A stretch of 64,000 bases of DNA from Loxodes magnus (taxonomy: Eukaryota > Ciliophora > Karyorelictea > Loxodida > Loxodidae). The stretch lies in the NCBI GenBank assembly GCA_946699065.1, contig CAMPDV010000723.1, positions 1 to 64,000 of the forward strand, given 5' to 3'. Position 1 is the first letter of the stretch, and the number at the start of each line of letters is the position of its first letter. The position numbers and the translations under genes are program-made. The notes beneath the pieces were generated by a model. It saw nothing but the letters and a program-made list of their open reading frames with translations, had not been told where the DNA came from and did no database searches. This document shows positions 1 through 64,000 of the stretch, piece by piece.

Positions 1-375
1 AATACATAGCATAGAGCATCATATAATATCAAATTTTTAAATCGTCATGGGCATTCATTTCATCCCTAATGGTAAAAACCTGAAGATAAGATTGGAATAA
101 CTAATTTTGCATTCGATCACATAGTAGAAACTTATGTTTCTATATCAACTTTATTCTACCCTATACTAATATTTCCTATTAACTACTGGGCCAAAGTATT
201 TATATCTTTAAGTTATATGATGGTTGCTGTAATGTCACATTGGGATAAGTTCCCATACAAATATCATCTCGATCATCATTATAAGATTATAGCTAACTAT
301 GAAACAATAATAACAATATTCGACAAAATTTTTGGAACATATTACAGTCAAGAGAAAAAAGAGCACGACAAATGA
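1..375 (+). CDS. Fatty acid hydroxylase / sterol desaturase family protein, C-terminal part (5' end outside window)
   Basis: Frame 1 reads 124 codons to TGA at 373-375, with TAG and TAA read as Gln (codon 3 and two just after the HGHSFHP box). What is seen: an HR pair at residues 4-5, the histidine cluster HGHSFHP at residues 16-22, a hydrophobic stretch around residues 45-77, the terminal box HLDHH at residues 89-93, and FDKIFGTYY close to the C-terminus. This order of His boxes followed by a D..FGTY tail is typical of the fatty acid hydroxylase superfamily (ERG3/ERG25/SUR2-like di-iron membrane enzymes of the ER). The family oxidises or desaturates sterols or acyl chains. The first His box and the N-terminal membrane spans lie outside the window. 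Substrate cannot be assigned. The last codons overlap the start of the next frame by four bases. Confidence 0.75.
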
Positions 376-1304
376 TAACTCTTTATAAAATCTTATTTAA
401 AAATAAACGCTTTTTGTTTTCCTTTATTTTAACTTTTATTTTACTTTATTTTTCTCTTAAAATGTGAAATTTCTGTAAACCTGTTTCATCTGGGAAACTA
501 GATAAAGAGAATCGTTTTGAAATTTTAGATATGTAGCGAGGCGTCATCTCTTTTAAAAAATAGAGAAAGAAAGTAGAAATACCAGCTGGGATTTATATTT
601 CGGTAAAAACGGAAAAGAGTTTAAGAAAATACATTTTAAAACTTGAGGTTGATATAGATATGAAAAATATCAAAGAGGTAACACAAGTATTTGCATTTAA
701 AGAATGGATACTTTTATCTTTATTTGATTGAAAATAGTAGGACCAGATTTTAAATATTATTATTAATTAGTCGTTTTACTACTGAACCACTGAAATCTAC
801 GTTTGTTTAGATGTAGTATATTAAAATTTAATTATTACATAGAACAAAATGCTAGTGATATGCAATTAATATGAGTTGAACGATTGATAATCGAATTACT
901 TTATAAAAGCATTGTAATGATTTAAATATCAGAAATATCTGAGATATAAAAAAATCGAAAGAGAAGTTACTTTTAAATCAATGATAGATTTAAAAAATAA
1001 CACCAGAGAAAACAAAGGTAAAGAAAATGTCTACTCTATGCTAGGAAAAGTTAAAAAAATAAAGAGCTGTAATAATTTAAATGTCTTAGTCGTAATTTCG
1101 ATCTATATAGCAGAAATCTTAAATTATGAATATCTTGACTTTTAATTTATATAAAATAGATCTTACATATATCAGCTTATTTAAAATAGAATGCTTATTT
1201 ATTTTTTTATTAAGATACTACTTAATTCCTTAAAGCAACATAAAAATTTGTTAATAATTTTTTTCATATTTCCATTGTTTGATTCACAGCTGTATACGAT
1301 TTGA
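372..1304 (+). CDS. Predicted membrane protein, unknown family, about 310 aa
   Basis: ATG at 372 overlaps the upstream stop as ATGA. One frame runs on with protein-like composition: a basic N-terminus (KILFKNKR), a strong hydrophobic anchor of about 17 residues, then a charged domain (for example SGKLDKENRFEILDMQRG and VEIPAGIYISVKTEKSLRKY) and a K/E-rich stretch around codons 180-240. In-frame TGA codons fall at 462, 729, about 783, 888 and 918 and would be Trp. None then occurs for about 128 codons until TGA at 1302-1304, which I take as the stop because TGA is reported to be depleted just before true stops in this code. The frame can be read further as a hydrophobic protein, so the 3' end is uncertain. 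An alternative is a shorter protein ending at 729-731. I do not recognise a family. A type II membrane topology is inferred from the anchor. Confidence 0.45.
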
Positions 1305-1949
1305 GACCTTTGAAATTATTTAATTCTAAAAATTATTGATTCCTTCAGACAATATTTTTTATTTTGACTTCTATTTTTATATCAATTAGCTTTGCTTGGC
1401 TTTCTATATTACCAAACAACGTAAGCTTACTTATTGAATATCGATCTTTTATTTTATGATTTTCGCATGATTATAAACGTTTTAAGTAAAAACTCCTCAT
1501 TACTATTTCTTGTTAGTGCAAATTTTTTTAACTATGACTGAATATGAAAAAGCTTTTTAGTTTAATATCTCTTTCATTTACTAAATTTCCTATTTGTTTC
1601 GGAAAATAAAAATGTTCGAATATCTTTTTTAGTAGATTGTTAATTCACTAAATTTTTATAGCATAAATCACCCAGTTTCTTCTTATCTTTGAACTTTAGA
1701 TATTGTTTAATTTAAATCTGAGAATACTTCTAGCAAATTTTAGTATTTAATTTTGAAATAATTCAAATTTTATCTTATAGAGCTGTAATTATAACTCTCT
1801 ATTTCAATATAAAATGGAACTATGAATGAAAAGAAAATTAAAGGTATAATATAAGATTTTTTGCAAAAATAAATAAAAATATAAAATGCAAAATTAAATG
1901 TTTGGCGATCTTGGAGATATTTCAACCTTTTTCCCGCCAACTTCTAGAT
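1305..1949. other. AT-rich stretch without a firm gene
   Basis: T-rich on the + strand. It can be read as a hydrophobic continuation of the preceding frame (Leu/Phe/Ile-rich, several TGA), but T-rich DNA always gives this, so I do not call it. It may be 3' untranslated or intergenic sequence between the + strand membrane-protein frame and the - strand coding-like region that follows. Confidence 0.3.
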
Positions 1950-2475
1950 TGATCTAGAAACATAAAATAAAAGTTTGAAAATCTCTAAAACTCTTCTCCT
2001 TGCCCATGCTTGTTGTCCTTGAATTCTTAAATCACCTAGATACTAGATATCAATTTTTTCTTGCAAGTTTAACATATTTGCTACTATATAGTCTTTCTCT
2101 TTATAGTTTTAGTTGTTACTATCTCTTCTTTTATTTTTCCAAATACTTCTACCAGTTTTAATATTCTTTCTTGAAATTGAGAAACTTCTAGCAGCTTTTT
2201 CACAGATATATTTGAGAATTACAATATTAACATCTTTTTACTTGTCTTTTAGTTGAAATCTTGAGTAATTTTTGTCTTCAATTATTATTAGATTATTTCT
2301 TATTCTTTCAGTTTCATTTAACGGAGCAATTTTATCTGATTTTCTAATATTTTTCTAACTTGTGAATCAACTCTTTCTACTTCTATTGCTAGTTTTGAGT
2401 TTAGCTGTTCTAGTCTTGCTAAATATTTCAAAATACGTTAAGGTCTCTTTCTTATGCCTTTGATCCAATTCTGTA
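1950..2475 (-). CDS. Coiled-coil protein fragment, unknown (coding-like)
   Basis: The - strand is purine-rich and one frame reads about 170 codons with TAA/TAG as Gln and no disruption. It starts with a basic segment (NWIKGIRKRPQRILKYLARL), then heptad-like Leu/Ile/Val spacing (LEQLNSKLAIEVERVDSQVRK; LLEVSQFQERILKLVEVFG; KIKEEIVTTKTIKRK) and Gln-rich runs. This is the pattern of a coiled-coil protein and resembles the ORF1 proteins of the retroelements in this window, but no motif fixes identity. Upstream sequence becomes simple AT repeats, so the start is not visible; a short intron there is possible. It faces the + strand frame at its left. Confidence 0.4.
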
Positions 2476-3105
2476 TTTAAATTTAAATTTTTTACAAAAA
2501 TATGAAAATTCTATTTTTAATTTTTAAATAAATAAAGAAAAAACATACTAATTTTTCTATAATTTAAATTTTCTCAATTAATTTACCAAAGTTTGTTTAA
2601 ATCTTAAATTAAAAAAATTTTGCATCTATCGACTACATATCTTTACGTAAAAATAAAGTTTTTAGTAATTTAAAAAATTTATTTGAGATTAAATTAATTA
2701 AACGACAAAGTTAATTTATTTTTTTTAAAATTCTTTCTTTAAAAACATTAATATGAAAAAAAGTTGCCATTTATACAATAAAATAAACTTATATAATCTA
2801 TGTTTATCTCATTTAATTTGGTTAATTTATCTATTTTTTTTATATAATAAAGAATTTTAATTATAGAGCGCGTAGAACCAGGTTGGTATGCAACTTTTTC
2901 AATATTAATATTAATATAAAAGTGTTCTCATTATTCATGTTATTCATTCTATTCATTCAGTAAATCACATCAGCTTTTCCAAGTGGAAAAAACGACCTAT
3001 TAATAATAAAAAAAATGGAAAATTACTAGTAAAAAATCTCTTCTAAAAAGGAATCATCTTAGTACAGTTTTGCGTAATAAAAAATAATTTAAAAACTCTA
3101 AATCA
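2476..3105. other. AT-rich intergenic stretch
   Basis: Mostly A/T runs and short AT repeats with no supported gene. A local G/C cluster occurs near 2868-2892 but has no recognisable fold or motif. Confidence 0.4.
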
Positions 3106-3640
3106 TGCAATAAAAAATTTTAAGCTATAAAGAACTATACAAGAAATTGAAAGAAAAAATGAAAACTTGATGAGTAATTCAAAAGAGAGAACATTGAAAA
3201 TGAAAAGCTAGGAATTATAAGAATAGAATAACTAGAAACAAAATTTAATCAAATCGTAGAGCTAACTGAAAGCATATTACTGCAAAAATTTAGATGAATG
3301 ATCCGATGATTGTAAAGAGAAAGCCTAAAGAAGATTATATTCCCGAATGGAAATCAAAAAGATGTTAAAAATTAAAGCAACCTAAGCAAAAGTTAGAAAC
3401 TGCTTACATATCAAATAAAAAAAAAATAAAATAGAGAACTAATAAGAAACAATCTCGAGGATTTTTTGAAAATAAGAAGGTAAATTATACAGGAAAAATA
3501 ACTCAAGATAAACAATGAAATTATTAACATAAAGAAGGCAGCAAACAATTTATTAAAAAAATGAATGAGAATCGATCTTTCAGAAACTCTAAGAAAAAAT
3601 AGAATAAAAATTTTTAGAAGATAAGATATGCAAAATGGCC
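3106..3640 (+). CDS. Coiled-coil coding remnant, unknown
   Basis: An A-rich + strand with several joined frames of coiled-coil character, such as LGIIRIEQLETKFNQIVELTESILLQ and later KINNEIINIKKAANNLLKKW. No single frame carries through, so this is probably an eroded gene or retroelement ORF1. It ends directly at the first tRNA-Lys-like copy, which raises the possibility that both belonged to one element. No domain is recognised. Confidence 0.3.
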
Positions 3641-3680
3641 CGAACCCACCAAATTAAGAGTCTGACTGAGCTAGCCGGGC
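3637..3680 (-). pseudogene. Truncated tRNA-Lys(CTT)-like sequence, copy 1
   Basis: The - strand reads GCCCGGCTAGCTCAG, then an anticodon arm with loop CTCTTAA (anticodon CTT), then GGTGGGTTCG. The 3' half of the T arm and the 3' acceptor strand are missing or replaced. The D loop and variable loop are deleted as in copy 2. This cannot fold as a normal tRNA. It is the left copy of a direct repeat of about 80 bp. Confidence 0.55.
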
Positions 3681-3721
3681 TTATTCTTTATAACTCATCT
3701 TTCTTAAATAATTTTTATTTG
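3641..3721. repeat. Direct repeat, left copy (tRNA-Lys-like plus flank)
   Basis: Positions 3641-3721 match 4311-4391 almost base for base, covering the tRNA-like part and about 40 bp of AT-rich flank (TTATTCTTTATAACTCATC). The offset is 670 bp. The shared deletions show that one copy derives from the other, or both from the same defective source. Confidence 0.75.
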
Positions 3722-4200
3722 CTTTATTCTCAATATAAATGTAAATATAATGTGCGTTTTTTTCGAACTTAGAAATAACTCTTTTATGACTGATTTTCAT
3801 TACTCAAGTATATTCACATATTTTTCAAACTAAATTGTATCTATTTTAACCAGTTTTTAAAACTTAAACATCGTAATAGTTATATCAAAAGAAAACGGGC
3901 CATAAAGATGTGCTTATTTTTTAACTATATTAAACTTTTTTACTTTTTAGGAAGTTAAAGATGACTGTATATGGCAGGAAATATTATGAGATTAAATCTC
4001 TTTTTTACAAATTTATTTTTAGACCAAAATCTTAAATAAATGTTATTTGAAAATATTTAAAAAAATATTAGAGCATTTTAAATATGCCTTCAAAACTTAT
4101 GATTTCAAGTTTATAGCAACTACTAAAATGACTAATTTGCTGTTTTTAAAAATAACATCCTTATAGATACTCATATGAAATAATTTTGCACTAAAAAGAT

Positions 4201-4275
4201 TCAAATGTCCAGTGGTTAGAATATTCTACTATAACTCGAAAGCCCCGAGTTCAAGTCCTGATATTATCTTTTTAT
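4201..4275 (+). pseudogene. Degenerate tRNA-like sequence (GTGGTTAG D arm)
   Basis: The + strand contains CCAGTGGTTAGAATA, as in D arms of Glu/Gln/Asp-type tRNAs, an arm with loop CTATAAC, and CCCCGAGTTCAAGTCCTGA, which resembles a T arm with GTTCAAGTCC. The T-stem pairs poorly and the acceptor stem is not convincing, so this is a decayed tRNA or the tRNA-derived head of a SINE. The isotype is uncertain. Confidence 0.3.
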
Positions 4276-4294
4276 TAATTAATAAAAATAAAAA

Positions 4295-4350
4295 CGCCCA
4301 ACGTGGAGCTCGAACCCACCAAATTAAGAGTCTGACTGAGCTAGCCGGGC
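4295..4350 (-). pseudogene. Shortened tRNA-Lys(CTT)-like gene, copy 2 (56 nt)
   Basis: On the - strand the acceptor stem pairs over 7 bp (GCCCGGC with GTTGGGC, two G-T pairs). The anticodon arm TCAGA/TTTGG with loop CTCTTAA gives anticodon CTT. A T arm GTGGG-TTCGAGC-TCCAC is present, and a T-run follows as a possible Pol III terminator. Compared with a usual 73-nt tRNA-Lys, the D loop with its 3' stem and the variable loop are missing. It is therefore most likely a pseudogene. The preserved pairing of the remaining stems is odd and noted as a finding. Confidence 0.55.
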
Positions 4351-4391
4351 TTATTCTTTATAACTCATCTTTCTTAAATTATTTTTATTTG
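4311..4391. repeat. Direct repeat, right copy (tRNA-Lys-like plus flank)
   Basis: Right-hand copy of the 3641-3721 repeat. This copy keeps the 3' acceptor strand of the tRNA-like sequence that the left copy has lost. Confidence 0.75.
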
Positions 4392-5635
4392 TTTTATTAT
4401 TGTAATTTTTTTTTACTTCATTTTTTTTTACTTTTTAAACTTTTATATCATTTTTTTATCAATTTTTATTCGTTTCATTTTTTCTTATTTTTAAAGTTTT
4501 GATTTATGTTTTATATTTTTTTCTGTTTTTTTTCTAATTGCTTTATAATGATTTTTTTTTATTATAATTTTTTTTAAAGTAAGTGATTTGATATATAGAT
4601 TTATGATAGATACTTATTTTTATTTATTCGAAAATTATTTTAATTAATTTTTTTAAATTTTTTATTATAATTTAACTTTTTTTTTTTTTTTCGATTGTTT
4701 ATGTTTACATATACATATTTAACTTATATACAAATTTTTAAGAAACGGTAAATTTTCTTTAAATTTAAATCTTTTTATGTTTGACTTTCTTTTGAATATT
4801 GATCAAATAGATTTGTAAGATTTTTTATTCTTTAATTTATGAATTTTCGTTTTAAGACATATTAACTAATATTAAAAAAATATTTTAAGTGATTTTTTTT
4901 ATTATTAATCCAAAAAAAGTTTTTTAATCTATTCTTTTTTAATATAAATCATAAAAAAATTAAAATTAAATAAAAAATAAATAATTTTTTTTTCTTTATG
5001 TTATGGCTCTTTTTGATTTCTAAGGTTTTTTATATTTTTCTCGAATCAAGTTTTTTTTTTCTTCCAAAAATTTCTTTTTTCTAAGCAGCCTTTATTTTCA
5101 ATTCTTTTCTCATTAGTCATAGTTGAAACCTCTATCTTGTTTTCATCTCTTTATATATAAAAGATAAATTTATTTTAAAGGCTTTTATTAAGTAAAGGAA
5201 TGGATATGAAAAACGTGACAGATTTTTTTTTAATTATAATAATTAAGTCTAATAAATAAGTTTGAAATTTTTACATTCTTTAGTTTATATTTACTTTCTT
5301 AATTTAAAAAAAAATTCATTTTTCGAATGTTTTTTAGAATTTTTATTCTCTTTATAGGTGATTTTTTTATTATCATGCTTTTAAACTTTCTTAGTTAATA
5401 AAGTATCTTAACTTCTATTAAGATTTAGTTTTTTAATTTTTTAATTTAGTAAATAGTTTCTTATTATTTTTATCTTTTGTTAATTATTAAGTTTTATTTT
5501 ACTTTTATATTGTAAAAGCTCTGTTTTTGGTAAATTTTTCTTTGTATTTAGCTCATATAAAGAATTTCTAAAGGAAAGTTCTGTTTAGGATTTAAACGTT
5601 CTAATTTTATATTTTCGAAAAATTTTTAATTTTAC
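4392..5635. other. T-rich low-complexity stretch
   Basis: Long T and A runs (for example 4677-4691 and 5049-5060) with no supported gene on either strand. Confidence 0.5.
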
Positions 5636-5639
5636 TATC

Positions 5640-6115
5640 TTTTTAGTGTAAATGTTAGAGACTTTGAGTATGAATTAAAAAATTGGCTTATCAAAGATAT
5701 AGATGTAATAGTGCTAGTGATGAGGTGTTTTTTTGGTATTTATGTCCAAATTAAAGTACAACTAAGCTAAAAAAGATTAAAGCCATCTGTCCAGTTATTA
5801 AAATTGTTAATAAGAAATATAAGATATAAACCTTAAACTAGGGAAACATTTTTTAGATCATATAAAAACAAATTAAAGTTTTACATTTTTCTGACCTAAA
5901 TTATTAGATAATAATTAGAAGTTTGAAATCAAATTAAGAAGATAACTTGAAATTTTTAGTTAAACATGAAGCGCTTTCTGTAATTTATAAACAGTTTCAA
6001 TGAAATAGAATTAATTCCAATTAAGAAATAAATAAAAATAAAAAGAAACAAAGAAAGGCAAATATCTTGGAACAAGTTATAGATTAAACAACAATTTTTG
6101 GCTTTACGTGTATTT
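5640..6115 (+). pseudogene. FLYWCH-like zinc-finger protein remnant (possible MULE-type element)
   Basis: One + strand frame reads an aromatic/cysteine pattern RYRCNSASDEVFFWYLCP followed about 20 residues later by IKAICPVIKI. This recalls the W-x-C...C-x-A core of FLYWCH domains, which often precede Mutator-like transposases. The distal His residues expected of FLYWCH are not seen. The frame continues about 100 residues as a K/N/Q-rich segment and drifts into AT repeats. The upstream part is in another frame. I read it as a decayed element or gene; the family is a guess from spacing alone. Confidence 0.25.
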
Positions 6116-7250
6116 AGATAATTTTATCTTAACATTCTTCACATTAAAAGCCTTAATTACAAATATTCTTGCTAGTTTATTAACTCTTTTAATTTAAAAT
6201 CTTAAAAGCAAAATGGTATTATGATTATTAAAATAGTGATGAAAAGAAGTTAATGTAAGAAGTAGCTATAATAATAATTAATAAAGAGATTGTTCAAAGA
6301 ACTATAAATAAAGCAAAATAATAATAAGTAAAAATAATGTTTAATTAAACATAGTTAACTATACTGCTTATATCATTTAATACTTTGAAGATTATTAATA
6401 AATTTAATTTTAATTAAAAAGAGTTCTTATTTAATAAGCAAATAAAATATTCTATTTTTTAAAAGAAATGTTTGGTATACTTAAAAACCTTATCTAAAAT
6501 CATATTTCTACAAATACAAGCTGAGTAACAGCATAAAAAATAAATAATAAGTAATAGCTAGTAAAATAGAATAACTTAGAACAATAATCATTAGGGAGAT
6601 ATTCTATATAGCAAAAATTAAATTTTTATGTTAAAATAATCTATTTAAGCTGAATCACTAGTGAGGAATTAAGAACACTTGAAATCGAACTTGTTAAAAG
6701 AAAATCTTCTTTTCTAATGTCTATTTTAAAGATACTTAAGTCACTGAAATAGTTCTGCTCGGATTAGAATATTCGGACCTTATCACCTTTTTCCATACTT
6801 ATTTTTGATTGAAAGGTAGTCAGAATCCATTTCTTTTACGCTCTGAATACTGTAAATGTCGTGCTTTTAAGAATATTCTTTTTAGGATGTAAAGGTAATT
6901 TCATTCTTGATTAATCAGAAGTAGATACGTTTAAAGATATCTCTTGATTTCTTCTTTCTATTTTAGCTATAGATCTTTTTACACAGATAAATCCCTTCTA
7001 GTGTTTTTCCGAGCAAAAGAATCAAATGTGCTATAGAATAAGAATCTTCTATCATTTTGATTATTTTAAATAGAAAGATTCATCTTTCATCTCTTCTTTA
7101 TTTTCTAAATATTTGTTAGTTTTTATTTTTAATATAGATAAGTGTTTTTTAGTTGTGGCTGAATATTTTCCATTTTGTTTGGCTTTATAAATTTTAAGAT
7201 TAACTAAAATTAAAAAAATTATTAAGCTAGATTACATCTAAAGCATTTAA
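6116..7250. other. AT-rich stretch without supported gene
   Basis: No frame stands out by composition on either strand and no motif is seen. There is a short GTTAAA triplication at 7257-7272 just to the right. Confidence 0.4.
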
Positions 7251-7354
7251 AGAGTTAAAGTTAAAGTTAAAAGATAATTAAAGTGCTTTAGTTAAGCTAC
7301 TATATTTAATATCAAAAATAATCTTAAATTAAAGGAAAACTAAGAAGAAAAAAA

Positions 7355-8160
7355 ATGGATTAATCTCTTCGACTCTCAAAAAATTAACTTAGAAACCTAA
7401 AGAGAAAAGCGGCAAAAGAAATTTAGAAAAAATAATAACAATAGGAGGAGTCAAGCTCTTCTTCAGAAGGTAAAAATTATGGTAGGATAAATAGAGATAA
7501 GTTAACCTAAAAACGAAAACTAATCAAAAACTTTAAATTTAATTAGACCAAATGTAAAAAGTAATCTCAAATTATGAAGAAACAACTTACAACTTAGGCG
7601 AAAAAATACGGGAACTAATGAGTAACATAGAAGATTAGAACAACGAATTACTAATACTTAGAAGATAACTTATTTGTAGCAAATTAATAACGGAAGAATA
7701 ACTCTGAACTTAATCATAATAAAATTTTAAATACGACACAAAAATGGAAATAGAAAAAATACCAATAGAATTAAAAACAGAATTGAATCCAGAAAAAGAA
7801 ATGATTGCTACAAGTTTCATTAAAAGATTAGAAAATATAGAAAATAAATTATCATAAAAAAGAACGAAATAAAGATAATAATACAAACTTTGTTATGTTG
7901 CAAATCAAATCAACATATTTTAAAAAACTGTTGATAATGAAAGAAAATAAACGAATAAGAGCAGAAAAGAACATGGAGACAACTCAATAAACTATGAATA
8001 ACTCCAACAGGGATCTACAAATAAAAGCTTTTTGCAAGATCACTCGAACGGTTACAGTGGTAACCTTCCACTTAATAAAAAGGTCGTGGATCACACCCAC
8101 GTTAAAAAAACTGTCCGTAGGAACTGGTTGCAATTCCAGAGAATGCAAAACTCTACTAAC
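7355..8160 (+). CDS. Retroelement ORF1-like protein with Ser/Gln-rich N-terminus and coiled coil (frame-broken)
   Basis: ATG at 7355 starts MDQSLRLSKNQLRNLKRKAA, followed by a Gln run and EESSSSEG. After about codon 60 the frame shifts. From about 7557 frame 1 reads a coiled coil (EKIRELMSNIEDQNNELLILRR), an acidic segment (MEIEKIPIELKTELNPEKE), then a less AT-rich tail with SGNLPLNKKVVDHTHVKKTV and RRNWLQFQRM up to about 8160. No in-frame TGA follows, so the 3' end is truncated. The N-terminal layout (MD, basic patch, poly-Gln, Ser cluster, then coiled coil) matches the - strand CCHC protein at 49.2-50.0 kb, suggesting one retroelement ORF1 family. The frame break could be a mutation or an unseen intron. 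Confidence 0.5.
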
Positions 8161-8199
8161 TTTAAGTATATTATTATTATTAAAGGAAAACTTTAGCTC

Positions 8200-8945
8200 T
8201 TTATAAATAATAAACTTCTCTAGTTTTAATTTTCTAAGTTTCTTTTGTCTATTATAAGCTTATAAGTCTAACTTAATTGTATTTTAATTATTAGTTATGT
8301 GAACTGTAAATAATTAAGTTTTAACTTGTATATTCTATTATTCAATTCTTATATCCAAAATAAAGATGCTATTTAAATACTTGAGGTAAATAAATTTACC
8401 ATAGTTTGCTATATTAGTGATTAGATCTATATTTCTTTTATTCATTTATTCTAGATGTGTATCAAGCTCAGTAGTTTACTTGTTTTATTTTCAAATCTTT
8501 TGTATTTTTCTAGTATTTTAAAGATAATTTTCATCTAATGTAGTTCATTTAATTATTTTAGTGGAAATATTGCTTAATAATAAAAATAAATAGAATGCTA
8601 ATAAATATATAGTAATAGTATAAGATACCTATTGATTAAGATTAACTTAAGAAAGGAATAATTAATTTATTAGTTACTTTTAAAATACTAAGCTTCTTAA
8701 TATTAGTTATATAGCCTTAGTTAATTACTTATATAAGCTTACTAATGCTATTATTTTTAACTTTAATTTGTATTATAATTTCTTTATTTAGTTTATAATA
8801 CTTTATTATTTTAGCTATATACATTTCCTTATAATTAAAAGCATTAATATCTATATATTAGTTAGTGCTTCTTTATCTATTATTAATATAGTTTATATAT
8901 TTTAAAGAATGCTAAGAATAATAATTTAAATATAGTTAACTTAAA
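8200..8945. other. AT-rich stretch without supported gene
   Basis: Simple A/T sequence after the truncated ORF1-like gene. The open frame that continues here has no TGA simply because G is rare. Confidence 0.4.
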
Positions 8946-8949
8946 GACT

Positions 8950-10440
8950 TGTATTATGTCATTTATTTTTAATTCTCTATCTCTCTGCAAAATTCAAAGG
9001 CTAGTTTTATAATCTCCTAATTTAGCTTAAGATATCTTTAATAATTTTGTGAAATCATTGTTAAAAATTCCTAAGTTCCTTTCTATTAATACATGATAAC
9101 AAAATTTTATTAGAAGAAATAAAAATTAGCTTTCTAGGTTGCTTTTGGTTTTTAGATGCTTTTATTTGAGTCTTATTTCCTAAATTTTTTCTTATCTATC
9201 ATTAAAGAACTTCCTCTAAATTCTATTTTTTCACTTCCCATTTATTGAACTGAAGGTTGTAGATCATTCTATGGTCTAAAATTATCTTGCTTCGTTATTT
9301 TTGCCACTTTTGTAATTATTTAATGAGGCATTTCTTTTGTTTTGCGAAGATTTTTCTGAATTCTCAAATTCAGAATTCAAACTGATTATAATATTTCCTA
9401 TTTGTTTATTTTATACTTCTTAGATTTTATTCTTAACAGGTATTTTTTGTAGTTTTTTACTCTTATTCTGCTCAATTAATCCTTTTTCACTTTCAAATAA
9501 AAATAATTTCCAATAGCTTCAGTAAACCTTAAAATCTAAATATTTTATTTTTGATGTCTATTAATTTCTTTTTGATTTATGACTTAAAATTTCTTATTTG
9601 CAAATTATAATTGTTATTCTTATTTACTTGCTAAGTCTCAAATCCTTATTTTGGGATAATTTTTCAGTCAGTTTAGATGGAGTTAAGACTTTAGTGAAGT
9701 TTAGAAGGTATTAAAACATTTATTGTTCCCAGTTAAGTCTTTTATTTCTTTAATTTAAATGAAATAGGAATCTTTCTTTTATTTAATAAAGATTTATATA
9801 AAATTAAAGATATTCAATTAATATATTAATAGAAATACTTTTAGTTAAGAAGTCTTCTACTATTATTATTTTTCTTATTCTTAAAATTATACTAATTTCC
9901 TTTATCTAAAATTGAGTCTTATTATTATTATTTTAATCCATTCCTTATTTTTAAATAAGATGATATTATGATTTTGCTCTAATGCTTTATAGCTAAAAGA
10001 TTAAAATTTAAATTCTATTAAAAGATAACCAAGCAAACTAATCTTCTTAATCTTCTTAATCTAATGAATGTTAAAATTTTAGATAAATCAAGTTCACTTG
10101 AAGGCTTAAATCATTATTTCATATCTATAACTTGTTCCTAAACTCTTCCTTTTTTCCACTTCTATTCCCTTTTAGTTATTTTTGTTTTTTGGAGTTCTTG
10201 ATGTTCCAGCCAATCGAGAATTGACTTCTATAAAATCCTTGATCTTAAATTACAACTTTCAACTAATCTCTTCAATTAACTTCAATGCTTTTAAACATCT
10301 TATTTGGAATATTCTTTTCTGCTTAAAAATTGTCTCTTTAAGTTAATCCTAATATTTTTAAGAATTGATATCTCAGCATGGTACCATTTAAGAATTTTAA
10401 GTGGAGCTTGAAATTTACGCCTTTAAGTTTTATTATTATT
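8950..10440 (-). pseudogene. Eroded - strand coding region, unknown
   Basis: The - strand is purine-rich and contains several protein-like frame segments. At 10090-10440: GVNFKLHLKFLNGTMLRY, then FQAEKNIPNKMFKSIEVN and QDQGFYRSQFSIGWN. At about 9300-9420: ISLNSEFENSEKSSQNKRN and SLNNYKSGKNNEARQFQ. The segments are in different frames, so the gene is either broken or has introns I cannot place. No domain is recognised. It may be one gene of more than 400 codons or two. Confidence 0.3.
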
Positions 10441-10889
10441 AAGTTATAATTATACATATTAATGTATTAAAGTGTTCTTACCTTAGTCTTCATTTGTTAC
10501 TTCTAATGCTTATATTATTCTATTAAGATTTAAGTCTCTTCCTCAATCTTGCAAGCTAACTGTTCACAACTTGTTTATGAATATTATCACAAAATAGAAG
10601 GTTTAGCTGATTCTATAACTAATCTATAATAAAATTTAGTCTCTACAGCTAATAAAATCGCTTAGTAAGTTTTATTAAGTTCGATAATGATTTACTTGCT
10701 TCAATAAATTAAGGATTAGCTTTTTTTCTTTTTTAATAAATTTAATTTAAAAATTAATAAAATATAAGTGTTTATTTATTAAAATAGAGCCAAGAAAAGA
10801 GTTCATTAATAACTCTTCATTACAGTTAAGTCTTAAATTATTAAAAATTAATAAAGTAATTTAAGCTTTTTAAGTAAACAGAACATAGA

Positions 10890-11310
10890 TAGTCCAAGAC
10901 TACAATTATAAAAAAAAGCCTGAATATTTACCTATACAGCTAAACATTCCTATAGATATATCTCATTGGAGATTAGATGAGAAGTTAAATTTATAAAAGA
11001 CGGAAACTGTATAAAAAATGTAATAATATGAAAGATAATCTATATTGCAAGATGCATAAATAATAAAAGAGTAATTATTTGTAAATTTAGAAAAATTAGA
11101 AGCATAAAGCTAATTAGAATCTTAATTAGTAAGATAATAAGACTAATTAGTTCATCAATTGAAGAAAGTTTTAATAAAGAAACTAAAATTTATAATAAAC
11201 CAGAGGAAGATTAATTATTAGGGAAATTTAAGAAAATAAGCTAATACCTATAGGTACTAAAAGATAATAGCCTGCTTATATAAATTAGTCTTCATTGATC
11301 TTCAAATTAA
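10890..11310 (+). pseudogene. Coiled-coil protein remnant, unknown
   Basis: One + strand frame reads KPEYLPIQLNIPIDISHWRL, then a Gln/Leu-rich heptad region (ERQSILQDAQIIKEQLFVNL; EAQSQLESQLVRQQDQLVHQ). Near 11180 the natural reading moves to another frame (KIYNKPEEDQLLGKFKKISQ). The composition is clearly coding-like, but no conserved motif is seen and the frame change argues for decay. Confidence 0.4.
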
Positions 11311-11496
11311 TATCCTAAGATATATTCTTAGATATTATATTTCTCAGCTGATGGAATTTTTTAATGCAAAAATTATAAATTTAAGAAATAGAAGAGCTAT
11401 GAAAATGTACAAATTTAATTGAGAAAACACTAAGAAATAAAAAAATATACAATTAATTTTGTTAGAATAAATAAAGGTAAAAAAATACATTAAAAT

Positions 11497-12160
11497 TTAG
11501 GTTTGAAAAAACTCTAAAGGCTTAAATAAGCCAAAGCACGCACTCAAAATTATCATAACATCTTTATAAATCGCAATTAGAGATCTAATTCTTGTTCTTT
11601 TAAGTTTTGTTCGAATTTCTACAATGATATATCGAATGTAAGTTCTACGCATTAGAAACAAGTATTGCTTGAATTTATAGTTATTCAACTTTTTTTCTAG
11701 TTTTCTTTTCATAGTTATGTTTATATTCACCATGCATCATAGTTCTTTTTCTTTTAGCGCTGATATCTAGCAGAAAAATTACACAAAATAACTTTATCAA
11801 TAGATTTAGGCCTTCTTTTAATTTTATAGCATTTTAGTTTTTTTCTTAAATTTTTCTTTTTATTATTGTTGTTTCTCTCATTTTATCTTTTGTTTTATTC
11901 TATTTATCTTTCTTAAAATTGCTTTATGCAATAGCTATTTCATACAATTTTTCAGCTTTTGAAGGTAGTTTTCATCAAAATTGCAATCTCAAATTCAAGC
12001 TTTAACTTTAATATAATTTACTTAGTTATAAATTTTCTAGATGTAATTTATTTTGGTTGATTTAATGAAGTTCTTATTTTATTAGATTATAGATTTTCAT
12101 TTAGCTTTTATCATATTAGACTTGTTATCTTTTTCTTGATAAATGTTTAACTAGCTTTAA
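11497..12160 (-). pseudogene. Coiled-coil coding remnant, unknown
   Basis: - strand reading at about 11780-12160 gives a K/N/Q-rich helical protein (for example CNFDENYLQKLKNCMKQLL and KINRIKQKIKWEKQQQQKEK). A frame beginning near 11731 reads MHGEYKHNYEKKTRKKVEQL. A standard-code ORF at 11497-11733 overlaps in a different frame and is less natural. The region resembles retroelement ORF1 coiled coils. Identity is open. Confidence 0.3.
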
Positions 12161-12599
12161 TTTTATTGTTTAACAGCAACACCTAGCATGATTAAAAATG
12201 AGATCCTTAATTATATAGTAAAATAGCTTATTAATAGAGTAGATTGTTAGCCTTAGTTAAAGAAATGTAAAGTAAGTTAAAGCTAAAGGCTTAATATTAA
12301 GATGATAGTAAATTTAGTATAAATAAGTAATTTTGAAAGGTTTAATCCATAGTTATTATATAAGGAAGTCTGTTTTTAGTTGTTAGAGACTTAATTTTAG
12401 TTTGAAATGGATTGATTAAAATAATTAGAAAGTTAACTTTAGTTTAGTTGATTGATTTTATAATGGTAATTGATATGAGTATCTGAGTAATAGAAATGAG
12501 ATAATGCAACCTAATACAATTTAATTAAAGATAAGTGGTTAAAATAAGATATAATTTTAGCCTATGGTTGGCTTTTAATTAAGCATAATATAATTAACT

Positions 12600-13052
12600 A
12601 ATTCGAAATTTTTTTACGCTTAATTTTAGTTCTTAATTCATTTTCACTATCTGTTAATCTTTTTTTCACTTACCTTAGATTAAATTCAACTTTTCTCTAA
12701 AATTCCTCTTGCTCTCCCTTGCTTAGTTTCTATTTTCTTTGTTTAGTTAATTCATTATATAATAACGTATGTTCATTAGATCCCAAAAAAATATTTGTCA
12801 ATTACTTTTTTATTTGATAAAATTCTTTCAATGTATCTTTTCTTCCTTTTTTTAATATTTCTTTAATGTAATCTTTTACTATAAAGTCTATTTATTACTT
12901 CAGTTTTTCTTATTGGTTACGTATTCAGTAATTAAATTGTTAACTGCCTCATATATGTGTATTAGTTCAAAGTTTGGTAAATCTATTAATTCTAACCTGC
13001 TATTGAGATAAATGTTGTACAATTAAGATTTACATCTTTCTCTTTCTTCCAT
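12600..13052 (-). CDS. Coiled-coil protein with a single frame break, unknown
   Basis: ATG at 13052 reads MEERERCKSQLYNIYLNSRL and continues NLITEYVTNKK over about 48 codons. At an A-run near 12900 the sense moves by one base and continues KLKQQIDFIVKDYIKEILKK, then LTNIFLGSNEHTLLYNELTK and SKGEQEEFQRKVEF to about 12600. Both halves are well-formed helical, charged sequence, and the break is one base at a homopolymer. It may be a recent mutation, a sequencing error or a frameshift site. The region downstream of 12600 is ambiguous. No family is recognised. It lies just left of repeat block A. Confidence 0.45.
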
Positions 13053-14308
13053 ATATTATTCTCATGTACTTATGATGGGAGTTTCGTCTTATACCCCAAT
13101 ATTGCAGAATTTACAAATTATGATGTGCTATAAAGCAAAACATGAAGTATTGCTGATTAGGAACCGAAAGATATAGAATAATAGTAGACTAATAAAATGT
13201 ATTAAGAGTAAATAATAATCTATTAGATTAGTTTTAAATAGTTTATATTAGCTAATCTAATACTTATATTATCTAATACTACAAAGAAATATATTATGTT
13301 AAGTTTACTCTTTCTATTAATTCAGAAAATAATAATAGAAGATATTAAAAATATGCTTTCTTAAAAGCTTATAATTTTCTAAATATCAAACAACTAATTT
13401 TAATAAAGAGAGTATTAATAGTGTTAGCAATACAATATAGATTTGTATAGAATAATAGAATTAAGTTTTTATCTTTAAATAATCTAGAATAAAGGTATTA
13501 TTAGATTGAAATGATAATTACAAAAATAACATAAATAATAAATATAATATTAGTTTGCTATAAAAAGAGAAAGTTATCTAAATGTATTTATTACATTTAT
13601 ATATTTTGCTTAGAATCAACATTAAAGGTAATAAATTATATTAGTTTATTATTTTAAGAGAGACCTTTATAAATAAAAAGTTTTAATTAAATAATAGTAA
13701 GAAAGTGGACAAATAAAAGATTTATCTTATAAATTCTAAAAATACTTTGTTTTAAATAATTTAGAGTTTTTTAATATTTATTCAAACTAATTAATAAGAA
13801 ACTCAATTTTATTTACTTTTTTTTAATTAGTAAAAAGCTTAAAGAAATCCTTTTTTTAATTAAATGTAAGTGAAAAGTAATAATTAATAGCAATAGCCTT
13901 AAAAAATGCTAATATTTTATTTACCAATTAAAAGAGTCTATAAAGAAATAAGGTATTCTTATTAAGAGTCTTTGATTTAAAGCACAAATAAGTTGTAATT
14001 AATAAATGCATATTAAAGTTATTATAATAAGGATATAAATTCTTCATTATAAACTTTTGAAATAATAACTTATCCTTTTATTTAAAAGTAAAAGGATATA
14101 AAATAATTAAAATTGTAAAAGTTTGTACATTATTAGTTTTATATATTGTCTTGTTTTAAGACAAAAATAGAAAAATCAATGTTTTAGAAGATACTTATAA
14201 GTATGCTTAATAAATAATTTAATAGTTTAATTATATTGAAATTAAGTAAGTAAAATTTATTGAGTTATTTTAATTAAATAGTTATTTAAATAAGTTATAA
14301 AAATTAAA

Positions 14309-15380
14309 ATGGAGAAAAAAGAAAAGCAATTTACTAAAATTATTTTTTTAAGAAAACTCTTAAGAGCGAGAAGCCACATTTTAGGGAAAATATCTCTACT
14401 TCATTTTAAGTATGAAATTCTGCCTAACTTATGCTACTAAAAGTTAATAAACAAGATCAGTTATGACCAAAGTAAAGGTATTTCTTTAATATTTTTTAGA
14501 TTAAATCCTTACTGTTCATTCTTCAGCTGTGTTATCGTTATCCATATCAAGTGACCTGAATTGAATAGTATCAAGTTCAGGATATCCTGAAAATTCGATA
14601 AAGATCTGGAATTTCCAGACAGGTGCTCTCCAAAGAACTATAACAGGACATACTTCTAATATTTTATCGGTAGTAATATCCCCAGACTCTAGATATATTA
14701 TATCGGGATCTTTCGATAACACGATAAAGATCTGAAATTACCACAATGGAACTCTCTAAAGAACTATAACGGGACATACTTCCTCAGTTTACTCGGTAGT
14801 AATCTCCCCTGACTCTAACTATATCGTATCAGGATCTTACGATAACACTATAAAGATCTGAAATTTCCTCAATGGTGATCTCCAAAGAACTTTGTCTGGA
14901 CATACTGATATAGTTATATCGGTAATAATCTCCTATGACTCTAGATATATTATATCGGGATCTTGGGATAAAACTATAAAGATTTGGGATTTCTAGACTG
15001 GTCAGCTTGTGCGAACTCTTACTGGGCATTCAGGTTCTGTTTATTCGGTGATAGTGTCTAAGGATAATAGATATACAATATCAGGTTCTGGTGACAGTAC
15101 TATTAAGATATGGGACTTCTCTTCTGGTTAGTGTATTCGTACTCTTTAAGGTCATGTAGACGGTGTATATAGTATTCAGTTAAGTGTTGATTCAAGTGTT
15201 ATCTTTTCTGGTTCATATGACAGAACAATCAAGATATGGAACTTTGATAAGGGTGAGTGTATATAGACTTTGTAAGGGCATACAGATCCAATATCTTCTA
15301 TAGCATTGAGTGTTGATAATAGATGGTTGGTATCGGGAGGATATGACAATACTGTGAGAAAATGGAGCATTTCGAGTTGA
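14309..15380 (+). CDS. WD40 seven-bladed propeller protein, copy A (349 aa, one 22-nt intron)
   Basis: Exon 1 is 14309-14477, the intron is 14478-14499 (GTATTT...TTTTAG) and exon 2 is 14500-15380, ending at TGA. The first ~60 residues are basic and hydrophobic ([39 protein letters not shown]) and match no domain I know. Then come seven repeats of about 42 residues, each with GH ... SPDS/VDS ... SGS-x-D-x-TIKIW. In-frame TGA at 14562, 14733 and 14859 falls on conserved Trp of the WD motif; TAG and TAA occupy Gln positions. The last four blades use only TGG. Such propellers are protein-binding scaffolds in the cytoplasm or nucleus. Relative to copies B and C the framework is conserved, while residues after GH and around the blade Asp differ. 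The ATG is shared by all copies. Confidence 0.9.
14478..14499 (+). other. Spliceosomal intron, 22 nt, WD40 copy A
   Basis: GT...AG boundaries (GTATTTC...TTTTTTAG). Removal joins AAAG to AT, giving Asp, and puts the basic N-terminus in frame with the propeller. The same intron is at the same codon in copies B and C. Length fits the very short introns of ciliates. Confidence 0.85.
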
Positions 15381-16970
15381 GTAACTTGCTATTTGACTTA
15401 ATTTAATTTTACGATTAAAGATATAAGATATTGATTATTCATTTAAATGAATGTTTAATGGTAATAATGTTTTTAGTTTTATGAATTTTTTTTAATTTAT
15501 TTAAAATTTGCTATATTCTTAAATATTATTGGTTTAAAAAAAAGGTTGAGTGATATGTTATAGAAATTAGTGAGGTATGTTGATTTAAAGTGGTAATGTT
15601 TAAAAATATTAAAAATATAATTTTGTTAAATGAAGACGTACAATAAATTTAAGTTTAAATTTATGCTATAAAATTTTATAGATTTATTTTTAGATTTTGT
15701 AAAAATTTCAAGTTGAGTAAAAATTTTCGTTTTTTTTGTGAAGTAGTTAAAATATTATTTATAAGGTTAAAGTTAGTTTATAATTTTGATTATTAATTAA
15801 AAAATTTAATTAAATATTTATTTTATTTTAAATTAAATTAAATTAAATTAAATTTTGTTTTTTAATTTTGTTTTTTTATGATTGATATTTAATATTAATT
15901 ATTATTATTATTAATTATAATTAATTATTAGTGTTTATTATAATTATTAAATTTTAACATTTAAGTTTAATATGTTTCGTTTCCGATTTGGAAAATTAAT
16001 TTTTCTGATGGTAAGTTTTTATCTTTCAGGTTTAGAGCTTAAATTTCATGAAAACAAAAATTTGTTTTTTTGCTCATAGTTTTACACTACCAAAGATTTT
16101 TGGGACGGAATAAATTTAATTATTTTGGGATAAAAAATTCTAAATAGGAATAAATTTTTTTTATTTCGGAATAAAAAAGCTAAAAAGGAATAAAAAATAC
16201 CTAAATAGGAATAAAAAATTTAAAAAATATTTTTATAAAATATTTTTGAAAGCGATTTTTGAAAATATTTGTTGGAAAATTTTTAAAAAATTTGTTTTTT
16301 TTTAGGAAAATGAATTTTTATAGCTTCCTTTGATTAAAAATTTTTTCGAAAAATTACAAATTTGTTATTTGCTCAGTGATTTATACTACCATAGATTTCT
16401 GGGACGGAATAAGTTTAATTATTTCGGGATGAAAAAAGTTAAAAGGGAATAAAATTTCAAAAAAAATTTCAAATATAAAAGATTTTTGAAAAAAATAGGA
16501 ATTAAAAAAATTTTTTAGTATAATTAGAATTTGTAAATATTCTTTTTAAAATGGTATTTTGTAAAAATGAAAACACTTATTTTTGTTTTAAGGAAAAATA
16601 TTTGATTTTTTTTGATTTTAGCAAATTTTTTGTTGCTTTTTTATTTCAAGAAAAAAAATTTGATAAGTTTAATTTTTTTGAAATTAAAAAAAAAAGTTAT
16701 TGTTTATGTTTTTGATAAAAATGAATTTTTTTTGACTTGAACTAAAATTAAAAAAATTTTAATTTCTTTTCAAGTAAATGAAAAACCAGTGATAAAATTT
16801 TTTAAATTTTATAAGAATTTACTTAATTGAAAAGGATCTCAATTAAAAAGAGAGAAAAGAAAGTAAAGAATGAAATTGGGAACAATTATTTTTTATTTTT
16901 TAGCTCTAAGTCTTACACTTCAAAAGATTTTCGGGATGGATAAATTAAAAAAAGGGTTAGATTTTTGATA
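15381..16970. repeat. Downstream arm of WD40 copy A with diverged direct repeats
   Basis: Contains AAATT pentamer repeats near 15830-15856 and two full, diverged copies (about 15970-16120 and 16330-16430) plus a partial one (about 16895-16945) of a unit. The unit's inverse reads ATTCCGTCCCAGA, then CTTTGGTAGTGTAAAACGCTG. Between them is a repeated motif of CGGGATAAAAAA and AAATAGGAATAAA type. The same arm lies downstream of WD40 copies B and C. No coding sequence is seen. Confidence 0.65.
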
Positions 16971-17004
16971 GATATAAAAATTTTTAGCAATGGTTTTTAA
17001 ATTA

Positions 17005-17272
17005 AGATATCAAAGATTAAGCTTATGAACTTCTTGACACATTGCTAAATAAGTTTGATGAGAATCCACATATACTGACGGGAAACTTCAACACTCTTTT
17101 ATAAGGTTTTGCATACAATCCTGAAAATAATTTGATAATACATATAAATTATAAGAATTTCTCCTACAAAATGATCTTGAAATAATGAATGATAGTAAAG
17201 TTAAATACATGTATACAAAGAAACTGTATAATTGTGGTGTAATGATTATATCATTATAAGTACCAATTTAAA
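17005..17272 (+). mobile_element. LINE endonuclease-domain fragment
   Basis: The frame reads DIKDQAYELLDTLLNKFDEN, then HILTGNFNTLLQGF, aligned with HILMGDFNALLQGF of the LINE at 62.5 kb. The catalytic Asp of GDFN is Asn here and later codons are damaged. The fragment is bounded on the left by repeat block A and on the right by the 5' end of another LINE. It is therefore an old LINE cut by later events. Confidence 0.7.
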
Positions 17273-20200
17273 GTAAAATAAATAAAAATTCTTAAAATTC
17301 ACTAGTTTTAACTAGCGACTCTTCTTTAATTGATTATAAAGAAGCTTTAAACTCGTAGATAAAGCACAGGCAGGCGCATAAAAACCTCCAAATAAAAGAA
17401 TTAGAGTTGCTAAAAATCAAATAAGTAAACATAATAATGGATTTATTAAGAAAATTACTAAGTATCTGTAGTTAAAAACTAGAAAATAAGTTCTTACGCG
17501 TTCCACTGAAATCACTTCGGAATTCTCTTCATCATGGACATCAATTTTAGCATCTATTGAAAGAAAAATAAACCTATAGGTAGAAAACTAGCTTAACCAC
17601 CTAAAATACTTACGCCGAATATTTAAAAAGATCATCCAAAAAATCTTCTCAAAATTAAGATATTATCTAAGACACTCCGATCTCTTAAGATATGCTTTCA
17701 AATCTGAATTAAATATTAAATAAAAATATACTTTTACAATAGTCAAAAAGTACGTAAAATTTTATTTATTTTTGAATAATAGTAACCAGTAATTCGATTA
17801 AATTGAATGTAATGAAAAAAGTTAAAAGTAAGACAATAATATTAATTCTGTTAATTCAAAGTATCACTATTTATCTGATCTTAAGAATTAAAATAAACAA
17901 CTTTAATAAAATGTTGATCCAATAAATGCAATATAAAATTAAGCAATTAATAATTAATTTAATGAAAATTAGTTTATTTAATAAATAAAAGTACTTAAAT
18001 ATGATATATAAAGACTAATAGATAAGAACTTTTTATTAAATGAAAAATTAGATAGTACAGAAACAAAATACGAACTAGAAAAATAAACCTTGATAAATAA
18101 CTAAGAATCATCAAAAGCATATTATAAAGCATATATTAATAAAATTAATTAGAAATTAAAAAAAAATTAGTTACTAAAATTTGCCTTATAATATTATTAG
18201 GAAAAGCTATTGAAAAATAATTAAATATTATAACAGATAAAAAATAACTTATTAATAATTTTAAAGTAGAAGATTAAATTGAACAATCTCATTAGATAAT
18301 GTTACTTATAAATAATATCTTTCTTTAGTAAAACATAATTAATAACTACTTTTAGAAAATTTTTCAATAAAAATTTGAGAGGAATTAGTTTTAATTTTAA
18401 TCCAAAGAGTAAATAAGAATTCATGAATAATCAGTATAAACAACTTATGTTAATTCTAAAGAGATAACTGTTTAAACAGATTTTATAATAAAATATATTG
18501 AATAAAGAACTTAAACTAACAATAGAGTTTTTATAAATTAAGAAGCGTAAACGCAATAGATAAATTAGAAATGGACCAAACATAAACTGAAGAATCATAA
18601 TTATATTCAAAATAGGAATATTTAAAATAATAAATTTCTCTCTACTAATAGTAATTTTCTGGACAACAACACATTTGGTAACTACTTTAAGAAGTTTGAT
18701 AATAAAAGGCTAATATTGAACTTGAATTAAACTATATTTTTAATTATAATTAATAACTGAAATCTTAAAATTAAAAAGTAACTGATTAAGTATAAATATT
18801 ATAAAGCTAACTTGAAATTTTTAACTTTGAATGAGAAAAGAAATATTCTTAGAAATCGGATTTTTGTAATAATCATTAATAGAATCTATAACTTAAAGAA
18901 TTGGATTATTAAAGCATATTAAGTTCATTACATTTGTAAAAAAATAAGTATATCCAAGAATTTAAAGATGCTTTCAGATAAACAAAAATACCTTAACTAT
19001 AGAATGATTACACACAGGTTGAAATTTAATCCAGTGATTAAAAAATTCAAACTATTATTTTGACTTTAGATATGGCTACTGGAACAGACCTACTACATTT
19101 GAATTAAATTTCCTAGTGCGACTATATTGATTCTAAATACATAATAAATAATATGATCAATTAAATGAGTAACTAATCAATCAAATCAAAGCTTTTGATA
19201 AAGTTGCATAAGAAAAATGTACTTTAATGGAAAATCTGAAATAGAACCAAATTTTTAAGTAGTTAATTTCTTCCAATTTAACATTTCTATCCATAAAATT
19301 CTGTGAATAATCTTTTTAGATTTTCAACAACTCTCATTCATGAAATCTAAAATAGGATACTTAAGCAAATTCTTTGGAATAAGATTTTATAAATTAATTA
19401 AAGAGAAAACATCCAGATCCATACTTTCCATCTACTAAATAACATATCAATAAAATGGAAGAAAATTAGGCTTTTATAAAAAATTACAATGTTAATTCAA
19501 AATAGCTAAGAGACTTTATATTATCTAACTTTTGAAGAAGAACTAATTTCTAAACTATAATTTAAAGCAGATACGTTGTACTTGACTAAGAACTTGATAA
19601 AGGATAGATTGACAGTCAAGTAGTTAAAATTAACATTGATAAGAGATTATTAAAGATATATAGCAGAAAATATCTCTATATTATAATTTAATTTTATGAC
19701 TAAAATAAATAACATTAAAAAAATAGGTTCATCTTGAAATCAGTGGACAAAAAAGAAATTTTAATTTATGAACCTGGGTGGAAAAGAGGCTCTTAACTAA
19801 ATCAACAAGGAAAAAAAATTATTTTAGATCAAGATAATCACTAAAGAGAAGTAGCGTCAATCAAATTAAGATTGGATATGTCAACATAAATGGATTAGCA
19901 AGTAAACTATATAAAATAGAAGAATTCATAAGAGAAAATAGTATTGACATTTTTCAATTAATGAAACTTGGTAAAAACAAGATTTCCATCCAATATTAAT
20001 ATAAGGTTATAAGACTTATTACAAAAATTCAGGAAAAGGAGGAGTGTATGTCTAGTTATTAAAGAAGAACTCAATAGTACTGAAGAAACTAATATAATTG
20101 ATATATCCTAGAATCGATTTATCATAGCCAAACTAGATAATATATTAATTACGTCCAGTTACATGCCAGATAATAGCTAAAATGAGAACATAAAAAACCA

Positions 20201-21770
20201 AGCATATAACTATATTAATTTGCTACTTAATCAATTCCTAAATAGCCCACATATTCTAATGGGAGATTTCAATGCTCCCCTATAAGATTATGGAGATAAT
20301 CCTAATAATGACTATGATAATACAAACAGATTCTAGGAACTTCTTATTCAGAAGTATCTTGAAATAGTAAATAATATGAAAAACAACATTTGCATACATA
20401 AAGGAACATATTTTATGTACTGCAATGACTATATTGTAATAAATAATCACCTGAAAATTAATCAATTTGAAAACTTCTAGGTTCATTATAACTAACTATT
20501 TACTGATCACATACCAATTACGGTAAATTTTCTCTTCAACACAATTCTCTATTTGGACATAATTACCTAAAGAAAATATAAAATTAGCAGGCCACAAGAC
20601 CCTATTGACAGATAAAAATATTAAGAATCTTTTTTTTTGAAACTTATAATGAATTTTTCAAATTGATAGGAATAATTTAGAGGATTAATACTAATGTATT
20701 AAACGCAATATATAATATAATGCAGATGTAATATTAGGTTCATTTATTCCAGACCCTAAATATAATAAACTTACAAAAGACCTCATGAAGAAGTATATTG
20801 AAGTTAAAAGAGCTAATCAAGTATATAAAGAAACTCACACGAAGTTTGGAAGAATTAATTAATAAGTAATTCCCTTTTTAAGAACAATTGGTAAGAAGGA
20901 TATTAATATAGAGATTAAGTAACAAGACTATCTGAATGTTACGAAATAGATATTAATAATTAGGAATATAGTAGTAGCTTTAATACTTTTACAAAATATA
21001 TTAAAAGTAAGATTCAACATTAATTTTATGAAGTAACTATTAAAAGACTAAAAAGAATGACCACTGTAAAGTTATTTATAGAATAATTAGAATAATAATA
21101 ATAATTCCCGTAAATTACCTATCCAAAACTAAATAAATAGTATCGAAAAGAAATAATTAGTATATACAAACTCAGAACCTGAAGTTACAATTCTCGCATG
21201 GATCTTTAAGACAGACATTATTTAGTTGAGAATTCCCATTGTATGTGTGGAGATTTGATTAATTTGAACATATTCTGGAATGCGATTGCTATATAGATAT
21301 GCGAGAATGGTTAATAGCAAAAATTGGAAAATGCGACATTAGAAAATTAATAACCTATGACCAAATTATATCAATTAATTTCCAAAAAACAAATTAGAAT
21401 ACATTTATCTGCAAATTAAAATTTTTCATAGGATGCTACTTAAAAGGAGATTAGAATTATTCGAATTAGAAAAAAAACTTATAATAAGAAAGTTCTGAGA
21501 CTAAGGGTAAAGAAGCGAAAGAGCAAAATAAAGATGAAGAGAATAATGAAAATAAGGAAGGAAAAGAAGAACAAGAAGAAAAAGATGAGCAAGTGGAAAA
21601 TTAGAATGAATAAATTGATAACGAAGATAATAAAGCTGAAGAAGAAGATGAAGTAGAAAGTTTTTGAGTTGAAAAACTTTAAAAAAACATTATAACATCT
21701 TTAATTGAAGGAAGTAATTCCAACAATGAAAAGATGTCTCAAGACTCTTTTAGTTAAATTTGAATTTAAG
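17273..21770 (+). mobile_element. Non-LTR retrotransposon (LINE), APE type, internally deleted
   Basis: The 5' start matches the LINE at 59.68 kb (NSLV, then SDSSL and HRQ). ORF1-like coiled coil runs to about 19.8 kb with frame breaks. ORF2 endonuclease is at about 19861-20570, with VNINGLASKLYKIEEFI, NETWQKQDF (TGG here), and a region aligned to GDFNA and DHIPIT. The reverse transcriptase core is missing: sequence passes near 20.86-21.03 kb straight to the C-terminal domain with CMCGDL...HILECDCYIDMREWL and a long acidic Lys/Glu tail. The frame ends at TGA 21665-21667. The 3' untranslated end contains CTCTTTTAGTTAAA, as in the copy at 27.4 kb. The element is non-autonomous. Confidence 0.8.
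19861..20575 (+). pseudogene. LINE ORF2 endonuclease domain (frame-broken)
   Basis: Apurinic endonuclease-like domain. The N motif NINGL, the E motif in INETW, an SGKGGVYV-type strand and FLNSPHILMGDFNAPL are visible, with a one-base shift before NETW. The enzyme nicks target DNA to prime reverse transcription. Near 20280 the antisense reading of this domain produces a spurious standard-code ORF. Confidence 0.7.
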
Positions 21771-23985
21771 AACAACATGTGTAAGAGAAGGATTTAGATT
21801 AGCTATCTATAATTAAATATTGCACTAGTGTTGGGAATACTAGTTGATTTTTGCCTTTCATTATAATATCAGTAATGCTAGCTCCAATTTAACAAAAAAA
21901 ATTCTACTTAGTAAAAAGATAAAAATTACACCATTTAATCTTTATTCTCAAAATCAGAGCAAAGAAATAAATCTGAAGTAAGATAAATATTTATTAAAAA
22001 ATAAGAATTGTCAAGATAATCAAAACCTTGCTTACTTATGAATATTTGCAAATAAATATTATAATTGATGATTTCAAAGAGTTTAATAAGCATAGCAATA
22101 TTTAAATAAAAATGTTTATTCTAAGAATGCCTTTAAAGAATGCAGTCATGTCAACAGTAAAAAGATTTGCTAAATTAATAAAATATATATAAAACATTTT
22201 CTCTTTAATAATATACGCTAAATACAATAGATATCTAATTTAAGAAACTATTTCAATCTAAAATCTAATTACTTATACATATAATTTTTAATATGAACTG
22301 AATCATCGATATATCAAATTCAATTTAATAAACTTTGCTTAAGTAAATAGGAATTTGATACATTTGAGTACATTTTCAAGTGTAATCTTTTCAAAAATAT
22401 TTAAAATTTTTTTTAATAAACTTAAAATAATTAATGGAAAATAGTGTAAAAAACTTTTTTTATATGATTAAACTATATGAAATCGTTTTCAAAAGATAAG
22501 ATAATTAAATTAAATAAGTACATAAAAATATTTAAATAATATTTAGAAGACCATTAGAGATTTTAAGAACTAGAGTAAATAGAAAATATATTATATTAAA
22601 AACCAATAAATAGATTTAATGAGCTAAAAAATTCTTTATCAAGATGAGAGTGAAAGAGAACCATGAATGAAATATGCAAACTTTTAAATTTAGCTTAATT
22701 TGCCTGGTTAAATGCCAATAATTATACAATTATGTCTCAATATTTAAAATATTTAAACTCTTATAGTTTATTATTATTACTTATTATTTAAACTTTTAAA
22801 TAGTAAATAAGATTTTTAAATTATTTTAATAATTATCATTTATTTTATTATTTTTAAGCTAAAATATGAAAATTTTATAATATAATTCTTGATATATATC
22901 AATAATAAAAATGATAGGATAAATAAAATTTAATCTTTTAGCATTTATAATATTAAAGGATAGTTTTAGTTAAAATATGTTTTTAAATAAAAGAAATAAA
23001 GTAATTTAATTATAGTTAAATATTTTAAGTAAGTATAATTTTCTTATTATTAGCAAATTAATAATAATGACTTATATTTAAATTTCTTTAAACTGACAAT
23101 TATAAAATAATTAATTTACCATAATTATACTAAGTTTAATTAAATTTGATATATAAATTAATAATTTATACTTAATTTTAAAATATAATAAAAGTTAGTT
23201 AAGATTATTATTATAATTACTTATATTACTTAGAACTAAAAATTATACATTCATTAAATTTATAATTATTGATAATTCTTTATTAATTTTATTTTATACA
23301 GTTATCTCTAAAGATATGTTTAACTATATTTACTTTATAATTTACTAAATTATTGTTTTAATTATTGTAGACATTAATTATCAAATGAGAACTTTTATAT
23401 TTTTATAATCTAGTAATCAAATGCTTATTGTTAACCAATTATTTAAAATTCTTATCAAAATTATGAAAAGCATCCTCTTTATTAGTTTTAAATTGATACA
23501 AAGATAATTAATTCTAGCATATAATTATTTAATTATTTTAGATTTTTGATATAGTATTTTTAATATTAATATCTTACTATTATAAAGGATTATTTTAAAC
23601 TATATTTTGCTATCATTTAGAATTTTATATTATTAAAGTAATAAAGCTAAAGTTCTCTTTAGTTTACTTAAAACTTAAATTCCTTTAAAATATTTCTTCC
23701 TTTATATTATCTATGTTTTATTAATTGTAGTTAAATAAAGAATTCTTTAAATGGCTTAATTAGCAATTTAATTAGTTTTTAGAACTTAAATTTTAATATT
23801 TATTTATAAAAATAAATGGTATAAATTAAAGCTATTTAGTAATAATATATCAATTTAATAATAGAGTTATTGTATGAAACTGTTTATTTAAATTTTAAAT
23901 TAAAAGAGTTTTTTGAAATCTATAACTGCATGAATTGCTTCCTTTAATTATAGACATTAGTAAATGTTTTTAATGCTTTTTAATT
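21771..23985. other. AT-rich stretch without supported gene
   Basis: Mostly A/T runs downstream of the LINE. I see no motif, fold or consistent coding bias on either strand. Confidence 0.45.
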
Positions 23986-23989
23986 ATAA

Positions 23990-26240
23990 TCTTGATTTCA
24001 TCAATTTTAAATTACTCTTGTTATAGTCTCTCTTTTATGTCTTCCTTTTTTACTTTTTTCATTTCTAAAAATCTAATCTTCTTGATATAAGTTACTTGTG
24101 AAATACTTTTATTTATAAATCTAAATATCCCAAATAAGACTTTGGAAAGAAGTTTATAAGTATTTAATCATATATTATAAAGCGTCTTAAGTCATAATAC
24201 TCAATCTTTTACGATAGTCAATCTCTTATATTAGAATAGTATATACATCTAAAAATGTGCTAAATTTTACCATACTCTCCACACATACAGTAGGGATTAT
24301 CAATAGGATAATAACAAGCTTAAAGATCTTTTAGAAAATTAAAAGATTGGGTTCTAAGCTTATATATACTGATAATTTCTTGTCTAAATTATTTGTTCAA
24401 TTTAGTGTAAGCAATTACTAGAATTGGTTAAGATACGAAATTGTTTAGTATATATTTTAGCTTTTTCATTCTCTTAAACTTTTGAGTAGCTGTATTATAG
24501 AAATATTATTGTATTTTGTCTCTTATATATTTAGTAAAAATTTTTTAATTTGTACTAATCCTAGAATTCTACTGATCGATACTATAGAGGTCTGATAATT
24601 GCTAAACTTGATCATAGCATTGAAATCCTTTTTTTCAGTTGGTAATGAAAAGAGAGCCTATTGTCGACGTTGGAAAATCAATATTTTCTTATTTCATTTT
24701 ATAATAGAATTAAAAGAACTTTATTGCCATAATGTGTTTGAAAGATAACCAGTTTAAATCTATGAAGCATAACTTATTTATGTGCTTAAAGTGCTTTTCT
24801 TGAAATCATTCTCATATTTGATTCAATTCTATTCAAAACTCAAGTTATTCCTCTCTGAATACACCATGGTACTAGTTCTCTCCATATTCTGCTTTAGGTA
24901 ATGTAAAAAGTCTGCATAAAGTTTTAAAATGCCAAGAAATCACATTCTTATATCTCATAAGTTAAAAACAGCTTTTTCATTGCAACTAAATACTTGATCA
25001 CGACTTCTCTACAATGAGAATTAAAATTCTTCTTCTAATGTAGCATTACATCTAAATATGTAACTAGTTCCTTTTAAATAATTGGTTAGATATCTAATCA
25101 TAAATTTAAATTTTATTATTTATAATGTTTCTTTAAAATTTAGATGTATTCAGATTTGATAAACTTGATCTTTAATTGATTTTATGTAAAAATGCTTATC
25201 TTTAGCACGTTTCCGATAGTTATCAATTATTCGTTATATTATTCAAATTTATTAAGTTGTTTATCTAATTTTTATAAATCCCATTATGTAGGGTGAATCA
25301 AATTTCTCTAATAAAGCAGATTGCAAATTCTTTTTGTTAAAGCTTTATCATATAGTTTTATAATAATATTAATAAGAGAAACAGGTAGTCAGTTTTTCCA
25401 GTCATCTTTGATTCCTTTTTTAAATATTGAAATTATCGCCAATGTATTTAATTCCTAAGGGATTCTTCCAAATCTTAACATATTATTCAGAAAAGAGTGA
25501 AGAATTATTATCAAATATTATCCACAATATTTCAGAAATTCACCTTTTATTCTGTCTGAATCAGCTGATTTTCCATTCGTAATTTCTTGTATTTCTTGTA
25601 TGGTAAAAAGATAAAATCCTAATAAATATGAGAGTTGATAATTTTTAATTTCCTATATACTATCTTATATTTTATCTATTTTTTAATTACTGAGAATTAT
25701 ATTATTTAGTTAGATTAAAATTTTTGTTAAAAATAAATTCTTCCATGACTCAATGGATTTATTTTTGATTTCTTAATCAAAGTTCATTTAATTTATTATT
25801 TTAGGCTTTTTAATTTTCTTAGTATGTGAAAATATTTCTTTAGCATCTCCATTTAGAAGTAAAAGTTTCTTTTTTGCTTTGTTTTTTCAAAATTTCACAA
25901 ATTAGAATTGAAGTCATTCAGAATGTCGTTTCACTTTTTCATGAATATTAGTTACTTATTAGTTTATTCTTCCAGAAATAATGTATGCTTCTTATATACT
26001 GAGTTAGCCCTTTTAGGCCTAAATATTTCTTAATAAGATCTCGAGAAATTTGTTATAACTTGAGTCTGGAATAAAGGATCCTAATGTTTAATCAGCATAT
26101 TATTAGATGTTATTTTTGATAAATTCATATTAAACTTAAAGATTATCTTAATCTATCTAAAAGAATTCTAGATAAGTTTGCAGGAAAGATTCTAAATATT
26201 TTTGACGATTTATTGCATCTTATAACCTATTTATTTTATA
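23990..26240 (-). mobile_element. LINE fragment, - strand: end of endonuclease region, RT N-terminal part and C-terminal zinc-knuckle region
   Basis: - strand reading from 26240: KYKINRLQDAINRQKYLESF, an LGSFIPDS segment, then ITNGKSADSDRIKGEFLKYC, LGRIP-like FGRIPQE, and SIFKKGIKDDWKN. The latter is followed by TGA-LPVSLINIIIKLYDKAL, the typical RT entry NWRPISL with TGA at Trp. Near 25150 the frame leaves RT before the YADD box and jumps to thumb/C-terminal sequence ending YCMCGEYG at about 24270. Several frameshifts. Its upstream edge coincides with the left edge of repeat block B. Confidence 0.75.
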
Positions 26241-26611
26241 TTTCCTCAAATTCTTGCTCATCTTCAATTAATCTCATATAAAATTAAGTTTTGTTTTATA
26301 AATCAATTTGCAGAAAAAAATTTTCTTTTTAAGCTATAATATCATCTTATCACTGTTTATTTTATAAAAGAATTGTTTTAAGAATTAAGTTTTTATCTTT
26401 AAATAATCTAGCAATTTTCAGTTGATATCATACTTTATGAATAAATATAATTACAATCTTTAAAACATTAATAAAATAGATAAATAAACAAAAAATAATG
26501 ACTATTTAATTAGAAAATGAATATGAAAACATTTTAATTTAATTTCTTGATAAGATATTTTAAATTTAAATAAGTGTTTAATCTTTTAAAAATCATATTT
26601 ATTAAACCACT

Positions 26612-27416
26612 ACAGAACAATTTTAAAACCTAAGATAATTCCCCAAAATAACATACACGAAATTAAACAAAAAATATTTGAAAGAAATAATTTGCATCTA
26701 TAAGATTAGAAACCAATCTTACGCATTTCGAAAGACTCTGAAAGATCGAAATTATATTATTGAAAATCCTTTTTGTATATGCGGAGAATATGACACTCTC
26801 CAACATGTAATGGAATGTATATATTACATTGATATAAGAGAATGATTGGTCTCCAAAATTGGTTAATGTGATATTTTTAAACTAATAAATTACGATTAAC
26901 TATATATAAACTCTTTTCCTAAGAAAAAAATAGAAATTGTGGATGAATAAATAAAAATATTCATTCAAATGTTTATCAAAAGGAGGCAAGAAATTCTATA
27001 ACAAGAGAAAGAAGAAGGGCAATACGAGAAATAATAAAAAGAAGCAAATCTAAGAATAGAAAATTTTAATGAAGAGAATGAAGAATAATAAAATCAAGAA
27101 AACAAAGAATAAGATGTCCAACAAAATTAGATGAAAAATGATGAGGAAGAAGAAGATTGGAACGAAGAGGAAAACGATAGCGAAGATGAAGAAGAAGAAG
27201 ATTGACAACAGAAAATAGAAAAAAATGAAAGTTAGCTTGAAAATGAACAAGAAAGGAGATACTCAGAAGAAAAAAAAACCTAAACTAGAAAATTAGTTCT
27301 GAAGAGCAATAAACTTGATATATAATAACATTTAAAAACAATATAATACCTTTAATTGGAAGAACATATTCTGAAAATTGAAGGTACCACAAATTTTTTT
27401 AGTTAAATTAAATTAA
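26612..27416 (+). mobile_element. 5'-truncated LINE insertion (absent from block C)
   Basis: Encodes only the LINE ORF2 C-terminus: FCICGEYDTLQHVMECIYYI, then IRE-TGA-LVSKIGQ (TGA where the 17-21 kb copy has TGG), and an acidic tail (EEEEDWNEEENDSEDEEEED). A 15-bp sequence ATTTATTAAACCACT at 26597-26611 recurs as ATTTATTAAATCACT at 27417-27431 and is a candidate target-site duplication. In block C the flanks are joined without the insert. This is what target-primed reverse transcription with 5' truncation produces. Confidence 0.8.
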
Positions 27417-27431
27417 ATTTATTAAATCACT

Positions 27432-28690
27432 TTAAATATTATTATGTTTTGAATATTTAGTATCTTAAATTAAAAATTACTATATTGTATAATATCCAAA
27501 CATTTATTAAAGGAATGTGAAATTAAAAATTATAGTTTAGTTGTCTAATAATTTAGAATAGAACAAAAAATAGCTCATTATTAAGGTTCTTTATGAAATT
27601 GTGTACTATTACCATTATCGGCTTAGTAGAAACTTTGCTTTTTATTATGCTATATATGTTTCTTTTTATATTGTACGAAATATTTCCCATTTTTTATAGA
27701 TATAATTATAATAGTTATTAACTTACACTTTGTATATTATTTTAATTATACAAAAGATTAAAGCTTTTAACCTTTTTTGATATAATCAAAACTATATTGA
27801 TTTCTTAATTATTTACACTTTCATTTTGCTAATTCTTATTATTTAATATTAGAATATAATTTTATTCTTATTTTAGATGGAATATAAGATAATTTACAAG
27901 AAAGTGAAGATTTTTATAATTTTGCATATATTCAAATTATTTATATAGTTTACTAGCAAATGCTTTTTATATGATAAATAATCAATCTATTTTTTAAAAA
28001 AGCTTTCAGCTTTAATAAAATAGCTTCATTAGAAATTCAAATTTTAAGATTAATAAATAAAATCGATTTTCTACATGCACAGTAGATATGCTTAAGTTGC
28101 TTATAATCAGAAAGTTTATCTTTAAAGCTTTTCTTTTAATATTACAGAATGAGAAAAATTTTAAAGAGAAAAAATACTTAATATAGCAATTTTTCTTAAA
28201 AACTTGTTTTCCTCTTCTAAATTAACATCTTTTCGCAAACTAAAAACAGATAGTTAGTCGTAGTAAGCTCTTTTCAAAACTCTTTTACTAATCTTAAATT
28301 TTTAATATTTTTATAATTATTATAATAAAGCAGAATATTTTTAAACTTGATTAATAAATTTTTGTTTCTATATTTTATATAGTTAGGTTAGATATATTAT
28401 TTGGATCCTTGTTTAATTACTTTTTTTAGATTCTTTGTAAATTGGCATAAAATTTATTATTACAGATGTATTTACCTCATTTTTTTTATTTGATTGATCA
28501 TATTTTTATAAAGAGATTTTTTAGCTCTTTTTAGATTAGTTATTTTTAAAAATTTACAATATCCATTAAAAAAATAGTTTTAAGCCCTCTTATAAAAAAA
28601 AATTTTACTGATTTTGTTTCTTCAAAAATTGTAATTTATTTTTTTATCTTTACTTCTTAAAAGTCATTTAAAAAACTTTTCAAATCTTTT
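27432..28690. repeat. AT-rich left part of block B
   Basis: Shared with 50.55-51.83 kb in block C. T-rich, with no supported gene. It contains no WD40 or LINE similarity. Confidence 0.5.
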
Positions 28691-28699
28691 AAAATTCTA

Positions 28700-30545
28700 T
28701 CCTTTAAGAAAAGGATTTATCCACCCGAAATTCTTTTGTAGCGTATAACTCAGAGCGAAAAAAGGATAATTTTTTCACGATTTCATGGTTATTTTATTAT
28801 ATCTCCTTTTTTCTTGAGATCCTTTTCATTTAAGTAAATTATTATAATATTAAAAATTTTAAAACAAATTTTTTCATTTACTAGAAAAGATGTTCAAAAT
28901 TAAAAATTGTATTTTTTCCAAAGCATAAACAATAAATTTTTTTTATAATTTCAAACATAATTAACCTTATCAAAAATATACTTTTAAATAAAAAAGAAAA
29001 AAGTTTTTTTTTTAATTTTTAAACAAATTTTCTTAAAAGCAAAAACATTTTTTTAATTTTTACAAAATACCATTTCAACAAAAAAAATTTCCAAATTCTA
29101 TTTTAATAAAATCTTTTTTTAATTCCTATTTTTTCTCAAAAATCTTTTATATTTGGAATTTTTTCTTGAAATTTTATTCCTATTTTAAAATTTTTATCCC
29201 GAAAAAATTAAATTTATTCCGTGCCGAAAATCTTTGGTAGTGTAAAACGCTGAGCAAAAAAACAAATTTTTTATTTTCATGTAATTTAAGCTCTAAAATT
29301 GAAAGATAATGATAAATAAAAAACTTAATATCAAAAAATTTTATAATCCATTCGGAAACGAAACATATTAAAATAAAAATTTATTATTGAACTTAAACAC
29401 AAGAATAAACAAATTTAAATAAATTTATTAACATATAACTTAAAAAATTAAATTAGCATCCAAAAATTCAAATTTTTTTTAGTTTTAAGTCTATTTAAAA
29501 AAAAAACCTATTTTACATATTAAAAAAATGTATCCCGTCCCAGAAATATTTATCAAAAAAAGTTTTCAAAAAAATTCCTTAAAAAAAATTTAAAGATTTT
29601 TAAAATTAATTTCCAAATTTAATTTCCAAATTTAATTTCCAAAACGATTTTAGATAATTATTTTCAAAATTATTTTAGAAACGCTTTTCTAAGAAATTTT
29701 AAAAACTTTTTTTAAATTTACTTTCAAAAAATTTATTCCTATTTAGAATTTTTTATCCCAAAATAATTAAATTTATTCCTATTTAGATTTTTTTATCCCG
29801 AAATCAAAAAATTTATTCCTATTTAGAATTTTTTATCCAGAAATAAAAAAATTTATTCCGTCCCAGATATCTTTGGTAGTGTAAAACGCTGAGCAAAAAA
29901 AGAAATTTTTTATTTTCATGAAATTTAAACTCTAAAATCGAAAATTAATGATAAATAAAAAACTTAATATCAAAAAATTTTATAATCCAATCGGAAACGA
30001 AAAATATTAAACTTAAATATTAAAATTTTATAATATCAATAAATAATAATAATCAATCATAAAAAATAAATAATAAAAAAACAAAATTTAATTTAATTTA
30101 AAATAAATAAAATAAATACTTAATTAAATTTTTTAATTAATAATAAAGATTATAAACTTACTTCACCTTATAAATAATATTTTAACCACTTCACAAAAAA
30201 AATGAAAATTTATACTCAACTTGAAATTTTTACTAAATCTAAAAATAAATCCATAAAATTTTATAGCATAAATTTAAACTTTAACTTATTTCATTCTTTC
30301 ATTTAACAAAATTATATTTTAAATATTTTTAAACATCACCCAGTTTAAATCAACATACCTCACTAATTTCTTTAACCTATCACTCAAACTTTTTTTTAAA
30401 CCAATAATATTTAACAATATAACAAATTTTTAATTAATAAATTAAAAAACTTCATATAACTAAAAACATTATTAACATTAAACATTCATTTAAATGCATT
30501 ACCAATATCTTATATCTTTAATCGTAAAATTAAATTAAGTCAAAT
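28700..30545. repeat. Downstream arm of WD40 copy B with direct repeats
   Basis: Two units of about 160 bp (29214-29375 and 29854-30015) carry CTTTGGTAGTGTAAAACGCTG followed by AGCAAAAAA, a long A/T part and ATCGGAAACGAAA. A partial third unit lies at 28720-28790. Between the units short motifs TTATTCCTATTTAGA and TTTTTATCCCGAAAT repeat. The same order occurs in blocks A and C. Confidence 0.7.
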
Positions 30546-30555
30546 CATAAGTTAC

Positions 30556-31639
30556 TCAACTCGAAACTCTCCATTTTCTTATCATATTGTCAAGTCCTCC
30601 CGATACCAACCATCTATTATCAACACTCAATGCTATAGAATCTATTGCATATTTATGCCCTTATAAAGTCTATATACACTCACCCTTATCAAAGTTCCAG
30701 ATCTTGATTGTTTCATCGTAAGATCCAGAAAATATAACACTTGAATCAACACTTAACTGAATACTTCATACATAACTTGAGTGACCTTGAAGAGTACGAA
30801 TACACTAACCAGAAGAGAAGTCCCATATCTTAATAGTACTGTCAACATAACCTGATATTATATACCTATTATCCTTAGACACTATCACCGATAAAACTGA
30901 GTCTGAATGCCCAGTAAGATTTCGCAAAAGCTGACCAGTCTAGAAATCCCAAATCTTTATAGTTGTATCAGAAGATCCCGATATAATATATCTAGATTCA
31001 TAGGAAATTACTACCGATATAACATATGAAGTATGACCCGACAAAGTTCTTTGGAGAGCACCATTGAGGAAATTTCAGATCTTTATAGTAGTGTCTTCAG
31101 ATCCTGATATAATATATCTAGAGTCTGGGGAAATTACTACCGAGGTAACTCTAGAAGTATGTCCCGTTATAATTCTTAGGATAGCACCAGTCTATAAGTT
31201 TCAGATCTTGATCGTGTTATCAGCAGATCCTGATACTATATAGCTAGAGTCTGAGGATATTACTACCGAGTTAACTGAGGAAGTATGTCCCGTTAAAGTT
31301 CTTATGAGAGCACCTGTCTGGAAATTCCAGATCTTTATAGAATTTTCTGGATATCCTGAACCTGATACAATTCAATTCAGGTCACTTGATATGGCTACCG
31401 ATAGCACAGCTGAAGTGTCAGTAAGGACTTAGTCTAAAAAATATTAAAGAAATACCTTTACTTTGGTCATAACTGATCTTGTTTATTAACTTTTAGTAGC
31501 ATAAATTAGGCAGAATTTCATACTTAAAATGAAGTAGAGATATTTTCCCTAGGATGTGGCTTCTCGCTCTTAGGAGTTTTCTTAAAAAAATAATTTTAGT
31601 AAATTGCTTTTCTTTTTTCTCCGTTTCTTTTTTCTCCAT
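30556..31639 (-). CDS. WD40 seven-bladed propeller protein, copy B (353 aa, one 22-nt intron)
   Basis: Exon 1 is 31456-31639, the intron 31434-31455 and exon 2 30556-31433, ending at TGA (30556-30558). The frame is intact with TAA/TAG = Gln and TGA = Trp at 31372, 31201, 31075 and 30766 (first bases on the + strand). All four sit at Trp positions: three in the WD/SIKIW places and one as V-W-SIQ, where copy C has W in the equivalent site of blade 7. The N-terminus has a five-residue duplication (EKKETEKKEKQ) absent in copy A. In blade 1 the usual LTGHS is changed to LTDTS, losing the GH. It differs from A and C mainly at blade-surface positions, for example GHKYAIDS and GGLDN in blade 7. Confidence 0.9.
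31434..31455 (-). other. Spliceosomal intron, 22 nt, WD40 copy B
   Basis: Same sequence type and position as in copy A (GTATTTC...TTTTAG on the - strand). Splicing joins AAAG to AC, again giving Asp. Confidence 0.85.
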
Positions 31640-33120
31640 TTTAATTTTTATAACTTACTTCAATAAATATTTAATTAAAATAACTCAATTAATTTTACTT
31701 ACTTAATTTCAATACAATTAAACAATTAAATTATTTATTAAGCATACTTATAAATATCTTCTAAAACATTGATTTTTCTATTTTTGTCTTAAAAAAAGAC
31801 AAGATAATAAACTAATAGTGTACAAACTTTTACAATTTTAATTATTTTATATCCTTTTACTTTTAAATATAAGGATAATTTATTATATCAAAAGTTTTAT
31901 AACGAAGAATTATATCCTTATTATAATAACTTTAATATGCATTTATTAGTTACTACTTATTTGTGCTTTAAATCAAAGACTCTTAATAAGAAAACCTTAT
32001 TTCTTTGTAAATTAATTTAATTGATAAATAAAATATTACAATTCTTTTAAAAGCTACTGTTATTAATTATTGTTTTTCACTTACATTTAATCAAAAAAAT
32101 TATTTATTTAATCTTTTTACTAATTAAAAAAGTAAATAAAATAAGTTTCTTATTAATTAGTTTGAATAAATATTAAAAAACATAAAATTATTTAAAACAA
32201 AACATTTTTAGAATTTATAATATAAACTCTTTTAATTGTCCACTTTTTTACTACTATTTAATTAAAACTTTTTATTTATAAAAGTCTCTCTTATAATTAT
32301 AAACTAATATAATTACTTATAATGTTGATTCTAAGCAAAATATATAAATGTAATAAATATAAGTAGTAGAAAGTAAATATTTAAACTAGCTATAAATGGT
32401 GTATCACTAATTTTATCTTACAATTATTAAATAGTAATATTTAATTTTATTATTAAAATAAGCTTTAATATGTTTAATTATGTCTATTAAATACTTAATA
32501 TTTTATCCTTTTAGCTTTATTAGTTATTAATTAATTTCTCTTTAATTTAGATATTAGATTAGTTATAATTAATACATTTAGATAACTTTCTCTTTTTTCA
32601 GCAAACTAATATTATATTTATTATTTATGTTATTTTTGTAATTATCATTTCTAATTAATAATACCTAAATTATTCTAGATTATTTAAAGATAAAAACTTA
32701 ATTCTATTATTCTATACTTATCCAAAAAACATAATTACCACTATTAATACTCTCTTTCTTAAAATTAGTTGTTTGTTACTAAGAAAATTATAAGCTTTTT
32801 TAAGAAAGAAAGCATATTTTTACTATCTTCTATTATTATTTTCTGAATTAATAGAAAGAGTAAACTTAACATAATATGTTTCTTTGTAGTATTAGATAAT
32901 ATAAGTATTAGATTAGCTAATATAAGTTATTTAAAACTAAAATTAAAGCCACAATAAATCCTAGTCTAGTTGACTTTAGTCATAAAATTTAAAAAGAATA
33001 CAGTCTTTAGTAGTAATAAGAAAGTATTTAAATAAACATAATGAAAGTGAGAAAAAAATTAAACCTACAAGATAAGAGTTTTAAAGCTTAAATTTAAATT
33101 TATTAATTAAAAGATTTAAG
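31640..33120. repeat. Upstream arm of WD40 copy B
   Basis: AT-rich, shared with the left arm of block A (inverted) and with block C. The stretch directly 5' of the ATG is conserved in all three copies and presumably holds the promoter, but I cannot name elements. No gene is supported. Confidence 0.5.
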
Positions 33121-33124
33121 AATA

Positions 33125-33943
33125 TCATTTGCTATCTAGAATGAAATAGCTGCTAAACTTTAATTTTTTTCTGAATAAATTAAAATAATCAATTGCAACC
33201 AAAAGGCATGTTTGATATTTAAAAAATATTTAAGTTTGCAAGTAGTTACAAATTGGATATTGAGCATGGTTTAACAAGTACTTCTTAAGAAAAATAGAAT
33301 AACAAAAGTTTTATAGAAGAATAAATATTATAGAATTCCAGTGCTTCTAAATAGAAAAAAAAGAAGTCACTAAAATTTAATTAATCAAAGTCTTAAATAA
33401 AAAAGTTGTGATTAAATGAGAAATGTACATGTCCAAAGGGGTTGCCAAAATGTCTACTTTGAACTTATAAATCTAAGAATTGTCCTTTTGAAAAAACAAA
33501 AAAATGTAAATCCTTCTAGAACTAGAATATTCAATGGCTTTTATAAAATTTAGATTGAAATATTCATGCAATAGCTCGATATCTAAATTCTCAAAGTAGC
33601 ATAATTTTACACACTCTTTAAGTTTTTCAATTTCTTGATTATCTTAAATCAAAAATTTTCAGTTACGTTTATTTTTTATTCTCTTAGGAATATAAAAATT
33701 GCTGTCTTTTTCTCCAACTTTGCAATATCTTAGATTGAATTTGCTGCTTCATTCACTACACTATTCAATAGGCATAAATTTAAATCCCAAAACTACAAAA
33801 GCATTCATACTTTAGTCTCTTGAAAGCATTATCAGTTTAATCCTTTATAGATCTATCTGCTTAACTTCCCTTTTCTTAATTTAGATCATACTACTCTATT
33901 TTGATTTTCCTTATATCTTTAAGCTAAAATAAACCTAAAACAT
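33125..33943 (-). CDS. Unknown protein, about 272 aa (block B copy)
   Basis: One - strand frame from ATG 33943 to TGA 33125-33127 is continuous. The N-terminal part is charged (IKKREVKQIDLQRIKLI). The core reads naturally: MNAFVVLGFKFMPIEQCSEW, YCKVGEKDSNFYIPKRIKN, EIEKLKECVKLCYFENLDIE and KFKVDILATPLDMYISHL. In-frame TGA occurs in CSE-W-SS and KRN-W-KF and would be Trp. The C-terminal 80 residues are hydrophobic in this frame. ATG at 33889 or 33808 are alternative starts. I do not recognise a family. Block C has a one-base difference in the C-terminal third, so the true C-terminus is unsettled. Confidence 0.6.
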
Positions 33944-34499
33944 TAACTACCATAAAAAAGCATTAAAGCTAGATTTTATTTTTAAATTAGTTTAATATAC
34001 TTATTAGCAAATATCTTGTAAATAAAAGCTTAGAATGAAATATATAGTATATTTAAAGGTTTAATGTATCTTGTTAGTTTATTAAGATACATAAATAAGA
34101 AGTATTATACAGAATTAGGCTATCTTTAATTAAAGATACTGAGTCTAGTAATCTTAATAATATATTAATTTAACTAGTAATGCTCCAATAAATAATCAAT
34201 TAAATACTTTAATGGATTTATTAACTCTGAGGCTAGTACTTTGAAGTTGTTTTTTGGTCAGTTTGAACTTGCTTTCTTCTCTAATCATTTCAATTTACTG
34301 CTCATTGATATGTAGTTCCTCGCTCTTACACTTAGTTTGTCTTTCTTTAACATAAATTTTAAGAAGATAAACTGAAAGAAACTAAGCCAGCAACTAAACT
34401 ATCTTAATTGATTCATATAAGCAAACAGCTACTTTGAAGTTAAATCTACTTCCTAGCCTCAATATTGTAAATCTTCTAAAAAAGAATCATATGAAGTTG

Positions 34500-35672
34500 T
34501 TTATTTTCTTTTACGAAAAGCTTTAAAATAAATTTACAAATCTTTTTTGTTTTAAGCTCCAGATTCCACTTATTAGGTAAGTAAATGATATATATGTTCC
34601 TTAATCCTTAAATCTTATAGCTTAAATTTATTATTTTTTTGCTTTTTTCTTCCTTCTCAAAGAAAGTTGTTTAGTATCTTTTTACTGCTAGATTAAACTC
34701 CTCATTGTAGCGTAGCTCTGAGACTAAACTTGCAATTTAAAAAATTGAAAGCAGGGAGTTTAAAAATTTTTTACTAGTCAACTTTACTTGGCAGTTATAT
34801 TCAGCATGTTAAAAACAATAGGAGACTCATTGAGATTCTTTAATTTTAAATATCTATCGTTGATGGGATATTCCTATACTTTTTTCTTTTTTTAATTCCT
34901 TTAGTTCAAACTATTCTTTCATAGTAATAATTCTTCTAAACCTCTGATGGTTTTATCAGATAATCTTTAAACTATATTTAGTTTCTTTCAAATCTACCCG
35001 TTTATATCCAACGAGGTCTGGATTAAAAGCTAACCGTCTATTTCGTTTCTATCTTTGAAGATGTGACTTTATTTTAAAGATTAAGTTTCATACTGGGAAT
35101 GTTTTGTTTTTGGTATTTCGTCTTTTTCTGTTTCTTTGATTTTATTCGGGTATCAGGCTTAATATTATATATATCAAAATATAGCGAAAAAACTTCCAAA
35201 GCTTGATTAGTCTTCTATATATTTTTCTGTTTATCAAGCATTTCTAACTACAAAAATATCGCAATTCTAGCAATGAAGTTAAGTAGAAATCAGACAGCAA
35301 TTTAATGTTCTCCGCAGCCTTCATCAAAGAGTTCAAAATTTTTAGCAATCCTTAGAGAAATTAACATCACTAATAAGAATCTCTCGTTTGGAAGTATTTG
35401 AGGCTTTTAAATATTTCTTAGATGAATTCATAGACAAAACCAGTCAAGCAATTAATGACAAATATAAGATTGTCCAAATACCTCGCTTTATCTTAATTTT
35501 AAGCTCATTCTTAGTGTCTATTATTTGCTTCATTCAACATTCTCTACTTTTTACTAAAATTTGGACTATAGAAATTGATATCTGACTCTGTCTTTTAGAT
35601 CACTGTTTCTTATTAGAATAGAATTAAATTTTCATCTTGCTGACTTTTCTTTAATGTTCCTTTATTCACCAT
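34500..35672 (-). pseudogene. Eroded - strand gene, unknown (block B copy)
   Basis: From ATG 35672: MVNKGTLKKSQQDENLILFQ, then QKTESDINFYSPNFSKKQRM and NRHQEWAQNQDKARYLD. Further in, the best reading changes frame: ALEVFSLYFDIYNIKPDTRI, then LAFNPDLVGYKRVDLKETKY, then LSDKTIRGLEELLL and YLKLKNLNESPIVFNMLNI. Each piece is convincing, but they lie in three frames, so the gene is broken or has introns I cannot define. No domain is recognised. The copy in block C is almost identical, so the breaks predate the duplication. Confidence 0.45.
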
Positions 35673-35679
35673 ATAAAGA

Positions 35680-36661
35680 TCTAAAGGAATTGCCAATAAA
35701 CAACTTCAAGTAAGTTTTTAAGCTTCACATATTACTAGACTAGACTAAGGTTTTTATTAGATCTCACTATCTTGAATCTATTAAACTGATTGGTATTCAA
35801 ACGTAGTAAGCTAATTACACCTCACTCACTATAACTACAAATAATGGTAAACCTTAATATATTTAAAAGAAGTAAAAGCTTGTTATTTTAATAGCAACTT
35901 ATTTTAACCTAAATAGACAAATAATTAGATATTAAAGTAGCAAGGATATAAGATTAACAACCTAGCTTAATTAACTAATCACTATATCCTAATTTTAATA
36001 GCCTAGCATTATTATATTACAGTTACTAAGACTATTAGCAACCCTTTATTTTAACAAAGCAGCTTATTAGTATTATATATTTAGTGCTTTAATGTAAAGA
36101 CTATAAGAGATATACTTATAACATTTAAATAATTATTAACCATGTATCTTAGTAATAGCACATCTATATACTATTGTAGAACTTTTAATTTTATAGTGGA
36201 AATAGTTAATATGCTTAATTTATTATATTTTTGGTTATTAAACAATATAATGCTAAAAAGGCTAAAGACTTTTTTAAAAAAACTAATACAAAATTTTATC
36301 CTTCAAACAAATTCCTGGAATACAAATTCTATCAATATTGGAATTTTCGCAAAAGATTTACCCAATAGGTGGAAAATTCTAAAGAGCCTTAAATGATTAT
36401 TTCTTTTATCCATAGGCTATTAGCAAACAGACTTGAATAATATTGTACGACTTTATAATTATAATATGTTAGATTAAAAGTGAAGATTAGTAAGATTCTT
36501 AAGAAATAATATAACTAGGAATAAAGCTAAAATATCAATTCCATTTTGAGGGTTTCTAATACTTATTTACTAATAAGTATCGAATAGCATTTATTTGATA
36601 ATTATAAACTTGATAGTGTTTGTTTAATATAATATAGAGAAGGTATTAAAACATTTTGTTA
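35680..36661. repeat. Right end of block B, no firm gene
   Basis: AT-rich. A standard-code ORF at 36142-36396 (+) ends in SWNTNSINIGIFAKDLPNRW and could be a remnant, but contains none of the TAA/TAG Gln codons typical of genes here and has no partner motif. It is identical in block C (59157-59411). Confidence 0.35.
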
Positions 36662-36869
36662 AAAGTAATAATTAGCTAAACTTAAATAAGTCAAAATAAT
36701 AATAGAAAACAAAGATTTATTATTTGCTATTAAGCTTCTTATATTAGTTATAAACTTAATTAATTAATATAAGCCATATATTAGACCAGGTAATAGCAAA
36801 ATAATTACTATCACTAAAAGAATGTAGTTTTACCATGCTTTTTCCTTACTAAAAATTAATAAATAATAG

Positions 36870-37790
36870 AATTCCATTAAGCTCCTTTTCTCTTACTCTT
36901 CTGATGTTTCCTTCTTAAAATAAGGATAATTTTATTTTTCTGCTATTTGGCAATTGTTTTTTCCCTGAATCGTAACATCTAAGTGTTTATCACCTCGACA
37001 AATATGTAAACCTTTCAGAAATTTATTTTGTTCTTCTTTATTTTAGCTCTCATTTACTAATGAAAAGGTTTTTTTATAAATCTGCACCTTAAAATAGTAA
37101 ATTTTACCTATCTCTGCCTATTCCTTCATATCTTGTATATGCACAATTGTTTAAGCTCTGTGTTATTCCGTAATTTTTTATACTCTTCTAAATAGTCAGA
37201 GTTAGTTTCAATTACCTTCTAGAAGTTATGTAAAAAATGCCCGCTTACTTTATCTGCTTTTACTCAAAAGGATGTTCATTTCTTCTATATCTTTCTATCT
37301 ATATTTATAATATCGCTATTCATTCTATTAGCTGTTGCTAACTTATTTGGCTTCACTCTATTTATTGTCAATCTTTTCTGAATTAACGTGGATTATAATA
37401 TTTTGCTTTAAAAGCTTTTTTACTGCAAAACTTAATGGTTTTCTTTGGTTTACTCTTACAGTTTTATTCTCTATGGAGCACAAATTTTTTCATCGATTGC
37501 TACTTCTTTTTGAGTTTAATCTTGCTAACATGTTTATCCTGTCTCTTCATTATACCAAGAAACCTTTGGTTTTTCTTCTCGTTTTGGTATAAAATTCAGA
37601 CCCGCTTACAGTTCCACGAAAGACTCTTATATCTGTTAGTAAATTTACATTTGAAGCTTTTTATTCTCTCATCCAATTTTTAGAAAAGCCTCAACATCTG
37701 CTATAAGCATAGTTCAAAGATAAAATCAAAAATTTAATTTCTATTTTTATTTATTTTTCTTACAGATGAAATCATAAGTAAATTAAGCCA
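36870..37790 (-). pseudogene. Broken - strand gene, unknown
   Basis: Lies just outside block B. Strong protein-like segments in successive frames: GTVSGSEFYTKTRRKTKGFL, then VNQRKPLSFAVKKLLKQNII, then VIETNSDYLEEYKKLRNNTE, then FSLVNESQNKEEQNKFLKGL and HICRGDKHLDVTIQGKNN. The purine-rich - strand supports this orientation. Two standard-code + strand ORFs here (37335-37683) are Phe/Leu-rich antisense shadows. At least two frame changes are needed, so I call it a pseudogene. No family is recognised. Confidence 0.4.
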
Positions 37791-38633
37791 ATATGCTACA
37801 ATCTTCAATGTCTTTATTTTTTATTATATAAAAGTAAGAAAAAAACCTAATTTTATTTAAAAAATAGATTTAAGTAGCTCAAAAAGTAGATCTTTCTTGA
37901 AGGAATATCTTTAAATAAATACATTAAACTGCAATAATAATAAAAGCTACAAATTTAGCTTTATAGACTAAAATGAGAAGCCTGTTTTTTAATTGCTAGA
38001 GTGGTAGACTAGAATATTAATTTATATATAGATTCATTTATAAGATTAAATATTTAAAAATACAAGAAAGATATGAATGTCTAAAAGTACGTTAAACATG
38101 ATCTAATTGACTTTATAATTTCATTTATATTTAGCGATATTTTGGAAGCATATACAATCATCTTTCGTATCAAAAGTTATTTAATCAAACTCCATTCAAA
38201 TTTATTTTACTTAATATATTGCTGACAATAGATCTAAGGTTTTCTATCAATGCGTTTATTAACGAATGAATCTCTGTTAATTTCTAGTTTTTCAGTAATC
38301 CTATGAACTAATAAAATTCTTAATTTATTACCTTATTTCTTATCGTAAGTAAATTATTATATTTATTAAATTAAAGCATAACAATCCAACTATTAAATCT
38401 GAACAATCTTTAACTGTTTTAAATAAATATAATAAATTTCATTTATTGGTAGTATTCATCCTAAGGTACCAACATATATTATATTGTAATTTCCAATTGG
38501 TACCTATTTATTAGCAATTTCTTTTAATCTTATTTATAAATTTTCAAATATATGATGCTAACATATTTATTTAGTCTACTATTAATAATCTACCTCATTT
38601 TAATTATTTTCACTCTTTCTTTATTTTTATTTT

Positions 38634-38880
38634 GAAACAGTTAATCAATTACTAAAAGCTGCTAAATTATGTAATGAATAAGGTGTTAGTATGTTTAGGA
38701 ATTATGCCAATTTCTTATAATTTCCAGGATTTTACTTAATTAGTAGTATCATATTGTTAAATATTTTTAATAGTTTAAATTTTCCTATTCCAGTTGATCC
38801 TAAAGGAAGAAGTATGTATTGGATATTTTGCTTTTCAAAATTGAAATGGTAATTTTTAATTTATTTATAGTTGAATATCT
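38634..38880 (+). pseudogene. Protein-coding remnant, unknown
   Basis: A + strand frame reads ETVNQLLKAAKLCNEQGVSM, then FRNYANFLQFPGFYLISS and FPIPVDPKGRSMYWIF. It then dissolves into T-rich sequence. The segment is distinct from its surroundings but too short to identify. It could be an exon or a relic. Confidence 0.35.
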
Positions 38881-41395
38881 ATAATTTCTAATATTTTAAG
38901 TTTAATTTAATTTTTTTATTTTTCATTTTCTAGTCTTTTTTCTGAATTTATAAGCTAATTTTGTTGGATAATGCTTATTGCTTATTAATTCTGTATCAAA
39001 TATTTAAAACGCATATTCATTGTAACTTTCCGTAGAATTATTTCTTTTAAATATGCAGTTAGTATCTTCTTAATGTCACAGGTTTATATAAAAATGAGTT
39101 AATTTTAGCAATTTTAGGTAAAAGATTTTTGTTTATATTTTTAGAATCTAAAAAAGTAACTTATTAGATTATTATTTTTTTTATTTTAGTTCTTATAGTA
39201 ATTACTTTTTTTCCTATACTAAATAATAGAATCAATTCATAACAAGTTACATTTTTTAAATTCTTTGCTACTACTCTCAAATAAACGATTCGGAGTAAAG
39301 TTTGCTTTGAGTCATATGCAAAAAATATCGTAATTTATCTTCGAAAGTAATGCTTATTTCTTATATTTTTCAAATTTATAAATATTATTAGATTAGATTA
39401 ATTTTTATTAAATTTAGGTTTTCGTTATTTATCTCGACTTAGTCTTACATTTAATGAGAACATTTGCAAATTATTCTACTTTCCAAACTTCTAAGTATTT
39501 CTAAAATTTTATATTTCTCAAAAAAGGATTAATTCAAATATATTATAATTTACTATTCTACGTTATAAGAGTTTTAATAAATATCTATTTCCAAAATCCC
39601 TTACAATCCAATATTTTTATTTTACTTTTTGTAATGTTTTTGATTTTATACTTTAGTACATTATTAATATCTAATACAAGCTAAGCATCCTAATTGGTTA
39701 TTCATAATTTAAGTTAAGGTTTCATGAACGGCAATATAAATTTATCATTTCGTCAGGATTTTATAATTGCCTTTTAATAAAAAAGCCAATTTCTTATATC
39801 TTAACATATAATCTTAATTTGCGGTTTAGTTCTTTTGCTATTTTTATCGACTTTCCTTTTTAATTTGTTGGTTTATTTAGTTTTTATTTAATGTTAGGTG
39901 CATTAGTGTAAAATGATAGTAACTATAATTGTAATTAGTTTGATTAATTTAATTTTATAACATCAATAATGATGTTTTATTTTAGCTAAAATTAAAGTAT
40001 TATTCTCTAATGTTGCTGTTTATACTTATATATAATTAATATGATTAATGATATAAAATGTATTATGTAATATATGCTTCATACTTATAATTCAAATCTA
40101 AATTAATCTTTATTATAATTTAGTGAAGAGAAAGTTCCCTATAATTCTCTATTAAAGTAACTAGTTTTGCTATTTTACTAACTGCTACTTAATTTATTAC
40201 ATATCCCTTTTACATAATCTAGATATTTTCATCTATTTTTAGTTATTTTTAAACTAAATAACTAAAAATAAAATAAATCTACTAAAGCTAAAATTAATAG
40301 AATAGCTTCTATAATTTATTACTTTTAAACTATTATTAAATTACAATACTTTAAAACCTTAAACTTTGCTAGATAAGAAAGGAAAATAACCTATTAAGGA
40401 TATAATAGATTAGATATAACCATTAATTTTTTATTTATTGCTAAATAAATTTAATTCGGAAAGATAATTGAAATCTCATTAGTACAAGAAATATTCCATT
40501 ATAAGTCTTGCCTTACGTTACTATATTAACTTTGAGTAAGTTTCATTAAAGCATAAAGTAAACATAGCTACAGACCTCAAGACAATCATATTAAGAATCT
40601 CTCTTAGAGCATAAATTTATTTCCTCCTAGGTATGAATTTAATATTTTTAAGGATTTTAGGAGATTATTTAGTATACTAAGATTGAGAGAAGCACATAAT
40701 GATACTCCTACAGACTTTTTATTTTATACTTAAGCATTTTTTTAAATTTTCTTTGTAATTGAATATTCTTTTTAATAATCTAAGTTATAATGAAACTTAG
40801 AGCTATTGAAATCCCTAATACTTTTAACTAAATAATTTTAGAATGCTGTTACAAATGTTAAATGATATAGGAATTAAAAATAGAAATAGTATCCAGTTTA
40901 TAAAAGGATATAATAATTAAAATTAATTTTAGAGATTATAATAAGTAATTGTATGATATAATAATAATACTTCCAGTTATTATTAGTAAACCATATAATT
41001 ATACTCAATCTATCATACTTTTCATTTATTTTCTATTACCATTCATCTTACATAAGTTTAACCAATATAATAATAAACCAGGCTTAAATTAAGGCATCAA
41101 GAATAACTTTTTGGGACTATATAATTAGTTCTAAACAGAAAATTATCAAAACAATATATACTAAAGTCTATAAAATTAATTTAACACTTTATAAAGTAAG
41201 CTATTAACATTAGAGTTTAAAATATCTTAGGTAAAATAATAATATTAACAGAGAAATAATAGTATTCTCATATATTCACTTAATTATCCAATAATAAACC
41301 ATGTAATATAATATTTTACTTAAAAAGCATATAGTTAAAATAGATACCTTAAGTGGATTAAGATTTATCAAATAATAAATAATTATAATTTAACT
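38881..41395. other. AT-rich stretch, coding not resolved
   Basis: Mostly AT-rich. Around 40460-40740 more than one + strand frame looks protein-like (for example RYEFNIFKDFRRLFSILRLR), but competing frames read equally well, so no gene is called. Confidence 0.35.
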
Positions 41396-41399
41396 TTAA

Positions 41400-41850
41400 G
41401 ATATTCAAGCATAGTTATATCAACAATCAGTCCTTTAATTAAAATAATTTATTCACTTGATAAATCTTTCAGCTAATTAGTGAATTATCTTAGTTATAAT
41501 AACAATTCTTAAATTTTTTAAGGCTTTTTCATCCTTATGATCTCTAAATAAGACACTTCAGCGGTAATTCATTTTCTCTTTATTTTTAAATTCTAGAAAC
41601 AATTTTTTCTTTCTTTAACTTGATATCAAATTAAAACTTAATTATTGCCTTTAATTTTCAATTGTTTTTTCCGGATATTTCAAAGATTTCAAATAAAACA
41701 CTTAATTGGTTTGAGTTTTTCGATTTTCAATTATCTAGATAGCCCTTTCAAAGCAATCTAAATTTTACTTGTTTTTGAAGTAATTTATAAGCAATCTCCT
41801 TCTTTATGAGTTTTTATATTCTTATTATTTATATTAAAGTGAGAATCAAT
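41400..41850 (-). pseudogene. Helical protein remnant, unknown
   Basis: The - strand reads KERKNCFQNLKIKRKWITAE, then MKKPQKIQELLLQLRQ and LKDLSSEQIILIKGLIVD, a charged helical sequence on the purine-rich strand. There is no motif and the ends are unclear. Confidence 0.3.
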
Positions 41851-42589
41851 ATATGATACTTTACTATGATAAGAGAATTATCTAAATGACATAAGATATT
41901 ATTAATTTATGAGCATTTAAAACATTTTTCTAGCTTCGATACTAATATTCAATTTTATATCTAAAACTTAGCAAGACTGTTTACTATGACTTATCAGTAA
42001 TTATTTCAATTTTCAAATTAAGCGTTTATTTTGATGTTAAAATATCTCTATAATTTTATTTCTTTAATCTTAAATAAAAGTATGGTACCACTTTATTAAT
42101 TTATTTATCATATTTAAGTTTACCAAATGTTTATTCTTATGCTAATAATACCTATTTTTCCTATATTAAATAATAATTTTATTAGTAAAAGATTAATATA
42201 TTATCTATTAATATTCTATTATCTAAAATATCTTTGCTATGTTTAAATTACTTACTCTAAATTTATAAGTTTTATTACTTTTTATAGTTTAAAATAGTAT
42301 GTTTACTATAAATTATAATTATTTAAAATTATTATTTAAACAGATACTTTACTAAATGGAGAGAATATATAGTTTCATTAGTTAAATATTTATTAGTATA
42401 AATATAGATAGTTTTGTTGCTTATAAGAATTAAATAAAAAAGTTAGTTTTTCATTAAGTTTATTCTCACTTTGTTAGAATTAAAAAATAGATGATGATTA
42501 AGATTTAAAGCATATAGCATAAGTAAAAATCTAAAATAATAAGTTTGATATATTTACTGACATTATTTAAAATTAAATATTATACAGAA

Positions 42590-42840
42590 ACTAAAACTTT
42601 TATGAATGAACAAGATTAATAAATAGATTATAATCTTTATAAAAATGTCAAAATAATAATAAAGCAAATAACTTGTAAAATTAATTAACTATGATCAACA
42701 AATTGGACTATATAAAATCAAATTAAAAATTGGCATTTAAACAATCTAAAAAAGTAAATCAATTCTTAGAAGCAACAGAAAGAGATATAAGCACTCTTCA
42801 AAGAATATTAAAAGAGAATTAATTTTAATTTCTATTTAAA
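42590..42840 (+). pseudogene. Gln/Lys-rich coding remnant, unknown
   Basis: The + strand reads TCKINQLWSTNWTIQNQIKN, then LKKQINSQKQQKEIQALFKE. It is Gln-rich through TAA/TAG, as in real genes of this genome. Short and unidentifiable. Confidence 0.25.
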
Positions 42841-42906
42841 TATAAATTTATTAAATTAATCAAAAATAAAATAATTCAACCTTAATTGTAAAATGACAAT
42901 TCCTGA

Positions 42907-42958
42907 GAGACTTAAGTTTTAATCTTAAAGAGAAAAATATTTTCTTTAAGGAAGTCTC
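42907..42958. other. Foldback inverted repeat
   Basis: GAGACTT (42907-42913) pairs with AAGTCTC (42952-42958), and inside it CTTAAAGA (42924-42931) pairs with TCTTTAAG (42943-42950) around an AT loop. It could be a transcribed hairpin or a small element end. No function can be assigned. Confidence 0.6.
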
Positions 42959-42959
42959 T

Positions 42960-45415
42960 TTTGCGAATTTTTCTTTAGATAGTTTATTTCTCGATAATTT
43001 AGATTTGATCCTTTGCTTATTTTACAATAAAATTTTTGTGCAAATAAAAATAAAATTTTTTGTGTTTAAAGTTTAAGTTTAGAAATCAATTTTCCTTAAG
43101 TCTCGAAATTATCTGCAAATGATACAGATTCACTTCAAGATTTTTGGTAAAAGTTTCTCAAGTTTTCCATTAGTTTTTTTATCATATAAACAAAATCGTA
43201 ATTAGCAAAAATATTAAGTATTTTCTTATAATTCATAAACTTAAAGTGATTCTTAATTAGAATTAACATCTTGAAGAGAACGCATCCAAAAAACTGCAAG
43301 TGGAATTTAAATTTTATAATATGAATTTTACATAGAAATTTGTATTTGTGTTAAATGCCTTGTAATATATCCTTGTTGAATTATTAAAAGACACGTTAAA
43401 ATTATAACGATTAATAGTTATGCTTTTCAAATTTCATAATCTAAAAATTATATATTTTTTTAAATTATACATATTTATTTTTCCATCTAAATTAATTAAA
43501 AAAATTATTAATAAATTGAAGTTTCTTAAGAATTTTAAATGTTTAAATTTTATTTTTATTTTGACTAATTCTACTAAATTTATGCTTTAATTATTTTGAT
43601 TACTATAAATTAGATAAATTATTATCATTATAAAATGAAGTTTTTTTTTAATTATTTAATTATTTAATTATTTAAGTAAAATCATTTTAATATAAAGAAA
43701 TGCTTACTTTTTTAACTAAAATACTAAGATTTTTGGCATTAAAAATATTATATTTAATGAAATTCTTTAATTTGAAAGATTTTTTTATTCTATGAATTTT
43801 TTAATTTTTAATTAAATTTTTACCATTTTTCTTATTTATATGCAACCTATTAAGAAATAATTAAACTTTTTAAGGTTTTCGAAAATAACTTATTTTACTT
43901 TCTTTAACTATAATTATGTATAGATATCCTAAATTTTCTTAAGTATTTTTATAATATAATGATAATAACTCGTATATCAGATCTTTAATCATAAAATTAA
44001 AAATTTAATTTAATAGTTTATTTTTTAATCATTTTTACTTACTATCTTACTAAATCTGCAAATTATTTAATATAATAGGATTATAGCTAAAGACTTATTT
44101 TGCATTTTTTAAACTAGATATTGATAGAACGCTTTTTTAGTAAACTACGGATAATTGGAAAAAAAATTTCGAATGAATGCAAAAATATTTAGAAGTAATA
44201 GTGATTTAGAATTATTAGGTTATTGATGCTTAAATTTTTAGATTTAATACAGATTTGTTAATTATTAAAAAAAACTAAATACTAATTAAAAAAAACAATT
44301 AAAAATGTTTTTAATTTAAATAGATGCTATAATTTAAAGAAATTTAACAAAAAACTTTGAAACTTACAGTAAATAAAATAAAATAATTTGATGACTTCAA
44401 TATTTTAAAGTTCAAAAATTAAAAACAACTTAAAATTCAAATTTTATATTATTCATATATAAAAATTAGTTTACAAAAGAAAATAAAATTATTTTCTTTA
44501 GTTTAAGCAATAAAATTATTTATTTCCCAAATCAGAAAAAAGTTTAAATTACGAAAATTATAAATTTAAAATATAATAATTTTTACTATTTTTCATCGTA
44601 ATTCTAATATTTATTGGAATTTAAAATGCTTTAAGTATATTTTAAGAAATGTTGATTACTGTAAGAAAGATACAAGAAAAGTAACTAGTTTATGTTTTAA
44701 TATGTTAATCTCTATAAAAAATAAGTTTTATTAAAAATAAAAATAGTATACCAAAGAAATTAATATTTCTTTACATTTTATCACATATTATAAGAATTTA
44801 ATTTTTTAGTCTCTATAATTTTCTTAATTTATAACATATTAAAAAATAATATCAAGATAGTTTATTTTCATAAGTCTGAAAATTATAAATTAATTGTAAA
44901 TTATTTTCAAATTAAAAAAATAAAAAATAAAGCATAATGTAAAAATGAACTAAAAAATCTAATTAGTAATGTAAAATAAAATATTATTTTTATTATTAAA
45001 TTAAAGATTTATAATTAAAAATGCTAAATTAAAAAGAAAATCATTTATAAGAACATATTTCATTAATTTTTCTTAAATAAAGCATCTTATAAAAAATGTA
45101 ATTTAAATAAATAAAATGAAAAAGATTTTACTTTTATAATTTACGATTAAAAAAATTTCTCTAATTAGAATTGGAAAATATAAAATTACGAACAATTTTT
45201 AACTATATATGACTAAGTGCAAAATTATTGTAAAAATAAAAATAAAATATTATTCTTTTATAATTATTAAATATCTCTTACATTTTTTTAATTTATTAAA
45301 ATAAAATCATTTTAATATAAAGAATTGTTTACTTTTTATCTAGATATTAAGATTTTTGGAAATAAAATTATTATATTTAATAAAATTCTGTAATTTTTCA
45401 GATTTTTTTTGTTTT
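42960..45415. other. Very AT-rich noncoding stretch with an internal direct repeat
   Basis: A/T runs throughout with no gene support. About 140 bp at 43670-43810 recur diverged at 45290-45437 (shared AAAATCATTTTAATATAAAG, then TAAGATTTTTGG and TTTATTCTATGAATTTTT). Confidence 0.5.
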
Positions 45416-45419
45416 TATT

Positions 45420-45710
45420 CTATGAATTTTTAAATCCTTAATTCTTTAGATATTTTGCCAAGCTTCTCGAATTTTCTATCATATACTGTTTTTAACAAAA
45501 GAATTATCTTTTAAAAATCTTCCAAGAAATTTAGTTTACTTCCTTTAATCTTTAATTGTAAAAGAATCACAGATTTAATCAGGTTTTAATAACTCTTTAT
45601 TCAAATTTTTAATAGTAAAGTAACTTCTCTTGAGGATATTGTTGTTTGTACTAACTGATCTCCGGAAGTCCAAAATCCAGAGCTTTTTAGCAAATTATAT
45701 TTTCATAATA
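45420..45710 (-). pseudogene. Protein-coding remnant, unknown
   Basis: The - strand reads QKALDFGLPEISQYKQQYPQ, then EKLLYYQKFEQRVIKTW and KQYMIENSRSLAKYLKN. Natural composition, about 90 codons, no motif. It lies downstream of the WD40 pseudogene on the same strand. Confidence 0.35.
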
Positions 45711-46199
45711 TCATAATTTTTTTTAATTAAGCGTTATTTTTATTGTTTTATTACAAATTTACAAAAATTAAAACAGAATTATTTTTTAATTTTTTTAAAG
45801 TAAAATATATAATAAAAGTTAGTATATTATTTTTAATTTTTTAAATAATTTTATAGTACCAAAATTTTATATCCATACTCAAATAATTAATAGTTAAAAA
45901 ATCAAAGTAAAAATAATTTAAAGTTTATGCTTTTTATTTATTATGAAAAATTTGACTGTTGCTAAGCTAAAATTATTTTAGATTGCATTATATCTTTTAA
46001 GGTATTAATTTAAATTTCAATGAATTTGTTTTTTAAATTCATATTCTCAAACTTACTTCATATTCGACATTTTCTTGATGCTTTACTCGCCACTATTTTC
46101 TCTAAACGACAAATTACTATTTGAATGGAAGATATATATTGTAATTCTCTCTAAATTCACTCCTATTTATATTTAAATTATATACTTACCTTCTTTTAT

Positions 46200-48135
46200 A
46201 CTTAACCATCTTTAAGATCTTGCAATAATTTTGAATATTTCACTTTCTTATCTATTTCTCTTATCCTCATGATATTACTCCTTTTATATCTCCAGTCAGC
46301 ACTAATTCGTAAATTTCTCCCTAATATCCTTGTAATAATATTAGCCTCTCATCTGTTTAGAAATTCCATATTTTTATAATGTGTCATATTATCCAGATAT
46401 TATAAACTTATTGTTAGTTGTTATTAGTAATATTCTCACTAAATTTGTATGGCCTTCTAAAGTTCGTATGCTTTTTTTTGTTGGAAAGTTTCATATTTTG
46501 ATTGTTTTGTCATAACCTCCAAATATTATGAGTTTTTTTCATGATTAAATTCTATTGTTCTTATCGAATCTTTATATCCTTAGAGAATTCGAATACATTA
46601 ACCAGTTGAAAAATTTCATATTTTTATAGATTAATCAGAACTTTCCGAAACGATTCATTTGCTACCATTATTGATCTAGCATAATTCGTGTGTCCCATCA
46701 AAGTACTTTTTAAGGTCACATTCAAAAATTCCCATACTTATATTGTACTAGCATAACTTCCCGAAACTATTTATTTCTAGTCCTTCTTTGCAGCTATCGA
46801 TAAAACTTCACTCGCTCGTTCGGTCAAAGTACTCTTATAGAACTCACTCGGAAAATCAAAAATCTTTATAATCGAATCGTTATTTCCTGATATGATTATT
46901 TCAAGTCACTCGTGATCGCTATCGAATAAATTTAATCCATATGTTTCAACAAAGTATCAAGAAATTGTGGCAATTCGTATTACATCTTAGTTTAATTTAC
47001 TCCATTTAAATTGCAGTTGGTTAGCTTCGCATTCTTCATATTCCTTAGATTGATCTCTTTTAAATTTGAGTTTCTTAGATTACAATCTTGAAAATTTGAT
47101 TCACTCAATTAGCACCTTAGATTCTTATTCCCTCAAATCTTTTTTATATAAAATTATAGTTAAAACATTTTAAGATTGCTATCGCATTTGCAGAAGCTTA
47201 TTCTGCTTTGATATCAGCCTTAGATAATTCTATGATATCATTCAATTTTTTTTATCAAACCTTAACTTGATAACTGTTTGAATTTAATCAAAACATTTTA
47301 ATTATTACATATGTTAGAAAAATTTAAAGGCTTTTCTTACAAATTAGCATTTTTCAAAACTTTATTTTAAAATTTTTCTAATAATTTAGCAACATTCTCT
47401 ACTGTTAATAGTGTAAAATAATATTTAATTTATTATTTAAAATATTTATTTAATATATCTGTAATATTATAATGTTATGGATTTTAATTCTGCACTTTTC
47501 CGCAATAAAATTCATAACGATAAAATAATTTTAATTAACTGATCTGAAATTTAATTAACATTTACTTCTTCATTTTTAACTTAGTTATATTTCTAAATCA
47601 TTAACTTTATCTGTTTGTATTGATATTTAATTATATCTAATAATGCTACTATTTTTTCTTATTACTATCTAGTTTATGATGGTAAATGTAATGCTTTTTC
47701 TAAATTTTAAATTATTTCTTCGATTTTTCTTATATTATTTTATAATTCCCTCTAATATTATTTAAGGTTTGAAGTACATACTTAATTGATGATATTGGAA
47801 AAGAGTTTTTAGATCATCAATATAACTTTAATGAAGTTAGTTTACTATATCTTTTATTATTTTAATATTTGCAAATAATTCTATAAATTTTCATTTAGTT
47901 TTGCTTTTTATTGAAACTCATTAGTTTCTTCTCAAATTTTTCAGTTGAAATCTAGTCTTTTAACTCAGATATTTAGCCTTTAAATATTTACTAATGTGTT
48001 TTACAAAATATTTATTGAGCGATATAAGGCCAATTTTAATGCACTTTGAACACATTAAGCAACTATATTGAAGTATATTAGGAATTCTTTTCTAAGAACC
48101 AAATTATTTTTTAGGACTTTTATAATTTTACTAAT
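46200..48135 (-). pseudogene. Coiled-coil / pentapeptide-repeat / WD40 protein, frameshifted pseudogene
   Basis: Read from 48135 downward. First comes a helical N-terminal region with heptads (KEFLIYFNIVAQCVQSALKL; EETNEFQQKAKLNENLQNYL). Then ENVAKLLEKFQ...IKKIENDIIELSKADIKAEQ and SANAIAILKCFNY. Near 47120-47000 are pentapeptide repeats of A/S-N-L/F type (LSESNFQDCNLRNSNLKEIN; LTNCNLNGVN). From about 46900 come WD40 blades (IISGNNDSIIKIFDF; QIVSGSYASTIQVWEF; IVSESSDQSIKI-TGA-NFSTGQCIR; IIFGGYDKTIKI-TGA-NF). At least five frame changes make it nonfunctional. It is a distant relative of the intact WD40 copies with a longer N-terminal architecture, which resembles NTPase-less remnants of signalling-type WD40 proteins. 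That last point is inference. Confidence 0.65.
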
Positions 48136-48139
48136 CCAT

Positions 48140-48735
48140 TTATTAAACTAAAACAAGCTTATAGATTTTAATTAATTATATTATAAATTAAAATTAAAGA
48201 GAATTTGTTTAAATGAAAACAAAGTGAAATTAATAAAATAATAAATTTGTTAAAATAGATATTATTTAATGCTTATAGCTAAGCAGTTTATTAAGCTCTT
48301 ATTTATATTTTATTTATTTATTTTTTACATTTAAATATTTTAATTTTAGTCTTATCTTAAAAATTAATTCAAATTTTATATTTTTTAATGTCTATATTTT
48401 GGTAATATTTCACATAATAATAGCAATATCGAGATATAGTGATAATACCTTGGTAAATACTTAAACCAATTGAAAATAATTTCCTTTACTAAATACTTCG
48501 CTAGTCTTCCTCAGTTTTATACTATATCATGACAATTCTACTTATTTTCTTTTTACCTATTTTGATTTAGATATTTAACTGAAACGGGGACTATTTTCGA
48601 ATATTTATTAATACTGACTTATAAAGATTTCTACAAACATAGCAAGCAAATATTTTCAATTAAGTATTTTAAATCTTTAAATATTATCCTTAGGAGTAAT
48701 AGGCAGTTTACAATTAATTAATTATAAATTTTAAA
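48140..48735. other. AT-rich intergenic stretch
   Basis: No supported coding or RNA signal between the WD40 pseudogene and the compositionally distinct island. Confidence 0.4.
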
Positions 48736-48737
48736 AT

Positions 48738-49035
48738 TTCTCTTTCGAGGGACTGGAAACTCCTTTTCAGCTAGACGACTCAGGGAACTCTCTCAATGCA
48801 TATAGAGAGGATATCCTGTTGCTTAATTCAATAAGCTTCAGTCAGGTGTTCCATAACTAGGAGCCGACAGTCTTCAAGTTGCTAGCAAGAGTGGATAATC
48901 GGAAAGATTTTGTTTTCCTGCTGAGAATGACTCTAGCCATGGACCTTCTCAGTGGATAGGAACTTGACCTTATCCAAAATGCTAAAAGGTTTTATGAGAA
49001 TCAACTTCAGCTCCCATCATCTTTTTAATTATCTA
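48738..49035 (+). CDS. Exon-like segment of markedly higher GC, unknown protein
   Basis: About 290 bp stand out as GC-richer than anything else in the window. The + strand frame starting near 48744 reads FEGLETPFQLDDSGNSLNAY, then FKLLARVDNRKDFVFLLRMT and LSGQELDLIQNAKRFYEN to PSSF. Third codon positions are less GC than first positions in this orientation, which favours the + strand. The complementary - strand frame is also open with TGA as Trp, but would have higher third-position GC. The left edge ends TTTCTCTTTCGAG, possibly a splice acceptor; the right edge drops abruptly into A/T. It may be one exon of a gene, or a transferred or unusually conserved segment. No family is recognised. Confidence 0.45.
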
Positions 49036-49154
49036 ATTTTTAAATAATTCGTACATAATTTTAATATAACTATACATATAATAAAAAGTTTTAAAATTAC
49101 ATAGTAAACTCTTAATTTTACTATTATTTAATAATGATAATGAAATTAAAATGT

Positions 49155-49999
49155 TCAAAAGTGCCAATCTGGACACTGTTTAAAATAAGTTGTTTTATCA
49201 GCAATACTACTCATCATTCTTGACTTTCTAATGAAATTATCTTCACTAAGGTCTTCTCAATTTCTTTTATTTCTTATTCTTATTATTTCAAAAGGTACTT
49301 CACATCATTTTCTTCTGTAAATATCTCCATGCTAGTTGCAATAGAGCCTCTAATATTTTTCTTATTCTTTACGCCAAAATTTGTTCTTGAAATTCTAAAA
49401 TTTTTAGCAATTCTTGTACAAATGTCACTTACTATTACAGTAGTAGCATTTCTTCCTTACTTATCTGATTGGTTTTCGATTTATAACCTCTTTTTATTCT
49501 AATTCCATCTAATTTGTCTAATTAGCTATGTTGTGCTAATTAATAAACTTTAACTCTTGTTTTTATACGATATTTCCAAGCCTTGCTGTTTCTTATCTAT
49601 GTTCAGTTTAAATGTTCGAATATGCTTGGAGTTCCCTTTCTTGATTAATAATTCTAATCTCTAAGTTATCTTATCCAAGCGATAATAAATTTCTTAGTTC
49701 TTAATTTTCCTACTTAAGCCCTTTAATCTCTTCCTAGAGATTGGATATTTCAAATACTAACTAATAAACATTGATTTCCTTTTTAATTATCTTTGATGGA
49801 AGTTCTTTTCCTGTTATTATATTAGATTCCTTTCTTTTCATTACTTTAGGAGGTGTTTATTATAGTTATTAGGTTTTTATTAGTTTTGTAAGTGGGGAGA
49901 AGAAGACTCTTGCTAATTTTTTTATGGCTGCTTTTTCTCCAGAGCTTTTTTCTCTTCTTTGCTGAAGAAAAAGCCGGGAACAAGATTTTAAGAATCCAT
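49155..49999 (-). CDS. CCHC zinc-knuckle, coiled-coil protein (gag/ORF1-like)
   Basis: The main - strand frame reads EKAAIKKLARVFFSPLTKLI, then VMKRKESNIITGKELPSK, a coiled coil (LVFEISNLQEEIKGLKQENQ; ELRNLL) and a basic patch (NRKPIRQVRKK). Next comes a zinc knuckle C-x2-C-x4-H-x4-C at 49407-49448 (CYYCNSK-TGA-HLYKNC), and a Trp/Arg-rich tail ending CPDWHF before TGA at 49155-49157. TGA also occurs in RRK-W-CE and KRN-W-ED. ATG 49999 opens a different frame whose MDSQNLVPGFFFSKEEKKAL and QQESSSPH resemble the N-terminus of the 7.36-kb protein, so one frame break probably lies near 49860. Such proteins bind nucleic acid as retroelement gag or ORF1. A domesticated gene is possible. Confidence 0.55.
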
Positions 50000-50539
50000 T
50001 TTTTTTAATTACTATTATTTAATAATAAATAAAAAAGATATTAAGTTTGAAGATAAATTAAACTTCTCAATAAATCTGTTAAAGCAATGCCATATTTCTT
50101 ATTTCTAGATTAATTTACCAAATAATAAATCTATTTGTAGTTTAATTTGAGCATCAATTTTTGCATCTATGGCTTTTGGATTACAATATTTTGATATTAA
50201 CTGTAATATTTTTGCTCTCAAATTCTTGCACATCTTCAATTGATCTCTTATAAAATTAATTTTTTTGTCTTATAAATTTGTTTGTTAGAATTTTTTTAAT
50301 TATAATTCCTCTTATTTCTGTTTATCTTATAAAAGGATTGATTTTAAGAGTTAATTTTTTATCTTTAAATAATCTAACAATTTTTCAGACATTATGAAAA
50401 CATTAATTACAATCTTTAATCATAAATAAAATAGATCAATGAACAAAAAATAATAACTATTTTTAATTAGAAAATGAATATTAAAACATTTTAATTTAAT
50501 TTCTTGATAAGATCTTTTAAATTTAAATTAGTTGCTTTT

Positions 50540-51830
50540 TTTTATTTATTTTAAATAAAGCACTTTAAATATTATTATATTTATGAATATTTAGTATTTT
50601 AAATTAAAAATTACTATATTGTATATTAAACCAAACATTTATTAAAGGAATGCTTAAATTATCAATTATAATTTAGTTGTCTAATCATTTAGAATCAAAC
50701 TAGCTCATTATTAAGGTTCTTTATGAAATTGTGTACTATTACCATTATCGGCTTAGTAGAAACTTTGCTTTTTATTATGCTATATATGTTTCTTTTTATA
50801 TTGTACGAAATATTTCCCATTTTTTATAGATATAATTATAATAGTTATTAACTTACACTTTGTATATTATTTTAATTATACAAAAGATTAAAGCTTTTAA
50901 CCTTTTTTGATATAATCAAAACTATATTGATTTCTTAATTATTTACACTTTCATTTTGCTAATTCTTATTATTTAATATTAGAATATAATTTTATTCTTA
51001 TTTTAGATGGAATATAAGATAATTTACAAGAAAGTTAAGATTTTTATAATTTTCCATATATTCAAATTATTTATATAGTTTACTAGCAAATGTTTTTATA
51101 TGATAAATAATCAATCTATTTTTTAAAAAGCTTTCAACTTTAATAAAATAGCTTCATTAGAAATTCAAATTTTAAGATTAATAAATAAAATCAATTTTCT
51201 ATATACATAGTAGATATATTCAAGTTGCTTAAAATCAGAAAGTTTATCTTTAAAGCTTTTCTTTTAATATTACAGAATGAGAAAAATTTTAAAGAGAAAA
51301 AATACTTAATATAGCAGTTTTTCTTAAAAAACTTGTTTTCCTCTTCTAAATTAACATCTTTTCGCAAACTAAAAACAGATAGTTAGTCGTAGTAAGCTCT
51401 TTTCAAAACTCTTTTACTAATCTTAAATTTTTAATATTTTTATAATTATTATAATAAAGCAGAATATTTTTAAACTTGATTAATAAATTTTTGTTTCTAT
51501 ATTTTATATAGTTAGGTTAGATACATTATTTAGATCCTTGTTTAATTCCTTTTTTTAGATTCTTTGTAAATTGGCCTAAAATTTATTATTACAGATGCAT
51601 TATACCTCATTTTTTCTACTTGATTGATCATATTTTTATAAAGAGATTTTTTAGCTCTTTTTAGATTAGTTATTTTTAAAATTCGTAATATCTATTAAAA
51701 AGGTAGTTTTAAGCCCTCTTATAGAAAAAATTTTTTAACTAATTTATTTCTTCCTAAAATTGTAATTTATTTTTTTATATTTACTTCTTAAAAGTCATTT
51801 AAAAAACTTTTCAAATCTTTTAAAATTCTA
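50540..51830. repeat. AT-rich left part of block C
   Basis: Counterpart of 27432-28690, with small indels. No gene supported. Confidence 0.5.
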
Positions 51831-51834
51831 TCCC

Positions 51835-53670
51835 TTTAAGAAAAGGATTTATCCATCCCGAAAATCTTTTGTACCGTATAACTCAGAGCGAAAAAAGGAT
51901 AAATTTTTCACGATTTCATGGTTATTTTATTATATCTCCTTTTTTCTTGAGATCCTTTTCATTTAAGTAAATTATTATAATATTAAAAATTTTTAAAACA
52001 AATTTTTTCATTTACTAGAAAAGATGTTCAAAATTAAAAATTGTATTTTTTCCGAAGCATAAACAATAAATTTTTTTTATAATTTCAAACATAATTAACC
52101 TTATCAAAAATATACTTTTAAATAAAAAAGAAAAAAAGTTTTGATGAAAATTTTTCAAAAAATTTTCTTAAAAACTAAATTTTTATTTAATTTTTACAAA
52201 AAACCATTTCAACAACAAAAAATTTCCAAATTCTATTTTAATATAAAATTTTTTTAATTCCTATTTTTTCTCAAAAATCTTTTATATTTGGAATTTTTTC
52301 TTGAAATTTTATTCCTATTTTTAAATTTTTTATCCCGAAATAATTAAATTTATTCCGTGCCGAAAATCTTTGGTAGTGTAAAACGCTGAGCAAAAAAACA
52401 AATTTTTTATTTTCATGAAATTTAAGCTCTAAAATTGAAAGATAATGATAAATAAAAAACTTAATATCAAAAAATTTTATAATCCAATCGGAAACGAAAC
52501 ATATTAAAATAAAAATTTATTATTGAACTTAAACACAAGAATAAACAAATTTAAATAAATTTATTAACATATAACTTAAAAAATTAAATTACCATCCCAA
52601 AATTCAAAATTTTTTTAGTTTTAAGTCTATTTATAAATTAAAACTCTTTTTTACATATTAAAAAAATGTATCCCGTCCCAGAAATATTTATCAAAAAAAG
52701 TTTTCAAAAAAATTCCTTAAAAAAAATTTAAAGATTTTTAAAATTAATTTCCAAATTTAATTTCAAAAACGATTTTAGATAATTATTTTCGAAATTATTT
52801 TAGAAACGCTTTTCTAAGAAATTTTAAAAACTTTTTTTAAAATTACTTTCAAAATTTTTATTCCAATTTTATAATTTTTTATCCCGAAATCAAAAAATTT
52901 TATTCCTATTTAGATTTTTTTATCCCGAAATAATTAAATTTATTCCGTCCCAGATATCTTTGGTAGTGTAAAACGCTGAGAAAAAAACAAATTTTTTGTT
53001 TTCATGAAATTTAAGCTCTAAAATCGAAAGATAATGATAAATAAAAAACTTAATATCAAAAAATTTTATAATCCAATCGGAAACAAAAAATATTAAACTT
53101 AAATATTAAAATTTTATAATATCAATAAATAATTAATAATTAATAATAATAATAATAAATAATAAATAATAAATAATAAATAATAATAATCAATCATAAA
53201 AAATAAATAATAAAAAAACAAAATTTAATTTAATTTAAAATAAATACTTAATTAAATTTTTTCAACTATAATTAAGATTATTAACTAACTTTGCCATAAT
53301 AAATAATATTTTAACCACTTCACAAAAAAAATGAAAATTTATACTCAACTTGAAATTTTTACTAAATCTAAAAATATATCCATAAAATTTATAGCATAAA
53401 TTTAAACTTAAACTTATTTCATTCTTTCATTTAACAAAATTATATTTTAAATATTTTTAAACATTACCACTTTAAATCAACATACCTCACTAATTTCTAT
53501 AACCTATCACTCAACCTTTTTTTTAAACTAATAATATTTAAGAATATAACAAATTTTTAATTAATAATTAAAAAACTTCATAAAGCTAAAAACATTATTA
53601 ACATTAAACATTCATTTAAATGCATTACCAATATCTTATATCTTTAATCGAAAAATTTAATTAAGTCAAA
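51835..53670. repeat. Downstream arm of WD40 copy C with direct repeats and an AATA microsatellite
   Basis: The GTAGTGTAAAACGCTGAG units lie at about 52350-52505 and 52940-53097, with a partial unit at about 51855-51925. An (AATA)n/(ATA)n tract at about 53130-53190 is expanded relative to block B. Confidence 0.7.
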
Positions 53671-53681
53671 TAGCAAGTTAC

Positions 53682-54768
53682 TCAACTCGAAACTCTCCAC
53701 TTTCTAATAGTATTGTCCCATCCTCCCGATACCAACCATCTATTATCAACACTCAATGCTATAGACCATATTGATCCTGTATGCCCTTATAAAGTCTAGA
53801 TACACTCACCCTTATCAAAGTTCCATATCTTGATTGTTCTGTCATATGAACCAGAAAAGATAACACTTGAATCAACACTTAACTGAATACTATATACACC
53901 ATCTACATGACCTTAAAGAGTACGAATAAACTAACCAGAAGAGAAGTCCCATATCTTAATAGTACTGTCACCAGAACCTGATATTGTATATCTATTATCC
54001 TTAGACACTTTTACCGATAAAACTTAGCCTGAATGCCCAGTAAGATTTCGCAAAAGCTGACCAGTCTAGAAATCCCAAATTTTTATAGTTTTATCACGAG
54101 ATCCCGATATAATATATCTAGAGTCATAGGAGATTACTACCGATATAACATATGAAGTATGTCCCGACAAAGTTCTTTGGAGATCACCATTGTGGAAATT
54201 TCAGATCTTTATAGTGTTATCGTAAGATCCCGATACAATATAGCTAGAGTCTGGGGAGATTGCTACCGATCTAACGAAGGAAGTATGTCCCGTTATAGTT
54301 CTTTGAAGAGCACCAGTCTATGAATTTCGGATCTTTATAGTTTAGTCAGAAAATCCTGATACGATATAGCTAGAATCAGGGGAGATTACTACCGAGTTAA
54401 CTGAGGAAGTATGTCCTGTTATAGTTCTTATGAGAGCACCTGTCTGGAAATTCCAGATCTTTATAGAATTTTCAGGATAGTCCGAACCTGATACAATTCA
54501 ATTCAGGTCACTTGATATGGATACCGATAACACAGCTGAAGAGTGACCAGTGAGGACTTAGTCTAAAAAATATTAAATAAATACCTTTACTTTGATCATA
54601 ACTGATCCTATTTATTAACTTTTAGTAGCATAAGTTAGGCAGAATTTCATACTTAAAATGAAGTAGAGATATTTTCCCTAGTATGTGGCTTCTCGCTCTT
54701 AGGAATTTTCTTAAAAAAATAATTTTAGTAAATTGCTTTTCTTTTTTCTCCGTTTGTTTTTTCTCCAT
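53682..54768 (-). CDS. WD40 seven-bladed propeller protein, copy C (354 aa, one 22-nt intron)
   Basis: Exon 1 is 54585-54768, the intron 54563-54584 and exon 2 53682-54562, ending at TGA. The frame is intact with TGA = Trp at 54498 and 54201 (first bases on the + strand). In blade 2 the Trp of KIW is CGA (Arg) and the next Phe is Ser, so that blade has lost its structural Trp. The N-terminus reads [20 protein letters not shown]. Blades 4 to 7 keep SGS-x-D-x-T...KIW/RKW with TGG. Surface residues differ from A and B (blade 7: GHTGSIWS and GGWDN; blade 3: GHTSFVRS). Blade 6 is identical to copy A although other blades are not. The gene sits between conserved upstream and downstream arms, like copy B. 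Confidence 0.9.
54563..54584 (-). other. Spliceosomal intron, 22 nt, WD40 copy C
   Basis: GTATTTA...TTTTAG on the - strand, at the same codon as in copies A and B, with one internal substitution. Confidence 0.85.
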
Positions 54769-54769
54769 T

Positions 54770-56130
54770 TTAATTTTTATAACTTAATTCAATAAATATT
54801 TAATTAAAATAACTCAATGAATTTTACTTACTTAATTTCAATACAATTAAACAATTAAATTATTTATTAAATATATTTATAAATATCTTCTAAAAAATTG
54901 ATTTTTCTATTTTTGTCTTAAAACAAGATGAGATATAAAACTAATAGTGTACAAACTTTTACAATTTTAATTATTTTATTTCTTTTACTTTTAATAAAAG
55001 GATAAGTTATTATATCAAAAGTTTATAAAGAAGAATTATATCCTTATTATAATAACTTTAGTATGCATTTATTTAATTACAACTTATTTGTGCTTTAAAT
55101 CAAAGACTCTTAATAAGAATAACTTATTTCTTTATAGACCCTTTTAAATAATAAATAAAATAAGTTTCTTATTAATTAGTTTGAATAAATATTAAAAAAC
55201 ATCAAATTATTTAAAAAAAAGTATTTTTAGAATTTATAAGATAAACTCTTTTAATTGCCCACTTTCTTACTACTATTTAATTAAAACTTTTTATTTATAA
55301 AGGTCTCTCTTATAATAATAAACTAATATAATTTATTTTAATGTTGATTCTAAGCAAAATATATAAATGTAATAAATATAAGTAGTAGAAAGTAAATATT
55401 TAAACTAACTATAAATGGTGTATCACTAATTATATCTTACAATTATTAAATAGTAATATTTAATTTTATTATTAAAATAAGCTTTAATATGTTTAATTAT
55501 GTCTATTAAATACTTAAAATTTTATCCTTTTAGCTTTATTAGTTATTAATTAATTTCTCTTTAATTTAGATATTAGATTAGTTATAATTAATACATTTAG
55601 ATAACTTTCTATTTTATAGCAAACTAATATTATATTTATTATTTATGTTATTTTTGTAATTATCATTTCTAATTAATAATACCTAAATTATTCTAGATTA
55701 TTTAAAGATAAAAACTTAATTCTACTATTCTATTCTTATCCAAAAAACATAGTTATCACTATTAATACTCTCTTTCTTAAAATTAGTTGTTTGATATTTA
55801 GAAAATTATAAGCTTTTTTAAGAAAGAAAGCATATTTTTAATATCTTCTATTATTATTTTCTGAATTAATAGAAAGAGTAAACTTAACGTAATATGTTTC
55901 TTTGTAGTATGAGATAATATAAGTATTAGATTAGCTACTATAAGCTATTTAAAACTAAAATTAATGTCACAATAAAGTCTAGTTGGTTTTAGTCATAAAA
56001 TTTAAAAAGAATACAGTCTTTAGTAGTAATAAGAAAGGATTTAAATAAACATAAAGAAAGTGAGAAAAAAATTAAACCTACAAGATAAGAGTTTTAAAGC
56101 TTAAATTGAAATTTATTAATTAAAAGATTT
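54770..56130. repeat. Upstream arm of WD40 copy C
   Basis: Counterpart of 31640-33120. About 100 bp present in block B near 32020-32120 are missing here (near 55140), giving a length difference. No gene supported. Confidence 0.5.
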
Positions 56131-56137
56131 AAGAATA

Positions 56138-56957
56138 TCATTTGCTATCTAGAATGAAATAGCTGCTAAACTTTAATTTTTTTCTGAATAAATTAAAATA
56201 ATAAATTGCAACCAAAAGGCATGCTTGATATTTAAAAAATATTTAAGTTTGCAAGTAGTTACAAATTGGATATTGAGCATGGTTTAACAAGTGCTTCTTA
56301 AGATAAAATAGAATAACAAAAGTTTTATAGAAGAATAAATATTATAGAATTTCAGTGCTTCTAAATAGAAAAAAAAGAAATCACTAAAATTTAATTAATC
56401 AAAGTCTTAAATAAAAAAGTTGCTATTAAATGAGAAATGTACATGTCCAAAGGGGTTGCCAAAATGTCTATTTTGAACTTATAAATCTAAGAATTTTCCT
56501 TTTGAAAAAACAAAAAAATGTAAATCCTTCTAGAACTAGAATATTCAATGGCTTTTATAAAATTTAGATTGAAATATTCATGCAATAGCTCGAGATCTAA
56601 ATTTTCGAAGTAGCATAATTGTGCACACTCTTTAAGTTTTTCAATTTCTTGATTATCTTAAATCAAAAATTTTCAGTTACGTTTATTTTTTATTCTCTTA
56701 GGAATATAAAAATTGCTGTCTTTTTCTCCAACTTTGCAATATCTTAGATTGAATTTGCTACTTCATTCACTACACTATTCAATAGGCATAAATTTAAATC
56801 CCAAAACTACAAAAGCATTCATACTTTAGTCTCTTGAAAGCATTATCAGTTTAATCCTTTATAGATCTATCTGCTTAACTTCCCTTTTCTTAATTTAGAT
56901 CATACTACTCTATTTTGATTTTCCTTATATCTTTAAGCTAAAATAAACCTAAAACAT
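56138..56957 (-). pseudogene. Unknown protein, block C copy, frameshifted relative to block B
   Basis: ATG 56957 opens the same protein as 33943-33125 in block B, with a few substitutions (for example V to I and D to E in the core). An extra T near 56303 moves the C-terminal third into another frame, which reads EALVKPCSISNLQLLANLNI. It is unclear which copy carries the ancestral C-terminus; the block C reading is at least as natural. Confidence 0.5.
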
Positions 56958-57514
56958 TAACTACCATAAAAAAGCATTAAAGCTAGATTTTATTTTTAAA
57001 TTAGTTTAATATACTTATTAGTAAATTTCTTGTAAATAAAAGCTTAGAATGAAATATATAGTATATTTAAAGGTTTAATGTATCTTGTTAGTTTATTAAG
57101 ATACATAAATAAGAAGTATTATACAGAATTAGGCTATCTTTAATTAAAGATACTGAGTCTAGTAATCTTAATAATATATTAATTTAACTAGTAATGCTCC
57201 AATAAATAATCAATTAAATACTTTAATGGATTTATTAACTCTGAGGCTAGTACTTTGAAGTTGTTTTTTGGTCAGTTTGAACTTGCTTTCTTCTCTAATC
57301 ATTTCAATTTACTGCTCATTGATATGTAGTTCCTCGCTCTTACACTTAGTTTGTCTTTCTTTAACATAAATTTTAAGAAGATAAACTGAAAGAAACTAAG
57401 CCAGCAACTAAACTATCTTAATTGATTCATATAAGCAAACAGCTACTTTGAAGTTAAATCTACTTCTTAGCTTCAATAATGTAAATCTTCTAAAAAAGAA
57501 TAATATGAAGTTGT

Positions 57515-58687
57515 CTATTTTCTTTTACGAAAAGCTTTAAAATAAATCTATCAAATGTTTTTTGTTTTAAGCTCCAGATTCCACTTATTAGGTAAGTAAA
57601 TGATATATATGTTCCTTAATCCTTAAATCTTATAGCTTAAATTTATTATTTTTTTGCTTTTTTCTTCCCTTTTAAAGAAAGTTGCTTATTATCTCTTTAC
57701 TGCTAGATTAAACTCCTCATTGTAGCGTAGCTCTGAGACTAAACTTGCAATTTAAAAAATTGAAGGTAGGGAGTTTAAAAATTTTTTACAAGTTAGTTTT
57801 ACTTGGCAGTTATATTCAACATGTTAAAAGTAATAGGAGACTCATTGAGATTCTTTAATTTTAAATATCTATCGTTGATGGGATATTCCTATACTTTTTT
57901 CTTTTTTTAATTCCTTTAGTTCAAACTATTCTTTCATAGTAATAATTCTTCTAAACCTCTGATGGTTTTATCAGATAATCTTTAAACTATATTTAGTTTC
58001 TTTCAAATCTACCCGTTTATATCCAACGAGGTCTGGATTAAAAGCTAACCGTCTATTTCGTTTCTATCTTTGAAGATGTGACTTTATTTTAAAGATTAAG
58101 TTTCATACTGGGAATGTTTTGTTTTTGGTATTTCGTCTTTTTCTGTTTCTTTGATTTTATTCGGGTATCAGGCTTAATATTATATATATCAAAATATAGC
58201 GAAAAAACTTCCAAAGCTTGATTAGTCTTCTATATATTTTTCTGTTTATCAAGCATTTCTAACTACAAAAATATCGCAATTCTAGCAATGAAGTTAAGTA
58301 GAAATCAGACAGCAATTGAATGTTCTCCGCAGCCTTCATCAAAGAGTTCAAAATTTTTAGCAATCCTTAGAGAAATTAACATCACTAATAAGAATCTCTC
58401 GTTTGGAAGTATTTGAGGCTTTTAAATATTTCTTAGATGAATTCATAGACAAAACCAGTCAAGCAATTAATGACAAATATAAGATTGTCCAAATACCTCG
58501 CTTTATCTTAATTTTAAGCTCATTCTTAGTGTCTATTATTTGCTTCATTCAACATTCTCTACTTTTTACTAAAATTTGGACTATAGAAATTGATATCTGA
58601 CTCTGTCTTTTAGATCACTGTTTCTTATTAGAATAGAATTAAATTTTCATCTTGCTGACTTTTCTTTAATGTTCCTTTATTCACCAT
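57515..58687 (-). pseudogene. Eroded - strand gene, unknown (block C copy)
   Basis: Nearly identical to 34500-35672, with the same three-frame structure. A 65-codon standard-code ORF on the + strand (58403-58600) is its antisense. Confidence 0.45.
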
Positions 58688-59685
58688 ATAAAGATCTAAA
58701 GGAATTGCCAATAAACAACTTCAAGTAAGTTTTTAAGCTTCACATATTACTAGACTAGACTAAGGTTTTTATTAGATCTCACTATCTTGAATCTATTAAA
58801 CTGATTGGTATTCAAACGTAGTAAGCTAATTACACCTCACTCACTATAACTACAAATAATGGTAAACCTTAATATATTTAAAAGAAGTAAAAGCTTGTTA
58901 TTTTAATAGCAACTTATTTTAACCTAAATAGACAAATAATTAGATATTAAAGTAGCAAGGATATAAGATTAACAACCTAGCTTAATTAACTAATCACTAT
59001 ATCCTAATTTTAATAGCCTAGCATTATTATATTACAGTTACTAAGACTATTAGCAACCCTTTATTTTAACAAAGCAGCTTATTAGTATTATATATTTAGT
59101 GCTTTAATGTAAAGACTATAAGAGATATACTTATAACATTTAAATAATTATTAACCATGTATCTTAGTAATAGCACATCTATATACTATTGTAGAACTTT
59201 TAATTTTATAGTGGAAATAGTTAATATGCTTAATTTATTATATTTTTGGTTATTAAACAATATAATGCTAAAAAGGCTAAAGACTTTTTTAAAAAAACTA
59301 ATACAAAATTTTATCCTTCAAACAAATTCCTGGAATACAAATTCTATCAATATTGGAATTTTCGCAAAAGATTTACCCAATAGGTGGAAAATTCTAAAGA
59401 GCCTTAAATGATTATTTCTTTTATCCATAGGCTATTAGCAAACAGACTTGAATAATATTGTACGACTTTATAATTATAATATGTTAGATTAAAAGTGAAG
59501 ATTAGTAAGATTCTTAAGAAATAATATAACTAGGAATAAAGCTAAAATATCAATTCCATTTTGAGGGTTTCTAATACTTATTTACTAATAAGTATCGAAT
59601 AGCATTTATTTGATAATTATAAACTTGATAGTGTTTGTTTAATATAATATAGAGAAGGTATTAAAACATTTTGTTAGAAAAAAAA

Positions 59686-62110
59686 ATGGACGAAATATAG
59701 AATTCACTAGTTTTTAATAGTGACTCTTCTTTAATTAATTTCAAAGAAGCTGCAAATTCGTAGGAAAAGCATAGGCAGGTGCATTAAAATCTCCAAACGA
59801 AAGATTTGTAGTAACTACAAATTAAATAAGTAAACCTAATAATGAATTTATTAAGGTAACTACTTAAAAATTGTAGTCAAAAACCGGAAAACAAATTCAT
59901 ACGCGACCATTAAAACTACTTAGGAACTCTCTTCAACGTGGATATTAATTGTAGCGTATTATGAAAGTGAAATCAACCTATAAATAGATGAACAGATTAA
60001 CCGCCTAAAATAATACCGCGAAAGATACGAAACGATTACCTAAGAAATCTTTCCAAAAATAAGATATTATCTTAGATAGTTAGAATTCTAAAGATATACC
60101 TTAAAATCCTAATTAAAATTCAAATAAAGATATCCTTTTATGATAGTCAAAAATAACATAAACTTAAGATTAATTTTTGAATAATACTAATTAACAATTC
60201 TATTGAATTTCAAATAACTAAATTAATCAGAAATAAAATAATACTACTAATCCTGATAATTCAAATAATCATTATTTACCTGATCTTCAGAGCAAACAAC
60301 CTTAAAATTAAACTGCTGATTTAAGAAATGTAATATAAAATCAAATAATTAATTAGTCTAATGAGAACTTATTTACCTTAGAAATAAAAGAACTTAAACA
60401 TAATATAAAAGACTTATAAATAAGAACCAATAATTAAATGAAATGCTAATTAATATAAAAGCAAAATATGAACGAGATATTGAAACATTGATAAGTAACT
60501 AAGAAATATCCAAAATATATTATAAAACTTATATAAATAAAATTTATTAGAAATATAAACTATTATAGTACAATTTTTAATCAATCAAATCTGATATATA
60601 GCAATATCACAAAAAATGCTATCAAAATAACTAGTTCATAAAATTACTTAAACAAACTTCTCCACTTATTACAGTAACTAAATAGTTTAAACAGATGAAA
60701 TAATTAGTATATTTCAAGAAATTTAGATATAATAGAAAAACTATGAGAATTAAGTCAATTCAATAGATGAAATATTATCTAATTAAGAGATTTAAATTGA
60801 AGCTAATGCTAATTAAAGCTTTACTTAAGCTTAAATGATAGGAGTAAATAATTCACTATGCCAAAACTTTAATAAAATTAGAAATTTTACTTAGATTGAA
60901 ATAGATAACTTTCTAAATAAAACTTAGCAAGGATATTAATAGACTATATTAGAATAGAACTAATATTTACTTTAACAAATTACCTAATAAAAAATAATAA
61001 CCGAAATTTAACTCCAAGAGTTATATTCTTAATATTAAAAATGATAAAACTAAAATAAGTAATTTATAGATTAAGAATAGAAAGCTTAAATGGAAATTTT
61101 AACTTTTAAAATCTAATTAGATAAGTAAAGATAATAAAACTATGAAATAAATATAGCTTTTCAAAATTAAATTCTATTAAAAAATAAGGAAATTCAAATG
61201 TATAAAGAATTATTTTAGAAGAAGTAATTAGTAGATGCATAAACTTAGACATTATATGGAAATATTTAAACAAAGGATAGTATTATCTAAACAGATAATA
61301 TAAACAAATAATAAACAGCTTTTTTGTGTCAAAAATTTACTCAAACAAGTATAATCAAGCAAGACAAGTTAATGTAAACTTAAAATAATTAATAGAAAGC
61401 ATCAACTAATGCTATTATAACATAACATAATAACTAATACTGTCAAGTTAAATTGCCAGATGAAGATTTTGTTTTACTATAGCATTAATATCACTAACTC
61501 AACTTAAAATTCATTTAAAGTACCCAAAATATGTAGACACTTGAGATAAAAATAGAAGTGTTTTAAAAACTTAATTAAAATTTGAAAACAGATATATTTA
61601 ATTATTCTACTAAAAGATGACAAAAAGATTAATAAAACTAAACAGATTCGATCGATGCTATTTATCAGAATTAAACCTTATCTTCCAATATTAATCTTAA
61701 TATTCTTAAAAAGAAACATGAAGAAGAAGATAAAACAATTCCACCAGCAAAACGTATGAGTAAACATAATAATAAAAAAGAGTGCGATTAAATAATATGT
61801 TATTTCAATCTGACTAGTCTATAACTTTAAAAGTTTATTAAATCCGAAACTTGAAGACGTCCATAGTACGAAATGTACAATATATAAGGTAGATATGTCA
61901 CAGTTTCTTAAGATTTAGAATAAGGTACATGTGATAGTGTGAAAAGTAAAATTGATATAGATAGAAAGCTACTTTAAAAATATACGACGTAAGTAATATA
62001 TATTTTGATACAATATTTTCATTAACATCCTGAGTATGGAAAAAGATTAGTACATATTTAGATTAACCAATAAGGATAGAAAAGCATTTGCATTTACGAA
62101 AGTAGTCTAC
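59686..62110 (+). pseudogene. LINE ORF1, Gln/Asn/Lys-rich coiled-coil protein (frame-broken)
   Basis: ATG 59686 reads MDEIQNSLVFNSDSSLINFK, with TAG/TAA as Gln. After about 75 codons the sense moves frame: TTQELSSTWILIVAYYESEI, then INRLKQYRERYETITQEIFP, matching the 17.5-kb copy (RKINLQVENQLNHLKYLRRI). The rest is a long Asn/Gln/Lys-rich helical sequence. Such ORF1 proteins bind the element RNA. No zinc knuckle was found in this copy. Confidence 0.6.
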
Positions 62111-62160
62111 CTGCAGGGTCGGAAAAAATTAGAAAGGACTAATAAATTTAAAAAATAAAG

Positions 62161-63213
62161 ATGGGACATATAAATATTAATGGAATAGCGAGCAAGTGCT
62201 TGAATATTGAAGAATTTATCAGAGATAACTGTATAGATATTTTATCAATAAACGAAACCTGATAAAAAGATGACTTTCCTCCAATATTGATAAATGGATT
62301 TAAAACATATTTTAAGAACTCAGGAAAAGGAGGAGGTGTATGCTTAATTGTAGGAGAAGAATTTAATAGTACAGAAATACATATATAAGTTGAAAAAAAA
62401 AGATTCATAACAATTAAACTGGATAATACTTTAATCACGTCTTGTTACATGCCTGATAATGGAAAAAGTTAAGATGTTAAAGATTTAGCTTATGAACAAC
62501 TAAATACATTGCTGAATTTATATAATGATAATCCACATATACTAATGGGAGATTTCAATGCTCTTTTATAAGGCTTCGGTGATAATCCTGAAAATGCTTA
62601 TGATAATAACATTAGACTATAAGAATTCTTACTATAAAACGATCTTGAGATAGTGAATGATAGCAACATTAATACATGTATTCACAAAGGAACAGGAAAA
62701 ACGTATTGTAATGATTATATCATTATAAACAACCATTTGAACGTTAATTAGTTTGCAAATTTCACTGCTCATAATAATAGTTTATTTTCTGATCATATTC
62801 CAATCACTGTCGACTTTATCAATAATTCTATAGTATATTGGGAAAAGATAACTCAGAGAAAATATAAAATAAATAGGTTATAAGATGCAATAGATAGATA
62901 AAAATATTAAGAATCTTTCCTACAAACTTATCTAGAATTCTTTTAAATAGATTAAGATAATCTTGAAGATTAATATGAATGCATCAAAAGTAATATTTAA
63001 GACAATGCTGATCAAACATTAGGTTCGTTTATTCCAGACTCAAATTATAACAAACTTCCTCGAGCTCGCACAAAGAAATATATAGAGGCAAAAAGAGCTA
63101 ACTCAGAATATAAGGAAGCTCACATAAAATTTGGAAGAATAAACTAGCAAGTAATTAATCTTCATGAGGTAGCAAAACGACTTTGGAAAGACTTCAAGTA
63201 TAATCTATGAAAA
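62161..63213 (+). CDS. LINE ORF2, apurinic-type endonuclease domain
   Basis: The frame from ATG 62161 is continuous for 350 codons. Motifs in order: NINGIASK (residues about 4-11), LSINET-TGA-QKDDFPP with the catalytic Glu and TGA where the 20-kb copy has TGG, KNSGKGGGVCLIV, ITSCYMPDNG, HILMGDFNALLQGFG with catalytic Asp/Asn, CNDYIII and SDHIPITVDF with the catalytic Asp-His. This is a complete set for the exonuclease-endonuclease-phosphatase fold used by APE-type LINEs. After LGSFIPDS and KRLWKDF the frame breaks at 63210 before RT. Upstream codons are also open, so the true start may be earlier. Confidence 0.8.
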
Positions 63214-63244
63214 TTAAAAAAAACAAAGCAAAAAAGAAATTTCT

Positions 63245-64000
63245 ACTTCTTAATGGAGATTCTAGGGAAATTTTTTCACAAGCTAAGAAAATTCTAAACC
63301 CTTTGAAGAGAAATACTATGAACTTTAATTAAGAAATCAAAAATAAATCCATTGAATCATGGGAAAATTGTGTTTTTAACAAGTATTCTAATCTAACTCA
63401 AGAATAGATAAATCTTAGTAATTAAAAAATAGATAAAATATACGATAATATTTAAGAAATTAAAGATTATCCACTCTCGTATTTGTAAGGATTTTATCTT
63501 TTTACCATACAAGAAATACAAAAAATTATAAAAGAAATTATGAATGGAAAAGCAGCTTTTTCAGCTTGAATAAAAGGTGAACTTCTGAAATATTGTGGAT
63601 AATATTTATTAATAATTCTTCATTCTTTTCTGAATAATATGCTAAGACTTGGAAGAATCCCTTAGGAATTAAATTTATCGGTGATAATTCCAATATTTAA
63701 AAAAGGAAATAAAGATGATTGGAAACTGACGACCTATTTCTCTTATTAATACTATTCTAAAACTATATGATAAAGCTTTAACAAAAAGACTATACAATCT
63801 GATTTATTAGAGAAATTTAATTCACCCTTCATAAATGGGATTTATGAAAAACAGATAAACAACTTAATAAATTTGAATAATATAACAAATAATTGATAAC
63901 TATCGGAAATGTGCTAAAGGTAAGACTAAATTGATAGCAACACTGATAGACGTTGAAAAAATGTTTGACTCAATAGAAAGAAGACTCTTGTTTGATTAAC
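63245..64000 (+). pseudogene. LINE ORF2 reverse transcriptase, N-terminal part (frame-broken, cut by window end)
   Basis: Segments: DSREIFSQAKKILNPLKRNT, then KEIMNGKAAFSA-TGA-IKGELLKYC, then RLGRIPQELNLSVIIPIFKK. A one-base shift is followed by N-TGA-RPISLINTILKLYDKA (RT entry box NWRPISL), MGFMKNRQTTQQI, and LIDVEKMFDSIERRLLFD, which contains the motif A catalytic Asp. The YADD box lies beyond the window. Confidence 0.75.

Follow-up and report, generated by a model that had tools for sequence, protein, structure and literature searches.

To our knowledge, little is understood of the ways in which ciliates and other unicellular eukaryotes recognise one another, their symbionts or their pathogens. 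A 64,000-nucleotide stretch of Loxodes magnus DNA (contig CAMPDV010000723.1; hereafter the window) carries three WD40 genes, copies A, B and C, which raise the question of whether they belong to a recognition system. A sequence-only reading had noticed that residues just after the GH of each blade and flanking the blade Asp change between the copies, had likened this to the fungal HET-D/HET-E NWD proteins, and had proposed a ciliate recognition or self/non-self repertoire carried in duplicated segments.

The singled-out interval at 53682-54768 (minus strand) is exactly one gene, copy C, with the ATG at 54768 and the stop TGA at 53684-53682. It encodes 354 residues, namely 61 basic and near-invariant residues followed by seven WD40 blades. 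The splice model of copy C is a prediction from frame, motif and conservation. Copy A (14309-15380, plus strand) and copy B (31639-30556, minus strand) have the same build, and all blade words quoted for the three copies are present (TDPIS/KYAID/TGSIW, GGYDN/GGLDN/GGWDN, SSVYS/SRVTS/SFVRS and GSWDK/GSSDT/GSRDK). The CDS of copy A recurs identically on contigs C2073 and C4398. Residues 26-49 of exon 1 are identical in 73 of 73 aligned rows, which are the top-scoring relatives with A and C each entered twice; a few changes appear in a wider sample.

Table 1. Positions of the genes, their parts and the duplicated segments in the window.
Feature	Position	Strand	Remark
Copy A exon 1	14309..14477	+	15-bp in-frame shorter form
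Copy A exon 2	14500..15377	+	seven blades; stop 15378-15380
Duplicated segment with copy B	27423..36664		
Copy B exon 2	30559..31433	-	seven blades; stop 30558-30556
Copy B exon 1	31456..31639	-	
Duplicated segment with copy C	50556..59680		
Copy C stop TGA, context-dependent	53682..53684	-	same single codon in 73/73 rows
Copy C exon 2	53685..54562	-	seven WD40 blades, variable part
Copy C blade 7	53786-53685	-	
Copy C blade 6	53912-53787	-	
Copy C blade 5	54038-53913	-	
Copy C blade 4	54164-54039	-	
Copy C blade 3	54290-54165	-	
Copy C blade 2	54416-54291	-	
Copy C blade 1	54548-54417	-	
Copy C putative intron	54563..54584	-	22 bp, GT..AG, frame shift by one
Copy C exon 1	54585..54768	-	constant 61-residue basic N-terminal region; ATG and splice model

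According to the genome paper (PMC11441545), the L. magnus macronuclear assembly is repeat-rich, has 706 Mbp, uses code 27, in which TGA is Trp or stop, and has introns with a mean of 19.3 bp and a mode of 17 bp. The family fits this code: TAA and TAG encode Gln, and TGA stands for Trp when distant from the end of the gene but for stop at the end itself. The 69 aligned copies hold 277 in-frame TGA codons, 68 at the hypervariable positions defined below and 209 in the framework. The latter are confined to six columns, all of them WD40 Trp positions, where the remaining 205 codons are TGG (197) or encode Gln, Leu, Cys or Arg (8). No in-frame TGA or TAA was found in the final 20 codons of the 69 copies. 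The terminal TGA in 85 of 85 gene models is no separate evidence, because the parser demanded TGA there. The intron was 22 bp long in 82 of these models and 23 bp in the other 3. Contamination was rejected on the in-frame TAA, TAG and TGA codons, the tiny introns and a GC content of 15-27% per 2 kb across the window, and a ciliate origin is supported.

Pfam assigns exon 2 to WD40 (PF00400; 7 stretches, 3e-80). An AlphaFold model of exon 2, made from an alignment of the three window copies, has a pLDDT of 96.4, a pTM of 0.92 and 28 strands, and Foldseek matches it to the seven-bladed entries 7big, 7bie and 7bif with TM 0.89-0.95. A seven-bladed WD40 beta-propeller is predicted with high confidence. 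Exon 1 gave no Pfam family over the cut-off, the one hit being a sub-threshold zinc knuckle (15.9 versus 27 bits), and residues 1-64 gave 6 candidates in the protein collection, none at E <= 0.001. With the whole protein we obtained 5980 homologs at E <= 0.001 among 8000 scored. Where a name is given among the best 120 of them, it is mostly cyanobacterial, in a few cases fungal and in one that of a moss; no protein of the 120 is more than 53% identical, and most cover about 80% of the query, corresponding to the propeller, with a few reaching 92-98%.

We searched the whole assembly (705,730,643 bases, 7843 contigs) for relatives. A 35-mer from exon 1 gave 1542 matches at up to 3 mismatches, and one from blade 6 gave 1445, each with 0 matches of the reversed control. 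In the protein search, 124 of 43,878 candidate places were scored, each aligned in a single frame to no less than residues 1-318 of a query of 323 residues; copy C itself aside, they were 78-84% identical to the copy C query. Sequences were read for all but 54 of the 124. Examination of 91 loci yielded 81 strictly intact models. Their length of 348-354 residues is consistent with seven blades, and they represent 69 distinct CDS, each encoding a distinct protein, most of them drawn from a search ranked by similarity to copy C. The other 10 loci were frameshifted (4) or rejected by the strict parser (6). Among the rejected six, L072, L074 and L079 are open throughout, L012 and L086 have exon 1 out of frame, and L097 carries an insertion. 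In blade 2 of L097 (contig C237), unrelated sequence breaks the propeller. Alleles or duplicate contigs of a single locus may be counted among the loci; identical CDS occur on separate contigs.

When exon-1 hits were sampled regardless of exon 2, 16 of 20 were intact; all 20 had 0 mismatches in 35 bases, so that exon 1 was conserved by choice in this sample. Six exon-2 hits comprised three that read through (one six-bladed), one with five blades and without the ATG, one frameshifted and one off frame. Read by eye, L100 (C229) has six blades and L099 (C124) has five, so blade number can change. Family members are regularly spaced at about 14.83 kb on C750 and about 18.9 kb on C477, which suggests tandem arrays of large units, each with further sequence.

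We numbered each blade from the G of GH as position 1, so that positions 5 and 7 flank a conserved V6 and positions 23 and 25 flank a conserved D24. These four positions in seven blades make up 28 hypervariable (HV) codons. In the 69 copies the median entropy was 2.13 bits at the 28 HV codons and 0.15 at 244 other propeller codons (Mann-Whitney p = 1.6e-18, with 14 codons at positions 3-4 set aside), and 24 of the 28 most variable propeller codons were at position 5, 7, 23 or 25. Their pN was 0.547, 0.499, 0.484 and 0.355, respectively. Pooled pN/pS, as uncorrected pairwise counts on recombining sequences with TAA/TAG taken as Gln and TGA as Trp, was 0.468/0.269 at the four positions, 0.261/0.213 at positions 3-4, 0.056/0.173 in the framework and 0.038/0.141 in the N-terminus. 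The loops of the opposite face (13-16, 33-36) had a pN of 0.073, and the neighbour codons 6, 8 and 24 had 0.078, 0.020 and 0.015. The 69 distinct CDS carry 60 distinct 28-residue surfaces. The HV residues (n = 1932) are rich in Asn (11.7%), Ser (11.6%), Tyr (11.6%), Trp (8.3%), Arg (8.2%) and Gly (7.2%), which is the kind of composition known for binding surfaces.

The sites after GH and around the blade Asp, where the sequence-only reading had placed the changes, hold most of the variation. It had also described framework residues and even codons as conserved; for the residues this stands (framework pN 0.056), for the codons it was too strong (framework pS 0.17). Variation is concentrated at the HV codons and not spread evenly over framework and surface, and pN/pS is not near 1 everywhere. 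In the AlphaFold model, positions 5 and 7 occupy the d-a loop and the beginning of strand a, and positions 23 and 25 lie between strands b and c, in the b-c turn. The model, which had been proposed for placing the variable sites, supports their location on the upper face, the face being assigned from strand order and not from measured coordinates.

Diversity of this kind could also be produced without selection, by a mutator targeted to the HV codons. As such a mutator would predict, replaced codons often differ at more than one base, and HV pS is somewhat elevated (0.269 versus 0.173). However, it would raise pS equally with pN, the adjoining codons 6, 8 and 24 are rarely replaced, and no mechanism was seen; we give this explanation hardly any credence. 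In the exon-1 sample, where 15 of the 16 intact copies entered the codon alignment (the parser left out L079), HV pN was 0.533, which is 2.62 times the gene-wide pS (bootstrap 2.40-2.81), and the pN of bottom-face loops was 0.108. For 35 long-flanked copies, taken from the hits most like copy C, we also compared the genes with their surroundings (595 pairs, 700 bp per side). Flank divergence was 0.076, HV pN 0.420, framework pS 0.149 and framework pN 0.046, and HV pN exceeded flank divergence in 584 of the 595 pairs. Since framework pS is higher than near-flank divergence, part of the excess in exon 2 reflects conversion with diverged donors and not selection alone. Flank divergence climbs to about 0.15-0.25 (about 0.10-0.27 per bin) beyond about 1 kb upstream and about 1.8 kb downstream, still below HV pN; because of this climb, constraint or homogenisation may be acting on the near flanks. 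Between -900 and +1700 around the gene, the non-coding flanks of 36 copies mostly showed less than 10% mean divergence per 60-bp bin. Being conserved near the gene and more diverged outward, the repeated unit has a conserved core.

The same comparison bears on whether the units are a selfish or passive repeat, spread by segmental duplication, with surface loops that drift under relaxed constraint and have no recognition role. The genome is large and repeat-rich (PMC11441545), tandem spacing on C750 and C477 is regular (about 14.8 and 18.9 kb, respectively) and some copies are broken, all of which such a repeat would show. Yet relaxed constraint cannot lift pN above pS and above near non-coding divergence, the framework pN/pS of about 0.3 indicates purifying selection, 16 of 20 sampled copies are intact, and the conserved codons 6 and 24 lie between hypervariable ones. 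We regard this explanation as very improbable. Judged from the sequences, selection on residues fits the HV pattern and the quiet neighbour codons better than a mutator or relaxed constraint. Diversifying selection, as had been suspected, is supported by an HV pN above both pS and near-flank divergence.

Copies with near-identical flanks carry replaced blocks of about 200-600 bp within exon 2, of the kind that gene conversion would leave. Loci L031 and L049 match almost perfectly between -600 and +350 and again from +960 to about +2000, and differ by 4-17 positions per 60 bp in between; they diverge again upstream of -900, so the flank identity is itself mosaic. The pairs L018/L049 and L022/L042 have shorter replaced blocks at about +540 to +800. 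Association between variable sites (excess MI) was 0.246 two codons apart and about 0.11 at greater distances inside a blade. At long range it was 0.09, and 37-44% of distant pairs still had z > 3. Since this long-range association persists, the copies share descent as well as exchange. The four-gamete fraction was 0.38 under 10 bp and 0.54-0.60 beyond, levelling off after 10-30 bp, and in a PHI-like test 0 of 500 permutations were as low as the observed value. Conversion between blades, for which a test had been suggested, turned out to be minor, with swaps in 9 of 897 half-blade segments of the 69 copies, among blades 1-4. With so few blade-to-blade swaps, exchange is mainly from gene to gene at the same blade.

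That the copies lie in duplicated segments was confirmed by aligning the segments with copies B and C (Table 1). Their aligned stretches are 94.7% and 98.1% identical and the gene-bearing stretch 90.2%; divergence per 250 bp is 0-8.4% outside exon 2 and 9-11% across it. Six-frame Pfam scans for a partner gene in the duplicated unit gave nothing at E <= 0.001 in 37.0-41.6, 49.0-53.6 and 55.1-59.7 kb. The scan of 44.5-49.1 kb had as its sole find a diverged WD40 gene, accompanied by a match to pentapeptide repeats. This propeller runs across three frames at 46370-47115 (minus strand), with the PF00805 match (4.6e-5, over the cut-off) just upstream, and is probably a degraded gene of a different kind. 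Single-frame Pfam scans of 19 long open frames, again for a partner gene, gave only an endonuclease-reverse transcriptase. It lies in an open frame at 62263-63210 (plus strand; PF14529, 2.6e-11) and represents a LINE-like element close to the duplicated segments.

In a second class of WD40 sequence, a 126-bp unit coding for 42 residues is repeated in long tandem arrays on contigs C1503, C119, C9, C1832, C620, C272 and C6957 (L001-L008), with open frames of up to 2899 residues. A 35-mer of this unit had 4107 matches genome-wide and 0 for the reversed control. Across 134 units of C1503 the framework hardly changes; the variation is mainly at positions 5, 7, 23 and 41-42, with less at 25, 2 and 3. 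These arrays look unlikely as direct donors to the propeller family because their framework differs from it.

The comparison with fungal NWD proteins held for the pattern and failed for membership. In the family protein, whose 354 residues are all propeller except 61, we found no NACHT or NB-ARC domain and no known N-terminal effector domain (HET, HeLo, PNP_UDP and others), and NWD/STAND NLR identity was rejected. Genome-wide, 31 weak NACHT matches and 2 NB-ARC matches were found, none read as attached to the WD40 family; the NACHT search also gives matches in 11 of 14 control genomes. Paoletti et al. 2007 (PMC1805685) report strong positive selection on codons 7, 9, 25 and 27 of the Podospora NWD repeats, which surround the conserved codons 8 and 26 and lie in the d-a loop and the b-c turn. 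Once an offset of 2 is allowed for, they coincide with the Loxodes positions 5, 7, 23 and 25. We learned of the published positions after a first look at 73 copies, and the independent test is the exon-1 sample fetched later, which reproduces the variation at these four positions. According to that paper, the Podospora anserina genes (HET-D, HET-E, HNWD; STAND/NLR) resemble the Loxodes family in the WD40 repeats with the same four hypervariable codons, the two conserved codons between the variable ones, the held framework and the exchange between genes. In contrast to them, the Loxodes genes lack NACHT/NOD and a HET-type effector, reside in a ciliate, mostly have seven blades in one propeller with each blade retaining its own identity, and occupy more than 1000 places, compared with ten genes in Podospora.

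The shared positions would also suit strict self/non-self recognition in allorecognition or mating, with loci that are polymorphic among individuals and recognise conspecific partners as HET-D/HET-E do. However, more than 1000 co-resident places per genome resemble a receptor pool and not an allelic incompatibility locus, and a death effector domain is absent; such a role appears quite unlikely. Fungal NLRs with WD, ANK or TPR repeats likewise show positive selection (Dyrka et al. 2014, PMC4986451), at those positions of their superstructure-forming repeats that face the ligand. They are multi-domain STAND proteins, whereas the Loxodes protein is a stand-alone propeller whose N-terminus has no outside match. 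Among open-licence papers we found none joining Loxodes and WD40 and, among the titles listed, recognised none on a ciliate WD40 repertoire or WD40 gene family expansion; 'WD40' is absent from the main text of the L. magnus genome paper (PMC11441545).

Among the nearest solved structures, in sequence and fold, are highly repetitive natural or designed WD40 propellers such as 2ymu, WRAP-T (7big/7bie) and Tako8. Unlike the Loxodes family, these have near-identical blades within one protein and form no gene family with selected surface sites. WDR5 shares the propeller fold (TM 0.93-0.95 among the Foldseek matches listed), and its peptide-binding pocket presumably uses residues at the equivalents of positions 7 and 23. 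Unlike the Loxodes family, it is encoded by just one conserved gene and its binding site is fixed.

WD40 adaptors are common, and the propellers might be interchangeable substrate or cargo subunits of one machine that binds the exon-1 region, such as a ubiquitin ligase or trafficking complex, their diversity tracking the cargo. The constant N-terminal region joined to a variable binding face, and a propeller that stands alone without a signalling domain, are what such adaptors would look like. Adaptors of CUL4-DDB1 (DCAF/DWD) carry a W[DN]x[RK] (WDxR) motif. This was present in 0 of 69 copies, and a DDB1 adaptor was rejected by this motif. No F-box or BTB occurs among the Pfam matches listed for copy C (25 of 53 families) or for exon 1 alone, and cargo adaptation alone would seldom yield such diversifying selection or copy number. 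We consider adaptors of this kind unlikely.

We think that the family is probably an intracellular recognition repertoire in Loxodes. Each gene would couple the constant 61-residue N-terminal region of exon 1 to the seven-bladed propeller of exon 2, and in the model four residues per blade, 28 in total, would line the top face as a combinatorial binding surface. Genes would be multiplied by segmental duplication, a demonstrated step. Gene conversion between copies would swap blocks of exon 2 and re-sort the variable residues, as demonstrated by the replaced tracts and the decay of association. Diversifying selection would retain replacements at the 28 codons and keep the fold constant, as demonstrated by the pN above pS and above near-flank divergence. 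The propeller surface may bind varied, fast-changing partners, that is pathogen, symbiont or self molecules, and the constant region may couple binding to a common partner.

More tentatively, and with somewhat less than even confidence, we suggest that these genes form a germline-encoded receptor pool of constant-plus-variable design, in which one near-invariant exon is combined with more than 1000 variable propeller exons, whose diversity comes from gene conversion and from selection at 28 surface codons. As far as we know, it would be the first large anticipatory repertoire for recognition in a ciliate, NLR-independent and with exactly the same variable positions as fungal allorecognition proteins by convergence. 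The family is a concrete candidate for ciliate recognition, with a defined membership, defined variable residues, a constant region and a diversification mechanism. If this is true, two distant lineages would have turned to one fold, and to the same four positions in it, for diversified recognition.
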